Assembly (NCBI GenBank): GCA_905181855.1
Contig: CAJIZE010000005.1
Location: 1 to 64,000, forward strand
DNA length: 64,000 nt
Source of the DNA: an uncultured Flavobacteriales bacterium
GTDB lineage: Bacteria; Bacteroidota; Bacteroidia; Flavobacteriales_G; Salibacteraceae
Direction: 5' to 3'
Positions 1 through 64,000 of this stretch are shown here, one piece after another (the first letter of the stretch is position 1; each line of letters opens with the position of its first letter). The position numbers were made by a program, and so were the translations under genes. The notes beneath the pieces are model-generated. The model searched no databases and had not been told where the DNA came from. It saw nothing but the letters and a program-made list of their open reading frames with translations.

Positions 1-308
1 GTTAAATTTCCACTTGCAAAATCATCCATAGATACCCAAACCCAATCTCCGTCAAGCTCCATATAATATGCAACGCGCGTGTGGTTAGTATTACTTGCAC
101 TGGCATTATCTATTGTATACGCTATTGCATTATTAGCATAGTTAGCGTTGGTTGCAGGTATATCTAGTTGGTAAACAATGCCATAGCTTGAAGCTTCTGG
201 AACATTACTAACTATTGAAGAGGGCACAGCTGTTAAGCCTGAAGGAGTTTGAGCATTTGCTCCACTAAAAATACAGATACTTAGTAGTGTAAGAATTAAT
301 TTTTTCAT
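1..308 (-). CDS. Exported protein, N-terminal fragment (window edge)
   Basis: The reading frame opens at an ATG at 308 and stays open to the left edge, so about 102 N-terminal residues are visible and the C-terminus is missing. It begins with a typical signal peptide (MKKLILTLLSICIFSGANA, cleavage expected before Q20). The mature part is rich in Ala, Asn, Ser, Thr and Tyr, with aromatic patches such as VAYYMELDGDWVWVS. That composition suits a secreted or cell-surface beta-rich protein. I do not recognise the family. The gene is transcribed away from the sulfur block and is followed upstream by a 370-bp gap. Confidence 0.75.
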   Translation of the reverse strand, partial: MKKLILTLLSICIFSGANAQTPSGLTAVPSSIVSNVPEASSYGIVYQLDIPATNANYANNAIAYTIDNASASNTNHTRVAYYMELDGDWVWVSMDDFASGNL

Positions 309-678
309 ATTCACTTTTTTTAATGTTTGCTCATAAACAGCAAGTCTATAAAATTACTAAAACTTAAATAATAAACCCTAATATTGACTTAATCATTTTG
401 CAAGATAAACATTTATAAATCATAAGAAACTGTTAATCTTATTACCCAAAATACTTATTGCTTTTGCACTGCTTATTGTGTTTGCTTGCAGGGTTTCTGC
501 CTCAATGCTAGAAGACAATAAATTGGCCCTAAAAAAGCTAAATATTTAATGGTTAAGTTAAGCATGGAGTGGAGCAATCAGAATTGGATAAAAAAGATTA
601 GAGTTTAAATAAATCTTATTTAATCTCAAATACTTAATTTATACCAGGCACTTAATATGCTTTTTAAGGACTTTAAAT
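309..678. other. Gene-free gap; possible small-lipoprotein remnant
   Basis: This 370-bp gap separates two minus-strand genes and holds no convincing complete gene. On the plus strand, about 415-549, one frame reads as a lipoprotein-like signal (KKLLILLPKILIAFALLIV followed by FAC) and then a short polar tail ending LKKLNI-stop. It has no ATG, GTG or TTG start, so it may be a decayed gene or chance. I see no clear terminator for the permease operon that ends at 679. Confidence 0.3.
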
Positions 679-1092
679 TTAATGGGGTAATTTGCTTCTT
701 AATAAGCCATAAACAAAGGTTCCTATTAATGCCCCTAATATGATAATTAAAACAAGTAAAAATCCTTTACCAAGTAAGATATACATAGGGCCGGGGCAAG
801 CACCAACCATTGCCCATCCTAAGCCGAAAAAGGTGCCACCAATTAAGTACCTAGCAACACTCATGTTCTTAGGCGTAAATCGAATTATTTCACCTTCAGA
901 TGATTGCATAGAAGTTCTCTTAATAAACCAAACTACAACAATTCCAATTACCACTGCTGATCCTATAATTCCGTACATATGAAAGGCTTGAAATTTGAAC
1001 ATTTCGTAAATTCTAAACCAAGAAACTACCTCGCCTTTGTCTAAGGCAATTCCGAATAGGATTCCAATCAAAAGAAATTTTATAAGTTTCAT
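679..1092 (-). CDS. DUF6691 / YeeE-YedE sulfur permease half (small subunit)
   Basis: A 137-residue integral membrane protein with about four hydrophobic helices. The family signature GACPGP is at about residues 97-102, preceded by GGTFFGLGWAMVG. It matches the short DUF6691 half of split YeeE/YedE proteins; full-length YeeE (TsuA) imports thiosulfate, with conserved cysteines relaying the substrate through the pore. The start overlaps the stop of the larger half by 4 bp (ATGA), which indicates translational coupling and probably a two-chain transporter. Position at the end of a sulfur-oxidation block supports a sulfur-compound substrate. The exact substrate and direction of transport are inferred. 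Confidence 0.85.
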   Translation of the reverse strand: MKLIKFLLIGILFGIALDKGEVVSWFRIYEMFKFQAFHMYGIIGSAVVIGIVVVWFIKRTSMQSSEGEIIRFTPKNMSVARYLIGGTFFGLGWAMVGACPGPMYILLGKGFLLVLIIILGALIGTFVYGLLRSKLPH

Positions 1093-1670
1093 AATAATAA
1101 TTTTAAAATTGTAGGAAATATAAAGTACGTCATTGCTAAGCCGCCAATAAAAAAGCCGCAGACCGCAATTAGTGATGGTACTTGTAAATTGCTTAATCCA
1201 CTAATGGCGTGGCCTGAAGTGCAACCTCCGGCATATCGTGCGCCAAAGCCAATCAGAAAACCACCAACGATTAAAAAGAGAAACATTCCGATTCCAAATT
1301 CTGAAATACTGAATAATTCAGCAGGTAAAAAATCAACGCCAGGATTAGTAAATCCTAATGCAGTAAGGTCAGCCTTCGTAGCTTCTGATATACCAATGTT
1401 TCCATTAGAATTTAAAAATTGAGTTGAAACAAACCCACCGAGAATGGTGCCCAGTACAAACATGAAATTCCATTTTTGACTTTTCCAGTCAAAATCAAAA
1501 AAGGATGAATATTTGCCAGCTCCTAAAGCCGCGCATCCTGCACGTAGCGATGCGGAAACGCCAAATTCTCGTCCAAAATACAACAGTAAAAACATACATA
1601 ATGAAATGACTGGGCCTACTACATACCATTCCCATCGGTCGGTAACAAGGCTATTTAAAAAATCTAACAT
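1089..1670 (-). CDS. YeeE/YedE family sulfur permease (large half)
   Basis: A 193-residue membrane protein with about five hydrophobic segments. It carries two cysteine signatures of the YeeE/YedE family: GARYAGGCTSGHAISG at about 142-157 and RAGCAALG at about 43-50. In characterised thiosulfate transporters such cysteines contact the substrate by S-H...S bonds. Full-length family members are near 350 residues; here the second half is the overlapping downstream gene. The start lies 2 bp after the universal stress protein stop, so three genes (Usp, YeeE, DUF6691) form one transcription unit. The substrate (thiosulfate or another reduced sulfur species) is inferred from family and neighbours. 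Confidence 0.88.
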   Translation of the reverse strand: MLDFLNSLVTDRWEWYVVGPVISLCMFLLLYFGREFGVSASLRAGCAALGAGKYSSFFDFDWKSQKWNFMFVLGTILGGFVSTQFLNSNGNIGISEATKADLTALGFTNPGVDFLPAELFSISEFGIGMFLFLIVGGFLIGFGARYAGGCTSGHAISGLSNLQVPSLIAVCGFFIGGLAMTYFIFPTILKLLL

Positions 1671-1672
1671 GA

Positions 1673-2503
1673 TTAGTCAATTTTAAAGGTTAATACTGGG
1701 CGGTGCAAATGATTTACAATGTCTTTTGAAATACTTTTTCTAAACACATATTGAAGACCAGTAAAGCCATGATCACCAATTGTTACAAGATCAATGTTAT
1801 AATCGTTAGCGAAATTTTCAATTCCTTTTTCAATATCAAAATCGCAATATACATGGGTTTTTACATTCTCAAGATTGTGTTCTTTGATATATTCATCCAT
1901 TTTTATTTTTATACTTCTGCTAGAATCAAAATATTTTGGTGTGGATACTTTTACAAGATGCAATGTTGAATTGAAAGCTTTTTGAATTGTTTTAACACAT
2001 TTTAATTGGCTGTGTTCTTTTTTAACAAGTTGTGAGGCAATCATGATGTTTTTAAAGCTCATGCCATGTTTTTCTTCTTTAATACATAAAACTGGAACGG
2101 GTGAGAGGCGAGCTATTTTTTCGGCAAGTGAGCCTTCAACAAACTCTTTGAACCCTTTAGAGCCATGTGTACCCAGCAACACCATATCAATACCATTTCC
2201 CTTAATGTATTTGATTAGTGTATTTATTTTATCGCCAGCAATAACCTTCACAACTTTTTTGAGATTTGATTTATTTGCAAACTCTAATATTTTATCATTA
2301 AGAGCAAGTGTTTTGGGCTCAATTTCGTCGGTAATGCAATCAGCAGAAATGGTTCTTTCTTGGTTAGTCAGCATGCTGTCGTCAGGAGCATTAATAACAT
2401 TAACAAAATGAACTTCTACTTCGATATTATTGGCAATGGTTTCTGCCAATCCAATTGTGTAATTTGAAAGCTCCGTAAAGTTTGTAGGAAGTAATATTTT
2501 CAT
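1673..2503 (-). CDS. Universal stress protein, tandem UspA domains
   Basis: A 276-residue cytoplasmic protein with two UspA folds. The first ends with the ATP-binding signature GTHGSKGFKEFVEGSLA, followed by PVPVLCIK. The second has GDHGFTGLQYVFRKSIS, followed by RPVLTFK, a slightly altered version. The start MKILLPTNFTELS is typical of the family. Tandem Usp proteins are common in Bacteroidota and bind nucleotides in stress or redox responses. It is the first gene of the Usp-YeeE-DUF6691 unit, so it may act in sulfur or redox stress. A strong terminator-like hairpin sits only about 22 bp before its start. Confidence 0.9.
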   Translation of the reverse strand: MKILLPTNFTELSNYTIGLAETIANNIEVEVHFVNVINAPDDSMLTNQERTISADCITDEIEPKTLALNDKILEFANKSNLKKVVKVIAGDKINTLIKYIKGNGIDMVLLGTHGSKGFKEFVEGSLAEKIARLSPVPVLCIKEEKHGMSFKNIMIASQLVKKEHSQLKCVKTIQKAFNSTLHLVKVSTPKYFDSSRSIKIKMDEYIKEHNLENVKTHVYCDFDIEKGIENFANDYNIDLVTIGDHGFTGLQYVFRKSISKDIVNHLHRPVLTFKID

Positions 2504-2524
2504 GGCTGTGTATTTAAAAATAAA

Positions 2525-2549
2525 AGGTCCAAGCTAAAAGCTTAGACCT
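2525..2549 (-). terminator. Rho-independent terminator / leader hairpin before Usp
   Basis: On the minus-strand RNA, an 11-bp stem (AGGUCUAAGCU / AGCUUGGACCU) closes a 3-nt loop and is followed by UUUUAUUUUU. The stem is fully paired only in the minus-strand transcript, where one pair is a U-G wobble; on the plus strand that position is a mismatch. This supports termination of minus-strand transcripts. It lies downstream of the MBL-rhodanese gene and immediately upstream of the Usp start, so it separates the two sulfur transcription units or attenuates read-through between them. Confidence 0.8.
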
Positions 2550-2557
2550 CAAATTTA
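2550..2557 (-). promoter_or_regulatory. Possible -7 element for the Usp-YeeE unit
   Basis: TAAATTTG on the minus strand matches the Bacteroidota -7 consensus TAnnTTTG. Transcription would begin inside the adjacent hairpin and so destroy it in the new mRNA. There is no clear -33 TTG at 18-20 bp, which keeps confidence low. Confidence 0.35.
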
Positions 2558-2602
2558 TTTATCAATTACCCTTAAAATAAGGTAGAACAATAGTTTTTGA
2601 GC

Positions 2603-2614
2603 TGATTGTTATCA
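2603..2614. promoter_or_regulatory. Possible Crp/Fnr-type half-palindrome (TGAT-N4-ATCA)
   Basis: TGATTGTTATCA, inside the longer inverted repeat GATTG-N4-CAATC, overlaps the stop codon of the MBL-rhodanese gene. It has the same TGAT-N4-ATCA core as the better-placed site at 4881-4894. It lies about 50-60 bp upstream of the possible Usp -7 element, so it could let the same regulator act on the Usp-YeeE unit. Confidence 0.4.
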
Positions 2615-4021
2615 ATCTTGGTTTTCTAAGGTACTGGCGGTAACGTCTATACCTGCTTCGGTAATGGCTTCATAACCTCCTTTAATGTTTACAAGTTGCT
2701 CAAAACCTCTTGCTCTTAGTATAGATGACATAATTACCGACCTATAGCCTCCTGCGCAATGGATGTGATAATTTTTTTCTCTATTAAACTGTTCCATATT
2801 GCTGTTCATGAAGTCTAGCACAATGTTTTCTGCTCCTTCAATATGACCACCATTAAATTCATTGATTCGGCGTGCATCCAAAACAACGGGTTTGTTGCCT
2901 TTATCAATCATGTCTTTAAGCTCGGTAGCCTCCAAAGATTTAATCATGTCAATTTCTTTACCTGACATTTTCCAGGTATTGAAACCACCTTTTAAATAAC
3001 CAACGGTATTATCATACCCAACCCTTGCTAATCGCATGATAACTTCTTCTTCATCGCCTTCGTCGGTCACCAATAAAATAGGTTGCTTTAGGTCAATAAT
3101 TAAGGTTCCCACCCATGAAGCAAAAGGCCCGTCGTTTAATCCAATAAAAATTGAATTGGGGATAAATCCTTCCGTAAATTCGTTTGGTCCACGCGTATCT
3201 AGAATCAAAGTTTCTTCTGTGTTTGCAACCAATTCAAAGGCTTCCGCTGATAATGGATTAAGCCCTTTTGATACTACTTCTTCGTAACTACTGTATCCAG
3301 TTTTATTCAACACCGCATTTTTAGGAAAATACTGTGGAGGAGGAGCAAGGCCATCCAAGACTAAAGCAATAAACTCTTCCTTTGTTTTTGCAGTTAATGC
3401 ATAGTTTGTTTTTCGTTGATTCCCTAAGGTATCAAAGGTTTCACTGCTCATGTTTTTACCACATGCCGAACCTTGCCCATGGTTAGGGTAAACAACAACT
3501 TTATCGCTCAGAGGTAAAATTTTTGAGTGCAACGACTCATATAAAAAACCAGCTAAGTCCTCTTGGGTAAGGGCGGTTTTAATTGCTAAATCAGGTCTTC
3601 CTACATCACCAATAAATAAGGTGTCGCCAGTAAAAATGCAGAAATCTTCACCCTCTTCATCTTTCAATAAATAGGTAGATGACTCCAAAGTATGACCTGG
3701 AGTATGTAAAACTTTAAAGTTTACATTCCCTAAAGGTAAAATTTCACCATCAGTTGCCGAATGAATTTTGAATTCAGTTTTAGCCGTGGGACCGTATACT
3801 ATAGTTGCCCCTGTTTTTTTAGCTAAATCTAAGTGACCCGAAACAAAATCAGCATGAAAATGAGTTTCGAAAATGTATTTCAATTTCGCACCTCTTTCTT
3901 CAAGCATTTTAATATATGGCCCTGTTTCTCTAAGAGGATCAATAATAGCAGCTTCACCATTCGACTCAATGTAATATGCTGCTTCTGCTAAGCATCCTGT
4001 ATATAGTTGTTCTACTTTCAT
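2612..4021 (-). CDS. MBL-fold persulfide dioxygenase fused to two rhodanese domains
   Basis: A 469-residue fusion. Residues 1 to about 240 are an ETHE1-type metallo-beta-lactamase domain with ligands in HFHADF (H54, H56, D58), H110 (HTPGHT) and D133 (FTGDTLF). Two rhodanese domains follow. In the first (about 258-355) the catalytic cysteine position reads LLVTDEGDE, so it lacks the cysteine. The second (about 362-455) keeps C422 in HCAGGYRS. This architecture resembles CstB, which oxidises persulfides to sulfite or thiosulfate. A TSUP exporter gene lies 20 bp upstream, so oxidation and export of the product look coupled. The predicted location is the cytoplasm. Confidence 0.92.
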   Translation of the reverse strand: MKVEQLYTGCLAEAAYYIESNGEAAIIDPLRETGPYIKMLEERGAKLKYIFETHFHADFVSGHLDLAKKTGATIVYGPTAKTEFKIHSATDGEILPLGNVNFKVLHTPGHTLESSTYLLKDEEGEDFCIFTGDTLFIGDVGRPDLAIKTALTQEDLAGFLYESLHSKILPLSDKVVVYPNHGQGSACGKNMSSETFDTLGNQRKTNYALTAKTKEEFIALVLDGLAPPPQYFPKNAVLNKTGYSSYEEVVSKGLNPLSAEAFELVANTEETLILDTRGPNEFTEGFIPNSIFIGLNDGPFASWVGTLIIDLKQPILLVTDEGDEEEVIMRLARVGYDNTVGYLKGGFNTWKMSGKEIDMIKSLEATELKDMIDKGNKPVVLDARRINEFNGGHIEGAENIVLDFMNSNMEQFNREKNYHIHCAGGYRSVIMSSILRARGFEQLVNIKGGYEAITEAGIDVTASTLENQD

Positions 4022-4041
4022 AGTTGTAAATTGTTGTTGTG

Positions 4042-4842
4042 TTAATTAAAAAAGAGTTCTCGCCCCAAAATGTAAATCCCCATTACTAAGACGAACCAAC
4101 CAAAGGCGGGTTTTAATTTTTTTCCTTCAATGAAGTTAGATAAATAGGTGCCTACAAAAATACCAACTACAGCAATTGAAGTAAACAATAACAGGAAGCG
4201 CCAATCAATGTTTAAATTAGAAACATCACCTAAAAAGCCAGTTAAGCTTTTTACCGAAATGATAACCAACGAAGTGCCAACCGCCATTTTCATTGGAAGT
4301 TTTGATAGTATTACCAACGCAGGGATAATAAGGAACCCTCCACCTGCTCCTACCAATCCGGTTAAAAGCCCTACTAAAGCACCTTCTAATAGAATTAGAG
4401 GATAGTTGAATTTTTGCTCAACCTGTTCATCATTACCACCTTTTTTCTTATCCTTGATCATCGAGTATGATGCAAAAATCATGAGTAAAGCGAAAATTAC
4501 CATCAGTAAAATATCTTTGGTGATTAACAACCCTGAAACAGTGAGCAGTTCTTCTGGTATTGCAGGCACTAAAAATTTTCGAGTTATGAAAACAGCAATT
4601 AAAGATGGTATTCCAAATATGACAGCTGTTTTGATACTTACTAAGCCTTTTTTGAAATAACTAACGGAACCTACCATACTGGCTGTACCTACAATAAATA
4701 AGGAATAGGCCGTTGCTGTAACTGCTGAAATACCTGACAAATAGACCAAAATTGGAACTGTTAATACTGATCCACCACCACCAATTAACCCTAGAGTAAT
4801 TCCGATAACTGATGCTGCTAAGTACGCTATTACTTCTAACAT
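4042..4842 (-). CDS. TSUP (TauE/SafE) family sulfite/sulfur exporter
   Basis: A 266-residue inner-membrane protein with about eight hydrophobic helices and two pseudo-repeats. Each repeat begins with the glycine-rich family motif: GLIGGGGSVLTVP near residue 18 and GLVGAGGGFLIIP near residue 162. TSUP proteins move sulfite, sulfoacetate, thiosulfate or related anions. It lies 20 bp before the MBL-rhodanese gene and downstream of a Crp/Fnr gene, so export of sulfite or thiosulfate produced by that enzyme is the natural reading. A good Bacteroidota promoter and an upstream palindrome precede it. Confidence 0.9.
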   Translation of the reverse strand: MLEVIAYLAASVIGITLGLIGGGGSVLTVPILVYLSGISAVTATAYSLFIVGTASMVGSVSYFKKGLVSIKTAVIFGIPSLIAVFITRKFLVPAIPEELLTVSGLLITKDILLMVIFALLMIFASYSMIKDKKKGGNDEQVEQKFNYPLILLEGALVGLLTGLVGAGGGFLIIPALVILSKLPMKMAVGTSLVIISVKSLTGFLGDVSNLNIDWRFLLLFTSIAVVGIFVGTYLSNFIEGKKLKPAFGWFVLVMGIYILGRELFFN

Positions 4843-4850
4843 TGAGAAGG

Positions 4851-4879
4851 CAAAAGTAGTCTGAAACTTAATTGCTCAA
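4851..4879 (-). promoter_or_regulatory. Promoter of the TSUP-MBL unit
   Basis: Minus strand: TTG (4879-4877), 18-bp spacer, TACTTTTG (4858-4851), a full match to the Bacteroidota -33/-7 pattern. The ATG at 4842 begins 8 nt after the -7 box, so the transcript should have only a few untranslated bases. Confidence 0.7.
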
Positions 4880-4880
4880 G

Positions 4881-4894
4881 GTGATGATTATCAC
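4881..4894. promoter_or_regulatory. Crp/Fnr-type operator (GTGAT-N4-ATCAC)
   Basis: A perfect inverted repeat, GTGAT-GATT-ATCAC, with the spacing of an FNR-type site (TTGAT-N4-ATCAA). Its centre lies about 42 bp upstream of the start point expected from the TACTTTTG box, the class II activator position, directly against the -33 TTG. The likely ligand is the Crp/Fnr-family protein encoded immediately upstream (4933-5562). Confidence 0.65.
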
Positions 4895-4932
4895 AATATA
4901 TAGATAAACGTATATATGTTCTTGTGGTTTGT

Positions 4933-5562
4933 CTAACTCAAAAGATCAATCTGGTTGCGGCTTAGTTGCACCATGCCGTTTTTTTCCATTTGCTTGAGCA
5001 ATCTGGAAATTACCTCGCGAGATGAATTTAATTCATTTGCTATATCTTGATGAGTAGTTTTAACAGTCTGGCTATTTTGGCCCACCGAAATTTTATTCAA
5101 ATATTCTAAAAGCCGTTCGTCAAGTTTGTGAAAAGCAATGCTATCAATAGTGTTTAAGGTTTCCTCAAAACGTTTGCGATAAGTTTCCATCACAAAATAA
5201 TACCAAGGTTTGTGGGCGCTCATCCATTCATCCATACATCGAATGGGAATGGCAAGAAACTTAGTATCCTCAACGGTAACCGCTTTTATTTTAGATTTCC
5301 GATCTCTTTCTGAGCAGACTAAAGATATAGCACATGTTTCGCCAGGATTAATATAATAAAGGAACAATTCATGGCCTTCATCATCTTCTCTATACACTTT
5401 TAACCGACCTGCTGTAACTAGCGGAATGAATTTAATGTATTTACCAGTTTCCATTAATAATTCATCCGCATCAAGCGATTTTTCTACTGCTACTTGGTCT
5501 AATTCTTTTTGAAGTTCGGAATCGTTAAGTGTGGGGAAAAGTTCATTGAACGTTGGTTTCAT
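4933..5562 (-). CDS. Crp/Fnr family transcriptional regulator
   Basis: A 209-residue regulator. Residues about 25-120 form a cyclic-nucleotide-binding-like barrel, and residues about 140-205 a winged helix with TTHQDIANELNSSREVISRLL as recognition region (about 169-189). Two cysteines lie close together in the barrel (C77 and C83 in GETCAISLVCSE). There is no FNR-type N-terminal iron-sulfur cysteine cluster. The gene directly precedes the TSUP promoter and its palindrome, so it probably controls the sulfur genes. The cysteines could sense reactive sulfur, which is inference. It starts 3 bp after kbl ends and may also be read from the kbl promoter. Confidence 0.9.
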   Translation of the reverse strand: MKPTFNELFPTLNDSELQKELDQVAVEKSLDADELLMETGKYIKFIPLVTAGRLKVYREDDEGHELFLYYINPGETCAISLVCSERDRKSKIKAVTVEDTKFLAIPIRCMDEWMSAHKPWYYFVMETYRKRFEETLNTIDSIAFHKLDERLLEYLNKISVGQNSQTVKTTHQDIANELNSSREVISRLLKQMEKNGMVQLSRNQIDLLS

Positions 5563-5565
5563 AAT

Positions 5566-6753
5566 TTAAATAATGGCTAGTTCTTTACCAACTTTGGTAA
5601 ATGCGGTAATGGCTTTATCTAAATGTGCTTTGGTATGGGCCGCTGAAAGTTGAACTCTAATTCGTGCTTGTTCTTTAGGAACAACCGGGTAAAAGAATCC
5701 AATTACATAAATACCTTCATCAAGCAATCGATTGGCGAATTTTTGAGATAAAGCAGCATCGTAAACCATTATTGGAACAATAGCAGAGTCACCATCCTTT
5801 ATATCGAAGCCAGCTTTTTTAATGTTCTCTTTAAAGTAATTGATGTTAGACTCTAAAGTGTCTCTTAGCTCCGTACTTTCATTTAGTAAATCAAAAACAG
5901 CGTTAGATGCACCAACAATAGCAGGGGCCAATGAGTTTGAAAACAAATAAGGACGAGAACGTTGACGTAATAATTCTACAATTTCCTTACGGCCTGTTGT
6001 AAAGCCTCCCATGGCGCCACCTAAAGCTTTACCTAAAGTTCCGGTAATAATATCAACTCTGCCAATTACATTTTTAAGTTCAATTGTACCACGACCAGTT
6101 TTGCCAATAAACCCCGTAGCATGGCATTCATCAACCATAACTAACGCATCGTATTTATCAGCAAGGTCACAAATTTTATCTAGTTGAGCAACGTAACCGT
6201 CCATAGAAAATACACCGTCGGTTACAATTATTTTGTTTTTAGCATCCTTGGCAGCAATAAGTTGCTTTTCAAGATCAGCCATGTCGTTGTTAGCATAACG
6301 GTATCGAGCAGCTTTACACAATCTAACGCCATCAATGATAGAAGCATGATTTAATGAATCAGATATAATAGCATCTTCTTTACCCAATAGTGGTTCAAAA
6401 ACTCCTCCGTTGGCGTCAAAAGCAGCTGCGTATAAAATGGTATCTTCTGTTCCTAAAAAGGCTGCAATTTTTTGTTCTAATACTTTATGTATGTCTTGTG
6501 TTCCGCAAATAAAACGAACTGATGACATTCCGAAACCATGACTATCTAGAGCTTTATGCGCGGCTTCAATTACCTTTGGATGTGAGGACAAGCCCAAGTA
6601 GTTGTTCGCACAAAAGTTAAGAACGGTTTCACCTGTAGATACCTTTATTTCCGCATCTTGAGCGGTAGTAATTATTCTTTCAGATTTAAATAATCCTGAA
6701 TCTTTAATGTTTTGTAATTCTGCTTGAAGCTTCGTTTTTAGATTTCCGTACAT
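5566..6753 (-). CDS. kbl: Glycine C-acetyltransferase (2-amino-3-ketobutyrate CoA ligase)
   Basis: A 395-residue PLP enzyme of the alpha-oxoamine synthase family. Visible landmarks are [14 protein letters not shown] (about 46-59), the substrate-loop [18 protein letters not shown] with D208 and H211, and the PLP lysine K242 in GTLGKALGG. Length and motifs fit Kbl, which cleaves 2-amino-3-oxobutyrate with CoA to glycine and acetyl-CoA in threonine breakdown. Other family members (BioF, serine palmitoyltransferase) are possible but the [10 protein letters not shown] and FGMSSVR context favours Kbl. Threonine dehydrogenase is not in the window. The gene has its own strong promoter. Confidence 0.9.
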
Positions 6754-6772
6754 GAGTTTTTTTTACGTTTAG

Positions 6773-6802
6773 CAAAGATAGTATTGTTGGATACGATTAC
6801 AA
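6773..6802 (-). promoter_or_regulatory. Promoter of kbl
   Basis: Minus strand: TTG (6802-6800), 19-bp spacer, TATCTTTG (6780-6773), a perfect TAnnTTTG. The kbl ATG follows after about 19 nt. Confidence 0.7.
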
Positions 6803-6855
6803 TGCTTGAGATTTTAACGTTTTAATTGAACAGAAGCAACAATTTAAAACAAAAA

Positions 6856-6883
6856 AAGCCGCTCCAACTTAATGAAACGGCTT
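6856..6883 (-). terminator. Rho-independent terminator of gdhA
   Basis: In minus-strand RNA, AAGCCGUUUC pairs with GGAGCGGCUU (10 bp including G-U pairs) around an 8-nt loop, followed by a run of five or more U. It lies about 23 bp past the gdhA stop. Confidence 0.8.
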
Positions 6884-6905
6884 AATATTCATTTAATAAA
6901 ATCTT

Positions 6906-8267
<1,362 letters not shown>

Positions 8268-8278
8268 TTAAATTTTGA

Positions 8279-8286
8279 CAAATGTA
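8279..8286 (-). promoter_or_regulatory. -7 element of gdhA
   Basis: TACATTTG on the minus strand matches TAnnTTTG and ends 23 nt before the gdhA ATG. No clean TTG is visible at the -33 position. Confidence 0.55.
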
Positions 8287-8431
8287 GGCCATTTTAATAT
8301 TTACAGAAGCGTTTTAAGCCGGATATTAAGGAGCATCAATGAAACTTTTGTTTGGTCGAAAAGCGGGGAAGTAAGTGTACAAAATACAATTAGGTTGATG
8401 CGCTTGATTTTACAGACTAGCAGGTTGGAGG

Positions 8432-9415
8432 TTACTTTAAAATAACGTCCCTAACAACAACAGATTCATTCATGAAATAGACTCGTTTTTGTTTGAAAAT
8501 TAAATCTTCGTATACAACAGCACGAACGGCTAATGTAGCAGAGCCTTTCGGAAAAGAGGCAAGTAGGGAAGAAGATAGCGTATAAGATGATTGAGTGTCG
8601 TCAGTAATTTCTTGATGCAGCACAATTCCATTTTCATTAAAAATTTGATAAATCAACGAATCTGCACCTATTATTGGATTTAAAGTAATCATTTGATAAT
8701 CCTTATTTACGTCAATTTCTTCAGGTTCTGTATTGGGATCGTTCTTAATTATTTCAGAAACAAAAGGAAAATCTTGACGAGTAGTTTGAATTACAGTTGG
8801 AATACCATTTCCCCCATATACGCTCCAGTTTACATCTCCTGAAAAATAAAACACAGTATCACCCGTGAATTTCACTGAATCTTCAGCAGTGTATCCATAA
8901 AGGTTGTTGGAGTTTAAATCAAGTTCAAATCCTGAGCAAGCAACAATTCCTGCAGAAACATTAAAACCGTTGTTGTCATAGAAACTTGCTAATGCTTCAG
9001 CGTGCTTAACTTCTGTTTGGTTTCCTAAAGCATCAACAACATATTCGATTTTATTGGTGGCATACAGTAAACCTGAAGCGTTCGGAAAATAGATGTGTTC
9101 ATCTACAGGATAAACATCATCTATTACTATTTCAATGCTTTTTGTTATTTCGCTCGTGCCATCAGGATTTTTAACCCAAAGAATAACCGGGTACGAACCA
9201 GAGTTTCTATATTGATGCGTCGGAGACGCTTCGTTGGTTGAGTCGCCATCACCAAAAGCCCAGTTATAACCATTAACCAAACCAGAAGTGGTGTTTGTGA
9301 ACACAACTTTTCCGCCTGATAAAACTTCATAATTAAAATCAGCTACCGGTGGTTTTTTACAACTTAAGATTAATAAAGCTGTTGCTAGAAAAACGAAATT
9401 TTTAAGATATTTCAT
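8432..9415 (-). CDS. PKD-domain lipoprotein
   Basis: A surface or periplasmic lipoprotein of about 327 residues. The signal MKYLKNFVFLATALLILSC has a lipobox ending at cysteine about 19. A PKD fold follows (PVADFNY, NTTSGLVNGYNWAFGDGDST, SPTHQYRNSGSYPVILWV), with the canonical WxFGDG and Y-x-x-x-G-x-Y-x-V motifs. The remaining two thirds is beta-rich with no recognised family. I use the ATG at 9415; a TTG two codons earlier is also in frame. It resembles in plan the second PKD-like lipoprotein at 15385-15984. Role unknown; PKD domains usually mediate surface or protein contacts. Confidence 0.85.
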   Translation of the reverse strand: MKYLKNFVFLATALLILSCKKPPVADFNYEVLSGGKVVFTNTTSGLVNGYNWAFGDGDSTNEASPTHQYRNSGSYPVILWVKNPDGTSEITKSIEIVIDDVYPVDEHIYFPNASGLLYATNKIEYVVDALGNQTEVKHAEALASFYDNNGFNVSAGIVACSGFELDLNSNNLYGYTAEDSVKFTGDTVFYFSGDVNWSVYGGNGIPTVIQTTRQDFPFVSEIIKNDPNTEPEEIDVNKDYQMITLNPIIGADSLIYQIFNENGIVLHQEITDDTQSSYTLSSSLLASFPKGSATLAVRAVVYEDLIFKQKRVYFMNESVVVRDVILK

Positions 9416-9556
9416 AACCAATTCGGGGCGTAAATTTAATGATAAATACTAAATCGAAATATTGCAAATTTGCAAACTGGTTGCATTATAGTTTTTCGCA
9501 AAATAATCAATGCGTTTTAGGAGAAAACCCCTTCATGAAATGAAATTGCTAGATTG

Positions 9557-9587
9557 TTTTGCCCATATAAATATATCATTAACTTTG
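9557..9587 (+). promoter_or_regulatory. Promoter of prs-rplY-pth
   Basis: TTTTG (9557-9561), 18-bp spacer, TAACTTTG (9580-9587). The expected start is near 9592 and the prs ATG is at 9607. Confidence 0.7.
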
Positions 9588-9606
9588 CAGCCCTTTTTTA
9601 AGAGGT

Positions 9607-10539
9607 ATGTCTACAGGAGTAAAAATATTTTCAGGTACAGCATCAACTTATCTTGCTGAAAAAATCGCCAAGAGTTATGGATCTAAACTTGGTGAAGTTT
9701 CCGTGTTGAGATTTAGCGATGGTGAGTTTCAACCTTCTTTTGAAGAAACGGTTCGAGGTGATCATGTTTTTATTATACAGTCTACGTTTCAGCCGTCAGA
9801 CAATCTTTTTGAGTTGTTGTTAATGGTTGATGCTGCAAAACGGTCTTCTGCTAAATCAATAATAGCGGTTTTGCCTTATTTCGGTTTCGCAAGACAAGAT
9901 AGAAAAGACAAACCACGCGTTTCAATAGGCTCGAAATTGGTTGCTAATTTACTTTCGGCAGCAGGAGTAAGCAGAGTTATTACAATGGATTTACATGCCG
10001 ATCAAATCCAAGGATTTTTTGAGGTACCTGTTGACCACCTTTTTGCTTCCACAATATTTTTACCCTACATCAAAAACATGGGCCTTGATAACATTATCAT
10101 GGCAGCGCCTGATACCGGAGGAACAAAGAGAGCTAACGCTTATTCAAAATATTTAAACGTTGATTTAGCAATAAGCTACAAACAACGAAAAGTTGCCAAT
10201 AAAGTTGATTCAATGACCGTTATTGGTGATGTTGAAGGTAAAAACGTAATACTAGTTGACGACATCATTGATACTGCTGGCACACTTACCAAAGCTGCTG
10301 ACATGATGATTGAAAAAGGAGCTAAAAGCGTTCGTGCATTCTTAACACATCCAGTGCTTTCTGGAGAGGCTTACGAAAAAATAGAAAGTTCAAAAATTAC
10401 AGCGTTATACGTCACAGATACTATTCCTATAAAGCAAAAATCAGACAAAATAAAAGTATTGTCTGTTGCAGATTTATTTGCAGGAGTTTTTAGAAGTGTA
10501 GTAGATAACGAATCCATAAGTTCACATTTTATAGTATAA
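9607..10539 (+). CDS. prs: Ribose-phosphate pyrophosphokinase
   Basis: A 310-residue PRPP synthetase making phosphoribosyl pyrophosphate from ribose 5-phosphate and ATP for nucleotide, His and Trp synthesis. Visible motifs are FSDGEFQPSFEETVRG, the ATP loop LPYFGFARQDRK, the metal and flexible region MDLHADQIQGFF, and the PRPP loop VDDIIDTAGTL. Length is typical of class I enzymes. It heads a prs-rplY-pth cluster with 11- and 17-bp gaps and has its own consensus promoter. Certain at family level. Confidence 0.97.
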   Translation: MSTGVKIFSGTASTYLAEKIAKSYGSKLGEVSVLRFSDGEFQPSFEETVRGDHVFIIQSTFQPSDNLFELLLMVDAAKRSSAKSIIAVLPYFGFARQDRKDKPRVSIGSKLVANLLSAAGVSRVITMDLHADQIQGFFEVPVDHLFASTIFLPYIKNMGLDNIIMAAPDTGGTKRANAYSKYLNVDLAISYKQRKVANKVDSMTVIGDVEGKNVILVDDIIDTAGTLTKAADMMIEKGAKSVRAFLTHPVLSGEAYEKIESSKITALYVTDTIPIKQKSDKIKVLSVADLFAGVFRSVVDNESISSHFIV

Positions 10540-10550
10540 AAATAACAACA

Positions 10551-11168
10551 ATGAAGTCAATTACCATAAAAGCATCAAAAAGAGAAAATTCAGGTAAAAA
10601 AGAATCTACGGATTTACGCAGAGCAGGAATGGTTCCTGGTATTTTGTATGGAGGTGCTGAACAAACTTTAGTTAAAATTGACGAGCGTCAATTTAAAAAC
10701 TTGGTTTATACGCCAAACGTTTATCTAGTAGATTTAGATATTGATGATCAAGTTATTAAAGCTGTTTTGCAAGACATTCAGTTTCATCCTGTTACTGATA
10801 GAGTAATGCATGCCGATTTTCTATTAGTTACTGATGATAAGCCAGTTGTAATTGCTATCCCAGTTATTACTGAAGGCGCCTCAGTTGGTGTTGTTGCGGG
10901 TGGTAAACTTACAGTAAACAGAAGAAGACTTAAAGTTAAAGGTTTGGCCTCAGCGTTAGTTGATACAATAAGCATTAATATTTCAGATTTGAAAATTGGT
11001 GATTCTGTAAAAATTAATGAAGTAAAAATTAATGGTCTTGAAATCTTAGATCCTGCAAGTGATGTTGTCTTATCTGTTAAGGCTACAAGAGCAGCAAGAG
11101 TTGAAGATGAAGAGGAGGAGAAAGAAGAGGCTGTTGCTGAAGGCGAAACTGCTGAGGCAGAAGCTTAA
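10551..11168 (+). CDS. rplY: 50S ribosomal protein L25/Ctc, long form
   Basis: 205 residues: an N-terminal L25 5S-rRNA-binding domain (SGKKESTDLRRAGMVPGILYGG, then FHPVTDRVMHADF) and a C-terminal TL5/CTC beta domain. It ends in a very acidic tail (EDEEEEKEEAVAEGETAEAEA-type), usual in Bacteroidota. It binds the 5S rRNA region of the large subunit. It lies 11 bp after prs and 17 bp before pth, the arrangement seen in many bacteria, so co-transcription is expected. Confidence 0.95.
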   Translation: MKSITIKASKRENSGKKESTDLRRAGMVPGILYGGAEQTLVKIDERQFKNLVYTPNVYLVDLDIDDQVIKAVLQDIQFHPVTDRVMHADFLLVTDDKPVVIAIPVITEGASVGVVAGGKLTVNRRRLKVKGLASALVDTISINISDLKIGDSVKINEVKINGLEILDPASDVVLSVKATRAARVEDEEEEKEEAVAEGETAEAEA

Positions 11169-11185
11169 AAATTGATCGTTACTTT

Positions 11186-11749
11186 ATGAAATACCTCATT
11201 GCAGGATTAGGAAATATTGGTGACGAATACAGGAACACCAGACATAATATAGGTTTTAAAATGTTGGATGCGCTCGCAGAGTCATCCAACATTTTTTTTG
11301 CTACCAATCGTTATGGTGACACTGCTGAGTTAAAACATAAGGGCCGCACTTTTGTTTTGTTAAAGCCATCTACTTATATGAACTTAAGCGGTAAGGCAGT
11401 GAATTATTGGCTTGCCAAAGAGAAAATTCCCACTGAAAGATTGCTCATTGTAACAGATGACCTTGCTCTGCCGTTTGGGGCAGTTCGTATTAGAGGTAAA
11501 GGTTCAGATGGTGGTCACAACGGCTTAAAAAGCATTCAAGAAACATTAGGAAACTTCGTATATGCTCGTATGCGATTTGGAATTGGCAGTGAATTTAATA
11601 AGGGCCAACAAATTGACTATGTTCTTACTGATTGGACACCAGAACAATCAAAAGCATTACCTGAAAGACTAAAAAAAATGGGCGAAGCTGTTATGGCTTT
11701 TGGTATCATGGGTATGGCTCATACCATGAGCACTTACAACGGTAAATAG
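11186..11749 (+). CDS. pth: Peptidyl-tRNA hydrolase
   Basis: A 187-residue Pth enzyme that frees tRNA from drop-off peptidyl-tRNAs. Motifs: AGLGNIGDEYRNTRHNIGF with the catalytic histidine in RHNIG, KPSTYMNLSGKAV, VTDDLALPFG with the supporting aspartate, and GSDGGHNGLKSI. Length is normal. It is the last gene of the prs-rplY-pth unit; the next gene starts about 70 bp later. Confidence 0.97.
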   Translation: MKYLIAGLGNIGDEYRNTRHNIGFKMLDALAESSNIFFATNRYGDTAELKHKGRTFVLLKPSTYMNLSGKAVNYWLAKEKIPTERLLIVTDDLALPFGAVRIRGKGSDGGHNGLKSIQETLGNFVYARMRFGIGSEFNKGQQIDYVLTDWTPEQSKALPERLKKMGEAVMAFGIMGMAHTMSTYNGK

Positions 11750-11821
11750 TTGCAATTTTCTATTCCCGACTGTAAAGCAAGAAAAGTATCTTGTGTTCGT
11801 TAATGGCATACCCCTAACCGA

Positions 11822-14800
11822 ATGATTGTTTTGAGGAATCTCATATTTCTAGTTTTTTTATTTGCTTATGGGCTTTCATTAAAGGCTCAATCGGATATCA
11901 AATCAACAATTATTTCATTGGAAAAAGATACCATTCAGCTAGACTCATCAACCATTTCTCCTCAATCTGTACAGATTACAATCAATGGTAAAAACGTAGA
12001 TAAAAACAAGGTTTATATTGACTATGTCAATGCAAGAATCGTCGTTCCAGACAGTTTGAAAAAAGGAAACGTTAAAATCACAGTGAGCCATCAAGCATTT
12101 CCAATTGATTTTACCAAGCCTTATTATCACAAGTCAACAGACCTAATTCAAAAAAAATCATTAGCGATTACGAATCCTTTTGCCTATATACCAAATAATA
12201 ATGTTGATGCACCATGGGAAATTAATGGATTACAAAAGCAAGGAAGTCTTTCGAGAGGAGTTTTGGTAGGAAATAATCAAAATTTATCAGTAAACTCAAG
12301 TCTTAATTTACAGCTTTCGGGCAAGTTAACCGAAGACGTTTCAATTCTGGCTTCTATTTCAGATCAAAACATACCAATTCAACCTGGTGGAAACACCCAA
12401 AAACTTCAAGAATTCGATCAAGTTTACATTCAAGTATACGATGACAAATCGAAACTTACGGCAGGAGATTTTACACTAGGGAGCCCTAAAAGCTATTTTA
12501 TGAAGTATTTCAAAAGAGCCCAGGGAGGTAGTTTTGAAACTAAAGTTACGACTTCGGATAAATCGAGATTAAAAGTTCAGGCTAGTGCTGCAATTTCAAA
12601 AGGTAAGTTTGCGCGAAACTCAATCCAAGGAATTGAAGGAAACCAAGGGCCGTATAGATTAGTAGGTGCTGATAACGAACCTTTTATAACTATTCTTTCA
12701 GGTACAGAACGTGTTTATATTGATGGGGTATTACTGATGCGAGGGCAAGAGCACGATTATGTAATTGATTACAATACCGCCGAATTAACTTTTACGGCTA
12801 AAAAGTTAATTACTAAGGACAAAAGGATTGTTGTAGAGTTTCAATATTCGATATTGAATTACCAACGTTCGTTGTTTCAGGTTGCAAATTCATGGCAATC
12901 AGAAAAGTGGAAACTTGATTTTAACATTTATGCCGAACAGGACAATAAAAACCAACCGATTCAAACCGATTTAGACGGAGATGATAAAGCGGTTTTGGCT
13001 TCAATTGGAGATGATATTTCAAAAGCCATTGTTTCGTCCGTTGACACCGCGAATTTTAACACAAAACAGGTTTTGTATGCTCTGAAAGATACTTCAGTAA
13101 ATGGAGTTTTTGTCGATTCTATTTATATGTTTTCGCAATCGCAAGAAGCGCAATTGTATAGAATGACATTTAGCGAAGTTGGGTTTGGAAGAGGAAATTA
13201 TATTCAATCAGAAACTATTGCAAACGGAAGAGTTTTTCAATGGATAGCGCCGAATCAATCAACAGGATTACCACAAGGAAATTACGAGCCAATAATATTA
13301 ATTGAAACACCCAAGCAACAGCAGATGTATACCTTCAGCGGAGACTTTAAGTCAGGGGGAAATCAATTGTCTTTTGAAACCGCAGTTACCAATTACGACA
13401 AGAACACATTTTCAAGTTTTGATGCTACTGATAACATTGGCTCTGCAGCTAAAGTGGATTGGTTAAATGAATCGAAGAAAAGTAAATCGCTGCTAAAGGT
13501 AGGAGCAGGGTTGGAGTTTTGGAACCGTAATTTTAAGGAAATTGAAAGGGTAAGATCGGTTGAGTTTTACAGAGATTGGAATCTGCTAAGCAGCAACTTA
13601 ACCGAAGATCAAATTTCGGTGTATGGCGTATTGGGAATTGAGAATAAAGCCCTAAAAATCACCCATAAAACTAGCCTATTAAACTCCGGAACATCTTTTA
13701 ATGGATGGTACCATCAATTTAAATCAAACGTTAATATGAAAAAGTGGTCGATAGACTATAATGGCAGACTGTTGAACAGTGAATCAGTAGCTAATGAAAC
13801 AAATTTTTATCGGCATAAAGGGGTAGTGAAATACGATTTAGGAAAAGTTGTTCTTGGTTATAAGGATGATTTTGAAAACAATTTAAAAGCAGATATTTCT
13901 ACCGACTCCTTGCAAAAGGTGGCCTATCGGTTTTATGAATATGAGTATTTTATTCAGAACCCTGATTCAAGCAAGAATAAATACCGGTTATTTTACAACC
14001 AGCGGAACGATTACGCCCCCATATCAAATAACTTAACGCTTGCAACGGTTGGTCAATCTTATGGAGGCTCCTTTGAGTGGTATCAATCAAACAACTTCAA
14101 CTTGAAGTCGACAACTGCTTTACGTAGACTGTACATTAGAGATCAAAGTTTAACTACCAACAAGGCGGATAACTCACTTTTGAATAGGATTGAGTATCAA
14201 TTAAAACTGTTTAAAGGGATGATTAGAACACAATCGTTTTATGAAGTAGGTTCGGGTTTAGAATCAAAAAAGGAATACACTTTTTTAGAAGTTGCAGCTG
14301 GTCAAGGAACGTATACCTGGAAAGATTACAACGGCAATGGGATCAAAGAAATTGATGAATTTGAAATTGCCCTTTTTCAAGACCAAGCAAATTTTATAAA
14401 AGTGTTTTTCCCAACAAATGAATACGTACAAACATTTTCAAATCAATTCAATCAAAACCTATTTTTAAGCCCATCGTTACTTTGGAAAAACCCTGATGGA
14501 TTTAAAAAGATTGTTTCGCGGTTTTCTGACCAAGTTGCCTACAGAATAGATAGAAAAACCACCCAAAATGATTTAAATAAAAACCTTAATCCATTTTTGG
14601 GTGAGTTCCAAATTGCGGATTCCAACTTAATAAGCATCAACAATTCTTTAAGAAATAGTTTGTTTTTTAATAGAACGGCAAAAGTTTTTGGAGCAGAGTT
14701 TACCTACCAAAACGTTGAAGGCAAAACATTGCTAACCAATGGTTTTGAATCACGAACAAATGAGAGTTACACGACTAAACTTCGATTGAATGTTAATAGC

Positions 14801-15313
14801 AATTTCAGCTTAACGAACCAATACATCGTTGGAAACAAGATTAATTTATCTGATTTTTTTAACCGACGAGATTACCAAATCGATTATTTTACTGTTGAAC
14901 CAAAATTGACCTATCAATTAGGAACAAGTTTTAGAATAGCCACATTTTTTAAATATCAAGAAAAAGAGAACAACGGCACTTTAACTTTCAATGATTTTGG
15001 AAAAGTTTTAACGGGAGATGAAAAGGTATTTTTAAGCACCATTGGCTTAGAAGGTAGGTTGGCAGCTTTGGACAAAGGAAATTTAACGGCAACTGTTAGC
15101 TACATCAACATTAATTACAATGGCAACAACAACAGCCCTGTAGCATTTGAGTTACTAGAAGGTTTGCAAAATGGTAACAATGCAACATGGAGTGTTTTTT
15201 ATCAAAGAACATTGGCTAATAATTTGCAAATTGATATCAGCTACAACGGCCGTGCATCCGAAACTTTCAAGACAATTCACTCAGGTGGAGTGCAGGTGAG
15301 AGCGTTTTTTTAA
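11822..15313 (+). CDS. Very large outer-membrane beta-barrel protein of unknown function
   Basis: An 1163-residue protein with a signal peptide (cleaved near LSLKAQ-SD). After a short beta domain comes GSLSRGVLVGNNQNLSVNSS and LNLQLSGKLTEDVSILASIS, then many alternating amphipathic strands ending in an aromatic C-terminus (VQVRAFF), as in outer-membrane barrels. A calcium-loop-like motif, DYNGNGIKEIDEFEIA, occurs near residue 835. The style (GSLSRG... LTAGDF, DYNGNG...) recalls large Bacteroidota barrels related in plan to the type IX translocon SprA, but SprA itself is about twice as long. Function is unknown; a role in surface export is speculation. Confidence refers to the gene and its outer-membrane nature. 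Confidence 0.85.
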   Translation: MIVLRNLIFLVFLFAYGLSLKAQSDIKSTIISLEKDTIQLDSSTISPQSVQITINGKNVDKNKVYIDYVNARIVVPDSLKKGNVKITVSHQAFPIDFTKPYYHKSTDLIQKKSLAITNPFAYIPNNNVDAPWEINGLQKQGSLSRGVLVGNNQNLSVNSSLNLQLSGKLTEDVSILASISDQNIPIQPGGNTQKLQEFDQVYIQVYDDKSKLTAGDFTLGSPKSYFMKYFKRAQGGSFETKVTTSDKSRLKVQASAAISKGKFARNSIQGIEGNQGPYRLVGADNEPFITILSGTERVYIDGVLLMRGQEHDYVIDYNTAELTFTAKKLITKDKRIVVEFQYSILNYQRSLFQVANSWQSEKWKLDFNIYAEQDNKNQPIQTDLDGDDKAVLASIGDDISKAIVSSVDTANFNTKQVLYALKDTSVNGVFVDSIYMFSQSQEAQLYRMTFSEVGFGRGNYIQSETIANGRVFQWIAPNQSTGLPQGNYEPIILIETPKQQQMYTFSGDFKSGGNQLSFETAVTNYDKNTFSSFDATDNIGSAAKVDWLNESKKSKSLLKVGAGLEFWNRNFKEIERVRSVEFYRDWNLLSSNLTEDQISVYGVLGIENKALKITHKTSLLNSGTSFNGWYHQFKSNVNMKKWSIDYNGRLLNSESVANETNFYRHKGVVKYDLGKVVLGYKDDFENNLKADISTDSLQKVAYRFYEYEYFIQNPDSSKNKYRLFYNQRNDYAPISNNLTLATVGQSYGGSFEWYQSNNFNLKSTTALRRLYIRDQSLTTNKADNSLLNRIEYQLKLFKGMIRTQSFYEVGSGLESKKEYTFLEVAAGQGTYTWKDYNGNGIKEIDEFEIALFQDQANFIKVFFPTNEYVQTFSNQFNQNLFLSPSLLWKNPDGFKKIVSRFSDQVAYRIDRKTTQNDLNKNLNPFLGEFQIADSNLISINNSLRNSLFFNRTAKVFGAEFTYQNVEGKTLLTNGFESRTNESYTTKLRLNVNSNFSLTNQYIVGNKINLSDFFNRRDYQIDYFTVEPKLTYQLGTSFRIATFFKYQEKENNGTLTFNDFGKVLTGDEKVFLSTIGLEGRLAALDKGNLTATVSYININYNGNNNSPVAFELLEGLQNGNNATWSVFYQRTLANNLQIDISYNGRASETFKTIHSGGVQVRAFF

Positions 15314-15384
15314 ACAAGACCACTGAATAAATAGTCATTCAACAAACAGAAGATTAATACATTTTTGTGCTACAATTACAGAAT

Positions 15385-15984
15385 ATGAAAAATATAACCC
15401 TCGCATTGCTTTCAATGTCAGTATTAATTGCTTCCTGTTCAAAGCAGCCAGTAGCTAATTTCACAACTGATAAAGACACCTACACAGCCGGTGAGTCCAT
15501 AGTTTGTTCAAACACCAGTGAAGATGCCGTTGTATATGATTGGGAATATTTGTCAGCTTCATCTGGTCAAACAATTACCGAGCAAATAATAGGCGATCAT
15601 GATAGCATTAAAATAGAAACAACCAACGCTTATGGAGATGGAGAATTTGAAATAAAATTGACCGTAACCAATGAGAAAAGGGATAATACCGATGAGGTTA
15701 CTAAAACTGTTAATATAATTGCTGCCACAGGTTCTGTTACTTTCTATACAAAAACTCAAACGCATGTTGATGAAATAGAAGTAACGATAAACGGGGAAAT
15801 AAAAACGTTAACAAAGCAATTTGAGGAAACCGCAGATTGTAATGAAGACGGAGCGGTTTATTTCGAAGATTTGGCCGTTGGAGTACTCCAGTATTCAGTT
15901 TATCATAAAATTATTAAGGTAACAAAAACATACGATATTCTCATCCTAAAGGACAATTGCCAGCGAATTGAAGTGCTGTATTAG
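15385..15984 (+). CDS. PKD-like lipoprotein
   Basis: A lipoprotein of about 199 residues. The ATG at 15385 (MKNITLALLSMSVLIASCSKQ) gives a clean lipobox, IASC; an upstream GTG frame start at 15367 would bury it. After the cysteine, PVANFTTDKDTYTAGESIVCSNTS and YDWEYLS resemble the start of a PKD fold, with a WEY in place of WDFGDG. The C-terminal half is beta-rich and contains an acidic DCNEDGAVYFEDL stretch that looks like a calcium loop. It has the same plan as the lipoprotein at 8432-9415. Function unknown. Confidence 0.8.
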   Translation: MKNITLALLSMSVLIASCSKQPVANFTTDKDTYTAGESIVCSNTSEDAVVYDWEYLSASSGQTITEQIIGDHDSIKIETTNAYGDGEFEIKLTVTNEKRDNTDEVTKTVNIIAATGSVTFYTKTQTHVDEIEVTINGEIKTLTKQFEETADCNEDGAVYFEDLAVGVLQYSVYHKIIKVTKTYDILILKDNCQRIEVLY

Positions 15985-15990
15985 GAACCC

Positions 15991-17118
15991 TTAATCCACA
16001 AACAACAACGACGAAATGTAATCGGTAACAACCCAATGCTCTTTTGGTATTGTAAGAAAATCGCCTTCAAGTTTTAATTGGTTTATCGCCATAAAAGGTT
16101 TTGACTCTTTTAAGATTTGACGAACAATCGATTGCCCAAAACGCAACTCTATTTCTTTCATATTCAGGCCAATTATAGTTCGCAGGCCAATTAATATTGA
16201 CTCGTTTATTTGATTTTTAACAGTTAGTTTTTCAATAGAACGATTAATTTTGCCTTCGGAAATTCCTTTCAAATATTTTAAGTTGTTCGATACATTCCAA
16301 CTTCGCGAAACCGTATTAAACGAGTGAGCAGACGGACCTACGCCAAGGTATTTTTTGCCTTGCCAATAACTAGTATTGTGTTTTGATTGATGTCCTAGTT
16401 TCGAATAGTTGGATGTTTCATAATGGTTGTAACCTGATTCAATCAGGTGTTTATCCGCTATAAAAAACTGTTCGTTAACCCTTTTATCTGGAGGTAAAAG
16501 TGTGGGGTCTTTTTTTTCAAGATATGCCAACGCGGTTTTAGGTTCAATTGTTAATGCATAGCTCGAAATATGAGCCACATTGAACGCTGTTGCTTTTTTA
16601 AGATCGGTGTACCATTGCTCTTCCGTTAAGCCTTTGTAGCCAAAAATAAGATCAATGCTGAGGTTGTTAAAACCTACATCTTGAGCGAATTTCACACAAT
16701 TTTCAGCTTCAACGCTATTGTGAGCACGGTTCATGAACTTTAGGTGCTCGTCAAAAAAGGATTGAATCCCTATGCTCAACCGGTTTATTCCAGCTCTTTT
16801 GAGTTCTATTAATTTTGATTTGGTAAGGTCATCAGGATTTGCCTCTAAAGTAATTTCAACATCATCTGATAGCGTATAGGTGGAATGGATTTTATCCAAT
16901 AAAGCAACCACGTCATTTTCGTTTAAAAGCGATGGTGTACCACCTCCAAAATAAACAGTTGTTATTTCTTCATTATCAATATAACTTTTCGATAATTCGA
17001 GTTCAACACAAATGGCATCAACCATTTCTGTTTTTCGCGAAAGCACTGTAGAAAAATGAAAATCACAGTAAGAGCAAGCTTGTTTGCAGAACGGAATGTG
17101 GAGGTAAATTCCGGCCAT
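15991..17118 (-). CDS. hemW: Radical SAM protein HemW
   Basis: A 375-residue radical SAM protein: CKQACSYCDFHF supplies the 4Fe-4S cysteines C11, C15 and C18, and VYFGGGTPSLL, NPDDLTK and RLSIGIQSFFDE follow. The extra C after CSYC is F (CDFHF), as in HemW rather than true HemN coproporphyrinogen oxidases. HemW acts as a heme chaperone. The start overlaps the histidine kinase stop by one base (TAATG), so translation is coupled. It converges with the lipoprotein gene ending at 15984. Confidence 0.93.
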   Translation of the reverse strand: MAGIYLHIPFCKQACSYCDFHFSTVLSRKTEMVDAICVELELSKSYIDNEEITTVYFGGGTPSLLNENDVVALLDKIHSTYTLSDDVEITLEANPDDLTKSKLIELKRAGINRLSIGIQSFFDEHLKFMNRAHNSVEAENCVKFAQDVGFNNLSIDLIFGYKGLTEEQWYTDLKKATAFNVAHISSYALTIEPKTALAYLEKKDPTLLPPDKRVNEQFFIADKHLIESGYNHYETSNYSKLGHQSKHNTSYWQGKKYLGVGPSAHSFNTVSRSWNVSNNLKYLKGISEGKINRSIEKLTVKNQINESILIGLRTIIGLNMKEIELRFGQSIVRQILKESKPFMAINQLKLEGDFLTIPKEHWVVTDYISSLLFVD

Positions 17119-18632
17119 TATTTGTTTAGTAAAATCCTAAAGGTGGCGCCATCACCAAACTTACTTTCTTTTACGAAAATTTTACCCGCGTGGTATTCTT
17201 CAATGATTCTTTTCGACAACGACAAGCCCAAACCCCAGCCTCTTTTTTTAGTTGAATAACCGGGTTGAAAAACCGTCTTTTTATCACCAGATTTAATTCC
17301 AGCACCTGTATCAGAAATATCAATAAAAATCTGCGAACCTTTTTCGCCAACCGTAATGATCAAACTGCCAGTTGCTTTCATGGCGTCAATAGCGTTTTTA
17401 CAAAGGTTTTCAATAACCCATTCAAACAGCGGGATATTTACCTGTGCATCGAAATGTACTTCAGCGTTGTGGTTGATGGTGAACGATACCTTTTTCGATG
17501 ATCTTGCTTTCATGTAATCAATGGCATGGGTTATTACCATAACCATGTTGTTGGATTCCAGAATAGGAGCAGAGCCAATTTTTGAAAAACGTTCGGTAAT
17601 TGTTCCCAATCGGTCAATGTCTTTTTCAAGTTCATAAACCATGTCTTCGTCGTTACCGTTGGCTTTCATCAATTCTACCCAAGCCATTAAACTAGAAAGC
17701 GGTGTACCCAACTGATGCGCAGTTTCTTTCGCCATACCAACCCACACCTGGTTTTGTTCGGCTTTACGCGAATTACTAAACAAAAAATAGGCAATAAGCA
17801 TAAAAATACCAATCACACAAAACTGAATAAAAGGGTAATATTTTAGCTGAGTTAAAATCCAACTGTCGCTGTAAAAAATGTAGTTTGTTGCGCCCTCTTG
17901 TAGCTCAATTTTAATGGGCGGGTTTTCGCTTCGCATGCTCGCGATAGTTTCCGTAATATATTTCGCATTTTTAATTTTTGTGGAATCTAAATTACCAAAT
18001 CCGATTACCTCTTTTTGCTCCGCATCGGTGTAAATAACTGGTACCGAAACGGCATTGCTAACCACCTCAGAAATAAACGATTGTTGCAAGTCTTCAAATA
18101 CAGTTTGAAGCTCTGTAAACAACTTCGAATCTTTGTAATAAACGTAATCTTTTCTATTGCCGAAGTAGTTTATTTCTATGGGGTTGTAGCTTTTTTTCAT
18201 CAACGAAAGTTGCCTTAAAAGCGAGTCTTCATTTTCGGTTAAAAGCGAGTCTAAATTACGATGGGTTTTTATCTTTTTATCCTCATCTGTAAGTATTACC
18301 GGTACCGTTGTGTTACTCGTTACTACGTTTGATAAAAAGGTGTAATCTGGGTTGAAATTTGGGTCGGGATTGGTGAGTCGTTTTATGGCTTCAACATACA
18401 GTTCAACTTTTTTTCGCTCTTCGGTTCTGAGCTTATCAAAAAGCTTGTCGGTGTAGTTTACCAAGTTGGCTTTTTTCTGAATAGCTTCAGCCCAAAGCTC
18501 CACTTTTTTTCGTTCTTCTTTTGATATTTTACGTACTATAATGGAGCTGTACCAAAGTGAACTTAGCACAATCAGCATAGCGATTACAAAAAGTATGCGT
18601 TTCCAAAGTAATTTACGAGTGTAGATATTCAC
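17118..18632 (-). CDS. Sensor histidine kinase with duplicated extracytoplasmic sensor
   Basis: 504 residues. Membrane helices at about 12-33 and 268-286 enclose a periplasmic region. The kinase core has H306 in KETAHQLGTPLSS, N-box NLCKNAIDAM, G1 DTGAGI and G2 GWGLGLSLS. The sensor is internally repeated: residues about 99-174 (FLSNVVTSNTTVPVILTD..RNLDS..YYKDSKLFTEL) and about 186-263 (FISEVVSNAVSVPVIYTD..GNLDS..FYSDSWILTQL). The short EERKKVEL-EAI helix before it is also doubled (39-52 and 71-84). Related Bacteroidota kinases, as I know them, carry a single such unit. No response regulator gene is adjacent; it is coupled to hemW. Ligand unknown. Confidence 0.92.
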   Translation of the reverse strand: MNIYTRKLLWKRILFVIAMLIVLSSLWYSSIIVRKISKEERKKVELWAEAIQKKANLVNYTDKLFDKLRTEERKKVELYVEAIKRLTNPDPNFNPDYTFLSNVVTSNTTVPVILTDEDKKIKTHRNLDSLLTENEDSLLRQLSLMKKSYNPIEINYFGNRKDYVYYKDSKLFTELQTVFEDLQQSFISEVVSNAVSVPVIYTDAEQKEVIGFGNLDSTKIKNAKYITETIASMRSENPPIKIELQEGATNYIFYSDSWILTQLKYYPFIQFCVIGIFMLIAYFLFSNSRKAEQNQVWVGMAKETAHQLGTPLSSLMAWVELMKANGNDEDMVYELEKDIDRLGTITERFSKIGSAPILESNNMVMVITHAIDYMKARSSKKVSFTINHNAEVHFDAQVNIPLFEWVIENLCKNAIDAMKATGSLIITVGEKGSQIFIDISDTGAGIKSGDKKTVFQPGYSTKKRGWGLGLSLSKRIIEEYHAGKIFVKESKFGDGATFRILLNK

Positions 18633-18724
18633 TAATACAAATGTAGGTTTTGGAATAAACTAACATGCTAGTCTAATATTGCTTTGACAAAGCTTGTATT
18701 TGAAAAGTTTATGCAGAGGAGTAT

Positions 18725-19225
18725 TTAAAATGCTATTCCAACCTTAACATTCCCAAAAACTCCGAAGGCCGAAAATGGGTATCGAGCCCGTACAATAGGG
18801 TCATTTGTGTAACCAGGGGTTAGATAAGTGTCGTATGATGGGCCAATGTCAAAACCTATATTTAAATTATGCTTACTGAAAAAAGTGAGTCCAAGAGGTA
18901 AATAGAAAGTTCTAACCAGCGGTAAATCAACCATTGCCCTAGTTGTGAATTTTAAACCAATATATGGAGAAAGAATATTTGGCTCAAGTTTTCTAATATA
19001 AACAGATACCCCTGCGCCAACTCCAATTAATCCAAGACCAATTTCAGCGATGGTTCTATTGCCTATAACGCGCTCGTATGTTAAGCCAACATATGACCCT
19101 GTACCCAGAATATTACCAGATAGACTATTCCTTTTTAGTAAAACTTCAGCGCTTTTATCTTGTGATTGAACGGTGAAAAAACTAATAATAAAAACGACAA
19201 AAGAAAATGCATTAAGTTTAATCAT
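18725..19225 (-). CDS. Small exported outer-membrane-barrel-like protein
   Basis: A 166-residue protein with a signal peptide (MIKLNAFSFVVFIISFFTV, cleavage near QS-QD). Short alternating glycine and aromatic strands follow (GTGSYVGLTYERVIG, IAEIGLGLIGVGAGVSVYI, FGVFGNVKVGIAF), as in small 8-stranded outer-membrane barrels. No specific family recognised. It lies between the histidine kinase and the NagZ-like gene with gaps on both sides and is probably monocistronic. Confidence 0.75.
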   Translation of the reverse strand: MIKLNAFSFVVFIISFFTVQSQDKSAEVLLKRNSLSGNILGTGSYVGLTYERVIGNRTIAEIGLGLIGVGAGVSVYIRKLEPNILSPYIGLKFTTRAMVDLPLVRTFYLPLGLTFFSKHNLNIGFDIGPSYDTYLTPGYTNDPIVRARYPFSAFGVFGNVKVGIAF

Positions 19226-19761
19226 TGGATGCTAATTTATTAACCTAAAGTGCACTTCAGATTTTATTTTTCAAAGCTATTAAAACAAAGCACAACTTTT
19301 TTGTAATTTCAATGTAGTTTGGTTGTTTAATAATGGCTTGGAATATACCAAAAATCGCACTAACTTTATGGCTGTGTTCAGAAATGTGCTTCTTGTAATT
19401 GTTTCTTTTTGTTTGTTGGGCTTTTCGGGCATAATAGGGGAGTTAGCGTTATTAATTGAATCACCAAAGCCCATTTTATATGGCCAGATTCCACAGGGGC
19501 AAGTCCATCATCAACCAATTCAAATTGCAATAAATAATGATGGAGTAGCGTTGTTGGCATGTGCTACTGTTGCGTTACCAAAAAACCCCACACCGTCTGC
19601 TACAACTGCCTTTCGGCGAGCCATTAAATTATCGCTTTTTGTCATTTTATTTAGTATAAGATTTTGAGCCGCGAAAATAAATTAAAGTATTGATTTTGCG
19701 CTTTTTTATTTTTTTGTAAAAGCAGCGAAATAAACGAAATTTCTAACCTGAATTTAGAGCG
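19226..19761. other. Long gap with a doubtful plus-strand ORF
   Basis: A 536-bp gap between two minus-strand genes. It holds a stop-free plus-strand frame (see 19371-19667). The opposite strand is also nearly open over the same bases. I see no tRNA, tmRNA, RNase P or SRP RNA landmark and no mobile-element end in it. The AT-rich end at about 19680-19760 probably carries termination or promoter signals that I cannot define. Confidence 0.4.
19371..19667 (+). CDS. Doubtful small membrane-anchored protein
   Basis: A possible 98-residue protein beginning MAVFRNVLLVIVSFCLLGFSG, which forms one membrane helix or signal anchor, followed by a Pro, Gln and Ala-rich region (PILYGQIPQGQVHHQPIQ, DGVALLACATVALPKNPTP). 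The frame can be extended to a start at 19323. Codon use is not clearly unlike real genes. The opposite strand reads as an equally long frame if three TGA codons are ignored, so base composition or a conserved non-coding element may explain both. No function can be given. Confidence 0.3.
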   Translation, partial: AVFRNVLLVIVSFCLLGFSGIIGELALLIESPKPILYGQIPQGQVHHQPIQIAINNDGVALLACATVALPKNPTPSATTAFRRAIKLSLFVILFSIRF

Positions 19762-20904
19762 TTAATTCAACGTTCTTTTAAGCTCATTAATCCTAACAAA
19801 CGACTCATAAAGCCTTTCTTCAGTAATCTTACTCTCTTTGAGTAATTTGTTAAAAGTGTTGTGCACTTTTTCGATAGTTGGTGCATCAGCTCCGGGAATA
19901 TTACCTGAAAACATGAGTACATCAATGCCAGCATTAACTGCCATTTCGATGGCTTTTTCTAATCCATAGTATTTTGAGATGGCTTTCATCTGCATATCGT
20001 CAGAAAAAACAACTCCGTTAAAACCCATTTTGGTTCTCAATAAATCAGTTAAAATAGATTTAGATAGGGTAGACGGGATAGTGTCTGAATCAAGATTAGC
20101 GTTTATAATATGTGCCGACATAATTGCGGGCACATTGTTTTCCTCAATCAATTTTTGGTAAGGAATTAGCTCGTTTTTATTCCAAGTTTGAGTAACATCT
20201 GCCATATCTAAATGGGTGTCGCCTCGTGAACTGCCATGACCAGGGAAATGTTTCAATACAGGTAATATGCCTTTTTTTATCAATTCAGTATTGAAAATAC
20301 CCGCATGTTCAGCCACTAGTTCAGGATTGTCGGAAAAGCACCGTTTAGGTTTGGCAATAATTGGGTTGTTTGGGTTAGAACATAAATCAACACAGGGTGC
20401 GAAATTCACATTGATGCCTAAATCAGCAAACGTGTTCGCCATCCTAGAGGCATAAAAAGTGGTTGTATCTGGATTGTTTTTGTCACCAAGAAATGTAGCA
20501 GTTACTGATGCAGGAAATCCATACTTGGTTTTTAACCTGTTTACCAAACCACCTTCTTGATCAATTCCAATAAAAATATAATTTGAAGATTGTTTTTGAA
20601 TGTCTGTACAAAAAGATTTTAGTAACTCTTTAGAATTAACCTTTGATATGTTTTTTTCATAGAGAATTACGCCACCAAGGGTGTTTGCTTTTAAGTACTT
20701 AATTACAGATGGGTTTTGTTTTAAAGTAGTAGCATCAACCCCTACCATCACCATTTGGCCAACCATCTCTTCAATAGAAGGCTTTTTGTTTTCTTCTAAA
20801 TTGACTTTATCAATTTCATTGGTTGTTTCATTTTCAGGATGAGCACCTGAGCAATTTAAAAACAGCAATAAAACAGCAGACAAGGTAAAGCTTAAGATTC
20901 GCAT
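19762..20904 (-). CDS. Glycoside hydrolase family 3 lipoprotein (NagZ-like beta-N-acetylhexosaminidase)
   Basis: A 380-residue lipoprotein with lipobox LFLNC (C18). The GH3 barrel shows GIDQEGGLVNRL, the NagZ signature KHFPGHGSSRGDTH (218-231), where the histidine of the DTH motif is the expected acid/base residue, and FSDDMQM with D302 as expected nucleophile. NagZ enzymes remove N-acetylglucosamine from muropeptides, usually in the cytoplasm. A lipid-anchored version suggests action in the periplasm or outer membrane on peptidoglycan or glycans. It is single-domain, lacking the beta-lactamase fusion common in Bacteroidota. Monocistronic. Confidence 0.9.
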   Translation of the reverse strand: MRILSFTLSAVLLLFLNCSGAHPENETTNEIDKVNLEENKKPSIEEMVGQMVMVGVDATTLKQNPSVIKYLKANTLGGVILYEKNISKVNSKELLKSFCTDIQKQSSNYIFIGIDQEGGLVNRLKTKYGFPASVTATFLGDKNNPDTTTFYASRMANTFADLGINVNFAPCVDLCSNPNNPIIAKPKRCFSDNPELVAEHAGIFNTELIKKGILPVLKHFPGHGSSRGDTHLDMADVTQTWNKNELIPYQKLIEENNVPAIMSAHIINANLDSDTIPSTLSKSILTDLLRTKMGFNGVVFSDDMQMKAISKYYGLEKAIEMAVNAGIDVLMFSGNIPGADAPTIEKVHNTFNKLLKESKITEERLYESFVRINELKRTLN

Positions 20905-21238
20905 AATTAAAATTCAAACAATTTTAACAAAGGTATTTTTTGACTAAGTAATATATGGCTAGTGCTTAATCGATTATAACCGCAAGAATGTTGAAAAGAC
21001 CTTTACCCTAAATGACGATTGAATCTACCACTATAAAAGGCAATTTAACTTTTCAAGGAGTTACAGAAAACAACAGTGATACAGATAGATGCATAGATTC
21101 GTGTAAAGCCAAAGGAGCCCTAAATTCTGAGCACTTAAATTTAAGATGGTGGAGGTAAAATAGTTTAAGAAGTGAAAGGAAGCCGCGGCTTTTTTATGCC
21201 CAATAATTCAATTATTTGTGAATTGTTTACTTTGCAGC
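20905..21238. other. Intergenic region with a minor 48-codon frame
   Basis: A 334-bp divergent gap between the NagZ-like gene and gpsA. A small plus-strand frame at 21012-21158 (MTIESTTIKGNL... ending NLRWWR) has no recognisable domain or signal peptide and is probably chance or a remnant. The right end carries the gpsA promoter. Confidence 0.35.
21227..21234 (+). promoter_or_regulatory. -7 element of gpsA, implying a leaderless start
   Basis: TTACTTTG (one mismatch to TAnnTTTG) followed by CAGC, the same ACTTTGCAG string as in the prs promoter. Transcription would begin at about the A of the gpsA ATG (21239), giving little or no 5' leader. Confidence 0.5.
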
Positions 21239-22237
21239 ATGAATTCGACACGCAAAGTAGGTGTAATTGGTGGAGGTAGCTGGGCAACAGCAATTGTTAA
21301 GATGCTAACTAACAATGTAGAAGTGGTTCATTGGTGGATGCGAAATAAAGATTCGGCCGATTTCATAAAACAGTATGGAAGAAATCCAAAATACTTAAGT
21401 TCAGTTAAATTTGAACCAGGGTCATTAGAAGTTTCTACAAATATGGAAGAGGTAATTGATGCCTGCGACATTTTAGTTATGGCGCATCCATCGGCATTTT
21501 TATATGAGCTGTTTCTTGATTTCTCGAAAGAAAAACTTGCCGGTAAAATGATTTTTACCGCAATTAAAGGTATTGTACCCGAAGTGCATTCTATTCCTGC
21601 AAGATACTTTCACAAAACATTCGATATTCCTTACGACAATATTGGAATGATCAGTGGCCCTTGTCATGCTGAAGAAGTGGCAATGGAGAAACTTTCGTAC
21701 TTAACTATTGCTTGTCCTAATGAAGAAAAGGCAGAAGATTTTTCAAATTTTTTGGATTGTAGATACATTAAAACATCTACATCTGATGATTTATTTGGTA
21801 CCGAAATGTGTGCTGTTTTGAAAAACATTTATGCTGTGGCGGCAGGTATTTGTAATGGTTTAGGTTATGGCGATAACTTTCAAGCATTGCTTATTTCAAA
21901 TTCGATTAGAGAGGCAGAAACATTTATTGACGCCGTTAGCCCAACACATCGTGATGTGAAAAGTTCGGCCTATTTAGGTGACTTATTGGTAACTGCTTAC
22001 TCTCAGTTTAGTAGAAATCGAAATTTTGGAAGTATGATCGGTAAAGGCTATTCTGTAAGGAGCGCTCAAATTGAAATGAACATGGTTGCGGAAGGGTATT
22101 ATGCGGTAAAAAGTATCGTTGAAATCAATAAAAAGTTCAATGTTGAGTTACCAATAATTGATTCTGTTTACCGTATCTGTTATGATAAAATTGCACCATT
22201 TATTGAAATGGAAATTCTCACAGACAAACTTTCCTAA
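21239..22237 (+). CDS. gpsA: NAD(P)-dependent glycerol-3-phosphate dehydrogenase
   Basis: 332 residues from the ATG at 21239 (MNSTRKVGVIGGGSWATAI); a GTG at 21218 is in frame but would add seven residues overlapping the promoter. The Rossmann motif GVIGGGSWAT is at the N-terminus. ISGPCHAEEVA and the catalytic lysine region TEMCAVLKNIYAVAAG follow, then GYGDNFQALLISNSIREAE and the SSAYLGDLLVTAYS block. It makes sn-glycerol 3-phosphate from DHAP for phospholipid synthesis. Length fits the family. Confidence 0.95.
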   Translation: MNSTRKVGVIGGGSWATAIVKMLTNNVEVVHWWMRNKDSADFIKQYGRNPKYLSSVKFEPGSLEVSTNMEEVIDACDILVMAHPSAFLYELFLDFSKEKLAGKMIFTAIKGIVPEVHSIPARYFHKTFDIPYDNIGMISGPCHAEEVAMEKLSYLTIACPNEEKAEDFSNFLDCRYIKTSTSDDLFGTEMCAVLKNIYAVAAGICNGLGYGDNFQALLISNSIREAETFIDAVSPTHRDVKSSAYLGDLLVTAYSQFSRNRNFGSMIGKGYSVRSAQIEMNMVAEGYYAVKSIVEINKKFNVELPIIDSVYRICYDKIAPFIEMEILTDKLS

Positions 22238-22309
22238 GAATAATTAACCCATAATTTCTTGCACGCAATTGTTGTGATGCTATATTTGGATACAATAAAA
22301 AGAGTAAAA

Positions 22310-23461
22310 ATGAAAAACATACTATTGGTTTCCTTAGTTGCTTTAGTAGCATTAAATTCATCAGCACAAGAAAAAGTAAAAACCTACGAGAAAGGTTTTG
22401 AGCTTACGATAACAAAAGACCTTGAAAAATCGTCGGTAGGTAATCAATACAAATCAAGCACTTGCTGGAGCTTTTCATCAAATTCGTTTTTTGAATCTGA
22501 AGTTTTAAGGTTAGGCAATGAACCAGTTGATTTAGCTGAAATGTTTATTGTTTGGAACACCTATATGGACAAAGCAATAAGATATGTTAGAATGCACGGT
22601 GAAACTAATTTTGGGCCAGGTGGAGCTTTTCATGACATGTCGTACGTAGCACGAAATTATGGTTTGATGCCAGAGTTAGCGTATCCGGGTTTATTGAAAG
22701 GTGAAGAAAAACCAGTGCATTTTGAAATGGACAACATGCTAAAAGCAATGGTTGACGTTGTTGTGAAAAATCCTAATAAAAAATTATCATCAGCTTGGGA
22801 GGGCGCAATTGCAGGAACTTTAGACTCATACCTTGGAGAAAAACCTGAAAAATTCAGTTACAACGGAAAAGAATATACATCACAAGAGTTTGCCGAATCA
22901 ATTGGAATAAACTTCGATGATTATGTTGAAATAGGATCATACTCTCATCATCCATTTTATGAAGAATTTATCATTGAAATTCCTGACAATTGGATGAACG
23001 ATAAAATTTACAACGTACCATTAGAGGATTTAAAAAACATTATGAAAAATGCCGTTGAAAATGGCTACTCCTTTGCTTGGGGAGCTGATGTTAGCGAGAA
23101 GGGTTTCTCTTGGAAACATGGAGTGGCAGTAGTGCCAGAGAACGATTGGAACGAAGACGAAAGAAAAATACAAGATTCTTTGTTATCAATGCCAATTACC
23201 AATAAAGTGATTACCCAAGAATACCGTCAACAAAAATTTGACAACTATGAAACTCAAGACGACCATGGTATGCACATTACGGGAATGGCTAAAGATGAAA
23301 AGGGTAATAAATACTACACCATAAAAAACTCTTGGGGCGAAACCAACGATGCTAAAGGTTATGGATATGCATCAGAATCATACATGCTTTTAAAAACCAT
23401 TGATATTATGGTTCATAAAGATGCGGTTCCGAAAGAAATCAGAAAGAAATTAGGATTTTAG
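22310..23461 (+). CDS. Secreted C1-family cysteine peptidase (bleomycin-hydrolase-like)
   Basis: 383 residues from the ATG at 22310. MKNILLVSLVALVALNSSAQ is a signal peptide, and the earlier in-frame TTG at 22259 would place 17 polar residues before it. The papain-fold active site is visible: Q46 and C52 in SSTCWSFSSNSF, the histidine in HGMHITG, and the asparagine in IKNSWGE. The order and the inserted region resemble PepC/bleomycin hydrolase (C1B), which are normally cytosolic; here the protein is exported. It follows gpsA by about 70 bp on the same strand. Probably a periplasmic or extracellular aminopeptidase. Confidence 0.9.
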   Translation: MKNILLVSLVALVALNSSAQEKVKTYEKGFELTITKDLEKSSVGNQYKSSTCWSFSSNSFFESEVLRLGNEPVDLAEMFIVWNTYMDKAIRYVRMHGETNFGPGGAFHDMSYVARNYGLMPELAYPGLLKGEEKPVHFEMDNMLKAMVDVVVKNPNKKLSSAWEGAIAGTLDSYLGEKPEKFSYNGKEYTSQEFAESIGINFDDYVEIGSYSHHPFYEEFIIEIPDNWMNDKIYNVPLEDLKNIMKNAVENGYSFAWGADVSEKGFSWKHGVAVVPENDWNEDERKIQDSLLSMPITNKVITQEYRQQKFDNYETQDDHGMHITGMAKDEKGNKYYTIKNSWGETNDAKGYGYASESYMLLKTIDIMVHKDAVPKEIRKKLGF

Positions 23462-23464
23462 GGA

Positions 23465-25096
<1,632 letters not shown>

Positions 25097-25132
25097 TTAG
25101 AAAAAACGCATCGGTGTTTGATTATGTTGTTT

Positions 25133-25159
25133 CGGAAAGGGTTGTTTCCGTTTTTTTTT
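25133..25159 (+). terminator. Terminator-like hairpin facing against both neighbours
   Basis: CGGAAA-GGGTTG-TTTCCG forms a 6-bp stem and is followed by nine T on the plus strand (25151-25159). Both flanking genes run on the minus strand, so it would stop an antisense or small plus-strand transcript. The minus direction has no U-tract. Confidence 0.5.
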
Positions 25160-25178
25160 AGAATGGTTAAATCAGAAT

Positions 25179-25541
25179 TTAAAAATTATCAAAATCTATT
25201 AAATTCTTCAAGGTCATCATGTTTTTGGGTGAGTGACCTACAAAAATTTCATCACCATAAATAATAATTGGGCGCTTAAAAAAGGTGTATTCATTTAATA
25301 AATGCTTTCTAAAATCTAGATCAGTGAGTTTTTCTTCATGTAAGTTTAGCATTCTGAATTTCATAGCTCTTCGGCTAAACAAGGCCTCATAGCTACCAGC
25401 CATTTCTTTCATTTCATCTACTTGCTCAGGCGTAATTTTGTTAGATTTGATGTCTTGAAATTCAAAGCCATTGGTTAGGTCAAGTTCTCTAATAATTCGC
25501 TTGCAAGTGCTACAGGTAGAAAGATAAAATACTTTTTTCAT
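25179..25541 (-). CDS. ArsC/Spx-family thioredoxin-like protein
   Basis: A 120-residue protein of the ArsC/Spx fold starting MKKVFYLSTCSTCKR, with a CxxC (C10, C13) at the redox position. Further landmarks are the KP-type loop (TFFKRPIIIYGDEIFVG) and the ISS-like middle segment SYEALFSRRAMKFR. True ArsC has CxxxxxR; the CSTCKR version is common in Spx/YffB/MgsR-like proteins, so arsenate reduction is uncertain. It is divergent from the membrane protein gene to its right, with start codons only about 25 bp apart. Confidence 0.85.
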   Translation of the reverse strand: MKKVFYLSTCSTCKRIIRELDLTNGFEFQDIKSNKITPEQVDEMKEMAGSYEALFSRRAMKFRMLNLHEEKLTDLDFRKHLLNEYTFFKRPIIIYGDEIFVGHSPKNMMTLKNLIDFDNF

Positions 25542-25558
25542 TCAGTTGAAATTTAGTG

Positions 25559-25566
25559 CAAAAATA
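25559..25566 (-). promoter_or_regulatory. -7 element of the ArsC-like gene
   Basis: TATTTTTG on the minus strand matches TAnnTTTG, 17 nt before the start at 25541. It overlaps the translation start region of the divergent gene, so the two genes share a very compact control region. Confidence 0.45.
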
Positions 25567-26682
25567 ATGAAGATGAAGTTAGGAAATGCCAAAAAAAGTA
25601 GTCCCATAAGAATCCTCTTAAATCCTCGGAATCAGATTATTCCGATATTGATCGGATTAGGTGTAGCTGGGTACCTTTTTTATTCAGATTATGATGCTGA
25701 AGCATTTAACTCTATTAGCTGGAGTTGGTGGACTTTAGTTTGGTTTTCCTGTGCTTTCTTAATGGTTGTAACCCGCGATATCGGTTACATGTACAGGATT
25801 AGGGTTTTAACTAACAAAGAAATTAAATGGGGCAATGCATTTGATATTATCATGCTTTGGGAGTTTGCTTCTGCCATTTCTCCATCAGTAGTTGGAGGGT
25901 CAGGTGTTGCTCTTTTTATTGTTAATAAAGAAGGAATTAAATTAGGAAGAAGCACTGCTGTTGTTATGGTAACAGCGTTAATGGATGAGTTATTTTATAT
26001 TTTAATGGTTCCGTTAGTCATATTTATTGTTGGCTCAGCCAGTTTATTTCCAGTAGATATGCAAAAGGAGATTTTAGGATATTCCCTTGGAACAAAAGAG
26101 ATTTTCGTCGTAGGATATATCTTCATATTTATTCTTACTTCAATAATAAGTTTTGCAGTGTTTATTCGGCCTCAAGAATTCAGAAGGTTTTTAATCCGAA
26201 TATTTTCTTTACGGATTTTAAAACGATGGCGCAAAGGAGCTGTTGAAACAGGATCTGATATAGTTACCACGTCAACACAATTAAAAAAAGAAAAATGGAG
26301 TTTTTGGGCCAAAGCGTTTGGAGCAACCTTGTTTTCATGGACAGCCAGGTTTTGGGTTGTAAACTTCTTGATTATGGCCGTTACTTCTGTTTCTTTTACG
26401 TTTGGTGAGCACATGCTAATTTATGCAAGACAATTAGTGATGTGGGTTATCATGCTTATAAGTCCTACGCCAGGAAGTGCAGGTATTGCAGAATTTGCTT
26501 TTAAAGGCTTTTTAGGTGAATTTATTATGCCCATTGGCCTAGCTGCCTCAATTGTTATTCTCTGGCGCTTATTAACTTACTTTTTATATTTGATATTAGG
26601 CACAATTGTACTGCCTAATTGGATAAGAAGAACATACCTAAAAAGAAACTTAATTAAGTTCAAAGATCCTATTAAAGCATAA
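25567..26682 (+). CDS. UPF0104/LPG-synthase-like multi-pass membrane protein
   Basis: About 371 residues from the ATG at 25567 (an ATG at 25573 and a TTG at 25546 are also in frame). Seven to eight hydrophobic helices and the family blocks SPSVVGGSGVALFIVNKEGI and SPTPGSAGIAEFAF identify the lysylphosphatidylglycerol synthase transmembrane/UPF0104 (YbhN) superfamily. There is no C-terminal aminoacyl-transfer domain, so it is not a full MprF. Members are thought to flip or export lipids or glycans. No partner gene is adjacent; its substrate is unknown. Confidence 0.87.
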   Translation: MKMKLGNAKKSSPIRILLNPRNQIIPILIGLGVAGYLFYSDYDAEAFNSISWSWWTLVWFSCAFLMVVTRDIGYMYRIRVLTNKEIKWGNAFDIIMLWEFASAISPSVVGGSGVALFIVNKEGIKLGRSTAVVMVTALMDELFYILMVPLVIFIVGSASLFPVDMQKEILGYSLGTKEIFVVGYIFIFILTSIISFAVFIRPQEFRRFLIRIFSLRILKRWRKGAVETGSDIVTTSTQLKKEKWSFWAKAFGATLFSWTARFWVVNFLIMAVTSVSFTFGEHMLIYARQLVMWVIMLISPTPGSAGIAEFAFKGFLGEFIMPIGLAASIVILWRLLTYFLYLILGTIVLPNWIRRTYLKRNLIKFKDPIKA

Positions 26683-26749
26683 TATTTTTCATCAGAAGGA
26701 GAGCTTTTAGGCTATTTAAGGTTTCTTTGCATAATTAAACTTTCTGATC

Positions 26750-27271
26750 ATGAAAAAACAAGTTCACCCTCAAAAAACTATTGCAATTGCATCACGAATT
26801 GTTATGCCCAACGAATGCAATACTCTAAACAATTTAATGGGGGGCAATTTGTTAAGTTGGTTGGATATTAATTCGGCAATTTCAGCACATCGTTTTTGCA
26901 ATAGAATTGTTGTTACAGCAGCGGTTAATAATGTAGCATTTGATCATCCTATTCGACATGGCGATATCGTAACCATTGAGAGTAAAGTTTCCCGCTCGTT
27001 TAATTCGTCAATGGAAGTTTTTTCGGATGTTTATGTTGAAGATCATAGAACAGGAAAAAAACTTAAATGCAACGAAGCTATTTACACTTTTGTAGCAGTT
27101 GATCAAATTGGCAGCCCCATTGATGTTCCAACTCTTCAACCAGAAACAGCGTTGGAAAAATCAAGATATGGCTCAGCTTTAAGGAGAAGACAACTGTCGC
27201 TTTTATTGGCAAAAAAAATCCAACCAAAAGAAGCATCTGAACTTTATGATTTTATATGTAACGTTAATTAA
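26750..27271 (+). CDS. Acyl-CoA thioesterase, hotdog fold
   Basis: A 173-residue single hotdog-fold protein of the YciA/ACOT type: MPNECNTLNNLMGGNLLSWLD holds the catalytic asparagine/aspartate helix, and VTAAVNNVAFDHPIRHGDIVTIES follows. It hydrolyses fatty acyl-CoA thioesters in the cytoplasm. About 28 extra C-terminal residues after the hotdog core (KSRYGSALRRRQ...) are usual in Bacteroidota members. Transcribed alone, with 254 bp to the next gene. Confidence 0.9.
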   Translation: MKKQVHPQKTIAIASRIVMPNECNTLNNLMGGNLLSWLDINSAISAHRFCNRIVVTAAVNNVAFDHPIRHGDIVTIESKVSRSFNSSMEVFSDVYVEDHRTGKKLKCNEAIYTFVAVDQIGSPIDVPTLQPETALEKSRYGSALRRRQLSLLLAKKIQPKEASELYDFICNVN

Positions 27272-27528
27272 TTTGCTACCTACTAAAATCTTTCTATAAT
27301 GACCTTAGTTTGAGAAAATCATTTTTTAAATATCTGTTGATAGTGTGCTTTAGATTTCCCCATTGGAATAATTGAATTTGAGCGAGAAAAGCAACGGTTT
27401 ACCTGTAGTTAAAAATATTCAAGGATATAAACAAGCTGCTCTAAAAAGCGGAAAAATGAAACGAGACTAAACTGGAAATGGTAAGAGAAAAAAGCTTGTT
27501 ATAAACCATCAATTGCTTTATTTGCATG

Positions 27529-28329
27529 ATGCAGTTTATAGACACCCATACTCATCTTTTTGCTGAGCAATTTGAATTAGACCAAAAAGAAGTGATTCAA
27601 CGAGCTCTAAATAGCGGAATCACTAAAATGTGTATACCGCACATTGATCAAGAGTCCACAAAACAGTTCTACAATCTTTGCAATGCATACCCAAACAACT
27701 GTTTCCCCTTAATGGGGCTGCATCCTACATCGGTAACCAAAGAGTACAAAACTCAACTGGATTTTATTTTTAAGCAATTTGAAGATGGAGAATTGAACCT
27801 TGACCAAGGTAAATTTTATGGGGTTGGTGAAATAGGTATTGATTTGTTTTGGGATAAAACATCACTAAAGTATCAACAAGAAGCTTTTGAGCAACAACTG
27901 TTGTTTGCAAAAGAAAAAAAGATGCCCATTATTATCCATGCTCGTGAATCGTTTAATGAGTTATTTGAAATAGTAGACAAACACCTTGATGAAAACCTTT
28001 TTGGTATTTTTCATTGCTTTACTGGTAATATTGAACAGGCACAGCATATAATGAAGTATGAAACTTTTTTAATGGGTATAGGAGGGGTGCTAACTTTTAA
28101 AAATAGCGGCTTGGATAAAACTCTTGAAAAGGTTCCTTTAGATTTTTTAGTTCTTGAAACGGATTCTCCATACTTAGCGCCAATACCTCATAGAGGAAAG
28201 CGAAACGAAACAAGCTATCTTACTTTGGTAGCAGAAAAAATGGCATCTGTTTATCAATGTTCATTAGAACATATTGCGGATGTTACCACCCGAAATGCGA
28301 AATCTATTTTTAACTTCGGCGAAGAATGA
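27529..28329 (+). CDS. TatD family metal-dependent hydrolase
   Basis: 266 residues from the second of two consecutive ATG codons (27526 and 27529). The amidohydrolase metal ligands are visible: FIDTHTHLF, GEIGIDLF (glutamate), IIHARE, FHCFTGN and the final ETDSPYLAP aspartate. TatD proteins are 3'-5' exonucleases or DNases. A TTTATTTG box ends just 1-4 nt before the start codons, suggesting a leaderless mRNA. Its stop overlaps the ansA start by 4 bp (ATGA), coupling the two. Confidence 0.93.
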   Translation: MQFIDTHTHLFAEQFELDQKEVIQRALNSGITKMCIPHIDQESTKQFYNLCNAYPNNCFPLMGLHPTSVTKEYKTQLDFIFKQFEDGELNLDQGKFYGVGEIGIDLFWDKTSLKYQQEAFEQQLLFAKEKKMPIIIHARESFNELFEIVDKHLDENLFGIFHCFTGNIEQAQHIMKYETFLMGIGGVLTFKNSGLDKTLEKVPLDFLVLETDSPYLAPIPHRGKRNETSYLTLVAEKMASVYQCSLEHIADVTTRNAKSIFNFGEE

Positions 28330-29348
28330 AATCAAGCGTTTTAATAATTTATACTGGCGGAACTATTGGAATGGAGGTTGACCCTATTACAGGATCACTA
28401 ACTCCACTGGACTTTCATCATTTGGAAGAGCATTTACCTGAGCTAGGAAAATTCAATTTGAATATTGATTCTATTTCATTTGATGTACCTATTGATTCAT
28501 CAAATATTACGCACCATGATTGGAAAAGAATAGCAAAACAAATAGAAAGTAATTACAGTAAATACGACGGATTTGTTGTGTTACATGGGTCAGATACTAT
28601 GGCCTATACGGCATCTGCTCTAAGCTTTATGTTGTATGGTTTAACTAAACCTGTGATTTTATCTGGTTCACAATTGCCTATTGGTCAAATCAGAACTGAT
28701 GGAAAAGAAAACTTGATAACTGCAATCGAAATTGCCGGAACAAAGAACGAAGATGGATCAGCAAAGATTCCTGAAGTGGCAGTGTTTTTTGAAGATGAGC
28801 TATATAGAGGAAACCGAACCCATAAAAACAGTACGGAGTATTTTGATGCATTTAATTCACCTAACTATCCTATTTTAGCTAAAGCAGGGGTAAGTATTAA
28901 ATACAAATCAAATTATATTCATAAGCCTATTGATGAAAAATTTGAAGTGCTAACTGAAATGGGCGATGACCTTCAAGTACTGTATCTATATCCAGGTATA
29001 TCATTAAATAGCGTAGAAAGTATTTTAGTTACACCTAAATTGAAAGTGTTAATTATGCTAACATTTGGAGCAGGAAATGCGCCAACCGCAGATTGGTTTA
29101 TTAATTTGTTAGAAGCTGCAATACAAAAAGGTATTGTGGTATTTAATATATCACAATGTGATACCGGTACGGTTCAACAAGGAAAATATTCAACCAGTAG
29201 TAAATTAGAAAAGATTGGAGTAACCGGCGGTAGTGATATACTTATTGAAGCAGCAATCACCAAAACAATGCATTTGTTAGGAAAAAACCTTGAACCAAAT
29301 GAACTTCGATTTGCATTGTCAAGATCACTAAAAGGTGAAATGGCTTAA
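28326..29348 (+). CDS. ansA: Type I L-asparaginase
   Basis: A 340-residue asparaginase of the cytoplasmic (type I) class: IYTGGTIGMEVDP carries the first catalytic threonine and LHGSDTMAYTASALSFML the second threonine/aspartate pair. SQLPIGQIRTDGKEN is typical of type I enzymes. No signal peptide. It converts asparagine to aspartate and ammonia. Translationally coupled to tatD and followed 5 bp later by the glycosyltransferase gene, so three genes form an operon. Confidence 0.94.
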   Translation: MKSSVLIIYTGGTIGMEVDPITGSLTPLDFHHLEEHLPELGKFNLNIDSISFDVPIDSSNITHHDWKRIAKQIESNYSKYDGFVVLHGSDTMAYTASALSFMLYGLTKPVILSGSQLPIGQIRTDGKENLITAIEIAGTKNEDGSAKIPEVAVFFEDELYRGNRTHKNSTEYFDAFNSPNYPILAKAGVSIKYKSNYIHKPIDEKFEVLTEMGDDLQVLYLYPGISLNSVESILVTPKLKVLIMLTFGAGNAPTADWFINLLEAAIQKGIVVFNISQCDTGTVQQGKYSTSSKLEKIGVTGGSDILIEAAITKTMHLLGKNLEPNELRFALSRSLKGEMA

Positions 29349-29353
29349 TAAAA

Positions 29354-31303
29354 ATGAGTACAAATTTAAAAACTCCATCATTGCTGTTATTTGCCCTTGG
29401 GTTTATTCTTTATGCAAATACAATATCTTTTGATTATGCTCTAGATGACAAAATTGTGATTATTCACAATGAATTTACAAAACAAGGAATTGATGGTATT
29501 AAAGATTTGGTGTCGAACGATGCTATGGTTGGTTTTTTCGGGAAAAAGAAGAATCTAGTTTCTGGAGGTAGGTACCGGCCTTTCACTCTAATTACCCATG
29601 CTTTAGAGTGGGAGTTTTTCGGGAAATCGCCGGGGATAAGTCACTTTATAAACGCAATGCTTTATGGATTGTCATGCTACATATTATTCCTTTTATTGGC
29701 TGATCTTTTTCCCATAACTAATAAATGGTGGATGTCAATTGCTTTTTTCACAAGTTTACTATGGGCGACGCATCCTTTGCATACAGAGGTTGTTGCCAAC
29801 ATAAAAGGAAGAGATGAAATATTGAGTCTTTTGTTTGCCTTAGTTGCGTTCAGGTATTACCTCAAAAGCTATTCGTTATTTACGTTTACTCGATGGATTT
29901 TGGTTTTGCTATTTTTTGGCCTAAGCCTAATGTCAAAAGAGTCATCGATTACCTTTTTAGTGATACTTCCTTTAGCTGTATATTTTTTCAAGGAATTTGA
30001 TTTAAAAAAGGTAGGTATATCCATGTCACCGTTATTGATTGCGACGTTTGTGTACTTAATTATCAGATTAAATGTAATAGGAGGAATGCAAACGGAAGTA
30101 GCAAAAGAATTAATGAATAATCCATATGTTAATGCTACCAATATTGAAAAATATGCAACAACCTTTTTAACTTATCTGCTATATTTTAAACTGTTGGTTT
30201 TTCCGCATCCGTTAACCCACGATTATTATCCAAAACAAATTGAACTAGTTGGTTTCACAGATTTTGGTGTTATAGTTTCGATTTTAATTCACATCATACT
30301 ACTTGTTGTTTTTGTGAAGACTCTTAAAACTAGAAAAATTATTGCTTTTTCAATTCTTATTTATTTTATCTCATTTTCTTTATACAGCAACTTGCTGTTT
30401 TCGATTGGCACTTTTATGAACGAAAGGTTTATGTATGTGTCAGGTATTGGATTCAGTTTAATGCTCGGCTACCTGCTTATTCAAGTTGTAAAAAGAAATG
30501 AAAAATTAGGGTTGGGTATATTGGTGGTAGTTAGTTTGCTGTCATCAATTAAAACAATTGCAAGAAACTATGCTTGGCAAAATGACCAAACTCTTGCATT
30601 AACTGATGTCGAGGTTTCAACCAAAAGTGCCAAAATGAAAATGTCAGCCGGATTAGCTCTTTTGGATATGGCTAAAGTAGAAAAGAATAAAGAATTAAAA
30701 GATCAATATTTGAATGAAGCTTTTCTCCACCTTCGAGAATCAATTAATATTTATCCAAGTTACGCACAACCAATGATTTTATTAGGTAACACTTATTCTG
30801 AAGTAGGTGATTACAACAATGCAATAATGATGTATGAAAATTGTCTCAAACTTCAAGGCGAGGTTAATCATGCATTTCAAAACCTTGAATATGTTGGTGA
30901 TAAAGCAGTGAAAACCCAAAGTTTTGGAGTTGCGGTTTTAGCTTATCAAACTTATTTAAAGTATAAAAATGATGAAGTTAAAATATACGGCAAGCTTGGC
31001 GAAGTATATGGAAAATCTCTTGGTAATTTGTTGAAAGCAGAAGAATTACTATTAATTGCTCATAATTTTGATAAACAAAACACTAATATTTTACAAAAAT
31101 TAGGGGTTGTATTCGCTATTCAAGGGAAAGTTAATGAAGCGTTAGATATATTCTTGCAGGCAGAAAAAATTGAACCTAAGAATCCTCATGTTTTAATAAA
31201 TGTTGGGCTAACCTACAACAACTTAGGGTTTGCTGAAAAAGGTGATCAATACATACAAAAAGCAATTGAAATTGACCCATTGGTTGCACCGCAGAATAAT
31301 TAA
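29354..31303 (+). CDS. TMTC-like membrane glycosyltransferase with TPR tail
   Basis: 649 residues: an N-terminal multi-helix membrane part (to about residue 400) and a soluble TPR tail (about 450-645; GNTYSEVGDYNNAIMMYENCLKL, GLTYNNLGFAEKGDQYIQKAI). The N-terminal loops YANTISFDYALDDKIVI, SGGRYRPFTLITHALEW and ATHPLHTEVVANIKGRDEILS have the acidic and Arg/His motifs of GT-C mannosyltransferases related to eukaryotic TMTC proteins. It probably transfers a lipid-linked sugar to exported proteins. Third gene of the tatD-ansA unit. Substrate is unknown. Confidence 0.85.
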   Translation: MSTNLKTPSLLLFALGFILYANTISFDYALDDKIVIIHNEFTKQGIDGIKDLVSNDAMVGFFGKKKNLVSGGRYRPFTLITHALEWEFFGKSPGISHFINAMLYGLSCYILFLLLADLFPITNKWWMSIAFFTSLLWATHPLHTEVVANIKGRDEILSLLFALVAFRYYLKSYSLFTFTRWILVLLFFGLSLMSKESSITFLVILPLAVYFFKEFDLKKVGISMSPLLIATFVYLIIRLNVIGGMQTEVAKELMNNPYVNATNIEKYATTFLTYLLYFKLLVFPHPLTHDYYPKQIELVGFTDFGVIVSILIHIILLVVFVKTLKTRKIIAFSILIYFISFSLYSNLLFSIGTFMNERFMYVSGIGFSLMLGYLLIQVVKRNEKLGLGILVVVSLLSSIKTIARNYAWQNDQTLALTDVEVSTKSAKMKMSAGLALLDMAKVEKNKELKDQYLNEAFLHLRESINIYPSYAQPMILLGNTYSEVGDYNNAIMMYENCLKLQGEVNHAFQNLEYVGDKAVKTQSFGVAVLAYQTYLKYKNDEVKIYGKLGEVYGKSLGNLLKAEELLLIAHNFDKQNTNILQKLGVVFAIQGKVNEALDIFLQAEKIEPKNPHVLINVGLTYNNLGFAEKGDQYIQKAIEIDPLVAPQNN

Positions 31304-31338
31304 ATCTTCAAATTAATAATTAGATAATAGTTGCGTGC

Positions 31339-31367
31339 TTGAGTGAGATTAAAATTTTTGTATTTTG
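31339..31367 (+). promoter_or_regulatory. Likely promoter of tRNA-Ser
   Basis: TTG (31339-31341), 19-bp spacer, TATTTTG (31361-31367), one base short of TAnnTTTG. The expected start is about 40 bp before the mature tRNA. Confidence 0.45.
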
Positions 31368-31412
31368 CCGGTCTGTTCATTGATAGGTCAATTCGAGAAC
31401 AAGCTAGGTGAA

Positions 31413-31500
31413 GGAGAGGTGGCCGAGTGGCTGAAGGCGCACGCTTGGAAAGCGTGTTTACATCACAAGTGTAACGAGGGTTCGAATCCCTCTCTCTCCG
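31413..31500 (+). tRNA. tRNA-Ser (GGA anticodon)
   Basis: An 88-nt class II tRNA: acceptor GGAGAGG pairs with TCTCTCC, the anticodon loop CTTGGAAAG gives GGA (31447-31449), a long variable arm lies between the anticodon and T stems, and the T arm is GAGGG-TTCGAAT-CCCTC. The discriminator is G. The CCA end is not encoded (CAA follows). It reads UCC/UCU serine codons. Confidence 0.97.
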
Positions 31501-31736
31501 CAACTTATTTTTTTATCAGTGAAGCAGGAGAGAAGATATAAAACCTCGGATTCGAGCAGAAAACGGAGTTGATGATTTAACTACTTAGGCAATAAAACTA
31601 CCTAAATAGTGATACTTTTTAAAGAATATTTATGTGATAAAACGATGGCATCGTTGAATTTTTTGATGCTCTCCACATAAAAAAATATATTTGTAAATCT
31701 AAAATTAAAATAAACAGTAAATCAAACCAAAAAATC
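31501..31736. other. Upstream region of the exbB operon
   Basis: A 236-bp stretch. It contains a repeated motif AACTAC-TTAGG...AACTACCTAA (about 31577-31606) that forms an imperfect inverted repeat TTAGG/CCTAA, and the exbB promoter. Nothing else is recognised. Confidence 0.4.
31663..31693 (+). promoter_or_regulatory. Promoter of the exbB-X-exbD-exbD operon
   Basis: TTG (31663-31665), 20-bp spacer, TATATTTG (31686-31693), a full consensus match. A leader of about 38 nt precedes the ATG at 31737. Confidence 0.75.
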
Positions 31737-32624
31737 ATGAAATTAAAGATTAAATTGTTACTTTTTTTACACTTTTTACAAGGTAAAAGAACCCTAGCCT
31801 TAGCAGCATTACTAGCCGTTATGGTTTTTGGTTTCAATAATTCGTTAACAGCTCAAGAAGAAGAAATTGACGAAGCTACAACCGAAATGGTTGAAGGAGA
31901 TTCTTCCTCAACAGACTCTGCTGCAATGGCAGTTAAAACAGTTGAAGAAGTTGCTACCCCTGCACCTGTTGAAGAGGTGGAAGTAGAAAAAACTTTTCAC
32001 CAAGTACTTAAAGAAAAATTTATTGACGGTGGCCCGATGTTTATGTCATTCGTTTTAATCTGTTTAATTTTAGGGTTGGCTTTAAGTATAGAAAGAATCC
32101 TTTATCTTTCTCTTTCAACGACTAACACTAAAAAATTATTAGAAGAAGTTGAAGGCGCTTTAAGCTCAACCGGAGTTAAAGGAGCAAAAGAAGTTTGTAG
32201 AAATACAAGTGGGCCTGTTGCTAGTATTTTTTATCAAGGCCTTGAAAGGTCAGATGAAGGGCTTGACATGGTTGAGAAAACGGTAGTTTCTTACGGCTCA
32301 GTTCAACTTGGATTGTTAGAAAAGGGATTGTCTTGGATTTCATTGTTTATTGCTTTAGCTCCTATGCTTGGTTTCTTTGGAACTGTAATAGGTATGATTG
32401 GGGCATTTGATGCCATTGCCGCAGCAAATAACATATCTCCCGGTATTGTTGCTGATGGTATTGGTGTTGCGTTAATTACAACTGTATCGGGTCTTCTTGT
32501 AGCGATGGTTCTTCAAGTTTTTTACAATTACATTTTATCTACTGTAGATTCTATCGTAAATGATATGGAAGACGCTTCAATATCTTTTATAGATTTATTA
32601 GTTAAACATAACGCTAAAAAATAA
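31737..32624 (+). CDS. exbB: ExbB/TolQ/MotA-family proton channel
   Basis: 295 residues with an N-terminal signal/anchor (LALAALLAVMVFGFNNSLTAQ), an acidic Pro/Val/Glu-rich linker, and the ExbB core: a membrane helix in MFMSFVLICLILGLALSIERILYLS, then FIALAPMLGFFGTVIGMIGAFDAI and the third helix GIGVALITTVSGLLVAMVLQVF. It is an inner-membrane proton-channel subunit that energises TonB- or Tol-type work. It is the first gene of a four-gene operon with a small membrane protein and two ExbD proteins. Confidence 0.93.
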   Translation: MKLKIKLLLFLHFLQGKRTLALAALLAVMVFGFNNSLTAQEEEIDEATTEMVEGDSSSTDSAAMAVKTVEEVATPAPVEEVEVEKTFHQVLKEKFIDGGPMFMSFVLICLILGLALSIERILYLSLSTTNTKKLLEEVEGALSSTGVKGAKEVCRNTSGPVASIFYQGLERSDEGLDMVEKTVVSYGSVQLGLLEKGLSWISLFIALAPMLGFFGTVIGMIGAFDAIAAANNISPGIVADGIGVALITTVSGLLVAMVLQVFYNYILSTVDSIVNDMEDASISFIDLLVKHNAKK

Positions 32625-32628
32625 GCAT

Positions 32629-33054
32629 ATGTTGAATCTATCTAAATTTATTGTTCCGATATTCAGCGCACTAGGAGTTATTCTTACTCTTATGACTATA
32701 CTGGACTTTGATGATGCAATTTGCGTTAGTTGTTGGCCAGTAGATTATGTATTGTACTTCACTTACCTTCTTTTTGGGTTAGGACTCTTAGTCGCCCTTT
32801 TTGGTGCTGTGGTAGGAATACTGTCTAAACCATCTTCTTTAAAAGGTTCATTAATCGGAATCGCTGCTATGTTAGTAGTATTTATAATCAGTTATGTTAT
32901 GGCTGATGGTGAAATATTAAAAGATTATCCAGAAACAACCACCGAGACTTCTTCAAAATGGTCAGGTGCGGGATTGTATATGTTCTACATCTTGTTTGTA
33001 GGTGCAGGAGGTTCAATTGTTGTTACTTCAATAATGGGGTTAATTAAAAAATAA
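32629..33054 (+). CDS. Small four-helix membrane protein inserted in the exb operon
   Basis: A 141-residue protein with about four hydrophobic helices (residues about 6-25, 43-65, 74-92, 115-138) and a short polar loop DYPETTTETSSKWSG. Two cysteines occur in a loop, AICVSCWPVDY. It has no known domain that I can name. It sits 4 bp after exbB and 2 bp before exbD, so it is almost certainly co-translated and probably an accessory subunit of the energising complex. This is inference from context alone. Confidence 0.82.
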   Translation: MLNLSKFIVPIFSALGVILTLMTILDFDDAICVSCWPVDYVLYFTYLLFGLGLLVALFGAVVGILSKPSSLKGSLIGIAAMLVVFIISYVMADGEILKDYPETTTETSSKWSGAGLYMFYILFVGAGGSIVVTSIMGLIKK

Positions 33055-33056
33055 TT

Positions 33057-33653
33057 ATGGCAGGCAGAAGAGAATTACAAGAAATAAATGCTGGTTCTAT
33101 GGCCGACATTGCTTTCTTATTGCTTGTTTTCTTTTTGGTTACCACCACAATGGATACCGATTTGGGCCTCGCAAGAAGATTGCCGCCGCCATTAGATATA
33201 AATCAGCCCGAGCCACCTCCAATTAAGCAACGAAATGTTTTTGTTGTTTTGGCTAATGCCAATGATCAATTGTTGGTTGAAGGTGAAATGACAGATATTT
33301 CAGAGTTAAAAGAGAAAGCTAAAGAATTCATTGCTAATCCTGATAACCAAGAAAATTTACCTTCTAAAACAGTAATTAACGTTCCTTTTTTTGGAGATTA
33401 TGCAGTTAGTAAACAGGTAATATCATTGCAAAATGACAATGGTACATCGTACGATTTGTACATTCAGGTTCAGAACGAATTAGCTGCTGCATACAATGAG
33501 CTAAGAAATGATCTTGCTCAGAATGAATTTGGCGTGTCGTATGACTTTTTAGTTGAATCTAAGGACAAGGCAAAAGTAAAGGCTGTAAGAAAGATTTTTC
33601 CACAAAGAATATCAGAGGCTGAGCCTAAGAACATTAATATCGGAGGGAAATAA
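33057..33653 (+). CDS. exbD: ExbD/TolR-family protein 1
   Basis: 198 residues: a short cytoplasmic N-terminus, then one membrane helix SMADIAFLLLVFFLVTTTM containing the essential-type aspartate, then a periplasmic domain of about 160 residues with a Pro-rich start (RRLPPPLDINQPEPPP). It is longer than E. coli ExbD (141). It pairs with ExbB to couple proton flow to outer-membrane transport. Second of the proton-channel partners in the operon, 2 bp from its neighbours. Confidence 0.92.
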   Translation: MAGRRELQEINAGSMADIAFLLLVFFLVTTTMDTDLGLARRLPPPLDINQPEPPPIKQRNVFVVLANANDQLLVEGEMTDISELKEKAKEFIANPDNQENLPSKTVINVPFFGDYAVSKQVISLQNDNGTSYDLYIQVQNELAAAYNELRNDLAQNEFGVSYDFLVESKDKAKVKAVRKIFPQRISEAEPKNINIGGK

Positions 33654-33655
33654 TT

Positions 33656-34132
33656 ATGTCAAAGTTTAGTAAAGGTAAAAAGAGTAGAGGCGCAACAATA
33701 TCTACAGCATCGTTACCAGATATCGTATTTATGCTACTTTTCTTTTTTATGGTTACAACAGTTATGCGTGAAGTTGACTTAAAAGTTAAACTATCGCAGC
33801 CTGAAGCATCCGAAATTGAGAAGTTAGAAAACAAGGCTTTGGTAAGTTATATATACATTGGTGAACCTAACGACTCAAAGAAATTTGGTACAGAACCGCG
33901 TATCCAGTTAAATGATCAATTCGCTAAAGTTTCGGATGTTGCTCCATATATTGAGCAAAAAAGAACCGAAGTTGTTGAAGCGTTAATTCCGAAATTAATT
34001 ACCTCATTAAAAGTAAATAAAGAAACTAAAATGGGCGTAATTACCGAAGTTAAGCAAGAGCTTAGAAAAGTACAAGCACTAAAGATTAACTACTCTACGC
34101 TCGAAAAAGTGGAACGAAAAAGGAGAAGATAA
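33656..34132 (+). CDS. exbD: ExbD/TolR-family protein 2
   Basis: 158 residues with a basic N-terminus (KFSKGKKSRG), the helix ASLPDIVFMLLFFFMVTTVM with the conserved aspartate, and a periplasmic domain. Two different ExbD proteins after one ExbB is a common Bacteroidota layout, suggesting heteromeric stators. It closes the operon, with a strong terminator 20 bp downstream. Confidence 0.92.
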   Translation: MSKFSKGKKSRGATISTASLPDIVFMLLFFFMVTTVMREVDLKVKLSQPEASEIEKLENKALVSYIYIGEPNDSKKFGTEPRIQLNDQFAKVSDVAPYIEQKRTEVVEALIPKLITSLKVNKETKMGVITEVKQELRKVQALKINYSTLEKVERKRRR

Positions 34133-34151
34133 AGCTTTGAAACATATTTAT

Positions 34152-34178
34152 AAAGCCCTGCTCATTGAGTGGGGCTTT
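34152..34178 (+). terminator. Strong rho-independent terminator of the exb operon
   Basis: AAAGCCCTGCTC pairs over all 12 positions with GAGTGGGGCTTT (two G-U pairs) around an ATT loop and is followed by T-rich sequence (34176-34180 and beyond). Confidence 0.88.
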
Positions 34179-34204
34179 TTATTGCAATAATGTATCATAA
34201 ACTT

Positions 34205-34285
34205 GTTACCCTATTATAGAACGGGTCATTCTCAAGATGTTACCCTGTAATGACCACGTGATGCTGAACTTGTTTCAGCATCTAT
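34205..34285. repeat. Intergenic repeat-like element with nested inverted repeats
   Basis: Three structures are packed together: a direct repeat TGTTACCCT (about 34205 and 34239), an inverted repeat GGTCATT (34224-34230) / AATGACC (34249-34255), and a perfect 9-bp hairpin GATGCTGAA (34260-34268) / TTCAGCATC (34274-34282) with loop CTTGT. The last resembles the TGCTGAACTTGTTTCAGCA-type hairpins found dispersed between genes of many Gram-negative genomes. Only one copy is visible in this window. Confidence 0.55.
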
Positions 34286-34379
34286 AGGAAACCTTTTCTG
34301 AACATAATGATTTAAGCCCCTTTGACGATCTTAAGATAACATTTTTTAACTTGGGGTATTCAGTATCGTTAATTCAAAT

Positions 34380-35312
34380 TTAGCTTTCCACCCTTGAACT
34401 GTTGCTGTTCTTATAAAATGAATAAACTACAAAGCCCAATAGTAGGCCACTTGAAATCACAAAAGTGATGTCTCCAGAATTGGCTCCAACGGTTTCAACA
34501 GTGGTATCAATTTTTTCTCGTTGAATCATGAATGCAACTAAAACCGCCAAGCCATTGTTAAGAAAATGCCCTATAATTGGCAACCATAAACTTCCTGACC
34601 AATAGAAAAGGTAACCGAAAAGAGCTCCTAAAAACATTCTTGGGAAGAAACCTAAAAATTGCATGTGCAAGGCACTAAAAATATAGGCAGTTATCCAAAT
34701 TGCTAAATGATGATTTTTTGTTCCTTTTTGCATAATTTGCTGTAATCCTCCTCTGAAAAACAACTCTTCGCCAATTGCAGGAATTATAGCAACCACTATT
34801 AGGTTTGCGGCTAATACTCCATAAGTTTCCATATTTAGAAGAGCCTCGGTAAGTATTTTTGCGCTTTCTTCAGATCTTCTCATCCACGATTCAAGATCCG
34901 CCAGAAATCCGGGAAGGTGCATACTTGAATTAGCAACCGCCATCCAGTTAATAAGTGGCAAGGCAACAATCATAATTGCCAATACCATAAAGGTCGACTT
35001 TAAAGAAAATTTTGAGTTAAGTTTGAAAAACTTTAAAGGTTTGTATCCGAAAAGTATAGAATAAACAATCGGTGGAACGATAAACAGTCCAGCTGCATTA
35101 AAGAGTTGAATCAGCCGTAAGGCATTTACCACCTTGGGGCCGCTTATTTGGCTAGTGAAATTCGGGTTGTTTAATAGGTTGAAATCGTAAACTAAAATTG
35201 CAGCAACAACGCCGAAAAAAGAAAAAAGAAAAAAACAAACCATAGCAACAATTCCAAATGCTAAGAAATGGTAGGAAGTAGATTTATCAGCGTAAGATTT
35301 TAGAAAAGACAT
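34380..35312 (-). CDS. CPBP (Abi/Rce1-like) intramembrane metalloprotease
   Basis: A 310-residue protein with about seven membrane helices. The three CPBP motifs are present: EELFFRGGLQ (EExxxR), FSALHMQFLGF (FxxxH) and IIGHFLNNG (HxxxN), which form the metal-binding glutamate/histidine site. Family members act as prenyl-protein-type proteases or bacteriocin-immunity proteins; the substrate here is unknown. Transcribed divergently from dusB with overlapping promoters. Confidence 0.9.
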   Translation of the reverse strand: MSFLKSYADKSTSYHFLAFGIVAMVCFFLFSFFGVVAAILVYDFNLLNNPNFTSQISGPKVVNALRLIQLFNAAGLFIVPPIVYSILFGYKPLKFFKLNSKFSLKSTFMVLAIMIVALPLINWMAVANSSMHLPGFLADLESWMRRSEESAKILTEALLNMETYGVLAANLIVVAIIPAIGEELFFRGGLQQIMQKGTKNHHLAIWITAYIFSALHMQFLGFFPRMFLGALFGYLFYWSGSLWLPIIGHFLNNGLAVLVAFMIQREKIDTTVETVGANSGDITFVISSGLLLGFVVYSFYKNSNSSRVES

Positions 35313-35325
35313 AGCAACCTTTGGT

Positions 35326-35333
35326 TAATTTTG
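35326..35333 (+). promoter_or_regulatory. -7 element of dusB
   Basis: TAATTTTG matches TAnnTTTG. It ends 17 nt before the TTG start at 35350. It faces the opposing -7 element at 35338-35345 across four bases. Confidence 0.5.
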
Positions 35334-35337
35334 TCCC

Positions 35338-35366
35338 CAAATTTAAGTATTGATAAAGATTGACAA
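35338..35366 (-). promoter_or_regulatory. Promoter of the CPBP protease gene
   Basis: Minus strand: TTG, 18-bp spacer, TAAATTTG (35345-35338). The -33 part lies inside the beginning of dusB. Confidence 0.6.
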
Positions 35367-36336
35367 TATAGAGCTTAATGATTTTCCTTTGATCTTAGCA
35401 CCTATGGAAGATGTCAGTGATCCTCCTTTTCGAGCGCTTTGCAAAGAATATGGCGCTGATCTTATGTTTACCGAGTTTATCTCATCAGAAGGTTTAATCC
35501 GGGATGCGGTAAAAAGTGTTCAAAAGCTTGATATATTTGAATACGAAAGGCCAATTGGAATTCAAATTTTTGGTTACGATATTGAAAGCATGCGCGAGGC
35601 TACCCGAATTACTGAACAGGCAAACCCCGACATCATTGATATCAATTATGGTTGTCCGGTAAAAAAGGTTGCATGCAAAGGTGCGGGGGCGGGCATTCTT
35701 CAAGATATACCGAAAATGGTTGAAATGACGAAGCAGATTGTAAACTCAACCAGTTTACCTGTTACGGTTAAAACTAGACTTGGGTGGGACGACAGTACCA
35801 AATACATAGTAGAAGTGGCAGAGCGTCTTCAAGACGTAGGGATAAAGGCTATTTCAATTCATGGTAGAACCCGAAAGCAGATGTACAAAGGCGATGCCGA
35901 CTGGAGTTTAATTGGAGACGTTAAAAATAACCCAAGAATGAAAATCCCTGTTTTTGGCAATGGTGATTTAGATTCTCCTGAAAAAGTTCTTGAAATGAAA
36001 AACAAGTTTGGTGTTGACGGAGTAATGATTGGTCGCGCCGCCATAGGTAATCCTTGGTTTTTTAATGAAGTAAAACATTTTTTGGTAACCGGAGAACATT
36101 TAGCGAAACCAACCATTGAAGATCGGGCAATGGCAGCAAAAAAACATTTAGAAATGTCGTTAGACTGGAAAGGCGAGACTCTTGGAGTCGTTGAAATGCG
36201 GAGACATTACTCCAACTATTTTAAAGGCATTCCCAATTTTAAACCCATTAGGCAGCAATTGGTAACTGAATATTCTCCAGAAAAGTTATTACATATTTTG
36301 GATAATGTTCATCACCAGTTCGTTGAAGCTGTCTAG
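35350..36336 (+). CDS. dusB: tRNA-dihydrouridine synthase
   Basis: A 328-residue flavoprotein that reduces uridine in the tRNA D-loop. Motifs: LAPMEDVSDPPFRALCKEYGADLMFTE, the catalytic cysteine in DINYGCPVKKVACKGAGAG, and the FMN-site blocks HGRTRKQMYKGDADW and GVMIGRAAIGNPW. The start is a TTG at 35350: the family N-terminus (KIDNIELNDFPLILAPME) begins there and the first ATG, 18 codons later, would cut into the FMN barrel. It ends 2 bp from the convergent oligopeptidase gene. Confidence 0.94.
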   Translation: MIKIDNIELNDFPLILAPMEDVSDPPFRALCKEYGADLMFTEFISSEGLIRDAVKSVQKLDIFEYERPIGIQIFGYDIESMREATRITEQANPDIIDINYGCPVKKVACKGAGAGILQDIPKMVEMTKQIVNSTSLPVTVKTRLGWDDSTKYIVEVAERLQDVGIKAISIHGRTRKQMYKGDADWSLIGDVKNNPRMKIPVFGNGDLDSPEKVLEMKNKFGVDGVMIGRAAIGNPWFFNEVKHFLVTGEHLAKPTIEDRAMAAKKHLEMSLDWKGETLGVVEMRRHYSNYFKGIPNFKPIRQQLVTEYSPEKLLHILDNVHHQFVEAV

Positions 36337-36338
36337 AT

Positions 36339-38468
36339 TTACTTTTCTATACCCTCCAACTGAAGTAAAAAGGCATATTCAAGAGCTACTTCTTTTAAAC
36401 TTTCAAAACGCCCTGAAGATCCGCTGTGGCCAAACTCCATATTGGTGAATAGTAGTAGTTGATTGGTGTCGGTTTTAAGGTTGCGCAACCTTGCAACCCA
36501 TTTGGCTGGTTCCCAATATTGAACTTGCGAATCATGATACCCAGCTGTTACTAAAATATTGGGATAATCTTGAGCTACTACTTGATCGTAAGGTGAGTAG
36601 CTTTTCATATAATTGTAATACTTTGTTTCGTTCGGGTTTCCCCATTCTTCATATTCCCCAACAGTGAGCGGAATACTTTCATCAAGCATGGTAGTTAATA
36701 CATCAACAAAAGGAACTGCAGCGATCACGCCATTAAATAAATCAGGCTTCATGTTAACTACTGCTCCAATCAGCAAACCACCAGCTGACCCTCCATAAGC
36801 ATACAATTGTTTAGGATTGGTAAAGCCATCTTCAACAAGCTTTTCTCCACAAGCTATAAAATCATAAAAGGTATTTTTTTTATTAAGCATTTTACCTTCT
36901 TCATACCAATTTCTACCCAAATATTCACTGCCTCTTACATGGGCAATTGCAAAAGCAAAGCCTCTGTTTAAAAGGCTTAAACGCGAAATTGAAAACGAAG
37001 GATCAATGGTATGACCGTATGAACCATATCCGTAAAGTAAAACCGGAGCATTTCCATCTTTTTTGAATCCTTTTTTGTAAACCAAAGACATCGGAATTTT
37101 TTCGCCATCATGCGATGTTCCCCAAATTCGCTCAGTAATGTAATTACTAGGAACATGACCACCCAGAATTTCTTCTTGTTTTAATAACGTTTTTTCGCCG
37201 GTAATCATATTGTAGTCTATAACTGATGCAGGCGTGGTCATGGAGTTATAACCGTAGCGTAGAATATCAGTTTCGTAGCCAAAATTTGTTCCTACATAGA
37301 TAGAGTATGTCTCTTCTTCAATGTTCAAAAATTGATCGGATGACCCGTCGGCGGACATAATTCGCAATCGATTAAGGCCGTTTTCTTTTTCATCTACCAC
37401 CAAAAATTTTTCGAAAATCTCAATATCTTCAATCAATACATTGTCGCGATGAGGAACAACGTCCACCCAATTAATTAGTGAATTATCTGATTCATTACAG
37501 CGCATGAGTTTGAAGTTCAATGCGTTTTTATTTGTCAAGATGTAGTAGTAACCAGCGGCATGTTCCAAAGAGTATTCATGACCTGCCTCTCTTGGTAAAA
37601 ACAACCTGAAATCTTCGTTTGGTTTGTCGGCTGAAAGCAATCTGTACTCATCGGTTGTGGTTGATGAACTGTGAATCACAATTTCTTTTTTAGATTTCAG
37701 TTTGCCTATTCCAACACTAAAAAGCTCGTCGTTTTCTTCAAACACCAATTTATCCTCTTTTTGAGGAGTTCCTAAAACATGCTTATAAACTTGAAATTCA
37801 CGGAGTGTCTGTTTGTCTTTTTTTACGTAAAAAACCGTTTTGTTGTCTTTGGCCCAAACCGCTTTTTCCGATACGCCTTTAATTTTATCAGTAAGCAATT
37901 TACCAGTTGTTAAATCAACAAATCGAATGGTATAAATTCTTCTGCTTAAGGTGTCTTCACCAAAGGCCAAAATTTGATCGTTGGTAGAAATAGACAATCC
38001 ACCAGCTTCGTAATATGACTTGCCTTTAGCAAATTTGTTTACATCCAAAATGATTTGGTCTTCAGCGTCTAAATTGTGTTTTCGGCAAAAAATAGGATGT
38101 TCTTTTTCACCTTCGTATTTCACAAAATAATAGTATCCACCAAGCTTGTAAGGAACACTGCTGTCGTCTTTTTTTATTTTACTTGTTATTTCTTCAAACA
38201 AGTCTTCTTGCAATTTTTCGGTGTTTTTTAACACTGATTTGGTGAACGCATTTTCGTCGTTTAGATACTTGATGGCGTCTGCGTTATCTCTTTCGCTCAT
38301 CCAGAAATAAGGGTCATTTCTGGTATTGTCGTTGGTCTTTAATCCTTTATTTATCTTTTTTGCAATGGGCGCTTTGATTGACATTGATTGTGGGTTGTTC
38401 TTGCTTTGGCAAGAGATTATTAATGTTAAAATAGGGAGTATAAAAAATGAATTTCTCAGGCTAGTCAA
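36339..38468 (-). CDS. ptrB: S9A oligopeptidase B-like peptidase, lipoprotein
   Basis: 709 residues with a beta-propeller followed by an alpha/beta-hydrolase domain. Visible active-site elements are YGGSAGGLLIG (serine), HDSQVQYWEPAKW (aspartate) and FGHSGSSGRF (histidine). EEWGNP in the lid region is typical of oligopeptidase B, which cuts after basic residues. The N-terminus SFFILPILTLIISCQ is a lipoprotein signal, so it acts in the periplasm or outer membrane. The start is TTG at 38468; no ATG occurs until after the lipobox. It follows the HEAT-like gene by 7 bp, forming a ridA-HEAT-ptrB unit. Confidence 0.92.
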   Translation of the reverse strand: MTSLRNSFFILPILTLIISCQSKNNPQSMSIKAPIAKKINKGLKTNDNTRNDPYFWMSERDNADAIKYLNDENAFTKSVLKNTEKLQEDLFEEITSKIKKDDSSVPYKLGGYYYFVKYEGEKEHPIFCRKHNLDAEDQIILDVNKFAKGKSYYEAGGLSISTNDQILAFGEDTLSRRIYTIRFVDLTTGKLLTDKIKGVSEKAVWAKDNKTVFYVKKDKQTLREFQVYKHVLGTPQKEDKLVFEENDELFSVGIGKLKSKKEIVIHSSSTTTDEYRLLSADKPNEDFRLFLPREAGHEYSLEHAAGYYYILTNKNALNFKLMRCNESDNSLINWVDVVPHRDNVLIEDIEIFEKFLVVDEKENGLNRLRIMSADGSSDQFLNIEEETYSIYVGTNFGYETDILRYGYNSMTTPASVIDYNMITGEKTLLKQEEILGGHVPSNYITERIWGTSHDGEKIPMSLVYKKGFKKDGNAPVLLYGYGSYGHTIDPSFSISRLSLLNRGFAFAIAHVRGSEYLGRNWYEEGKMLNKKNTFYDFIACGEKLVEDGFTNPKQLYAYGGSAGGLLIGAVVNMKPDLFNGVIAAVPFVDVLTTMLDESIPLTVGEYEEWGNPNETKYYNYMKSYSPYDQVVAQDYPNILVTAGYHDSQVQYWEPAKWVARLRNLKTDTNQLLLFTNMEFGHSGSSGRFESLKEVALEYAFLLQLEGIEK

Positions 38469-38475
38469 GGTGGCG

Positions 38476-38889
38476 TTATTTATTTAAATAATTTAATATT
38501 TTATTGGCTCTATTTAGAAATCCAGTTGAACCATTTTTCAATTGCGATTCAATAACAGCTTTTAACTCAATTTGTAAATCAGGATAAATTTTAGAAAAAT
38601 TAAAAAGCACTGACATGGCGCTCGCTTTAATTGCAATTGCTCCTTTTGGATCCATCAATAATTTGAAACAATTATCAATCATCAAGGATGTATTTACCTC
38701 TGATACTTCGTGGGTCATATAAAACTTAACAATACACCTTTTATTGGCATCATGTACACTTTTGTTAAGAAGGTTTACTAGTTGGTATTCATATTTACCA
38801 GCAAGCTGAGGAGACTCTTCAAGAATGTGGCTGACCGCAAAAGCAGCCCTTTGGGCTAAAAGAGTTTTAGGGCAAAAAAACAATTCCAT
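38476..38889 (-). CDS. HEAT-repeat-like protein, probably N-terminally truncated by an in-frame TGA
   Basis: From the ATG at 38889 this is a 137-residue alpha-helical protein with HEAT-like pairs (LAQRAAFAVSHILEESP, KASAMSVLFNFSKIYPDL). The coding pattern continues upstream of that ATG in the same frame (KFVNDKESKFDNLM), up to a TGA at 38955-38953, and then beyond to an ATG at 38994, only 6 bases past the ridA stop. So the visible protein probably lacks its first 35 residues. No catalytic motif. It is between ridA and ptrB in a tight operon. Function unknown. Confidence 0.75.
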   Translation of the reverse strand: MELFFCPKTLLAQRAAFAVSHILEESPQLAGKYEYQLVNLLNKSVHDANKRCIVKFYMTHEVSEVNTSLMIDNCFKLLMDPKGAIAIKASAMSVLFNFSKIYPDLQIELKAVIESQLKNGSTGFLNRANKILNYLNK

Positions 38890-38994
38890 TAAGTTATCAA
38901 ACTTCGATTCCTTATCATTAACAAATTTGAGAATAAATAAGGCTTGTCGTTTTCAATGCTCCACTAAAATGAGCTCCTTTAATTTGGCATTCAT
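38890..38994 (-). pseudogene. 5' part of the HEAT-like gene, interrupted by TGA at codon 14
   Basis: Reading from 38994: MNAKLKELILVEH, stop, then KRQALFILKFVNDKESKFDN and LM joining the ORF at 38889 without a frame change. The TGA could come from a TCA (Ser) codon by one base change. The original start placed 6 bases after the ridA stop fits an operon gene. Causes could be true inactivation, restart at 38889, or a sequencing error. Confidence 0.55.
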
Positions 38995-39000
38995 AACCTA

Positions 39001-39429
39001 CTAAGAAATAGCAGCGATGCATTTTAATTCAATGGCAATAGGTGTAGGCAGAGCATTAATCGCTACCGTGGTCCTACACGGTTGGTTGTCTTTGAAATAT
39101 TCAGCATAAATTTTATTGAAAGTATTGAAATCTCGTTTCATATCTACTAAAAATACGGTAACATCAACAAGATGTTCCCATTTAGCACCAGATGCTTCAA
39201 GCACCATTCGAACATTTTTAAAAACGGCGTGGCATTGAGCCTCAAAATCGAAGTTCACAAAATTGCCTTTTGAATCAATATCAAGTTCCGGTACTTTGCT
39301 GTCTCCATTGCCAGAACCCGCTTGTCTTGGTCCAACTCCGGATAAAAATATAAGATTACCAACTTTTCGTGCGTGGGGATATAAACCTACTGGTTTGGGA
39401 GCCTTATCAGTACTTATTTTTTTACTCAT
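39001..39429 (-). CDS. ridA: RidA family deaminase
   Basis: A 142-residue YjgF/YER057c/UK114 protein. The conserved arginine lies in PCRTTVAINALPTPIAIELKCIA, with the terminal glutamate also present, and the N-terminal GLYPHARKVGNLIFLSG block is typical. RidA hydrolyses reactive enamines/imines released by PLP enzymes. The insert VGPRQAGSGNGDSKVPELDIDS resembles the 2-aminomuconate-deaminase-like branch, so the substrate may differ from E. coli RidA. First gene of the ridA-HEAT-ptrB unit. Confidence 0.92.
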   Translation of the reverse strand: MSKKISTDKAPKPVGLYPHARKVGNLIFLSGVGPRQAGSGNGDSKVPELDIDSKGNFVNFDFEAQCHAVFKNVRMVLEASGAKWEHLVDVTVFLVDMKRDFNTFNKIYAEYFKDNQPCRTTVAINALPTPIAIELKCIAAIS

Positions 39430-39485
39430 TAGTCGTGTTTTTTACAAAGATAATTTTCAGAAGCTATCATTTGATATCCGATAAC

Positions 39486-39493
39486 TATCTTTG
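39486..39493 (+). promoter_or_regulatory. -7 element of the secreted serine protease gene
   Basis: TATCTTTG is a perfect TAnnTTTG, ending 18 nt before the ATG at 39512. No good -33 TTG is visible. Confidence 0.5.
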
Positions 39494-39511
39494 AGCACTA
39501 TTCAGATTCCT

Positions 39512-41146
39512 ATGAAAAAAACCTTCCTGATGATGGCACTGTTGGTTGGCTTTGGAGCTCAAGCACAGCACATGTCACCTTTTTCATTTAATACAGAATT
39601 AGATAAAGAACCAACTAGAGCTGAAATACAGCCACCTGAAATAACTTCGATAAATTTAGAAGATGAGAAAAATGAATTCTCTTATCGGTTTGGGATTGCG
39701 CTAAAAGCAAATATTGAATTTAAAGATTTCAAACAAGTATACTCTGATGGAGACAAGAAGGTATGGCAAATTCAAATTGAGAGCCCTTCAGCTAAAGGAT
39801 TGGGACTTTATTTTGATCAATTTTTAATTCCTAATGGAGGAGAGTTGTTTGTTTTTACAGATGACAAAAAGCAGCTACTTGGTCCATTTACTAGTGCTGA
39901 TAATATTGATGGTGGGACGTTTGCTACAAGTTTTCTTTTAGCTGATAAAGTTATTTTAGAATACTCAGCGCCAAATTGGGTAATCGAAAAGCCAATTGTT
40001 GATTTAGAAGAAGTAGGTTACTTTTATAGAGATGTTGAAGTGAAACCAGTTAATTTAGATAGAGATTTTGGTGACTCAGACCCCTGTGAGATAAATGTGA
40101 ATTGTAGTGAAGGAGCCAATTGGCAAAACCAAAGAGATGCTGCGGTGAGAATTAGTTTTAGAGATCAAGGGTCCTTTTATTGGTGTTCGGGAACGATAAT
40201 GAACAATACGGCAGGAGGATGCACCCCCTATATTATTTCGGCCGATCACTGCGCTGAGAGCTCAACTTCATCTGATTTTGGACAATCTATATTTTATTTG
40301 AATTATCAAAGTGTAGATTGCAATAATCCACCTGGCGAAGGCGCTATTAATTATACAACAATAACAGGATGTTCTAAAAAAGCGCAAAGCACTACTGCCG
40401 GTGACAAGGATTCAGATTTTTTGTTAATAGAATTAAACGACACCATTGCTAAATCTACAGATATTTATTATTCAGGATGGGACAATTCGGGTGATATTCC
40501 AACCAGTGGTGTATCGATTCATCACCCTGCTGGAGATGTCAAGAAAATCTCAACATACGGAGCCGCGGCAGTATCTGATACTTATGGTGGAGTGAAAAAT
40601 AACACACATTGGCGCGTCAATTGGGTCACTACTGCTAATGGCCACGCTGTAACTGAGGGTGGTTCTTCAGGTTCGGGAATGTTTGATCAAAATGGAAGAT
40701 TAGTTGGAACATTAACGGGCGGAGCAGCAACATGTAACAGTCAAACAGCCCCTGATTATTACGGTAAGTTTTGGCATCACTGGGATCAAGATGATACAGC
40801 TGCAGATAGAAGATTGGATTTGTACCTTGATCCTAACTCAACAGGTACAAAAACGCTAGACGGAACAAGAAGACCTTGTCAAGGTCATGTCATGTCTGTT
40901 GATAGAATTTCAGAAGATGACATTAAATTTAGAATGTTTCCAAACCCGTCAAACGGAATTTTGGAAATTAAAAGAATACCGAAAAATGCTAATATTAAAA
41001 TATATAATCAGCTTGGGAAAGTTGTTTTTTTAAGAAGCAACTACCATCGAACTTCAATCTCTCTTGATTTGGTGGCAGGGTTTTACCTAGTAAAAGTTTC
41101 GAGTTCAGTTTATTCAAGCACCCAAAAATTAATTGTTAAGCCATGA
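39512..41146 (+). CDS. Secreted trypsin-like serine protease with type IX sorting tail
   Basis: About 544 residues from the ATG at 39512, which begins a signal peptide (MKKTFLMMALLVGFGAQAQ); a TTG at 39491 lies inside the promoter. A propeptide-like region is followed by the protease domain: SGTIMNN..YIISADHCAE (histidine), DSDFLLIELND (aspartate) and TEGGSSGSGMFD (serine). The plan resembles lysyl endopeptidase-like enzymes. The C-terminus (FRMFPNPSNGILEIK..IYNQLGKVV..GFYLVKVS) is a type A T9SS sorting domain, so the enzyme goes to the cell surface or medium. It overlaps the following lipoprotein gene by 4 bp. Confidence 0.93.
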   Translation: MKKTFLMMALLVGFGAQAQHMSPFSFNTELDKEPTRAEIQPPEITSINLEDEKNEFSYRFGIALKANIEFKDFKQVYSDGDKKVWQIQIESPSAKGLGLYFDQFLIPNGGELFVFTDDKKQLLGPFTSADNIDGGTFATSFLLADKVILEYSAPNWVIEKPIVDLEEVGYFYRDVEVKPVNLDRDFGDSDPCEINVNCSEGANWQNQRDAAVRISFRDQGSFYWCSGTIMNNTAGGCTPYIISADHCAESSTSSDFGQSIFYLNYQSVDCNNPPGEGAINYTTITGCSKKAQSTTAGDKDSDFLLIELNDTIAKSTDIYYSGWDNSGDIPTSGVSIHHPAGDVKKISTYGAAAVSDTYGGVKNNTHWRVNWVTTANGHAVTEGGSSGSGMFDQNGRLVGTLTGGAATCNSQTAPDYYGKFWHHWDQDDTAADRRLDLYLDPNSTGTKTLDGTRRPCQGHVMSVDRISEDDIKFRMFPNPSNGILEIKRIPKNANIKIYNQLGKVVFLRSNYHRTSISLDLVAGFYLVKVSSSVYSSTQKLIVKP

Positions 41147-41724
41147 GAATAGTATTAATCTTATCGTTAGCGCTTTTGTTTGGGTGCAAGGTGAAAAAAG
41201 AAGCTGCTGGATTAGTCGGTCAGCAGGGCACTACAGCTGTCGGAAAAACGGCTGAATTACAAGTAGAAGATGCTAAACAAAAGCAAGAAATAAGCATAGT
41301 CCAGAATGAAGAACCTGCGAAACCAAATGAATTAGAAAAGCGAAATAATTCGGAGGACACGGAACCAATTAATATTTATGTTGAAGAATTATCAAATGAT
41401 GTTTCTGTTGAATTAAAGGATGATTTTTTCACCATTAATAATGCAGAAATAATTGGACAAAGACTGAAGGTTGATGTGACTTACAGTGGTGGTTGTGGAA
41501 ATGCTGAATTTAGAGCTGTTTGGAATGGGATGGCAATGAAATCAATGCCCCCTAAAGTTAACTTGAAACTTTATTTAGACGATAGTGATAATTGTGAAGC
41601 TTTAATTTCAAAACAAATAATAGTTGATTTATCGAAATTTAAACAGGTTTCGGCTGACAGAGTATTAATAAGGTTAGCAGGTAAAGATGAACCTATGATG
41701 TACAATTCGTCATCAAGAGATTAA
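41143..41724 (+). CDS. Lipoprotein of unknown function coupled to the protease
   Basis: A 193-residue lipoprotein: MRIVLILSLALLFGC gives lipobox cysteine 15. A long polar, Glu/Lys/Gln-rich linker follows, then a compact beta domain with YSGGCGNAEFRAVWNGMAMKSMPP and DDSDNCEALISKQIIVDLS. The two cysteines probably form a disulfide. The start overlaps the protease stop (ATGA), so it may act with the secreted protease, for example as an inhibitor or anchor; that is inference only. I do not recognise a named family. Confidence 0.8.
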   Translation: MRIVLILSLALLFGCKVKKEAAGLVGQQGTTAVGKTAELQVEDAKQKQEISIVQNEEPAKPNELEKRNNSEDTEPINIYVEELSNDVSVELKDDFFTINNAEIIGQRLKVDVTYSGGCGNAEFRAVWNGMAMKSMPPKVNLKLYLDDSDNCEALISKQIIVDLSKFKQVSADRVLIRLAGKDEPMMYNSSSRD

Positions 41725-41747
41725 TTCAAAAAAACTGATACTAAATT

Positions 41748-42458
41748 ATGGGAAGAGCATTTGAATATAGAAGAGCTGCAAAAGAGAAAAGGTGGGATAA
41801 GATGTCTAGAATATTCCCTAAATTAGCTAAAGCCATTACTATGGCGGCTAAAGAAGGGGGACCTGACCCAGGTATTAATGCAACTTTAAGAACATCTATT
41901 CAAAATGCTAAAGGGCAAAATATGCCAAAGGATAACATTGAAGCTGCTATAAAAAGAGCTACAGGTAAAGATGCGGAGAACTTTGATGAAATCAACTATG
42001 AAGGTAAAGGACCTCATGGGGTTTTGGTTTTTGTTGAAGGAGCAACGGATAATGCCAATAGAACTGTTGCAAATGTGAAACATTATTTTACTAAATCTGG
42101 CGGTATAATGGTGCCCACTGGCTCGCTTGAATATATGTTTAAAAGGAAGGCCATATTTGAATTCCCAAAAACTGATGAATTGGATATCGAAGAACTTGAG
42201 CTTGAACTTATAGATGCTGGGTTAGATGAAATAGAAGAAATAGAAGGTGTATTTTTTGCCTACGGGGATTATACTGATTTTGGACCATTATCAAAAAAGA
42301 TAGAAGAATTAAAAATCGAAGTGACAAAGGCTAGCCTTCAAAGGGTGGCAACATCGCCTGTGGAGTTTTCTGACGAGCAACTTGACGACATTGAAAAGAT
42401 GTTGGATAAGATGGAAGAAGACGATGATGTACAAGCGGTTTACACTAACATCGCTTAA
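41748..42458 (+). CDS. yebC: YebC/PmpR family protein
   Basis: 236 residues with the family start [30 protein letters not shown], the [37 protein letters not shown] block and acidic domains ([17 protein letters not shown]). The family was described as DNA-binding regulators; recent work links YebC-type proteins to translation of proline-rich stretches. Length is normal. It lies 23 bp after the lipoprotein gene and 12 bp before the PIG-L gene. Confidence 0.95.
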
Positions 42459-42470
42459 TTAACATAAATC

Positions 42471-44942
42471 ATGAAAAAAATTGCGGTAATTACTATAGCA
42501 TTAGTAGTAAGCATTCTTTTGAGTGCGCAACAAAATATACCTTCTTCTGAAATTTTATTAAAACTTAAAAAACTTAATAAAATTGGTACGGTACTTTATT
42601 TGGCAGCACACCCAGATGATGAGAACACCAGGTTAATTTCATATCTCGCAAATGGTGAGAATTTAAGAACGGGCTATTTATCATTAACAAGAGGTGATGG
42701 AGGACAAAACCTTATCGGTACTGAAAAAGGAGAGTACATTGGATTATTGCGTACCCAAGAATTATTGGAAGCTCGAAAAATTGATGGAGGTGAACAATTT
42801 TTTACACGAGCTGTCGATTTTGGTTACTCGAAAACTAGTAAGGAAACTCTCGAGAAATGGAATGAAGAAGAAGTTTTAAGTGATATAGTTTGGGTAATAA
42901 GAAATTTTAAGCCAAATGTAATCGTACTAAGATTCCCTCCAAACAGTAGGGCAGGTCACGGACATCATACAGCATCGGCTATATTAGCTGAAAAAGCCTT
43001 TGATTTAGCAGCAGACCCAAATGCTTACCCTGAACAGCTAAATAATGTTCAAGCCTGGCAGGTTCAATCATTGTATTTTAATACATCTACTTGGTGGGAT
43101 AAAACTATTCCTGAACAAGCTAAGGACAATGCTGATTTTATATCAATTGATATTGGCACCTACAACAACCTTAAAGGAATGTGGCATAATGAAATATCTT
43201 CTGTGTCAAGGTCAAGTCACAAAAGCCAAGGATTTGGAACGTCGAAAGCCAGAGGTAGTCAAAAAGAATATCTTAAATATGTAAAAGGAGACAAGAAAAA
43301 AGTGCTTTTTACAGAGGAAGAAACTAGCTGGGCAACCATAAAAGAAGGAAAAGAAATATCCGATATAATTGATAGCGTTGTTAAAAACTTTGACGTGCTG
43401 AATCCATCAAAAAATATTGCTGAAATGGTAAATATTTATAGTCAAATTGAAACTTTGAATTTTGATCAGAAAGAGCAAAAGCTAAAAGAAACGCAAGAGA
43501 TTATTCAAAATATGTTGGGCTTGTTTTTAGAAGCAAATACAACTTCTGAATATGCGGTAGAAGGTGATTCAGCAGAAACAAGAATTAAACTGTTAAACCC
43601 TTCTGAAATGGCATTTAGTTGGGATAGCTTTGTTTTTGAAAAAGTAACGATAGATGTAAATAAGGAGGTAAGCAATAACCAAGAAATTATAGTTAATCAC
43701 AAATTTAAAGTTCAAAATAAAAAATTGTCTCAACCTTATTGGTTGTGGGAGAATTTCGAAAATATGTTTGTTGTTTCTGAATCAAATAAAATCGGAGTTC
43801 CTGAAAACACAGCTGCATATAATGTCCTTGCCAAAGTGACTATAAATGGCAAGTCTTTTTCGTTTGATATTCCTGTGAATTTCAAAAAATCGGATAGAGT
43901 TAAAGGTGAACTAATTGTAGACTTTAAAGTATACCCAAAAGTTGCATTAACACCCATGGTAGAAAATGTAATTCTAAGCGATGATCATCCAAAGTTCGTT
44001 TCAGTAAAAGTGCGATCATTTTCACAAAACCAGAAAGTAACTGTAAGTGCAATTGCCCCGCGTAACATTAGAATTTTACCTTTTTTGCATGAATTAACTT
44101 TTGAAAAGACAGGAATGGAGAAAGTCGTCACCTTCGAAGTTTCTACGCTTTCAGAATCGGCTGACGAGAAAATTTTATTCGAAGCAATTGTTGATAATAA
44201 AAAGTATAACAGAGGCTATAAAACAATCGAATACGACCATATTACTAAACAAGTATTGTTTCCTAAGTCAGAAGTAAACCTTAAAAAAGTTGATTTAAAG
44301 TCTGATGTTAACAACATAGCTTATGTAATGGGGGCAGGCGATGAAATTCCTGATAATTTAAGAGAGGTTGGATTTAATGTTACCATATTAACGCCAAACG
44401 AAATATTAACTTCAAGCTTAGAATCGTTTGATGCTATTCTTGGAGGTATAAGGGTTTTAAACACGCAGAAAGAAATGGAATTTTGTAAACCCATTTTACT
44501 TGAATATGTGAAAAATGGTGGGACTTTAATATATCAGTACAATACAAACAGAGGAGTAAAAACAGAAGGACTTGGCCCTTATCCTTTTACATTATCTCGC
44601 CAAAGAGTGACTGATGAGTATGCCAAACCAACATTATTAGCTCCTGACCATAAAATCATGAACTTTCCAAATAAATTAACGTTAGTTGATTTCGATAATT
44701 GGGTACAAGAACGCGGGTTGTATTTTCCTGGCACCTGGGATGAGCAATACACACCCCTAATCGCCTGGAGTGATCCTGACGAAGAAAAATCCAAAGGCTC
44801 AGTAATAGTCGCTGATTATGAAAAAGGAGCTTTTATTTATACCGGAATAAGTTTTTTCAGACAATTACCCAAGGGTGTTCCAGGAGCTTATAAATTGTTG
44901 GTAAACATGATTAATTATAAGCCTACAGTTGGAAAACAATAA
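42471..44942 (+). CDS. Exported PIG-L (LmbE) family deacetylase with C-terminal GATase-like domain
   Basis: 823 residues with a signal peptide (MKKIAVITIALVVSILLSAQ). Residues about 40-260 are a PIG-L domain with the zinc motif AHPDDE (46-51) and GHGHHTAS further on; FTRAVDFGYSKTS and RGDGGQNLIG are typical of large Bacteroidota members. A middle beta-sandwich (NPSEMAFSWDSFVFEK, VILSDDHPKFVSVKVRSF) follows. The C-terminal about 200 residues (YVMGAGDEIPDNLREVGF, FDAILGGIRVL, YVKNGGTLIYQYN) resemble a class-I glutamine-amidotransferase-like/ThuA fold. PIG-L enzymes remove N-acetyl groups from sugars. The periplasmic substrate is unknown. Confidence 0.9.
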   Translation: MKKIAVITIALVVSILLSAQQNIPSSEILLKLKKLNKIGTVLYLAAHPDDENTRLISYLANGENLRTGYLSLTRGDGGQNLIGTEKGEYIGLLRTQELLEARKIDGGEQFFTRAVDFGYSKTSKETLEKWNEEEVLSDIVWVIRNFKPNVIVLRFPPNSRAGHGHHTASAILAEKAFDLAADPNAYPEQLNNVQAWQVQSLYFNTSTWWDKTIPEQAKDNADFISIDIGTYNNLKGMWHNEISSVSRSSHKSQGFGTSKARGSQKEYLKYVKGDKKKVLFTEEETSWATIKEGKEISDIIDSVVKNFDVLNPSKNIAEMVNIYSQIETLNFDQKEQKLKETQEIIQNMLGLFLEANTTSEYAVEGDSAETRIKLLNPSEMAFSWDSFVFEKVTIDVNKEVSNNQEIIVNHKFKVQNKKLSQPYWLWENFENMFVVSESNKIGVPENTAAYNVLAKVTINGKSFSFDIPVNFKKSDRVKGELIVDFKVYPKVALTPMVENVILSDDHPKFVSVKVRSFSQNQKVTVSAIAPRNIRILPFLHELTFEKTGMEKVVTFEVSTLSESADEKILFEAIVDNKKYNRGYKTIEYDHITKQVLFPKSEVNLKKVDLKSDVNNIAYVMGAGDEIPDNLREVGFNVTILTPNEILTSSLESFDAILGGIRVLNTQKEMEFCKPILLEYVKNGGTLIYQYNTNRGVKTEGLGPYPFTLSRQRVTDEYAKPTLLAPDHKIMNFPNKLTLVDFDNWVQERGLYFPGTWDEQYTPLIAWSDPDEEKSKGSVIVADYEKGAFIYTGISFFRQLPKGVPGAYKLLVNMINYKPTVGKQ

Positions 44943-45044
44943 GCCGCCTTTCTTTAAAAGTTGGAGCCATTTTTATTGGTTTGTATTGGTTTTTCTTGTT
45001 TTAAATATTCTATTCTACTACTTCATTTCAAAATACTTTAGCTA

Positions 45045-46748
45045 ATGGAGTTATTAGATTGGTTTGTGATGTTAAGCACCCTTTTTGGGATAGTGATTTA
45101 CGGGGTTGTGAAAACACGTAAAAACGAAAACATACATTCCTACTTTCTAGGTGGCAAATCTATGGGATGGGCAGCCATAGGATTATCGGTAATGGCAACT
45201 CAGGCAAGTGCTATAACGTTTATTTCTACGCCTGGGCAGGCTTATGAAAGTGGGATGGGGTTTGTCCAAAATTATTTTGGTCTTCCGCTAGCACTGATCA
45301 TTGTAGCAGCGGTTTTTATTCCGATATATTACAAGCTAAAAGTATATACCGCATATCAGTACCTAGAGCAAAGGTTTGATTTAAGAACAAGGCTTTTGGC
45401 TGCGTTTTTATTTTTAATTCAAAGGGGGTTAGCAGCGGGAATTACCATTTATGCTCCCGCAATAATATTATCAGCAGCATTGGGTTGGGATTTAACTTAT
45501 ACTATATTATTTGTAGGGATTCTAGTGATAATCTATACTGTTTCAGGAGGCACAAAAGCGGTCAGCTTAACACAGAAATGGCAAATGATGATAATTATGA
45601 TGGGAATGTTCATTGCATTTTTTGTGATACTGAATAAAATCCCTGATGATATCTCGTTTATTGATAGCTTGTCTATAGCAGGTAGCATGGGTAAACTGGA
45701 AATTGTTAATTTTTCATTCGACCCAAGTGTGAGGTATACCTTTTGGACAGGCATTACCGGGGGGCTTTTCTTGGCTCTTTCCTATTTTGGTACGGATCAA
45801 TCTCAAGTTCAAAGATACCTTGGAGGGAAATCAGTAAAGGAAAGTCGATTGGGTTTGATGTTTAATGCCCTTTTAAAGGTGCCTATGCAATTTTTTATAT
45901 TGTTATGTGGTCTTATGGTATTTGTTTTTTTTCAGTTCCAAGAACATCCGGTTCTTTTTGATCAAGCATCAGTAGACAGTGTAAATAAAACGGAATATGC
46001 GGATGAATTTAATGCATTAAACAATCAACATTTAACCCAATTTAAAAAGAAACGACTCGCTATTCAGCAGTTTAACAAAGCAACTGAAGGGTCAGAAAAA
46101 GCTCAACTTAAAGAGGAATTATTAAGGCTTGAAGGTGAATCAAAAGTAATTAGGAATAAAGCCAAAGATGTGGTTAAAACAGCCTTGCCTGGTAACAATG
46201 CTAAGGACTCTGATTATGTATTCCTTTCGTTTATATTAAATTACCTTCCTACAGGTTTGGTTGGTTTGCTATTGGCAGTCATAATATCGGCTGCTATGTC
46301 CTCAACCGCCGGAGAATTGAATGCGTTAGGGTCAACAACATTGATAGATTTTTATCAAAGACTTTATAAAAAAAAGGGATCTGATAAGCATTACGTAATT
46401 GCATCTAAAGCTATTACTGCGTTGTGGGGAGTTATCGCTATAATATTTGCATTATTTGCCAACATGGTTGAAAACCTAATTGAAGCCGTAAATATTTTAG
46501 GGTCACTTTTTTACGGAACAATTTTAGGGATTTTTATGGTAGCATTCTTCTTGAAAAGAGTAGGAGCTAAATCAATTTTTATTTCAGCTATAATCTCCGA
46601 AATAATCGTAATAAGTATTTACGTTTTCTTTGGCGACATCATTGCCTATTTATGGCTTAATATAATAGGCTGCTTATTGGTAATGGCTTTAGCTAGTTCT
46701 CTGGCATTATTTGGTAATAAACCTCTAGTTAGCCCAAAGGTTCATTAA
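45045..46748 (+). CDS. Sodium:solute symporter (SSS family)
   Basis: A 567-residue inner-membrane transporter with about 13-14 helices. Family blocks: YFLGGKSMGWAAIGLSVMATQASAITFISTPGQAYESG, YTVSGGTKAVSLTQKWQ and SYFGTDQSQVQRYLGGKSVKESR, each visible in the N-terminal half. A soluble charged helical insert of roughly 90 residues (about 318-400) separates the helices, as in several Bacteroidota members. Substrate (sugar, sialic acid or other) cannot be told. Its 3' end overlaps the convergent DUF2911 gene by 24 bp. Confidence 0.92.
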   Translation: MELLDWFVMLSTLFGIVIYGVVKTRKNENIHSYFLGGKSMGWAAIGLSVMATQASAITFISTPGQAYESGMGFVQNYFGLPLALIIVAAVFIPIYYKLKVYTAYQYLEQRFDLRTRLLAAFLFLIQRGLAAGITIYAPAIILSAALGWDLTYTILFVGILVIIYTVSGGTKAVSLTQKWQMMIIMMGMFIAFFVILNKIPDDISFIDSLSIAGSMGKLEIVNFSFDPSVRYTFWTGITGGLFLALSYFGTDQSQVQRYLGGKSVKESRLGLMFNALLKVPMQFFILLCGLMVFVFFQFQEHPVLFDQASVDSVNKTEYADEFNALNNQHLTQFKKKRLAIQQFNKATEGSEKAQLKEELLRLEGESKVIRNKAKDVVKTALPGNNAKDSDYVFLSFILNYLPTGLVGLLLAVIISAAMSSTAGELNALGSTTLIDFYQRLYKKKGSDKHYVIASKAITALWGVIAIIFALFANMVENLIEAVNILGSLFYGTILGIFMVAFFLKRVGAKSIFISAIISEIIVISIYVFFGDIIAYLWLNIIGCLLVMALASSLALFGNKPLVSPKVH

Positions 46749-47585
46749 ATCATCTATTTCATTTTCAATCTTATCTGATTCAACTTTTGACAATGATTCA
46801 TCATTTTGTAAAAGACTAAGGCTCTCCTTAGCGATGTTTAATGCTCCTGGTAGGTCACCAATCTTCTGCATTATTTTAGCAAGAAGAATTGCGTTTACAT
46901 GATTTATATCTCCTTCATATGCAACAATTGCCCATTCAACTGCTTCTTTCAAGTTTTGATTTGAATCGAAACAATATTGTGCAGCAAATTTAAATTTTTC
47001 AGTCTCATTTTTATCTGCCTTCTCAATGTCTACTCTAATTTTATTAATTAATTCAGAATCATCAACAGAAAACGACAATTGAAAAGCCTGGTTACCAATC
47101 ACGATAATAACACTACTGAAATTGATTCCACCTTGATAGGGCATAATAGCAAAATCCTGTCCTTGGATTGAACATTCGAAAGATGGTAATTTTTCCAATT
47201 GAAAGATGTTAATCGGTATTTTTGAATCTTTTTCTGAATCTGCTTTTAAACTATAATATTCAGTTTGAAGAGTCAAACTATAGGTGCCATCTTCACCAAC
47301 TTTAATTCCTCCAACATAGTTTCCTTTTACTAAAGTTTTTTCTTCATTAAATAATAAATCTTTATTGGTTCTTACAATAAAATTGGTTTTTCCTCCAGGG
47401 TAAAATATTCCTCTATCGTCAGCTAAGTTTTCGATTAAATCTTCAATAATAGATGCTTTGTATGTAAATGAGATTTCAGCAGAACCAACTTGTTGAGTGA
47501 CAGTAAAAGAAGGGCTATTTCCTGGTAACTGAGCAAAAAGTACTGAACTGGACAATAAAAGAAAAAAAGTTATAGTTGATTTCAT
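46725..47585 (-). CDS. Exported DUF2911-family protein
   Basis: 286 residues with a signal peptide (MKSTITFFLLLSSSVLFAQ). SPSFTVTQQVGSAEISFTY and KVGEDGTYSLTLQTEYYSL match the beta domain of DUF2911 proteins, and the C-terminal third is helical and TPR-like (FKFAAQYCFDSNQNLKEAV, NAILLAKIMQKIGDLPGAL). Function of the family is unknown. It lies 48 bp downstream of the RiPP partner gene on the same strand, so it may be transcribed with that cluster; this is inference. Confidence 0.75.
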   Translation of the reverse strand: MKSTITFFLLLSSSVLFAQLPGNSPSFTVTQQVGSAEISFTYKASIIEDLIENLADDRGIFYPGGKTNFIVRTNKDLLFNEEKTLVKGNYVGGIKVGEDGTYSLTLQTEYYSLKADSEKDSKIPINIFQLEKLPSFECSIQGQDFAIMPYQGGINFSSVIIVIGNQAFQLSFSVDDSELINKIRVDIEKADKNETEKFKFAAQYCFDSNQNLKEAVEWAIVAYEGDINHVNAILLAKIMQKIGDLPGALNIAKESLSLLQNDESLSKVESDKIENEIDDLMNLWAN

Positions 47586-47633
47586 AGAAAAGTTTTTGTT
47601 AAGCGGGCAAATCTAACGAATTATTAGCCGCAG

Positions 47634-48377
47634 CTAAACACTAAAAACGATGCCTTTTTTATTCAATTCTTTTAACCAAGCTAAACTCGAAAGTATCTGC
47701 GCATCGGTGATTGCAACATTTTGTGCGCTTAAAGTATTTACTAATGTCGACTCAAATAATCTTGTTGAATTACTCTGTAATTCGCTTAAAAACAAGTATC
47801 CAAATATTGATAATTCTTCAAAGTGCACCTTATGCGTCCTTAAATTTCGATATATCAAAATAGGATATTGGCCTAGGTTGGTATTCCATTGTTTAAATGG
47901 CTTATTATGAAGAGGATGCTGTAAAACAATTAATTTGTGGTAAGGATTCACAAAATACGGTTGTGCAATAGAGTCTATTTTATACAACTTTGGCAGCTCA
48001 ATATTGGTCATGGTATGAATTTCAATTTCGAGCCATTCAAAAAGAAGTAATTCAGGTAAAAAAGTATGAGCTAATTTGTATGCAGAATTTTCATCGTTTA
48101 CATAATCAATTAGCTCTTTTGGCATTTTCCATACCTGAGTGTTTTTACAGTTATGCTCCTTAAAAAAATCATTACATAAATTAAAAAAATCTTCATTTCC
48201 AAGAATCTTTTTAGTAATAGGAAAAGCCTGACCTAATATGTCCTTAATGACATTGTATACCAATCTTCTGTACTGCGGAATTCTTTCAAGTCGCGCCTCA
48301 GTTAAACCAGTTGAGTCGCCTGTTCTGGTATAATTAGCAAGTTTTTGCTGTGCAAGAGAAGTTGTTTCTTTAAGCAT
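47634..48377 (-). CDS. hvfC: DUF2063 partner protein of the MNIO RiPP enzyme (HvfC/BufC-like)
   Basis: 247 residues. The N-terminal DUF2063 domain shows LTEARLERIPQYRRLVYNVIKDILGQAFPITKKILG and FFNLCNDFFKEH, the pattern of the putative DNA-binding DUF2063/HvfC family. A C-terminal winged-helix-like region follows. In characterised RiPP clusters this protein binds the leader or precursor peptide and assists the DUF692 enzyme. Its start overlaps the end of the enzyme gene by 8 bp, so the two are made together. No metal-binding motif of its own is evident. Confidence 0.88.
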   Translation of the reverse strand: MLKETTSLAQQKLANYTRTGDSTGLTEARLERIPQYRRLVYNVIKDILGQAFPITKKILGNEDFFNLCNDFFKEHNCKNTQVWKMPKELIDYVNDENSAYKLAHTFLPELLLFEWLEIEIHTMTNIELPKLYKIDSIAQPYFVNPYHKLIVLQHPLHNKPFKQWNTNLGQYPILIYRNLRTHKVHFEELSIFGYLFLSELQSNSTRLFESTLVNTLSAQNVAITDAQILSSLAWLKELNKKGIVFSV

Positions 48378-49224
48378 TAACTTTTATTTTATTCCAATGT
48401 TTAGAAGTGATTTCTTTAATCTGCTGTATCTCTTTTTGTAATGATTCCATGTTAGGGATATTGAAATCGCGCTCTAATAAAATTGGAACTTCAGGTAACT
48501 TAGGTAATGACCAATTCAACAGGTCGTAAACAGGTTCAATAATGGGTTGTCCATGGGTATCAATAATTAAATCATCACTGATTTTATCATGACCTGCAAT
48601 ATGCATGTATGCCACTTCATTAAGAGGTAAATTATCAATAAAATTATGTTCATTGTAATTATGATTGAATGCATTTACGTAAACATTATTAATGTCCAAA
48701 AGCATTTTACAGCCTGATCTAGTCACTATTTCTTTTATAAATTCTGATTCAGAAATTTTAGGAGCGAGCGGTGTGTAATACGATACATTTTCAATAACCA
48801 AATGCATTTCTAAAATGTCTTGTACTTGCTTGATTCTTTCTATAACATGATTCACTGCATCTTCAGTAAAAGGGATAGGAAGTAAGTCATACAAATGAGC
48901 ATTATCGCACTTAGAATATGATAAATGCTCAGAATAAATTTGAATGTTGAATTCGTTAAGGAATGATTTTATTTTTTTAAGAAACGGTATGTCCAATTCG
49001 TCCGGCGAACCAATACTTAATGATAGTCCATGAGCGGATATAGGAAAATTGGCAGCTATTTGTTCAAGTTTATCACGCCAATAGCCACCCATGTCAATCC
49101 AGTTTTCGGGAGCAAGCTCCACAAAATCAGGTTTTAAAATAGGGTTTGATTCTTTTGATAAAGCAATTGTTTCATCTGCAATATCTCTTCTGAATCCTAA
49201 TCCAACTCCTCTAATTTTATTCAT
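48370..49224 (-). CDS. hvfB: MNIO (DUF692) iron-dependent RiPP-modifying enzyme (HvfB/BufB-like)
   Basis: 284 residues from the ATG at 49224; a TTG at 49230 is in frame but lies in the U-tract of the upstream hairpin. The DUF692 TIM barrel begins with GVGLGFRRDIA. Probable iron ligands are seen in ISAHGLSLS, YSEHLSYS, VIENVSYY, LLDINNVYVNAFNH, YMHIAGH, IDTHGQP and LLERDF, the same order of His/Glu/Asp as in MbnB and HvfB. These enzymes use a multinuclear iron centre and O2 to oxidise cysteines of a precursor into heterocyclic, copper-binding groups. Here the substrate is the adjacent KCGEGKCG precursor. Confidence 0.93.
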   Translation of the reverse strand: MNKIRGVGLGFRRDIADETIALSKESNPILKPDFVELAPENWIDMGGYWRDKLEQIAANFPISAHGLSLSIGSPDELDIPFLKKIKSFLNEFNIQIYSEHLSYSKCDNAHLYDLLPIPFTEDAVNHVIERIKQVQDILEMHLVIENVSYYTPLAPKISESEFIKEIVTRSGCKMLLDINNVYVNAFNHNYNEHNFIDNLPLNEVAYMHIAGHDKISDDLIIDTHGQPIIEPVYDLLNWSLPKLPEVPILLERDFNIPNMESLQKEIQQIKEITSKHWNKIKVNA

Positions 49225-49228
49225 AGGC

Positions 49229-49255
49229 AAAAAAAAGATGGGACAAGCCCATCTT
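49229..49255 (-). terminator. Hairpin with U-tract between RiPP precursor and enzyme genes
   Basis: In minus-strand RNA, AAGAUGGG (49255-49248) pairs perfectly over 8 bp with CCCAUCUU (49242-49235) around loop CUUGU, followed by six more U (49234-49229). It lies 26 bp after the precursor stop and ends 4 bases before the enzyme ATG at 49224. It should act as a partial terminator or mRNA stabiliser that lowers enzyme expression relative to precursor. Confidence 0.82.
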
Positions 49256-49280
49256 CATTTTATCGTTATAGTTAAGTGAA

Positions 49281-49670
49281 TTACATTCCACATTTACCTT
49301 CACCACACTTATGTTCTCCTGATTTGCTTTCGCCTTCAGTTTTTTCTGCTTTTTTCTCAGCTTTCTTTTCTTCGCCACATTTTCCTTCGCCACATTTGCT
49401 TTCGCCTGTTTTAGATTCTTCAGCTTGTTCTCCTTCAGCTTTTTTCTCTTCACCACATTTACCTTCACCACATTTTAATTCAATATCGGTGTTGTTGAAA
49501 ATACTTGGTGCGGCATCATTAAGACCTAAAACATCTGAACGCAATTCAGCTCCTGTGCCTAAATCAGTTGAAGTAAATAAATTTTCTGCACTTGCAGGAT
49601 TAGCGATTAATCCTAATGCGCCTAACGCTAGTGCACTAGCCGCAAGGCTTTTTAAATTTTTGTTTTCCAT
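49281..49670 (-). CDS. hvfA: RiPP precursor with signal peptide and three KCGEGKCG repeats (HvfA/BufA-like)
   Basis: 129 residues. A signal peptide (LAASALALGALGLIANPASA, cleavage near A28) is followed by a linker and a Lys/Glu-rich tail with three KCGEGKCG units at 66-73, 92-99 and 121-128, giving six cysteines, each unit with the EGKCG core. Spacers are charged (EEKKAEGEQAEESKTGES; EEKKAEKKAEKTEGESKSGE). No other cysteine occurs. EGKCG motifs define HvfA-type precursors that a DUF692 enzyme modifies, and the enzyme gene follows directly. The signal peptide stays as leader and directs export to the periplasm. Likely role: binding or buffering copper. The neighbouring genes make the call firm. 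Confidence 0.9.
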   Translation of the reverse strand: MENKNLKSLAASALALGALGLIANPASAENLFTSTDLGTGAELRSDVLGLNDAAPSIFNNTDIELKCGEGKCGEEKKAEGEQAEESKTGESKCGEGKCGEEKKAEKKAEKTEGESKSGEHKCGEGKCGM

Positions 49671-49690
49671 AGCTTTTGTTTGATTTTGTC

Positions 49691-49698
49691 TAAAAGTA
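49691..49698 (-). promoter_or_regulatory. Weak -7-like element before the RiPP precursor
   Basis: TACTTTTA on the minus strand is one base off TAnnTTTG, about 20 bp before the ATG at 49670. No -33 TTG is seen. The departure from consensus would also fit use of an alternative sigma factor. Confidence 0.3.
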
Positions 49699-49771
49699 TA
49701 AAATATTTAGTTAAAAGTAAGAACTTATTTTTTTGAAAATGTCAGACCAATTGCATTACAACTACAAATGG

Positions 49772-51631
49772 CTATTGGTATAATTCGGCTAATTCTATCC
49801 ATATGACTGACTTAATTTCTATTTCTTCTGAAATTTTAGATAGCTCTTCAATTTTGCTTACAAGCTCTTCACTTGGCAGGTTTCCAGAAGAAATCTCTTC
49901 ATTTAGCAGGCCTTTTTTATTCTCCAGCACAGGGATTTCTTTATCAAGGGTTTCAAACTTAAGCTTGTCTTTATAAGTGAGTTTGTTTTTAGATTCTTTT
50001 TTTGGCTTTTCAACTTTAGGGGATATATTTTTTGTTTTGGTAGCCTGAAGCTTAGCAAGTTTTAAAGATTCACGATAATCTGAATATTTGCCTACGTGAT
50101 CTTTAATTTTTTCGTCTCCTTCAAATACAAAAGTATGATCAGCAACTTTGTCAAGTAAATATCGATCATGAGTAACTAGAACTACACAACCTATGAATGA
50201 TTTAATATAGTCCTCGAGAATCGATAAAGTAATGATATCAAGGTCGTTGGTTGGCTCATCGAGAATTAAAAAATTTGGATTGCTCATTAGAACCGAAACT
50301 AAGTACAAACGCCTTTTTTCTCCTCCACTTAAGGTAGAAACGAATTTGTGTTGTTCTTTTCTATTGAATAAAAATTTTTCAAGTAGTCTTGCTGCATCTA
50401 CTGTTTTGCCATCTTTTTGTTCAATGACTTCGGCTATGTCTCTAAGCACTTCTATTACACGAACGTCTTTTTTTAGTTTTAACCCTGCTTGGTTAAAAAT
50501 GCCAATAGATACAGTTTCGCCAACTACTACTTTACCGGTATCGGATTGTTCAGTGCCCGTTATTATGTTCAGAAGTGTTGTTTTTCCTGCCCCATTTTTC
50601 CCCGCTATTCCTACTTTTTCGCCTTTTTGAAATTTGTAATTGAAATTACTGAAAAGCATTTTATCGTCATAAGATTTACTTATGTTATGTAGTTCTATGA
50701 TTTTGTTTCCTAACCTTTCAGGTTTAAAGTCTATTGCAATTGATTCTTCATTTAAGTTTTTTGACGCTTCTTGTTTTATTCCGTCAAAATTGTCCACCCG
50801 CGCCTTCGACTTGGTAGTTCTCGCTTTCGGTTGTCTTCTTATCCAATCAAGTTCTTTTCTGAAAACATTTTTGGCCTTTTCTAAGTTTACGGAGTCGTTT
50901 GCTTGTCTTTCAGCTTTACGTGTTAAATAATAAGTAAAGTTCCCTTGATAAGAGTATAACTGTTCGTTGTCTATTTCAATGATGTTATCACATACATTTT
51001 CTAAAAAATAGCGATCGTGAGTAACCATGAGCAAACTAACGTTTGATGCCGATAGAAATTTCTCGAGCCATTCGATCATTTCTAAATCAAGGTGGTTGGT
51101 TGGTTCATCAAGAATAATTAAATCTGGATTTGAAAAAAGTATGGCTGCTAGAGCAATTCTTTTTTCTTCCCCTCCTGATAATTTAGTAGCCAATCTGTGT
51201 ACATCATGCAAATTGAGAACACCTAAAATTTGAGTAATTTTTGATTCTGTATCCCATAATTTTAGCCGGTCCATTTCAGGAATAAGATTCTCAATTGCCT
51301 TAAAGTCTTCTGTATGAATGGCAATTTCGTATTCACGCAATACTTTTATTGAAGGAATTTCTGATTGAAGTACATTTTCAAGAATAGTTTTGGCCCCGTT
51401 TATTTTTGGATCTTGATCTAATATTGCTACTGTTATGTCTTTCCTGAAAGTTACTTTACCAGTATCAGGTGGTTCAATTCCCGCAATAATTTTAAGCAAA
51501 CTGGTTTTACCAGTGCCATTTTTTGCGACCAAGGCAGTTTTCTGTCCTTTCTGAATTCCGAATGAAATTTCATTGAAAAGTAGACGGTCTCCATACCTCT
51601 TACTTACGTCTTCTACTGATAGTAAATTCAT
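49772..51631 (-). CDS. ABC-F family ATPase, Uup-like
   Basis: A 619-residue soluble protein with two complete ABC domains: Walker A AKNGTGKTS and AGKNGAGKTT, signatures KLSGGEEKR and TLSGGEKRR, and Walker [12 protein letters not shown] and [11 protein letters not shown]. The linker DWIRRQPKARTTKSKARVDNF and a C-terminal coiled coil (TYKDKLKFETLDKEIPVLEN) are marks of the Uup group. Uup proteins act on ribosomes and affect transposon excision and replication-fork stability. Unlike the ABC-F at 23465-25075, both ATP sites are intact. Confidence 0.94.
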   Translation of the reverse strand: MNLLSVEDVSKRYGDRLLFNEISFGIQKGQKTALVAKNGTGKTSLLKIIAGIEPPDTGKVTFRKDITVAILDQDPKINGAKTILENVLQSEIPSIKVLREYEIAIHTEDFKAIENLIPEMDRLKLWDTESKITQILGVLNLHDVHRLATKLSGGEEKRIALAAILFSNPDLIILDEPTNHLDLEMIEWLEKFLSASNVSLLMVTHDRYFLENVCDNIIEIDNEQLYSYQGNFTYYLTRKAERQANDSVNLEKAKNVFRKELDWIRRQPKARTTKSKARVDNFDGIKQEASKNLNEESIAIDFKPERLGNKIIELHNISKSYDDKMLFSNFNYKFQKGEKVGIAGKNGAGKTTLLNIITGTEQSDTGKVVVGETVSIGIFNQAGLKLKKDVRVIEVLRDIAEVIEQKDGKTVDAARLLEKFLFNRKEQHKFVSTLSGGEKRRLYLVSVLMSNPNFLILDEPTNDLDIITLSILEDYIKSFIGCVVLVTHDRYLLDKVADHTFVFEGDEKIKDHVGKYSDYRESLKLAKLQATKTKNISPKVEKPKKESKNKLTYKDKLKFETLDKEIPVLENKKGLLNEEISSGNLPSEELVSKIEELSKISEEIEIKSVIWIELAELYQ

Positions 51632-51650
51632 CGGGCGAAGCTATAATAAA

Positions 51651-51685
51651 AAGCCCATTCAAACCTATAAGGTGAGGGTGGGCTT
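51651..51685 (-). terminator. Terminator of the S9 peptidase gene
   Basis: AAGCCCA and TGGGCTT (7 bp) enclose a loop that itself contains ACCT/AGGT. On the minus strand the stem is followed by TTTATTAT. It lies about 20 bp past the stop of the peptidase gene and just before the Uup-like gene. Confidence 0.65.
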
Positions 51686-51704
51686 AAAGAATAGTTGTTA
51701 ATTT

Positions 51705-53627
51705 TTATTTGGTTGTTTTATCGCCAATATGCGTGTTTAGAAACTCAATCATTGATTCGTGAAATTCAAATTTATTTTCTTCATTTCTAAAACCATGACC
51801 TTCGTTTTCTTTTACTAAATATTGAACACTGGTTCCTTTTGCTTTTAATGCTTCAACCATTTGATCGCTTTCTGCTTTGTTTACTCGTGGATCTTTCGCT
51901 CCTTGAGCAATAAACAATGGCGATGTAATTTTATCAGCATTTAAAGCTGGCGAAAAAGCTGCCATCATTGAACTATCGCTTTTGGGATGACCTACCATTT
52001 CGTACATCATTCCTAGGTACTGCTCCCAGTAAGGAGGGATTGTGTTCATAAACGAAAAGAGATTTGAAACACCGACATAGTCAACACCACATGCATACAA
52101 ATCAGGAGTATAGCAGAGTCCCGCTAAAGTAGCATAACCACCATAAGAAGCACCATAAATAGCGATTCGAGTGGGGTCAGCAATTTCTTGATCAATTAGC
52201 CATTGAGCGCCGTCTGTAACATCATTCTGCATGTTTTGTCCCCATTGCTTAAAAGATGCCTCCCAAAAACTTTTACCGTAGCCTGTGGATCCTCTAAAAT
52301 TCATTTGCAAAACCGCAAACCCACGATTAGCTAAAAATTGTACTTCAGGATTAAAACCCCAATTATCTCTGGCCCATGGCCCGCCATGAACATTTACAAC
52401 AACTGGTAAATTTTTAGCCTCTGTACCTTTCGGAAGTGTTAAATATCCATTAATTGTTAATCCATCACGCGATTGATATTTTATAGGTGTCATTTCGGTC
52501 ATTTGATTTTCATCTAACCAAGGGCTAATGTCAACCAGTTTATCAAGTTGGTTATTGGCTTTATCATAAAAGTAATAGCTACCTCTTGTTTTATCGGAAT
52601 AAGATCGAACGATATATTTGTCCTCAGCCTTGTTAGCCGAACCGATTCCTACCTCATAACCTAGTAATTTACTTTCAATGGATTCCATCATGTTTTTAGT
52701 CTCATCGTCAAGGTATTTCCGGTATCTTTTGTCCGTAGTATATGAAATTGCGGTAAGCACTTTTCTTTTGTTTGAGTAGGCTATGTAGCTTACATCAACT
52801 TCTGGGTGTTCAAATAGTATTTTAGTTTCTTTACCGGTTTCAAGGTCAAAAACAACAGCTACACTTTTATCTCTTCCAATATTAGATGTTGCATAAAGGT
52901 TCTTGTTGTCGAAGGTGAAAAGCTGAGGAGAAAGGGACTCTTTGAAATTGGTTGTAATTACTGTCTTGAATTCCGAGTTTTCATCAACCCGGTGAAGAAG
53001 GGAAGTGTTAACACCATCAGTGGTAATTGCGATTCGTAGTTTGCCTTCATGGTCCGTCATCCAACTTGAAATGTTTCCGGGGTTTTCGAACAAAATTTCC
53101 AATTGACCAGTATTAATATTTAATCTATACGGATCAAAAATTTGAGGGCTCCGTTTATTTAATGCAACTAAAATGTAGTCATCAATTCCTTCTAACTCAT
53201 CAAGTAATCTAGTCATTACTCCGTCAAAAGCTGTTAGTTCTTGATAGCTTTCACCATCAATATCAACACCAAAGAGGGCGAAATTCTCATCACCATCATT
53301 GTCTTTAATAAATAAAATCCGATTGTTGTTGGCCCACATATAACCTGATATGTCACGCTCAGTAACACTAGTAATTCTAGTTTTTTCGTCGGATCCAATT
53401 TTTTGAACAAATACGTTCATCCTGCTTTTGTAGGGGGCCATAAACGCCATGTAATCTCCATTTGGCGAGATTTGATAACTGGAGCTTTCAGAGTTTTTAA
53501 AAAAGTCTTGTAAAGGAACTTCAGGAGTATTCATTTTTTGTAATTTTGTTGATTCTGAGTTCTCACATCCAATAATGCTAACAATTAACCCAAAACCGAT
53601 TATTAATTTAAAGAGATTTTTTTTCAT
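51705..53627 (-). CDS. S9C-type prolyl oligopeptidase family lipoprotein
   Basis: About 640 residues from the ATG at 53627: MKKNLFKLIIGFGLIVSIIGC is a lipoprotein signal, and the earlier in-frame start at 53666 adds only 13 residues before it. A beta-propeller (SPNGDYMAFMAPYKSRMNV, RILFIKDNDGDENF) precedes the alpha/beta-hydrolase domain with serine in YGASYGGYATLAG, aspartate in AKDPRVN and histidine in NEGHGFRN. It fits acylaminoacyl/dipeptidyl-peptidase-type S9 enzymes acting on peptides in the periplasm or at the surface. Monocistronic. Confidence 0.92.
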   Translation of the reverse strand: MKKNLFKLIIGFGLIVSIIGCENSESTKLQKMNTPEVPLQDFFKNSESSSYQISPNGDYMAFMAPYKSRMNVFVQKIGSDEKTRITSVTERDISGYMWANNNRILFIKDNDGDENFALFGVDIDGESYQELTAFDGVMTRLLDELEGIDDYILVALNKRSPQIFDPYRLNINTGQLEILFENPGNISSWMTDHEGKLRIAITTDGVNTSLLHRVDENSEFKTVITTNFKESLSPQLFTFDNKNLYATSNIGRDKSVAVVFDLETGKETKILFEHPEVDVSYIAYSNKRKVLTAISYTTDKRYRKYLDDETKNMMESIESKLLGYEVGIGSANKAEDKYIVRSYSDKTRGSYYFYDKANNQLDKLVDISPWLDENQMTEMTPIKYQSRDGLTINGYLTLPKGTEAKNLPVVVNVHGGPWARDNWGFNPEVQFLANRGFAVLQMNFRGSTGYGKSFWEASFKQWGQNMQNDVTDGAQWLIDQEIADPTRIAIYGASYGGYATLAGLCYTPDLYACGVDYVGVSNLFSFMNTIPPYWEQYLGMMYEMVGHPKSDSSMMAAFSPALNADKITSPLFIAQGAKDPRVNKAESDQMVEALKAKGTSVQYLVKENEGHGFRNEENKFEFHESMIEFLNTHIGDKTTK

Positions 53628-53759
53628 TATAACAATTTTTTCAAATGTAAAATTTAGCATTAACAATTCGCCACCACTTATGTATTTTAGGAATCAGAAA
53701 CACCCATTATTAGACTAGATTAGTCCAAATTATGATTTAATAATATTTTTTAGGAAGGC

Positions 53760-54455
53760 CTACTGAGTAAAGAAATGCTCTAGTTCTTTAAGGGTGTTTT
53801 CGTTGGTTGAAATATCGTTTACAAGGGTGCCTTTTTCGAGTATTACAATTCTGCCACAAACATCTGCAACATGGCTTAAATCATGCGATGATATTAACAT
53901 GGTTACTTCGCCATTTTGGTCTAAATCTTTAAGAAACGTTTTCAATCTAATTTGAGTAGAAGGGTCAAGGTTAGCAAATGGCTCATCCAGTATTAAAATT
54001 TCAGGGTCGCCAATCAGTGCGGCTATAATCCCAACTTTTTTTTGATTCCCTTTAGATAAGTCTCTAATGTATTTCCCTTGGTTCAAGATTTCGCCATTAA
54101 ACAACTCGAAAAATTGTTTTAAAAAATCAGCAATTTCTGATTTCGATTTTTGATATAAAGAGCCAATAAAATAGAAATACTCTTCTGGAGTTAAAAAATC
54201 GATAAGAAAATGTTCATCTAAATATGAACCTGTGTATTCTTTCCATTCTTCATTATTCGAAACTATAAAATCTTTAAGCTTTACGATTCCAGATTTTGGT
54301 TGAATTAAATCCAATATACATCTGAACATTGTTGTTTTGCCAGCTCCATTGTTTCCAACCAATCCAATGCTTTGACCTTTTTCAATATATAGTTCTTCGA
54401 TATCTAGAACAACTTTATTACCGTATACTTTTTGAAGGTTTTGAATGCTAATCAT
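53760..54455 (-). CDS. ABC transporter ATP-binding protein
   Basis: A 231-residue single ABC domain: Walker A GLVGNNGAGKTT, signature RDLSKGNQKKVG, Walker B ILILDEPFANLD and switch histidine in LISSHDLSHV. The signature LSKGNQ is common in exporter ATPases of the ABC-2 or gliding type. Its start overlaps the DUF5687 permease stop by 4 bp, so the two form one exporter. Substrate unknown. Confidence 0.93.
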   Translation of the reverse strand: MISIQNLQKVYGNKVVLDIEELYIEKGQSIGLVGNNGAGKTTMFRCILDLIQPKSGIVKLKDFIVSNNEEWKEYTGSYLDEHFLIDFLTPEEYFYFIGSLYQKSKSEIADFLKQFFELFNGEILNQGKYIRDLSKGNQKKVGIIAALIGDPEILILDEPFANLDPSTQIRLKTFLKDLDQNGEVTMLISSHDLSHVADVCGRIVILEKGTLVNDISTNENTLKELEHFFTQ

Positions 54456-55915
54456 GATTCTCTGAAGTTTGATGCCATTTGATATTTCTTGGTAATTATT
54501 CTTTGTTCAACAATTTTAGAAAGAGGACCTTTTAATAAAATACCTATTATTCCAACCATTGCCAATGCAAGTATCCCTGCTTCTTGAGAAACCAATACAT
54601 GAAATGGGGCAAAAACAAAGACGGGTAGCCCCATCATTGGAAGAACAATAATAAACTGCTGATAACTTGTGCCTTGATAATTAAAGAACGTGCTTTTAGA
54701 GAGATCTATTTTTTTTGGATTAAGGGTGGAGAAATACATGACTACCCAAAAGTTTATACCCATATTGAATAAAGCCATTGCCAAATTTACTTGGATTATT
54801 TCAATTCCATAAGGAATGTAGATTAACGAAAGTAAAAAGGAAATAAATGTAATAAATGAGAATAAGTAGAATTTACCGATTACATATTTCTTGATTTGAA
54901 CATTGCGCGCCATCAAAAGGTCAAAATAACTACTTTCCCAGCTAAATAAAAATTGTCCGTAGTTAAGAACAAACATACCTGTAATCATTAATCCGGCCAC
55001 AATGAGCATGAAAACATTGGTACTTTGCGGGTAGAGCATGTAGCCATAAAGAAAGAACACAAACGAAACAATGGTAACTGATTTCGGTCTTTTGTTACGC
55101 CATATCAGCTTTAATTCTAGTTCAATTAATTTTCCAATTTCGGCAAGAGGCTCCAAAAACTCTAATGATGTGCTTTTAGCATCTTTCTTTTTAAGTGTGC
55201 CTAAATTCTCGATGTAGGCTCTCGATTTAAAAAACTTAAAAACCCCGAAATAGGTCAATACGAGCATGACTACTGGAATTAAAGCAAGAAACTCGTTCCT
55301 AATTATGGAGGTGAAAAATAATTGAGAGTAAGTGGTTAATATAAGTATACTGTAGTAATCAAGAATACCAATTAGTACGATGGATAAACCAAAAATTGCT
55401 ACGATGTAGGGTTTCTCCATTAGCAACTTTTTAAGATAAATCACCAAATAACTATTTACAAGATTGAAACTTACTAAGGCTATAAGCCAAGCAACTGCTC
55501 CACTGGTAGATTCGTATTCAGCGACCCAACCAAAAGCAAATGGAATGGTCAACAATAAAATTGAAGAATTAAAGATGCTTAACCCAGAACGGAGCAAAAC
55601 TAAATTTAGAATTTTATGTTTTTTTATTGGTAAATGTAAATATTGAGCAATAGAAACAACAGGAGATTGCTGCATGTAAAAGCGTATAAATATATCAGCT
55701 AAAAAATAGTAGATAATCCCTTTATTGAAATTATCAATAGGGCTTTGACCGGGAAAAAGGTCCATGAGTATATCGCCAGCCATGTAACTGAGAAATATAA
55801 AATTTGCAGCGATATAGACAAAGAACAAAGCCATGACAATGTTTATTGCTAAATTCTTTTGCCAAACAGAGGACCTAAAAAATTCTTTCCACTGATGCTC
55901 GAATATAAATTTCAT
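54452..55915 (-). CDS. DUF5687-family ABC permease
   Basis: A 487-residue membrane protein with about 12 hydrophobic helices. The family start FEHQWKEFFRSSVWQKNLA, FFVYIAANFIFLSYMAGDI and the MQQSPVVSIAQYLHLPIKKH segment mark DUF5687, a Bacteroidota permease family that pairs with single ABC ATPases. It overlaps the ATPase gene by 4 bp and lies upstream of it. Export of an unknown substrate is inferred. Confidence 0.9.
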   Translation of the reverse strand: MKFIFEHQWKEFFRSSVWQKNLAINIVMALFFVYIAANFIFLSYMAGDILMDLFPGQSPIDNFNKGIIYYFLADIFIRFYMQQSPVVSIAQYLHLPIKKHKILNLVLLRSGLSIFNSSILLLTIPFAFGWVAEYESTSGAVAWLIALVSFNLVNSYLVIYLKKLLMEKPYIVAIFGLSIVLIGILDYYSILILTTYSQLFFTSIIRNEFLALIPVVMLVLTYFGVFKFFKSRAYIENLGTLKKKDAKSTSLEFLEPLAEIGKLIELELKLIWRNKRPKSVTIVSFVFFLYGYMLYPQSTNVFMLIVAGLMITGMFVLNYGQFLFSWESSYFDLLMARNVQIKKYVIGKFYLFSFITFISFLLSLIYIPYGIEIIQVNLAMALFNMGINFWVVMYFSTLNPKKIDLSKSTFFNYQGTSYQQFIIVLPMMGLPVFVFAPFHVLVSQEAGILALAMVGIIGILLKGPLSKIVEQRIITKKYQMASNFRES

Positions 55916-56004
55916 TACAAATTAAGAGTTGATTGATTTCAAATATAAACAAGAGGGTCAATAAATGGGGTTGAATCGTACAGAAGGCAATTAACAGTTG
56001 ATGC

Positions 56005-56817
56005 CTAAACCCAAAGGTCTTTTTTCTCTAAATGAACTTCTTTGCCAAAAAATATTTTAGCATTGTGCTCAAATGCATCCGTATAATCTGAGATAAAAAA
56101 TTCATGATTTCCGTGTTTATGGATGCAGAGGAGATTTTTGGATCTTAGAACCTGTTCTACTTTAGAAGCAACAATTTTGCTGGAATCTAAAATATCAATA
56201 TCATGACCAAGAACCGCCCTAAAATCATCCGTTAATAATGGATAGTGGGTGCAACCTAAAACAAGAGCTTCAATATTCATGAAATCGCTTTGTTTTAAAT
56301 ATTTTTCAATTACAAGTTTACTGATGTTGGTATTTGAGAAATTTTCTTCAACTAGCGGGGCAAGAAGCGCAGTAGATTTGCTGGCAACAACAATTGAACT
56401 ATTTGAATCAGCAATTTTATTTTGATAAATATTGCTTGATATAGTTCCTTTAGTACCAATTACGGCAACGTTTTGATATGATGAATTACTAGAGACTAAC
56501 TCAACCATAGGGTCAATAACATTTACTATATCAATACTATTACCATATTTAGTTTTAATTGCATCGTACGCATAGGCTGATGCAGTGTTACAAGCTATAA
56601 CCACAAGCTTACAGCCTTTCGATATAAGATAATCGGTAATTTTTAGAGAATACCTCTCTATCGCTTTTTTAGATTTATCACCGTAAGGTAGATGAGCGGT
56701 ATCTCCGAAGTAAACGATTTGCTCGTTTGGTAAAAGGCTATAAATAGCATTGGCGACTGTTAAGCCGCCAATGCCGGAATCAAAGATTCCAATAGGGTTA
56801 TGTGAGTGGAGTTTTAT
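56005..56817 (-). CDS. murI: Glutamate racemase, apparently starting at ATA
   Basis: Makes D-glutamate for peptidoglycan. The full family sequence is readable as 270 residues: NPIGIFDSGIGGLTVANAI, YFGDTAHLPYGDKS, catalytic cysteine in VIACNTASA, and the second in LGCTHYPLL. Only a GTG at 56604 offers a usual start, but that would remove 71 essential residues including DSG and FGDTAHLPYG. In the full frame the first stop upstream leaves only ATT (56826) or ATA (56817) before IKLHSHNP. ATA overlaps the TAA of the preceding ompH gene as ATAA, like a normal ATGA coupling, with AGGA about 4 bases before it. Either ATA is used, or an ATG has mutated. Confidence 0.85.
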   Translation of the reverse strand: MKLHSHNPIGIFDSGIGGLTVANAIYSLLPNEQIVYFGDTAHLPYGDKSKKAIERYSLKITDYLISKGCKLVVIACNTASAYAYDAIKTKYGNSIDIVNVIDPMVELVSSNSSYQNVAVIGTKGTISSNIYQNKIADSNSSIVVASKSTALLAPLVEENFSNTNISKLVIEKYLKQSDFMNIEALVLGCTHYPLLTDDFRAVLGHDIDILDSSKIVASKVEQVLRSKNLLCIHKHGNHEFFISDYTDAFEHNAKIFFGKEVHLEKKDLWV

Positions 56818-57329
56818 TGTATTCCTAATTTAGTTTTAACTAAAGGTAATATATCGTCTGTTTCAGGGAAATATAAAACGACCCCAGCGCTAGTATCAAG
56901 AATATAAGAATATTCATTTTCTTTTGCAACAGCTTCAATAGCCGTATTTGCTTTTTCAAGCATAGGTTGCATTAGTTCTTGTTCTTTTGTTTGAATGGAT
57001 TGTTGAGCCTTTACTTGAAAGTCTCTAATTCTTTGCTCTAAGCTACCAAGTTCCTCTTCTTTTGACTCTCTAACTGGAGCAGCCATTACCTGAGCATTAG
57101 TTTGATATTCAGTCAATTTCTTTTCGTATTCGGAAGTCATGCTACTCAATTGGTCTTCAAGGGATTTAGCAAAAGTCTGTAAATCTGTCTCAGCTGTTTT
57201 TCTTTCTGGCATCAATAGCAAAAGGTCATTTGAATTAACATGACCAATTTTTGATTTGGTTTGAGCAATTAATCCTGTTGGGATAATTAACATTAGGGCA
57301 AATACCGCTTTTATAATTTGTGTTTTCAT
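56814..57329 (-). CDS. OmpH/Skp-like periplasmic chaperone 2
   Basis: 171 residues: signal peptide (MKTQIIKAVFALMLIIPTGLIAQ), then a small beta core (KIGHVNSNDLLLLMPER) and a long coiled coil (about 45-135) that forms the tentacle. C-terminal strand ILDTSAGVVLYFPETDDI is typical. Skp holds unfolded outer-membrane proteins in the periplasm. It is the second of two ompH genes after bamA, 43 bp from the first, and its stop overlaps the proposed murI start. Confidence 0.93.
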   Translation of the reverse strand: MKTQIIKAVFALMLIIPTGLIAQTKSKIGHVNSNDLLLLMPERKTAETDLQTFAKSLEDQLSSMTSEYEKKLTEYQTNAQVMAAPVRESKEEELGSLEQRIRDFQVKAQQSIQTKEQELMQPMLEKANTAIEAVAKENEYSYILDTSAGVVLYFPETDDILPLVKTKLGIQ

Positions 57330-57372
57330 TTTTCGAATTTTAATTTTGGCAAAAATATGTTTATTTAGTAAT

Positions 57373-57879
57373 CTACTTTAACTTGCGGAGAACTTCTTCG
57401 CTTTTGTCGTATTTAGGGTCAGAGTATAAAATGTTGGTTTGGCCTGCCGAATCAAATATAATCGCATAATTGTTCCTGTCTGCCATTTCTTTTATTTCTT
57501 TGAAAACTTTATCTTGAATTGGCTTAACCAGTTCCTTACGCTTATTAAAGAGCTCACCTTCCAACCCAAATTTTTGTTTCTGATAAGCTCTAGCTTCTTT
57601 TTCTTTTGTGTCAATTGCTTGTTGTTTTTTGTTACGCATTTCATCCGTAAGCAATATCTGTTCCGCTTTTAAAGTTTTACGTAATTCTTCAAGCTCAGCA
57701 TATTTAGCCTCAATAGTTTTTTGCCATTGTTCAGAAAGGGCATCAAGTTCTTTTTGAGCTTCAGCATATTCTTCAACATTTTCAAGAATGTAATCAGTGT
57801 CTATGTATGCAAAACGTTGAGCTTTAGAGGTTGTGCCAATTGAAATTAAGATAATAAAAGCTAATATTTTTTTTTTCAT
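57373..57879 (-). CDS. OmpH/Skp-like periplasmic chaperone 1
   Basis: 168 residues from the ATG at 57879 (MKKKILAFIILISIGTTSKAQ), which gives a proper signal peptide. An earlier in-frame start at 57900 lies inside bamA and adds non-signal residues. RFAYIDTDYILENVEEYAEAQKELD begins the Skp fold, followed by the coiled coil and the strand YAIIFDSAGQTNILYSDPKYD. It works with BamA in outer-membrane protein assembly. Located 10 bp after the bamA stop. Confidence 0.93.
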   Translation of the reverse strand: MKKKILAFIILISIGTTSKAQRFAYIDTDYILENVEEYAEAQKELDALSEQWQKTIEAKYAELEELRKTLKAEQILLTDEMRNKKQQAIDTKEKEARAYQKQKFGLEGELFNKRKELVKPIQDKVFKEIKEMADRNNYAIIFDSAGQTNILYSDPKYDKSEEVLRKLK

Positions 57880-57889
57880 AGCAGTAAAA

Positions 57890-60529
57890 TTAAAGATCAC
57901 CTAAATTGGCTCCAATAGTAAATGTAACTTTATACTTGGCCATGTTCGGTGCTGAAGGTATGTCATCAAACCTATAACCCCAGTCAAGCCCAAGCAATCC
58001 AAACATGGGTAAAAATATACGAACTCCAAAACCAGCAGTTCTTTTAACATCAAACGGATTAAAGGTTGAAAAACTATTCCAAGAATTTCCGGCTTCAGCA
58101 AATGCAAGCCCATAGATAGTTGCTGAAGGGTTTAATGTAAACGGATAACGAAGTTCAGCTGTGTATTTTGAAATAACTGTTCCACCATTAACTGGAGAAA
58201 CTGAGTTGTCATCATAGCCTCTCAAAGAAATGATCTCTCGTCCATCAAGAGCAAAACCTGTTAAGCCAGCTCCACCGAGATAAAACCTTTCGATTGGTGC
58301 CGCGCCAACTTTTTTATTATAATGACCTAAAAACCCAAAACCTATCTTAGTATTTAAAACCAGATTTCCAATGAGTGAAGTGAAAGTCGATGATGTGAAT
58401 TTCCATTTGTAGTATTCCACCCATCGATACCGCTCTTGATCCGAGATGTCAGAGTAATCTTTATTATTAAAATAAGAATAAGGTGCCGTTGCTTGTAACG
58501 AAACTTTGAACTGAGAACCCATTCTTGGATATATTGCTTGATCAATAGAACTTCGAATTAAAGATCCTTTTAGGAATAGATTGTTGGCTGTTCCGGTGGC
58601 GAAAATAAACTGATTCCAATCCTGAAGATCATAGTTTTGATATGCTAATTCTCCTTGCGCTGTGAAGTAATCATCTGGCCATTTCAGCCTTTTACCAAGT
58701 CCTAAGGATATACCTGAAATTTTCACATATGCTCTGTTAGGGTTTAGCGCTTTTTTGCCATCTGAATTGGTTGAGTCGGTTAAGAATTTCCTAGCGTTAG
58801 ATTGAATAGAACGATAAGCTGTAACTGAAAATGAATTAGGTTTTTTGCCGCCTAACCAAGGTTCGGTAAAAGACATATTGTATGATTGATAGAAAAATCC
58901 GTTACTCTGTGCCCTAATAGATAGTCTTTGTCCATCACCTGCCGGTACAGGCCTCCAGGCATCTTTTTTGAACATATTTGACAAGGCAAAATTGTTAAAA
59001 GAAACGCCAAGCGTACCAACGATACTTCCCCCTCCGAAACCACCAGATAGTTCTATTTGATCCGAAGGAGATTCAACAACTCCGTATTCAATATCAACGG
59101 TACCATCCGCTTGATTTGGCTTTGGGTTAACTTGCAGTTGCTCTGCATCGAAATAGCCTAATACAGATAACTCGCGTTGAGATCTTATGATGTCAGACCG
59201 GCTAAATAATTCACCTGGTTTAGTTCTTATTTCACGGAGCACAACATAGTCATTGGTTTTGGTGTTTCCTTTAATGGTGACTTCATTTATTCTTGCTTGC
59301 TGGCCCTCATAAATTTGAATTTCTAAATCAATAGTATCAGTTCTTACACTAACCTCAACAGGGTTCACTTGAAAAAATAGGTAACCATCGTCCATATATA
59401 AAGAGCTGATATCTTTGCTGTTTGGATCCATGTAAAGTCTTGATTCTAGTTTCTCAGGATCATAAATTTCACCTTTGTCAATCCCAATAGTATTGCTTAG
59501 CTGACGTGAGGTGAACTTTTTGTTCCCAACCCATTTTATATTACCAAAATAGTACTGTGGGCCCTCGTTAATTTCCATATAAATAGAAACCGTATTGTTA
59601 TCGTTTTTAGAAATCGAGTCTTTAACAATGGCAGCATCCCGATATCCTTTTTTGTTGTATTTCGTAATGATAGCTTCTTTATCTGCATCAAAATTACTTT
59701 CAATGAATTTCGAAGACTTGAAGATTCTCACTCTAGCATTTTCGCCGAAATATTCAAATATTTCTTCAAACCCTCTTTTCTGGCCTTTATTCATAAATGC
59801 TATCGCAGATGCCAAAAACATTCCATCAAAATCGATTAATGGCCTAAATGAAGATTGCTCTTTTGTTTCTTTAAGCGATGACTTTAGTTTGGTTTGAGAA
59901 AATGCATCGTTGCCAACAATTGTAATGCTTTGAATTTTTACTTTTTCGTTTTTATTTACATCAATCATTAACGAAACATGGTTAAAAGAAGCGGTGTCTT
60001 TAACTTGTTCGATATCTACGGTGCAATTGTAGAAACCTTTATCAATAAATAGTTGTTTGATTTTATTTGATGTAGACAGCATCAAATTATCGGTAACAAT
60101 TTTTTCGCGATAGAGATTAATTTCCTCTCTTACATCATCAATTTCAGTTTTCTTTAACCCTGAAAACTGAAACTTAGAAAGCCTTGGTCTTTCTACAATT
60201 AGGATGGTAAGAAATATTGTTTCGCCGGTTATCTTATCAGACTTTATTTGAATGTCACCAAATAGTCCCTGATCCCATAAATTGTTGATTGCATTAGAAA
60301 TATCGTCACCAGGTATGGTGATTTTTTCTCCTGCTTTTAAACCGCTAAGTAGACCTAGGGCATTAGGGTCAAGAATTTGAGTGCCTTCAATTTTAACTCC
60401 GCCAATAATATAATCTTTCGGACTATTAAAGGAAGGTTTGGTGTCTGAGCCAATTAATCTTTGTTGAGCAAACGAGGTAATGCTACAAAGCATCAAACTT
60501 AGTATTACTAGGTGAAGTTTAAATTTCAT
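57890..60529 (-). CDS. bamA: Outer-membrane protein assembly factor BamA
   Basis: 879 residues: signal peptide (ending TSFAQ), POTRA repeats over about 40-480 (IIGGVKIEGTQILDPNAL, KIQSITIVGNDAFS, RINEVTIKGNTKTNDYVVLREIRTKPGE), and a C-terminal 16-strand Omp85 barrel with the lid-loop signature region GGAGLTGFALDGREIISLRGY and GFGVRIFLPMFGLLGLDWGY near the end. It inserts barrel proteins in the outer membrane. The start overlaps the uppS stop by one base. Longer than E. coli BamA (810), normal for Bacteroidota. Confidence 0.97.
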   Translation of the reverse strand: MKFKLHLVILSLMLCSITSFAQQRLIGSDTKPSFNSPKDYIIGGVKIEGTQILDPNALGLLSGLKAGEKITIPGDDISNAINNLWDQGLFGDIQIKSDKITGETIFLTILIVERPRLSKFQFSGLKKTEIDDVREEINLYREKIVTDNLMLSTSNKIKQLFIDKGFYNCTVDIEQVKDTASFNHVSLMIDVNKNEKVKIQSITIVGNDAFSQTKLKSSLKETKEQSSFRPLIDFDGMFLASAIAFMNKGQKRGFEEIFEYFGENARVRIFKSSKFIESNFDADKEAIITKYNKKGYRDAAIVKDSISKNDNNTVSIYMEINEGPQYYFGNIKWVGNKKFTSRQLSNTIGIDKGEIYDPEKLESRLYMDPNSKDISSLYMDDGYLFFQVNPVEVSVRTDTIDLEIQIYEGQQARINEVTIKGNTKTNDYVVLREIRTKPGELFSRSDIIRSQRELSVLGYFDAEQLQVNPKPNQADGTVDIEYGVVESPSDQIELSGGFGGGSIVGTLGVSFNNFALSNMFKKDAWRPVPAGDGQRLSIRAQSNGFFYQSYNMSFTEPWLGGKKPNSFSVTAYRSIQSNARKFLTDSTNSDGKKALNPNRAYVKISGISLGLGKRLKWPDDYFTAQGELAYQNYDLQDWNQFIFATGTANNLFLKGSLIRSSIDQAIYPRMGSQFKVSLQATAPYSYFNNKDYSDISDQERYRWVEYYKWKFTSSTFTSLIGNLVLNTKIGFGFLGHYNKKVGAAPIERFYLGGAGLTGFALDGREIISLRGYDDNSVSPVNGGTVISKYTAELRYPFTLNPSATIYGLAFAEAGNSWNSFSTFNPFDVKRTAGFGVRIFLPMFGLLGLDWGYRFDDIPSAPNMAKYKVTFTIGANLGDL

Positions 60530-61290
60530 TATTTGCTTGCTATTTGCTCACTTGTTTTACCAAACCTTCGTTCTCTACTTTGAAATTCAATGATCGCTTT
60601 GAATAGGTCTTCTTTTCTGAAGTCAGGCCAAAATTTGTCAAGAAATTTCAATTCAGAATAAGCCAATTGCCAAAGTAAAAAGTTACTTATTCGGTATTCA
60701 CCTGAAGTACGAATCATTAATTCAGGATCGGGGTAATCTTTCGTTGATAAATATGAACTAAAAATAGCTTCATCAATTTCATCAGTAGTAAGTTGACCGT
60801 TTTTGATGTCGTTGGCTACCTTTTTTGTGGCTTCCAATATCTCCCATTTTGCGCTATAACTTAAAGCTAAAATCAAAGTTGTTTTTTTATGGTTTTTCGT
60901 TTTGTCAATTGCCACCTGAAGTTCGTCAAAGCATTTTTTTGGAAGACTTTTTAAGTCACCAATGGCTTGTAAACGAATATCGTTGTCTTTTAGTGTTTTA
61001 ATTTCTTTATTTAAAGTAGAAACCAACAACTCCATCAAAGCATTTACTTCAAATTTTGGTCTGTTCCAATTTTCAGTAGAAAAAGCATATAGTGTCAAAT
61101 ATTTGATGCCTACTTCAGCGCAACCTTCAACTGTTTCACGAACTGCTGTTATTGCATTTTTATGACCAAAAATTCTTGACAAACCTCGGCCTTTTGCCCA
61201 TCTGCCATTCCCATCCATAATTACCGCAACATGCTTAGGTAATTTAGACGGTATAATTTTATTTCTTAAGTCCTCTAAAGAATTGTTCAT
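60529..61290 (-). CDS. uppS: Isoprenyl transferase (undecaprenyl diphosphate synthase)
   Basis: 253 residues: AVIMDGNGRWAKGRG with catalytic D26, GHKNAITAVRETVEGC, LYAFSTENWNRP and the terminal DPELMIRTSGEYRISNFLLWQLAYSE blocks. It makes the C55 lipid carrier for peptidoglycan and O-glycans in the cytoplasm. Neighbours DUF6089 upstream (34-bp gap) and bamA downstream (1-bp overlap) show a shared envelope operon. Confidence 0.97.
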   Translation of the reverse strand: MNNSLEDLRNKIIPSKLPKHVAVIMDGNGRWAKGRGLSRIFGHKNAITAVRETVEGCAEVGIKYLTLYAFSTENWNRPKFEVNALMELLVSTLNKEIKTLKDNDIRLQAIGDLKSLPKKCFDELQVAIDKTKNHKKTTLILALSYSAKWEILEATKKVANDIKNGQLTTDEIDEAIFSSYLSTKDYPDPELMIRTSGEYRISNFLLWQLAYSELKFLDKFWPDFRKEDLFKAIIEFQSRERRFGKTSEQIASK

Positions 61291-61324
61291 TTAATTGAAT
61301 GGTCGCCAAAAGGTGGCAAATATA

Positions 61325-62134
61325 TTAATAAAAGGGGGTGAAATGACAGCTAGAAGGATCCTTGGTTATTCTAAAAGCAAGGCCAAAACTCATATAACCA
61401 TACCAATCATTGGTCTGTCGATTTCCACGTTGAGATTCCCAATTATTGTTAAAGGCTGTTAATTGGTTGGTGCTCCTATTTGAAACACTTGCTGTTAGTG
61501 CAGATACCTTGCTTGGGTCAGGATAAAATCCGCTAACATCATCGAGATAGTCTGTGAATGTTTTTCGCATTCCCCAAGCTATATTTATTGAAAGACGTTG
61601 GAGAATTCTAGCCTTTATACCAATCCCAATAGGAATATTTAAATTAACTCTGTTATAAGACTCTGTTTGACCTTCTGTCATTAGTAACCTAAGATCATAC
61701 AAATTACCGTTTAGCTCGGTTTTGGGTTCCATATAAAACACTCCTAATCCACCAAAAAGGTACGGGCTTATTTTATCGTTTTCATTGAAATTGCGGTATT
61801 CTAAAAAATTAAATTCAAATACTGAGGAAAATTCATAGATAGGTGAATTGAACGAAAGATTCCTCAGGTTATTAGTAGGATTAGAAGAAAGAGCATCATC
61901 TCCGTTTACTTTAGCAATTAGAATTTGATTTTTCCAGCTCCACCGTCCGTCAAAATTATTTCTAATAAAGACGGAAAAACCAGTGTTTAATAAATCTGAA
62001 GTAAAATGACTGGTAGTATTTAGGTCTCCAACATAGTAAGATTGACCAAAAGTTGCCCCTAGCTCAACATTAGGTTGAGGAAAACAAAATGAAGATATAG
62101 TTAAACTTAAAAAAAGGAGCTGAATTTGTTTCAT
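61325..62134 (-). CDS. DUF6089 (PorG-like) outer-membrane protein
   Basis: 269 residues with a signal peptide (MKQIQLLFLSLTISSFCFP). Barrel-like strands include ELGATFGQSYYVGDLNTT, ISPYLFGGLGVFYMEPKTEL, MTEGQTESYNRVNLNIPIG and IGIKARILQRLSINIAWGMR. The block order matches DUF6089, related to PorG of the type IX secretion system. Position between nadK and uppS-bamA is the usual one in Flavobacteriales. Role in T9SS is by homology, not shown here. Confidence 0.87.
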   Translation of the reverse strand: MKQIQLLFLSLTISSFCFPQPNVELGATFGQSYYVGDLNTTSHFTSDLLNTGFSVFIRNNFDGRWSWKNQILIAKVNGDDALSSNPTNNLRNLSFNSPIYEFSSVFEFNFLEYRNFNENDKISPYLFGGLGVFYMEPKTELNGNLYDLRLLMTEGQTESYNRVNLNIPIGIGIKARILQRLSINIAWGMRKTFTDYLDDVSGFYPDPSKVSALTASVSNRSTNQLTAFNNNWESQRGNRQTNDWYGYMSFGLAFRITKDPSSCHFTPFY

Positions 62135-62223
62135 GAATAATGAACGAATTTAGAATCGTATTATTAGAAACGAGGTTTGATGCTTTTAACTTTAAGAAAC
62201 TTGTAATGAACCTCAACCATAGC

Positions 62224-62421
62224 CTAAAGATAGTAATCGTTTGATGAGGCGCTACCTCTTTGCTCACCTGTTGTCGTCCAATTTGGTTTGTCTGCAGTAA
62301 CGTTTGGCGACACAAACCCTGCTGCAACACCGCCATAAGCTAATCGTAATGCATCATTGTCGTAAAAAACTGTAATTACTATCAGTAAAGATTGTATTCT
62401 GGTTAGGGTCATTGTTGGCAA
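62224..62421 (-). CDS. Doubtful small ORF in the envelope operon
   Basis: A 65-codon frame (MPTMTLTRIQSLLIVITVF ... GSASSNDYYL) starting 19 bp after the nadK stop in the 306-bp gap before the DUF6089 gene. The N-terminus could be a weak membrane segment; the rest is Gly/Ala/Ser/Asn-rich without a known motif. Operon spacing favours it slightly; composition does not. Otherwise this gap shows nothing recognisable. Confidence 0.25.
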   Translation of the reverse strand: MPTMTLTRIQSLLIVITVFYDNDALRLAYGGVAAGFVSPNVTADKPNWTTTGEQRGSASSNDYYL

Positions 62422-62440
62422 ATATAAAAAATCGAATGAT

Positions 62441-63334
62441 TCAAGAAATGATATTTCTTTTATCTAAACCCCAATTTAATTTATTTCGAATGGTTCCAAG
62501 ATAGGTGTGATGCCTTAATCGAAGCAATTGAATGAAAAAACTATTCTTTGTAATGGTCAATTCTATCGATGAGTCGATGGCTTTAGACCTAGAATCGAGG
62601 GTTACAAGAAATGAACTGCTACGGCCTTCAATTTTAAGTTTTAAAGTTTTGTGGTCAGGAATAACAATAGGTCTTACATTTAGGTTGTGTGGTGCCACAG
62701 GTGTAATAACAAAGTTTTTTGATCCAGGAAACAGGATTGGGCCACCACAGCTCAGAGAGTAGGCGGTAGAGCCTGTTGGGGTTGCTACTATCAGGCCATC
62801 TGCCCAATAGGTATTGATAAATTGGTCGTCCAAAAAACTATGTATGCTAATCATAGAAGAAGAATCTTTTTTATGCACGGTGACTTCATTTAATGCGAAG
62901 TTTGCTCCTTCAAATAAAGGGGTAGAAGCCTCTAAACGTATTGTAGCACGTTCATATTTTTCGAAATCATTCTCTAAAATGGCTGGAGCAATAAGATTAT
63001 ACTCGTTTATTGAGGCGCCAGATAAAAAACCAAGACGACCTGTATTTATTCCCAAAATCGGAATTCCTGAATCTCTTATAAAAGTTGTGGCATCAAGGTA
63101 GGTGCCATCTCCACCTAGCACCAACATTAAATCTACATTGAAATTGTGAAAACTTGACCGATCATAAACCTGAACACCTTTTACGGCATTGGTTCTTGCA
63201 TTAATAAAATCGTAAAATGGTTCATTAATAACCAACTCAATGTTGTTATCAAACAGATCTTTAATAAGCAATTCAACCTTTTCATTTAAATCGCTGGGAT
63301 AAAGTCGGCCAAAAACTGCAACGGTTTTGCTCAT
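62441..63334 (-). CDS. nadK: NAD kinase
   Basis: 297 residues: LVLGGDGTYLDATTFI holds the GGDGT motif, GINTGRLGFLSG the second conserved block, NEVTVHKKDSSSMISI the third, and DGLIVATPTGSTAYSLSCGGP the last. It phosphorylates NAD to NADP in the cytoplasm. Its start overlaps the CBS protein stop by one base, so the two are translationally coupled at the head of the envelope operon. Confidence 0.96.
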   Translation of the reverse strand: MSKTVAVFGRLYPSDLNEKVELLIKDLFDNNIELVINEPFYDFINARTNAVKGVQVYDRSSFHNFNVDLMLVLGGDGTYLDATTFIRDSGIPILGINTGRLGFLSGASINEYNLIAPAILENDFEKYERATIRLEASTPLFEGANFALNEVTVHKKDSSSMISIHSFLDDQFINTYWADGLIVATPTGSTAYSLSCGGPILFPGSKNFVITPVAPHNLNVRPIVIPDHKTLKLKIEGRSSSFLVTLDSRSKAIDSSIELTITKNSFFIQLLRLRHHTYLGTIRNKLNWGLDKRNIIS

Positions 63335-63996
63335 TACATGTTGAGGTATTTCATGAGCTGGTCGTATCTATCATTTAGGTTGTCATTAACTAATTTTTTG
63401 TTGTAAGAAGCCGTAATTGTATATTTAAACCGTTCCAAAGAACTCATTATAGATTGTACATTTTCAACATTAAGTTTGATTGTTAATTCCATTTTAGTAG
63501 AATCTGGAAATCGAGTGATAAACGAACCAAGAATTTTAGCATTATCTTCCTCAACAATTCTAGAAATTTCGAACAAGGAATAATCACTCATGCTCATTTC
63601 TAATACAATTATAGCACCGGGAGTTTTAACAACTGGCATTTCTGCTATTGTCTCCATTAATAGTTTTAAGGTGATTCCACCTAGATATTTGCTTTGGGCG
63701 TTAATTACCGGAATGGAAGAAATCTGAAAATCAGAAACTTTCTTAATAACCTCAAATAAATGTTGATGATTTAAAACGAACGCCATTTTGTAATCTTTTG
63801 TTAAAGAAGTTAAGCTAGTGCTATCGTCTTCACAATTATACAAGGAGTTTTCATCAATCATACCTTTATAAATACCGTCTTCAACAATGGTTAAATGCGA
63901 TAACTTATAGTCGTCCATTAAACCCAATGCTTTAGAAACTTTATCCGATGGACTCAGTACTGGAATTTCTTCATTTATTAATTGTTCTGCCAACAT
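63334..63996 (-). CDS. CBS-domain protein
   Basis: 220 residues: two CBS motifs (about 5-60, VLSPSDKVSKALGLMDDYK and LSHLTIVEDGIYKGMI; about 65-125, FEVIKKVSDFQISSIPVINAQ), then an ACT-like C-terminal region (about 130-215, GAIIVLEMSMSDYSLFEISRI). CBS pairs bind adenine nucleotides. The gene is standard upstream of nadK in Bacteroidota, so a link to NAD(P) or energy status is likely. Only 4 bases remain between its start and the window edge, so its promoter is not visible. Confidence 0.9.
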   Translation of the reverse strand: MLAEQLINEEIPVLSPSDKVSKALGLMDDYKLSHLTIVEDGIYKGMIDENSLYNCEDDSTSLTSLTKDYKMAFVLNHQHLFEVIKKVSDFQISSIPVINAQSKYLGGITLKLLMETIAEMPVVKTPGAIIVLEMSMSDYSLFEISRIVEEDNAKILGSFITRFPDSTKMELTIKLNVENVQSIMSSLERFKYTITASYNKKLVNDNLNDRYDQLMKYLNM

Positions 63997-64000
63997 ATAT

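Follow-up and report, generated by a model that had tools for sequence, protein, structure and literature searches.

Judged from its sequence, a trio of genes in the 64-kb window (the whole stretch of DNA analysed, 64,000 nucleotides) is an intact, conserved and minimal oxazolin/captophorin cluster, a member of that group from Bacteroidota. Our best explanation of the whole, which we hold with high confidence, is that a minimal Bacteroidota hvfABC cluster would make a copper peptide by the 5-thiooxazole route, with attenuation between the precursor gene hvfA and the enzyme gene hvfB. The family membership itself is ordinary and makes the locus a good example of an already known system, here with Bacteroidota as the host phylum; the conserved hairpin between hvfA and hvfB (the A–B hairpin) is its least expected detail.

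The hvfABC trio and its place among known systems

All three genes lie on the minus strand. The HvfA-type precursor of 129 aa is encoded by hvfA (49281-49670), the MNIO (DUF692) maturase by hvfB (48370-49224, 284 aa from an ATG start, or 48370-49230 and 286 aa from an alternative TTG start six bases upstream), and a DUF2063/PME-type 1 partner protein of 247 aa by hvfC (47634-48377), with 8 bp (48370-48377) common to hvfB and hvfC. Read by eye, the N-terminus of HvfA (MENKNLK, a hydrophobic stretch, then ANPASA with predicted cleavage before EN) is a Sec-type signal peptide spanning residues 1-28 (49587..49670, minus strand). KCGEGKCG units follow on the same strand at residues 66-73 (49452..49475), 92-99 (49374..49397) and 121-128 (49287..49310), their starts spaced by 26 and 29 residues; they contain all six cysteines of the protein, and the repeat region looks disordered. 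HvfA matches the NCBIfam model NF050137 (KCGExKCG_twice) with 32.1 bits (E 6.5e-8) over a cut-off of 19.5, so the repeat is not a chance occurrence. The score with NF050188, the equivalog model for full-length HvfA, stayed below the cut-off (24 versus 95 bits), and no match of the precursor to DUF2282 was found.

The assignment of HvfB is supported by NF003818 (377 bits, cut-off 360), Pfam PF05114 (E 1e-97) and 3BWW, a crystal structure of the HvfB-type MNIO from Histophilus somni (E 7e-70). The homologues were collected by a scan of genome contigs and by searches of 60 relatives for precursors and MNIOs, and HvfB is 40-66% identical to all of them but one. H65, H100, E145, D177, N179, N180, H208, D222, H224 and E251 show essentially no variation across 101 homologues, and H212 is kept in 98% of them. 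D222 and H224 lie in a DTH motif and by that motif correspond to D242 and H244 of the H. influenzae enzyme, whose N175 has its counterpart in either N179 or N180; D242, H244 and N175 are all essential there (PMC13419390). In the tree the Bacteroidota HvfBs form a single group (support 97/97), in which the window protein is placed with four same-family genomes.

HvfC matched PF09836 (58 versus 27 bits, E 1e-15) and scored 106.6 bits with NF050145, below the cut-off of 142. A sequence search of the PDB gave no convincing match for HvfC (3DEE at E 0.26), and the AlphaFold2 model (pLDDT 91) retrieved 3DEE first (E 1e-7), followed by the partner protein TglI (E 2e-5) and, weakly, MbnC. As 3DEE is an MNIO partner protein (PMC12668002), the fold match together with the conserved metal site of HvfB indicates that HvfB and HvfC are a normal MNIO–PME1 pair. 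Gene content, family membership, active-site residues and the HvfC fold are direct observations on the window, as is the conservation of the hairpin and of the precursor block described below. The trio with its 8-bp overlap, the 129-residue precursor with signal peptide, three units and six cysteines, and the expected His/Glu/Asp ligands of the DUF692 protein had all been reported by the initial annotation, and each was recovered here at the same positions. Its proposal that the genes form an MNIO RiPP cluster whose peptide is exported and probably binds copper is well supported by family models, gene order and ligands, taken by analogy with characterised systems.

Homologous loci in Bacteroidota have the order A–B–C in all cases where the sequence ahead of hvfB gave a readable precursor; in Brumimicrobium the precursor lies downstream of hvfC. 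A sample of 296 genomes of the class contained an MNIO in 30 (~10%), most of them HvfB-like by score, and the KCGExKCG model in 18. Among neighbour proteins of relatives, which were scanned as likely candidates and so give no census, 11 of 18 upstream were sigma-70 genes and 14 of 20 downstream were DoxX, one of which was checked and matched the HvfX model (119 bits). Unlike many of these relatives, the trio has no sigma-factor gene beside it. No DoxX (HvfX) gene adjoins it, and the genome's sole match falls within a 431-aa frame of a different contig; DoxX is frequent rather than universal in oxazolin clusters, and is thus not strictly defining. No copper gene was identified among the immediate neighbours in this genome, which is only 55% complete, and a sigma-70 promoter scan gave matches no more numerous than in shuffles.

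A 286-aa exported protein without a family match is encoded 48 bp downstream of hvfC (46725-47585, minus strand). On its other side the trio is flanked by an ABC-F gene. In a 97% complete genome of the same genus, which gave no MNIO or precursor matches, the homologue of the 286-aa gene directly follows the counterpart of this ABC-F gene, with about 60 bp between them and no hvfABC, so that the three-gene unit is cleanly present in one genome and absent from the other. Other neighbours were seen in relatives. In one set of same-family genomes a MATE-type transporter, not DoxX, follows hvfC (L103:2567-3973 and, by alignment, L116:6295-7707 and L117:6380-7792). In a further set of relatives (L102:5749-6501, L104:5739-6488 and L109:6515-7288), a CarboxypepD_reg-like protein (weak match) and a larger exported protein of ~700 aa lie upstream of hvfA, and in L102 and L109 hvfC is followed by a 255-aa protein that resembles an outer-membrane beta-barrel.

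Among known systems, the closest comparison is the H. influenzae hvfABC(X) oxazolin, which shares the Sec signal, three KCGEGKCG units with six cysteines, the MNIO HvfB and a DUF2063-type HvfC (PMC13419390). The window differs from it in having no adjoining hvfX, in its LGTGAELR block, in the A–B terminator hairpin and in longer linkers (units 26 and 29 residues apart). The captophorins fontiphorin and gonophorin likewise have a Lys-Cys repeat precursor and an MNIO–PME1 pair, with 5-thiooxazoles expected; the study describing them mapped Pseudomonadota, whereas the window host belongs to Bacteroidota (PMC12668002/PMC13097082). Antoine et al. (2025) gathered about 2,000 EGKCG precursors with the core A–B–C–DoxX; this Buf_EGKCG/oxazolin family shares the signal peptide, EGKCG motifs and core A–B–C with the window, whose units in contrast are not 17-residue tandem repeats and whose trio adjoins no DoxX or sigma-factor gene (PMC12452194). 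By analogy, bufferins (BufABC, DUF2282, 6–12 Cys) would share the MNIO with its DUF2063 partner, the Sec signal peptide and the 5-thiooxazole; this assignment was rejected, as the precursor has no DUF2282 match and HvfB falls under the BufB cut-off (266 versus 310 bits). Methanobactin and chryseobasin were rejected as well, the MbnB and ChrH models giving ~53 bits each against cut-offs of 325 and 600.

The initial annotation had further taken the doubled KCGEGKCG to differ from known precursors. We rejected a novel repeat pattern, as the NCBIfam model is named for this doubling and three AEGKCGEGKCG motifs and six modified cysteines occur in the HvfA of H. influenzae (PMC13419390), while truncated FonA is modified by FonBC only with two repeats (PMC12668002). 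The literature on HvfA, FonA and EGKCG precursors thus shows the doubled unit to be the norm for the family rather than a variant. The biology first proposed is probably right, but the feature claimed as new is a known family signature.

A terminator-like hairpin between hvfA and hvfB

A terminator-like hairpin with a U tract, a probable attenuator, is located at 49229..49256 on the minus strand (GAAGATGGGCTTGTCCCATCTTTTTTTT, z -3.2), a few bases ahead of the hvfB start. Terminator-like sites were present in 32 of the 42 A–B gaps of Bacteroidota, which include one pair of loci from the same genome and a few close relatives, compared to 0.17 expected in all from shuffles of the same gaps. The stems are mostly unrelated in sequence. 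In other phyla only 2 of 33 gaps, scored at the same threshold without shuffles, had such a site, and the gap is usually <40 bp.

An imperfect terminator placed after the precursor gene is a strategy already described for RiPPs (PMC7113386). As hvfB comes directly after the hairpin, the latter is most simply read as a leaky terminator, which probably sets the ratio of precursor to enzyme and keeps the enzyme low: most transcripts would end after hvfA, leaving substrate in excess of enzyme. The strong hairpin and U tract would also suit a full terminator with hvfBC transcribed from its own promoter, which could lie within hvfA; we consider this unlikely, since hvfB starts a few bases past the U tract and the gaps of relatives are mostly 49-93 bp, so that little room is left for a promoter after the hairpin. 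The role of the leaky terminator, like that of the precursor block, is one that we infer.

Precursor recognition and the expected chemistry

Residues 37-44 of HvfA form an LGTGAELR block (49539..49562, minus strand), a candidate recognition element of the LGxxxE[LIV]R type seen in MNIO-linked Bacteroidota precursors. The form LG(S/T/N)(G/A)xE(L/I/V)R lies between signal peptide and repeats in 41 of 42 such precursors, compared to none of 33 from other phyla and none of eight orphans (KCGEGKCG proteins of MNIO-less genomes); the pattern was written after viewing the sequences, so these counts are descriptive and not a test, with the orphan contrast the more independent. The one exception, L025, is an ORF in the wrong frame, and another frame of that locus has LGNGAELR. 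The block is absent from L133, an MNIO-linked Bacteroidota precursor outside the 42, and is therefore very common rather than universal. NPFxxxxLxxGY is common in the precursors of other phyla. An F-x4-L-x2-G element common to both groups was considered and not pressed, being found in only 21 of 42 Bacteroidota and 22 of 33 other-phyla precursors. From these sequences it is plausible that the LGxGxELR block binds HvfBC.

The H. influenzae HvfBC enzyme has a mixed-valent diiron cofactor, prefers the full-length precursor including the Sec signal, and makes what are now assigned as 5-thiooxazoles, originally reported as oxazolone/thioamide (PMC13419390). 5-Thiooxazole formation has been characterised for HvfBC, FonBC and NgoBC alike, and the resulting peptides in general bind Cu (PMC12668002, PMC13419390). 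It is from such characterised homologues that we infer the chemistry, export and copper role of HvfA. HvfC would engage the precursor at its N-terminal part (the signal peptide, perhaps together with LGTGAELR) and offer its C-terminal cysteines to HvfB. With O2 and a mixed-valent diiron site, HvfB would oxidise each cysteine by four electrons to a 5-thiooxazole, a predicted mass change of -4 Da per cysteine and of up to -24 Da if all six are modified. Sec would then export the modified HvfA, with cleavage near residue 28, and in the periplasm it would serve as a copper buffer or sequestering peptide.

Several chemistries are found among MNIOs, and HvfA itself was initially assigned oxazolone/thioamide groups, so HvfB might make another cysteine modification (e.g. 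the methanobactin oxazolone/thioamide), or the peptide might bind another metal. We judge this very unlikely, as HvfB scores 377 bits to the HvfB family versus 53 to MbnB, and all characterised MNIO–PME1 pairs give 5-thiooxazole (PMC12668002).

KCGEGKCG proteins without an MNIO and the wider family

The initial annotation had named precursor homologues without DUF692 neighbours as a finding that would count against its reading. Such proteins do occur: six Bacteroidota genomes in which a genome-wide PF05114 search found no MNIO together encode eight KCGEGKCG proteins, three of them in G002 (one contig, 97% complete) and one each in G015, G020, G057, G194 and G257 (L122:4768-5256, L123:4845-5210, L124:4623-4985, L125:3763-4095, L126:3336-3653, L127:3683-4066, L128:3720-4019 and L129:3759-4058). 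Read by eye, seven of the eight have a lipoprotein-type signal. NedA is a lipoprotein-type EGKCG precursor that is modified by an MNIO pair (PMC12636315). Of the 17 other genomes in the class sample that match the KCGExKCG model, 5 have no MNIO, a share above the 67 of 2583 finished genomes with a precursor and no MNIO (Antoine et al., PMC12452194), and one that draft genomes and short matches may inflate. The orphans do not overturn the reading of the window, since the repeat is all that they have in common with its precursor: the LGxGxELR block is absent from them, and most have a lipoprotein signal.

A Gluconate_2-dh3/GMC oxidoreductase pair lies beside the orphan gene in three of the MNIO-less genomes, which represent two families (L124:5095-7388, L128:4078-6292 and L129:1503-3706, the last judged by sequence resemblance to L128). 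The genes are co-directional in one genome and convergent in two; a fixed association was therefore not upheld, and the pairing is a lead.

That HvfA acts, at least partly, unmodified, as a Cys-rich thiolate metal sponge like these eight proteins, appears most improbable, given that hvfB and hvfC are intact in the window with conserved catalytic residues, and that the orphans differ in block and signal. A broader view, tentative and somewhat less probable than its opposite, is that the oxazolins of Bacteroidota form a branch apart, with a built-in attenuator and a recognition block of their own at the site often taken by NPFxxxxLxxGY in proteobacterial precursors, and that MNIO-less KCGEGKCG proteins use the repeat otherwise, e.g. 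as unmodified metal-binding lipoproteins.

For annotation, the orphans mean that the KCGEGKCG repeat alone is no proof of modification. NCBIfam names the tested orphans as HvfA-family modified metallophores, and for MNIO-less proteins the database name 'oxazolone/thioamide-modified metallophore' cannot rest on the repeat alone. In summary, the window adds uncultured Bacteroidota to the range of a copper-related RiPP class that was characterised in Pseudomonadota. The A–B hairpin offers a testable handle on the balance of precursor and enzyme, and the LGxGxELR block one on how an exported precursor may be recognised before Sec; attenuator hairpin and recognition-like block are worthwhile small additions to a known family.
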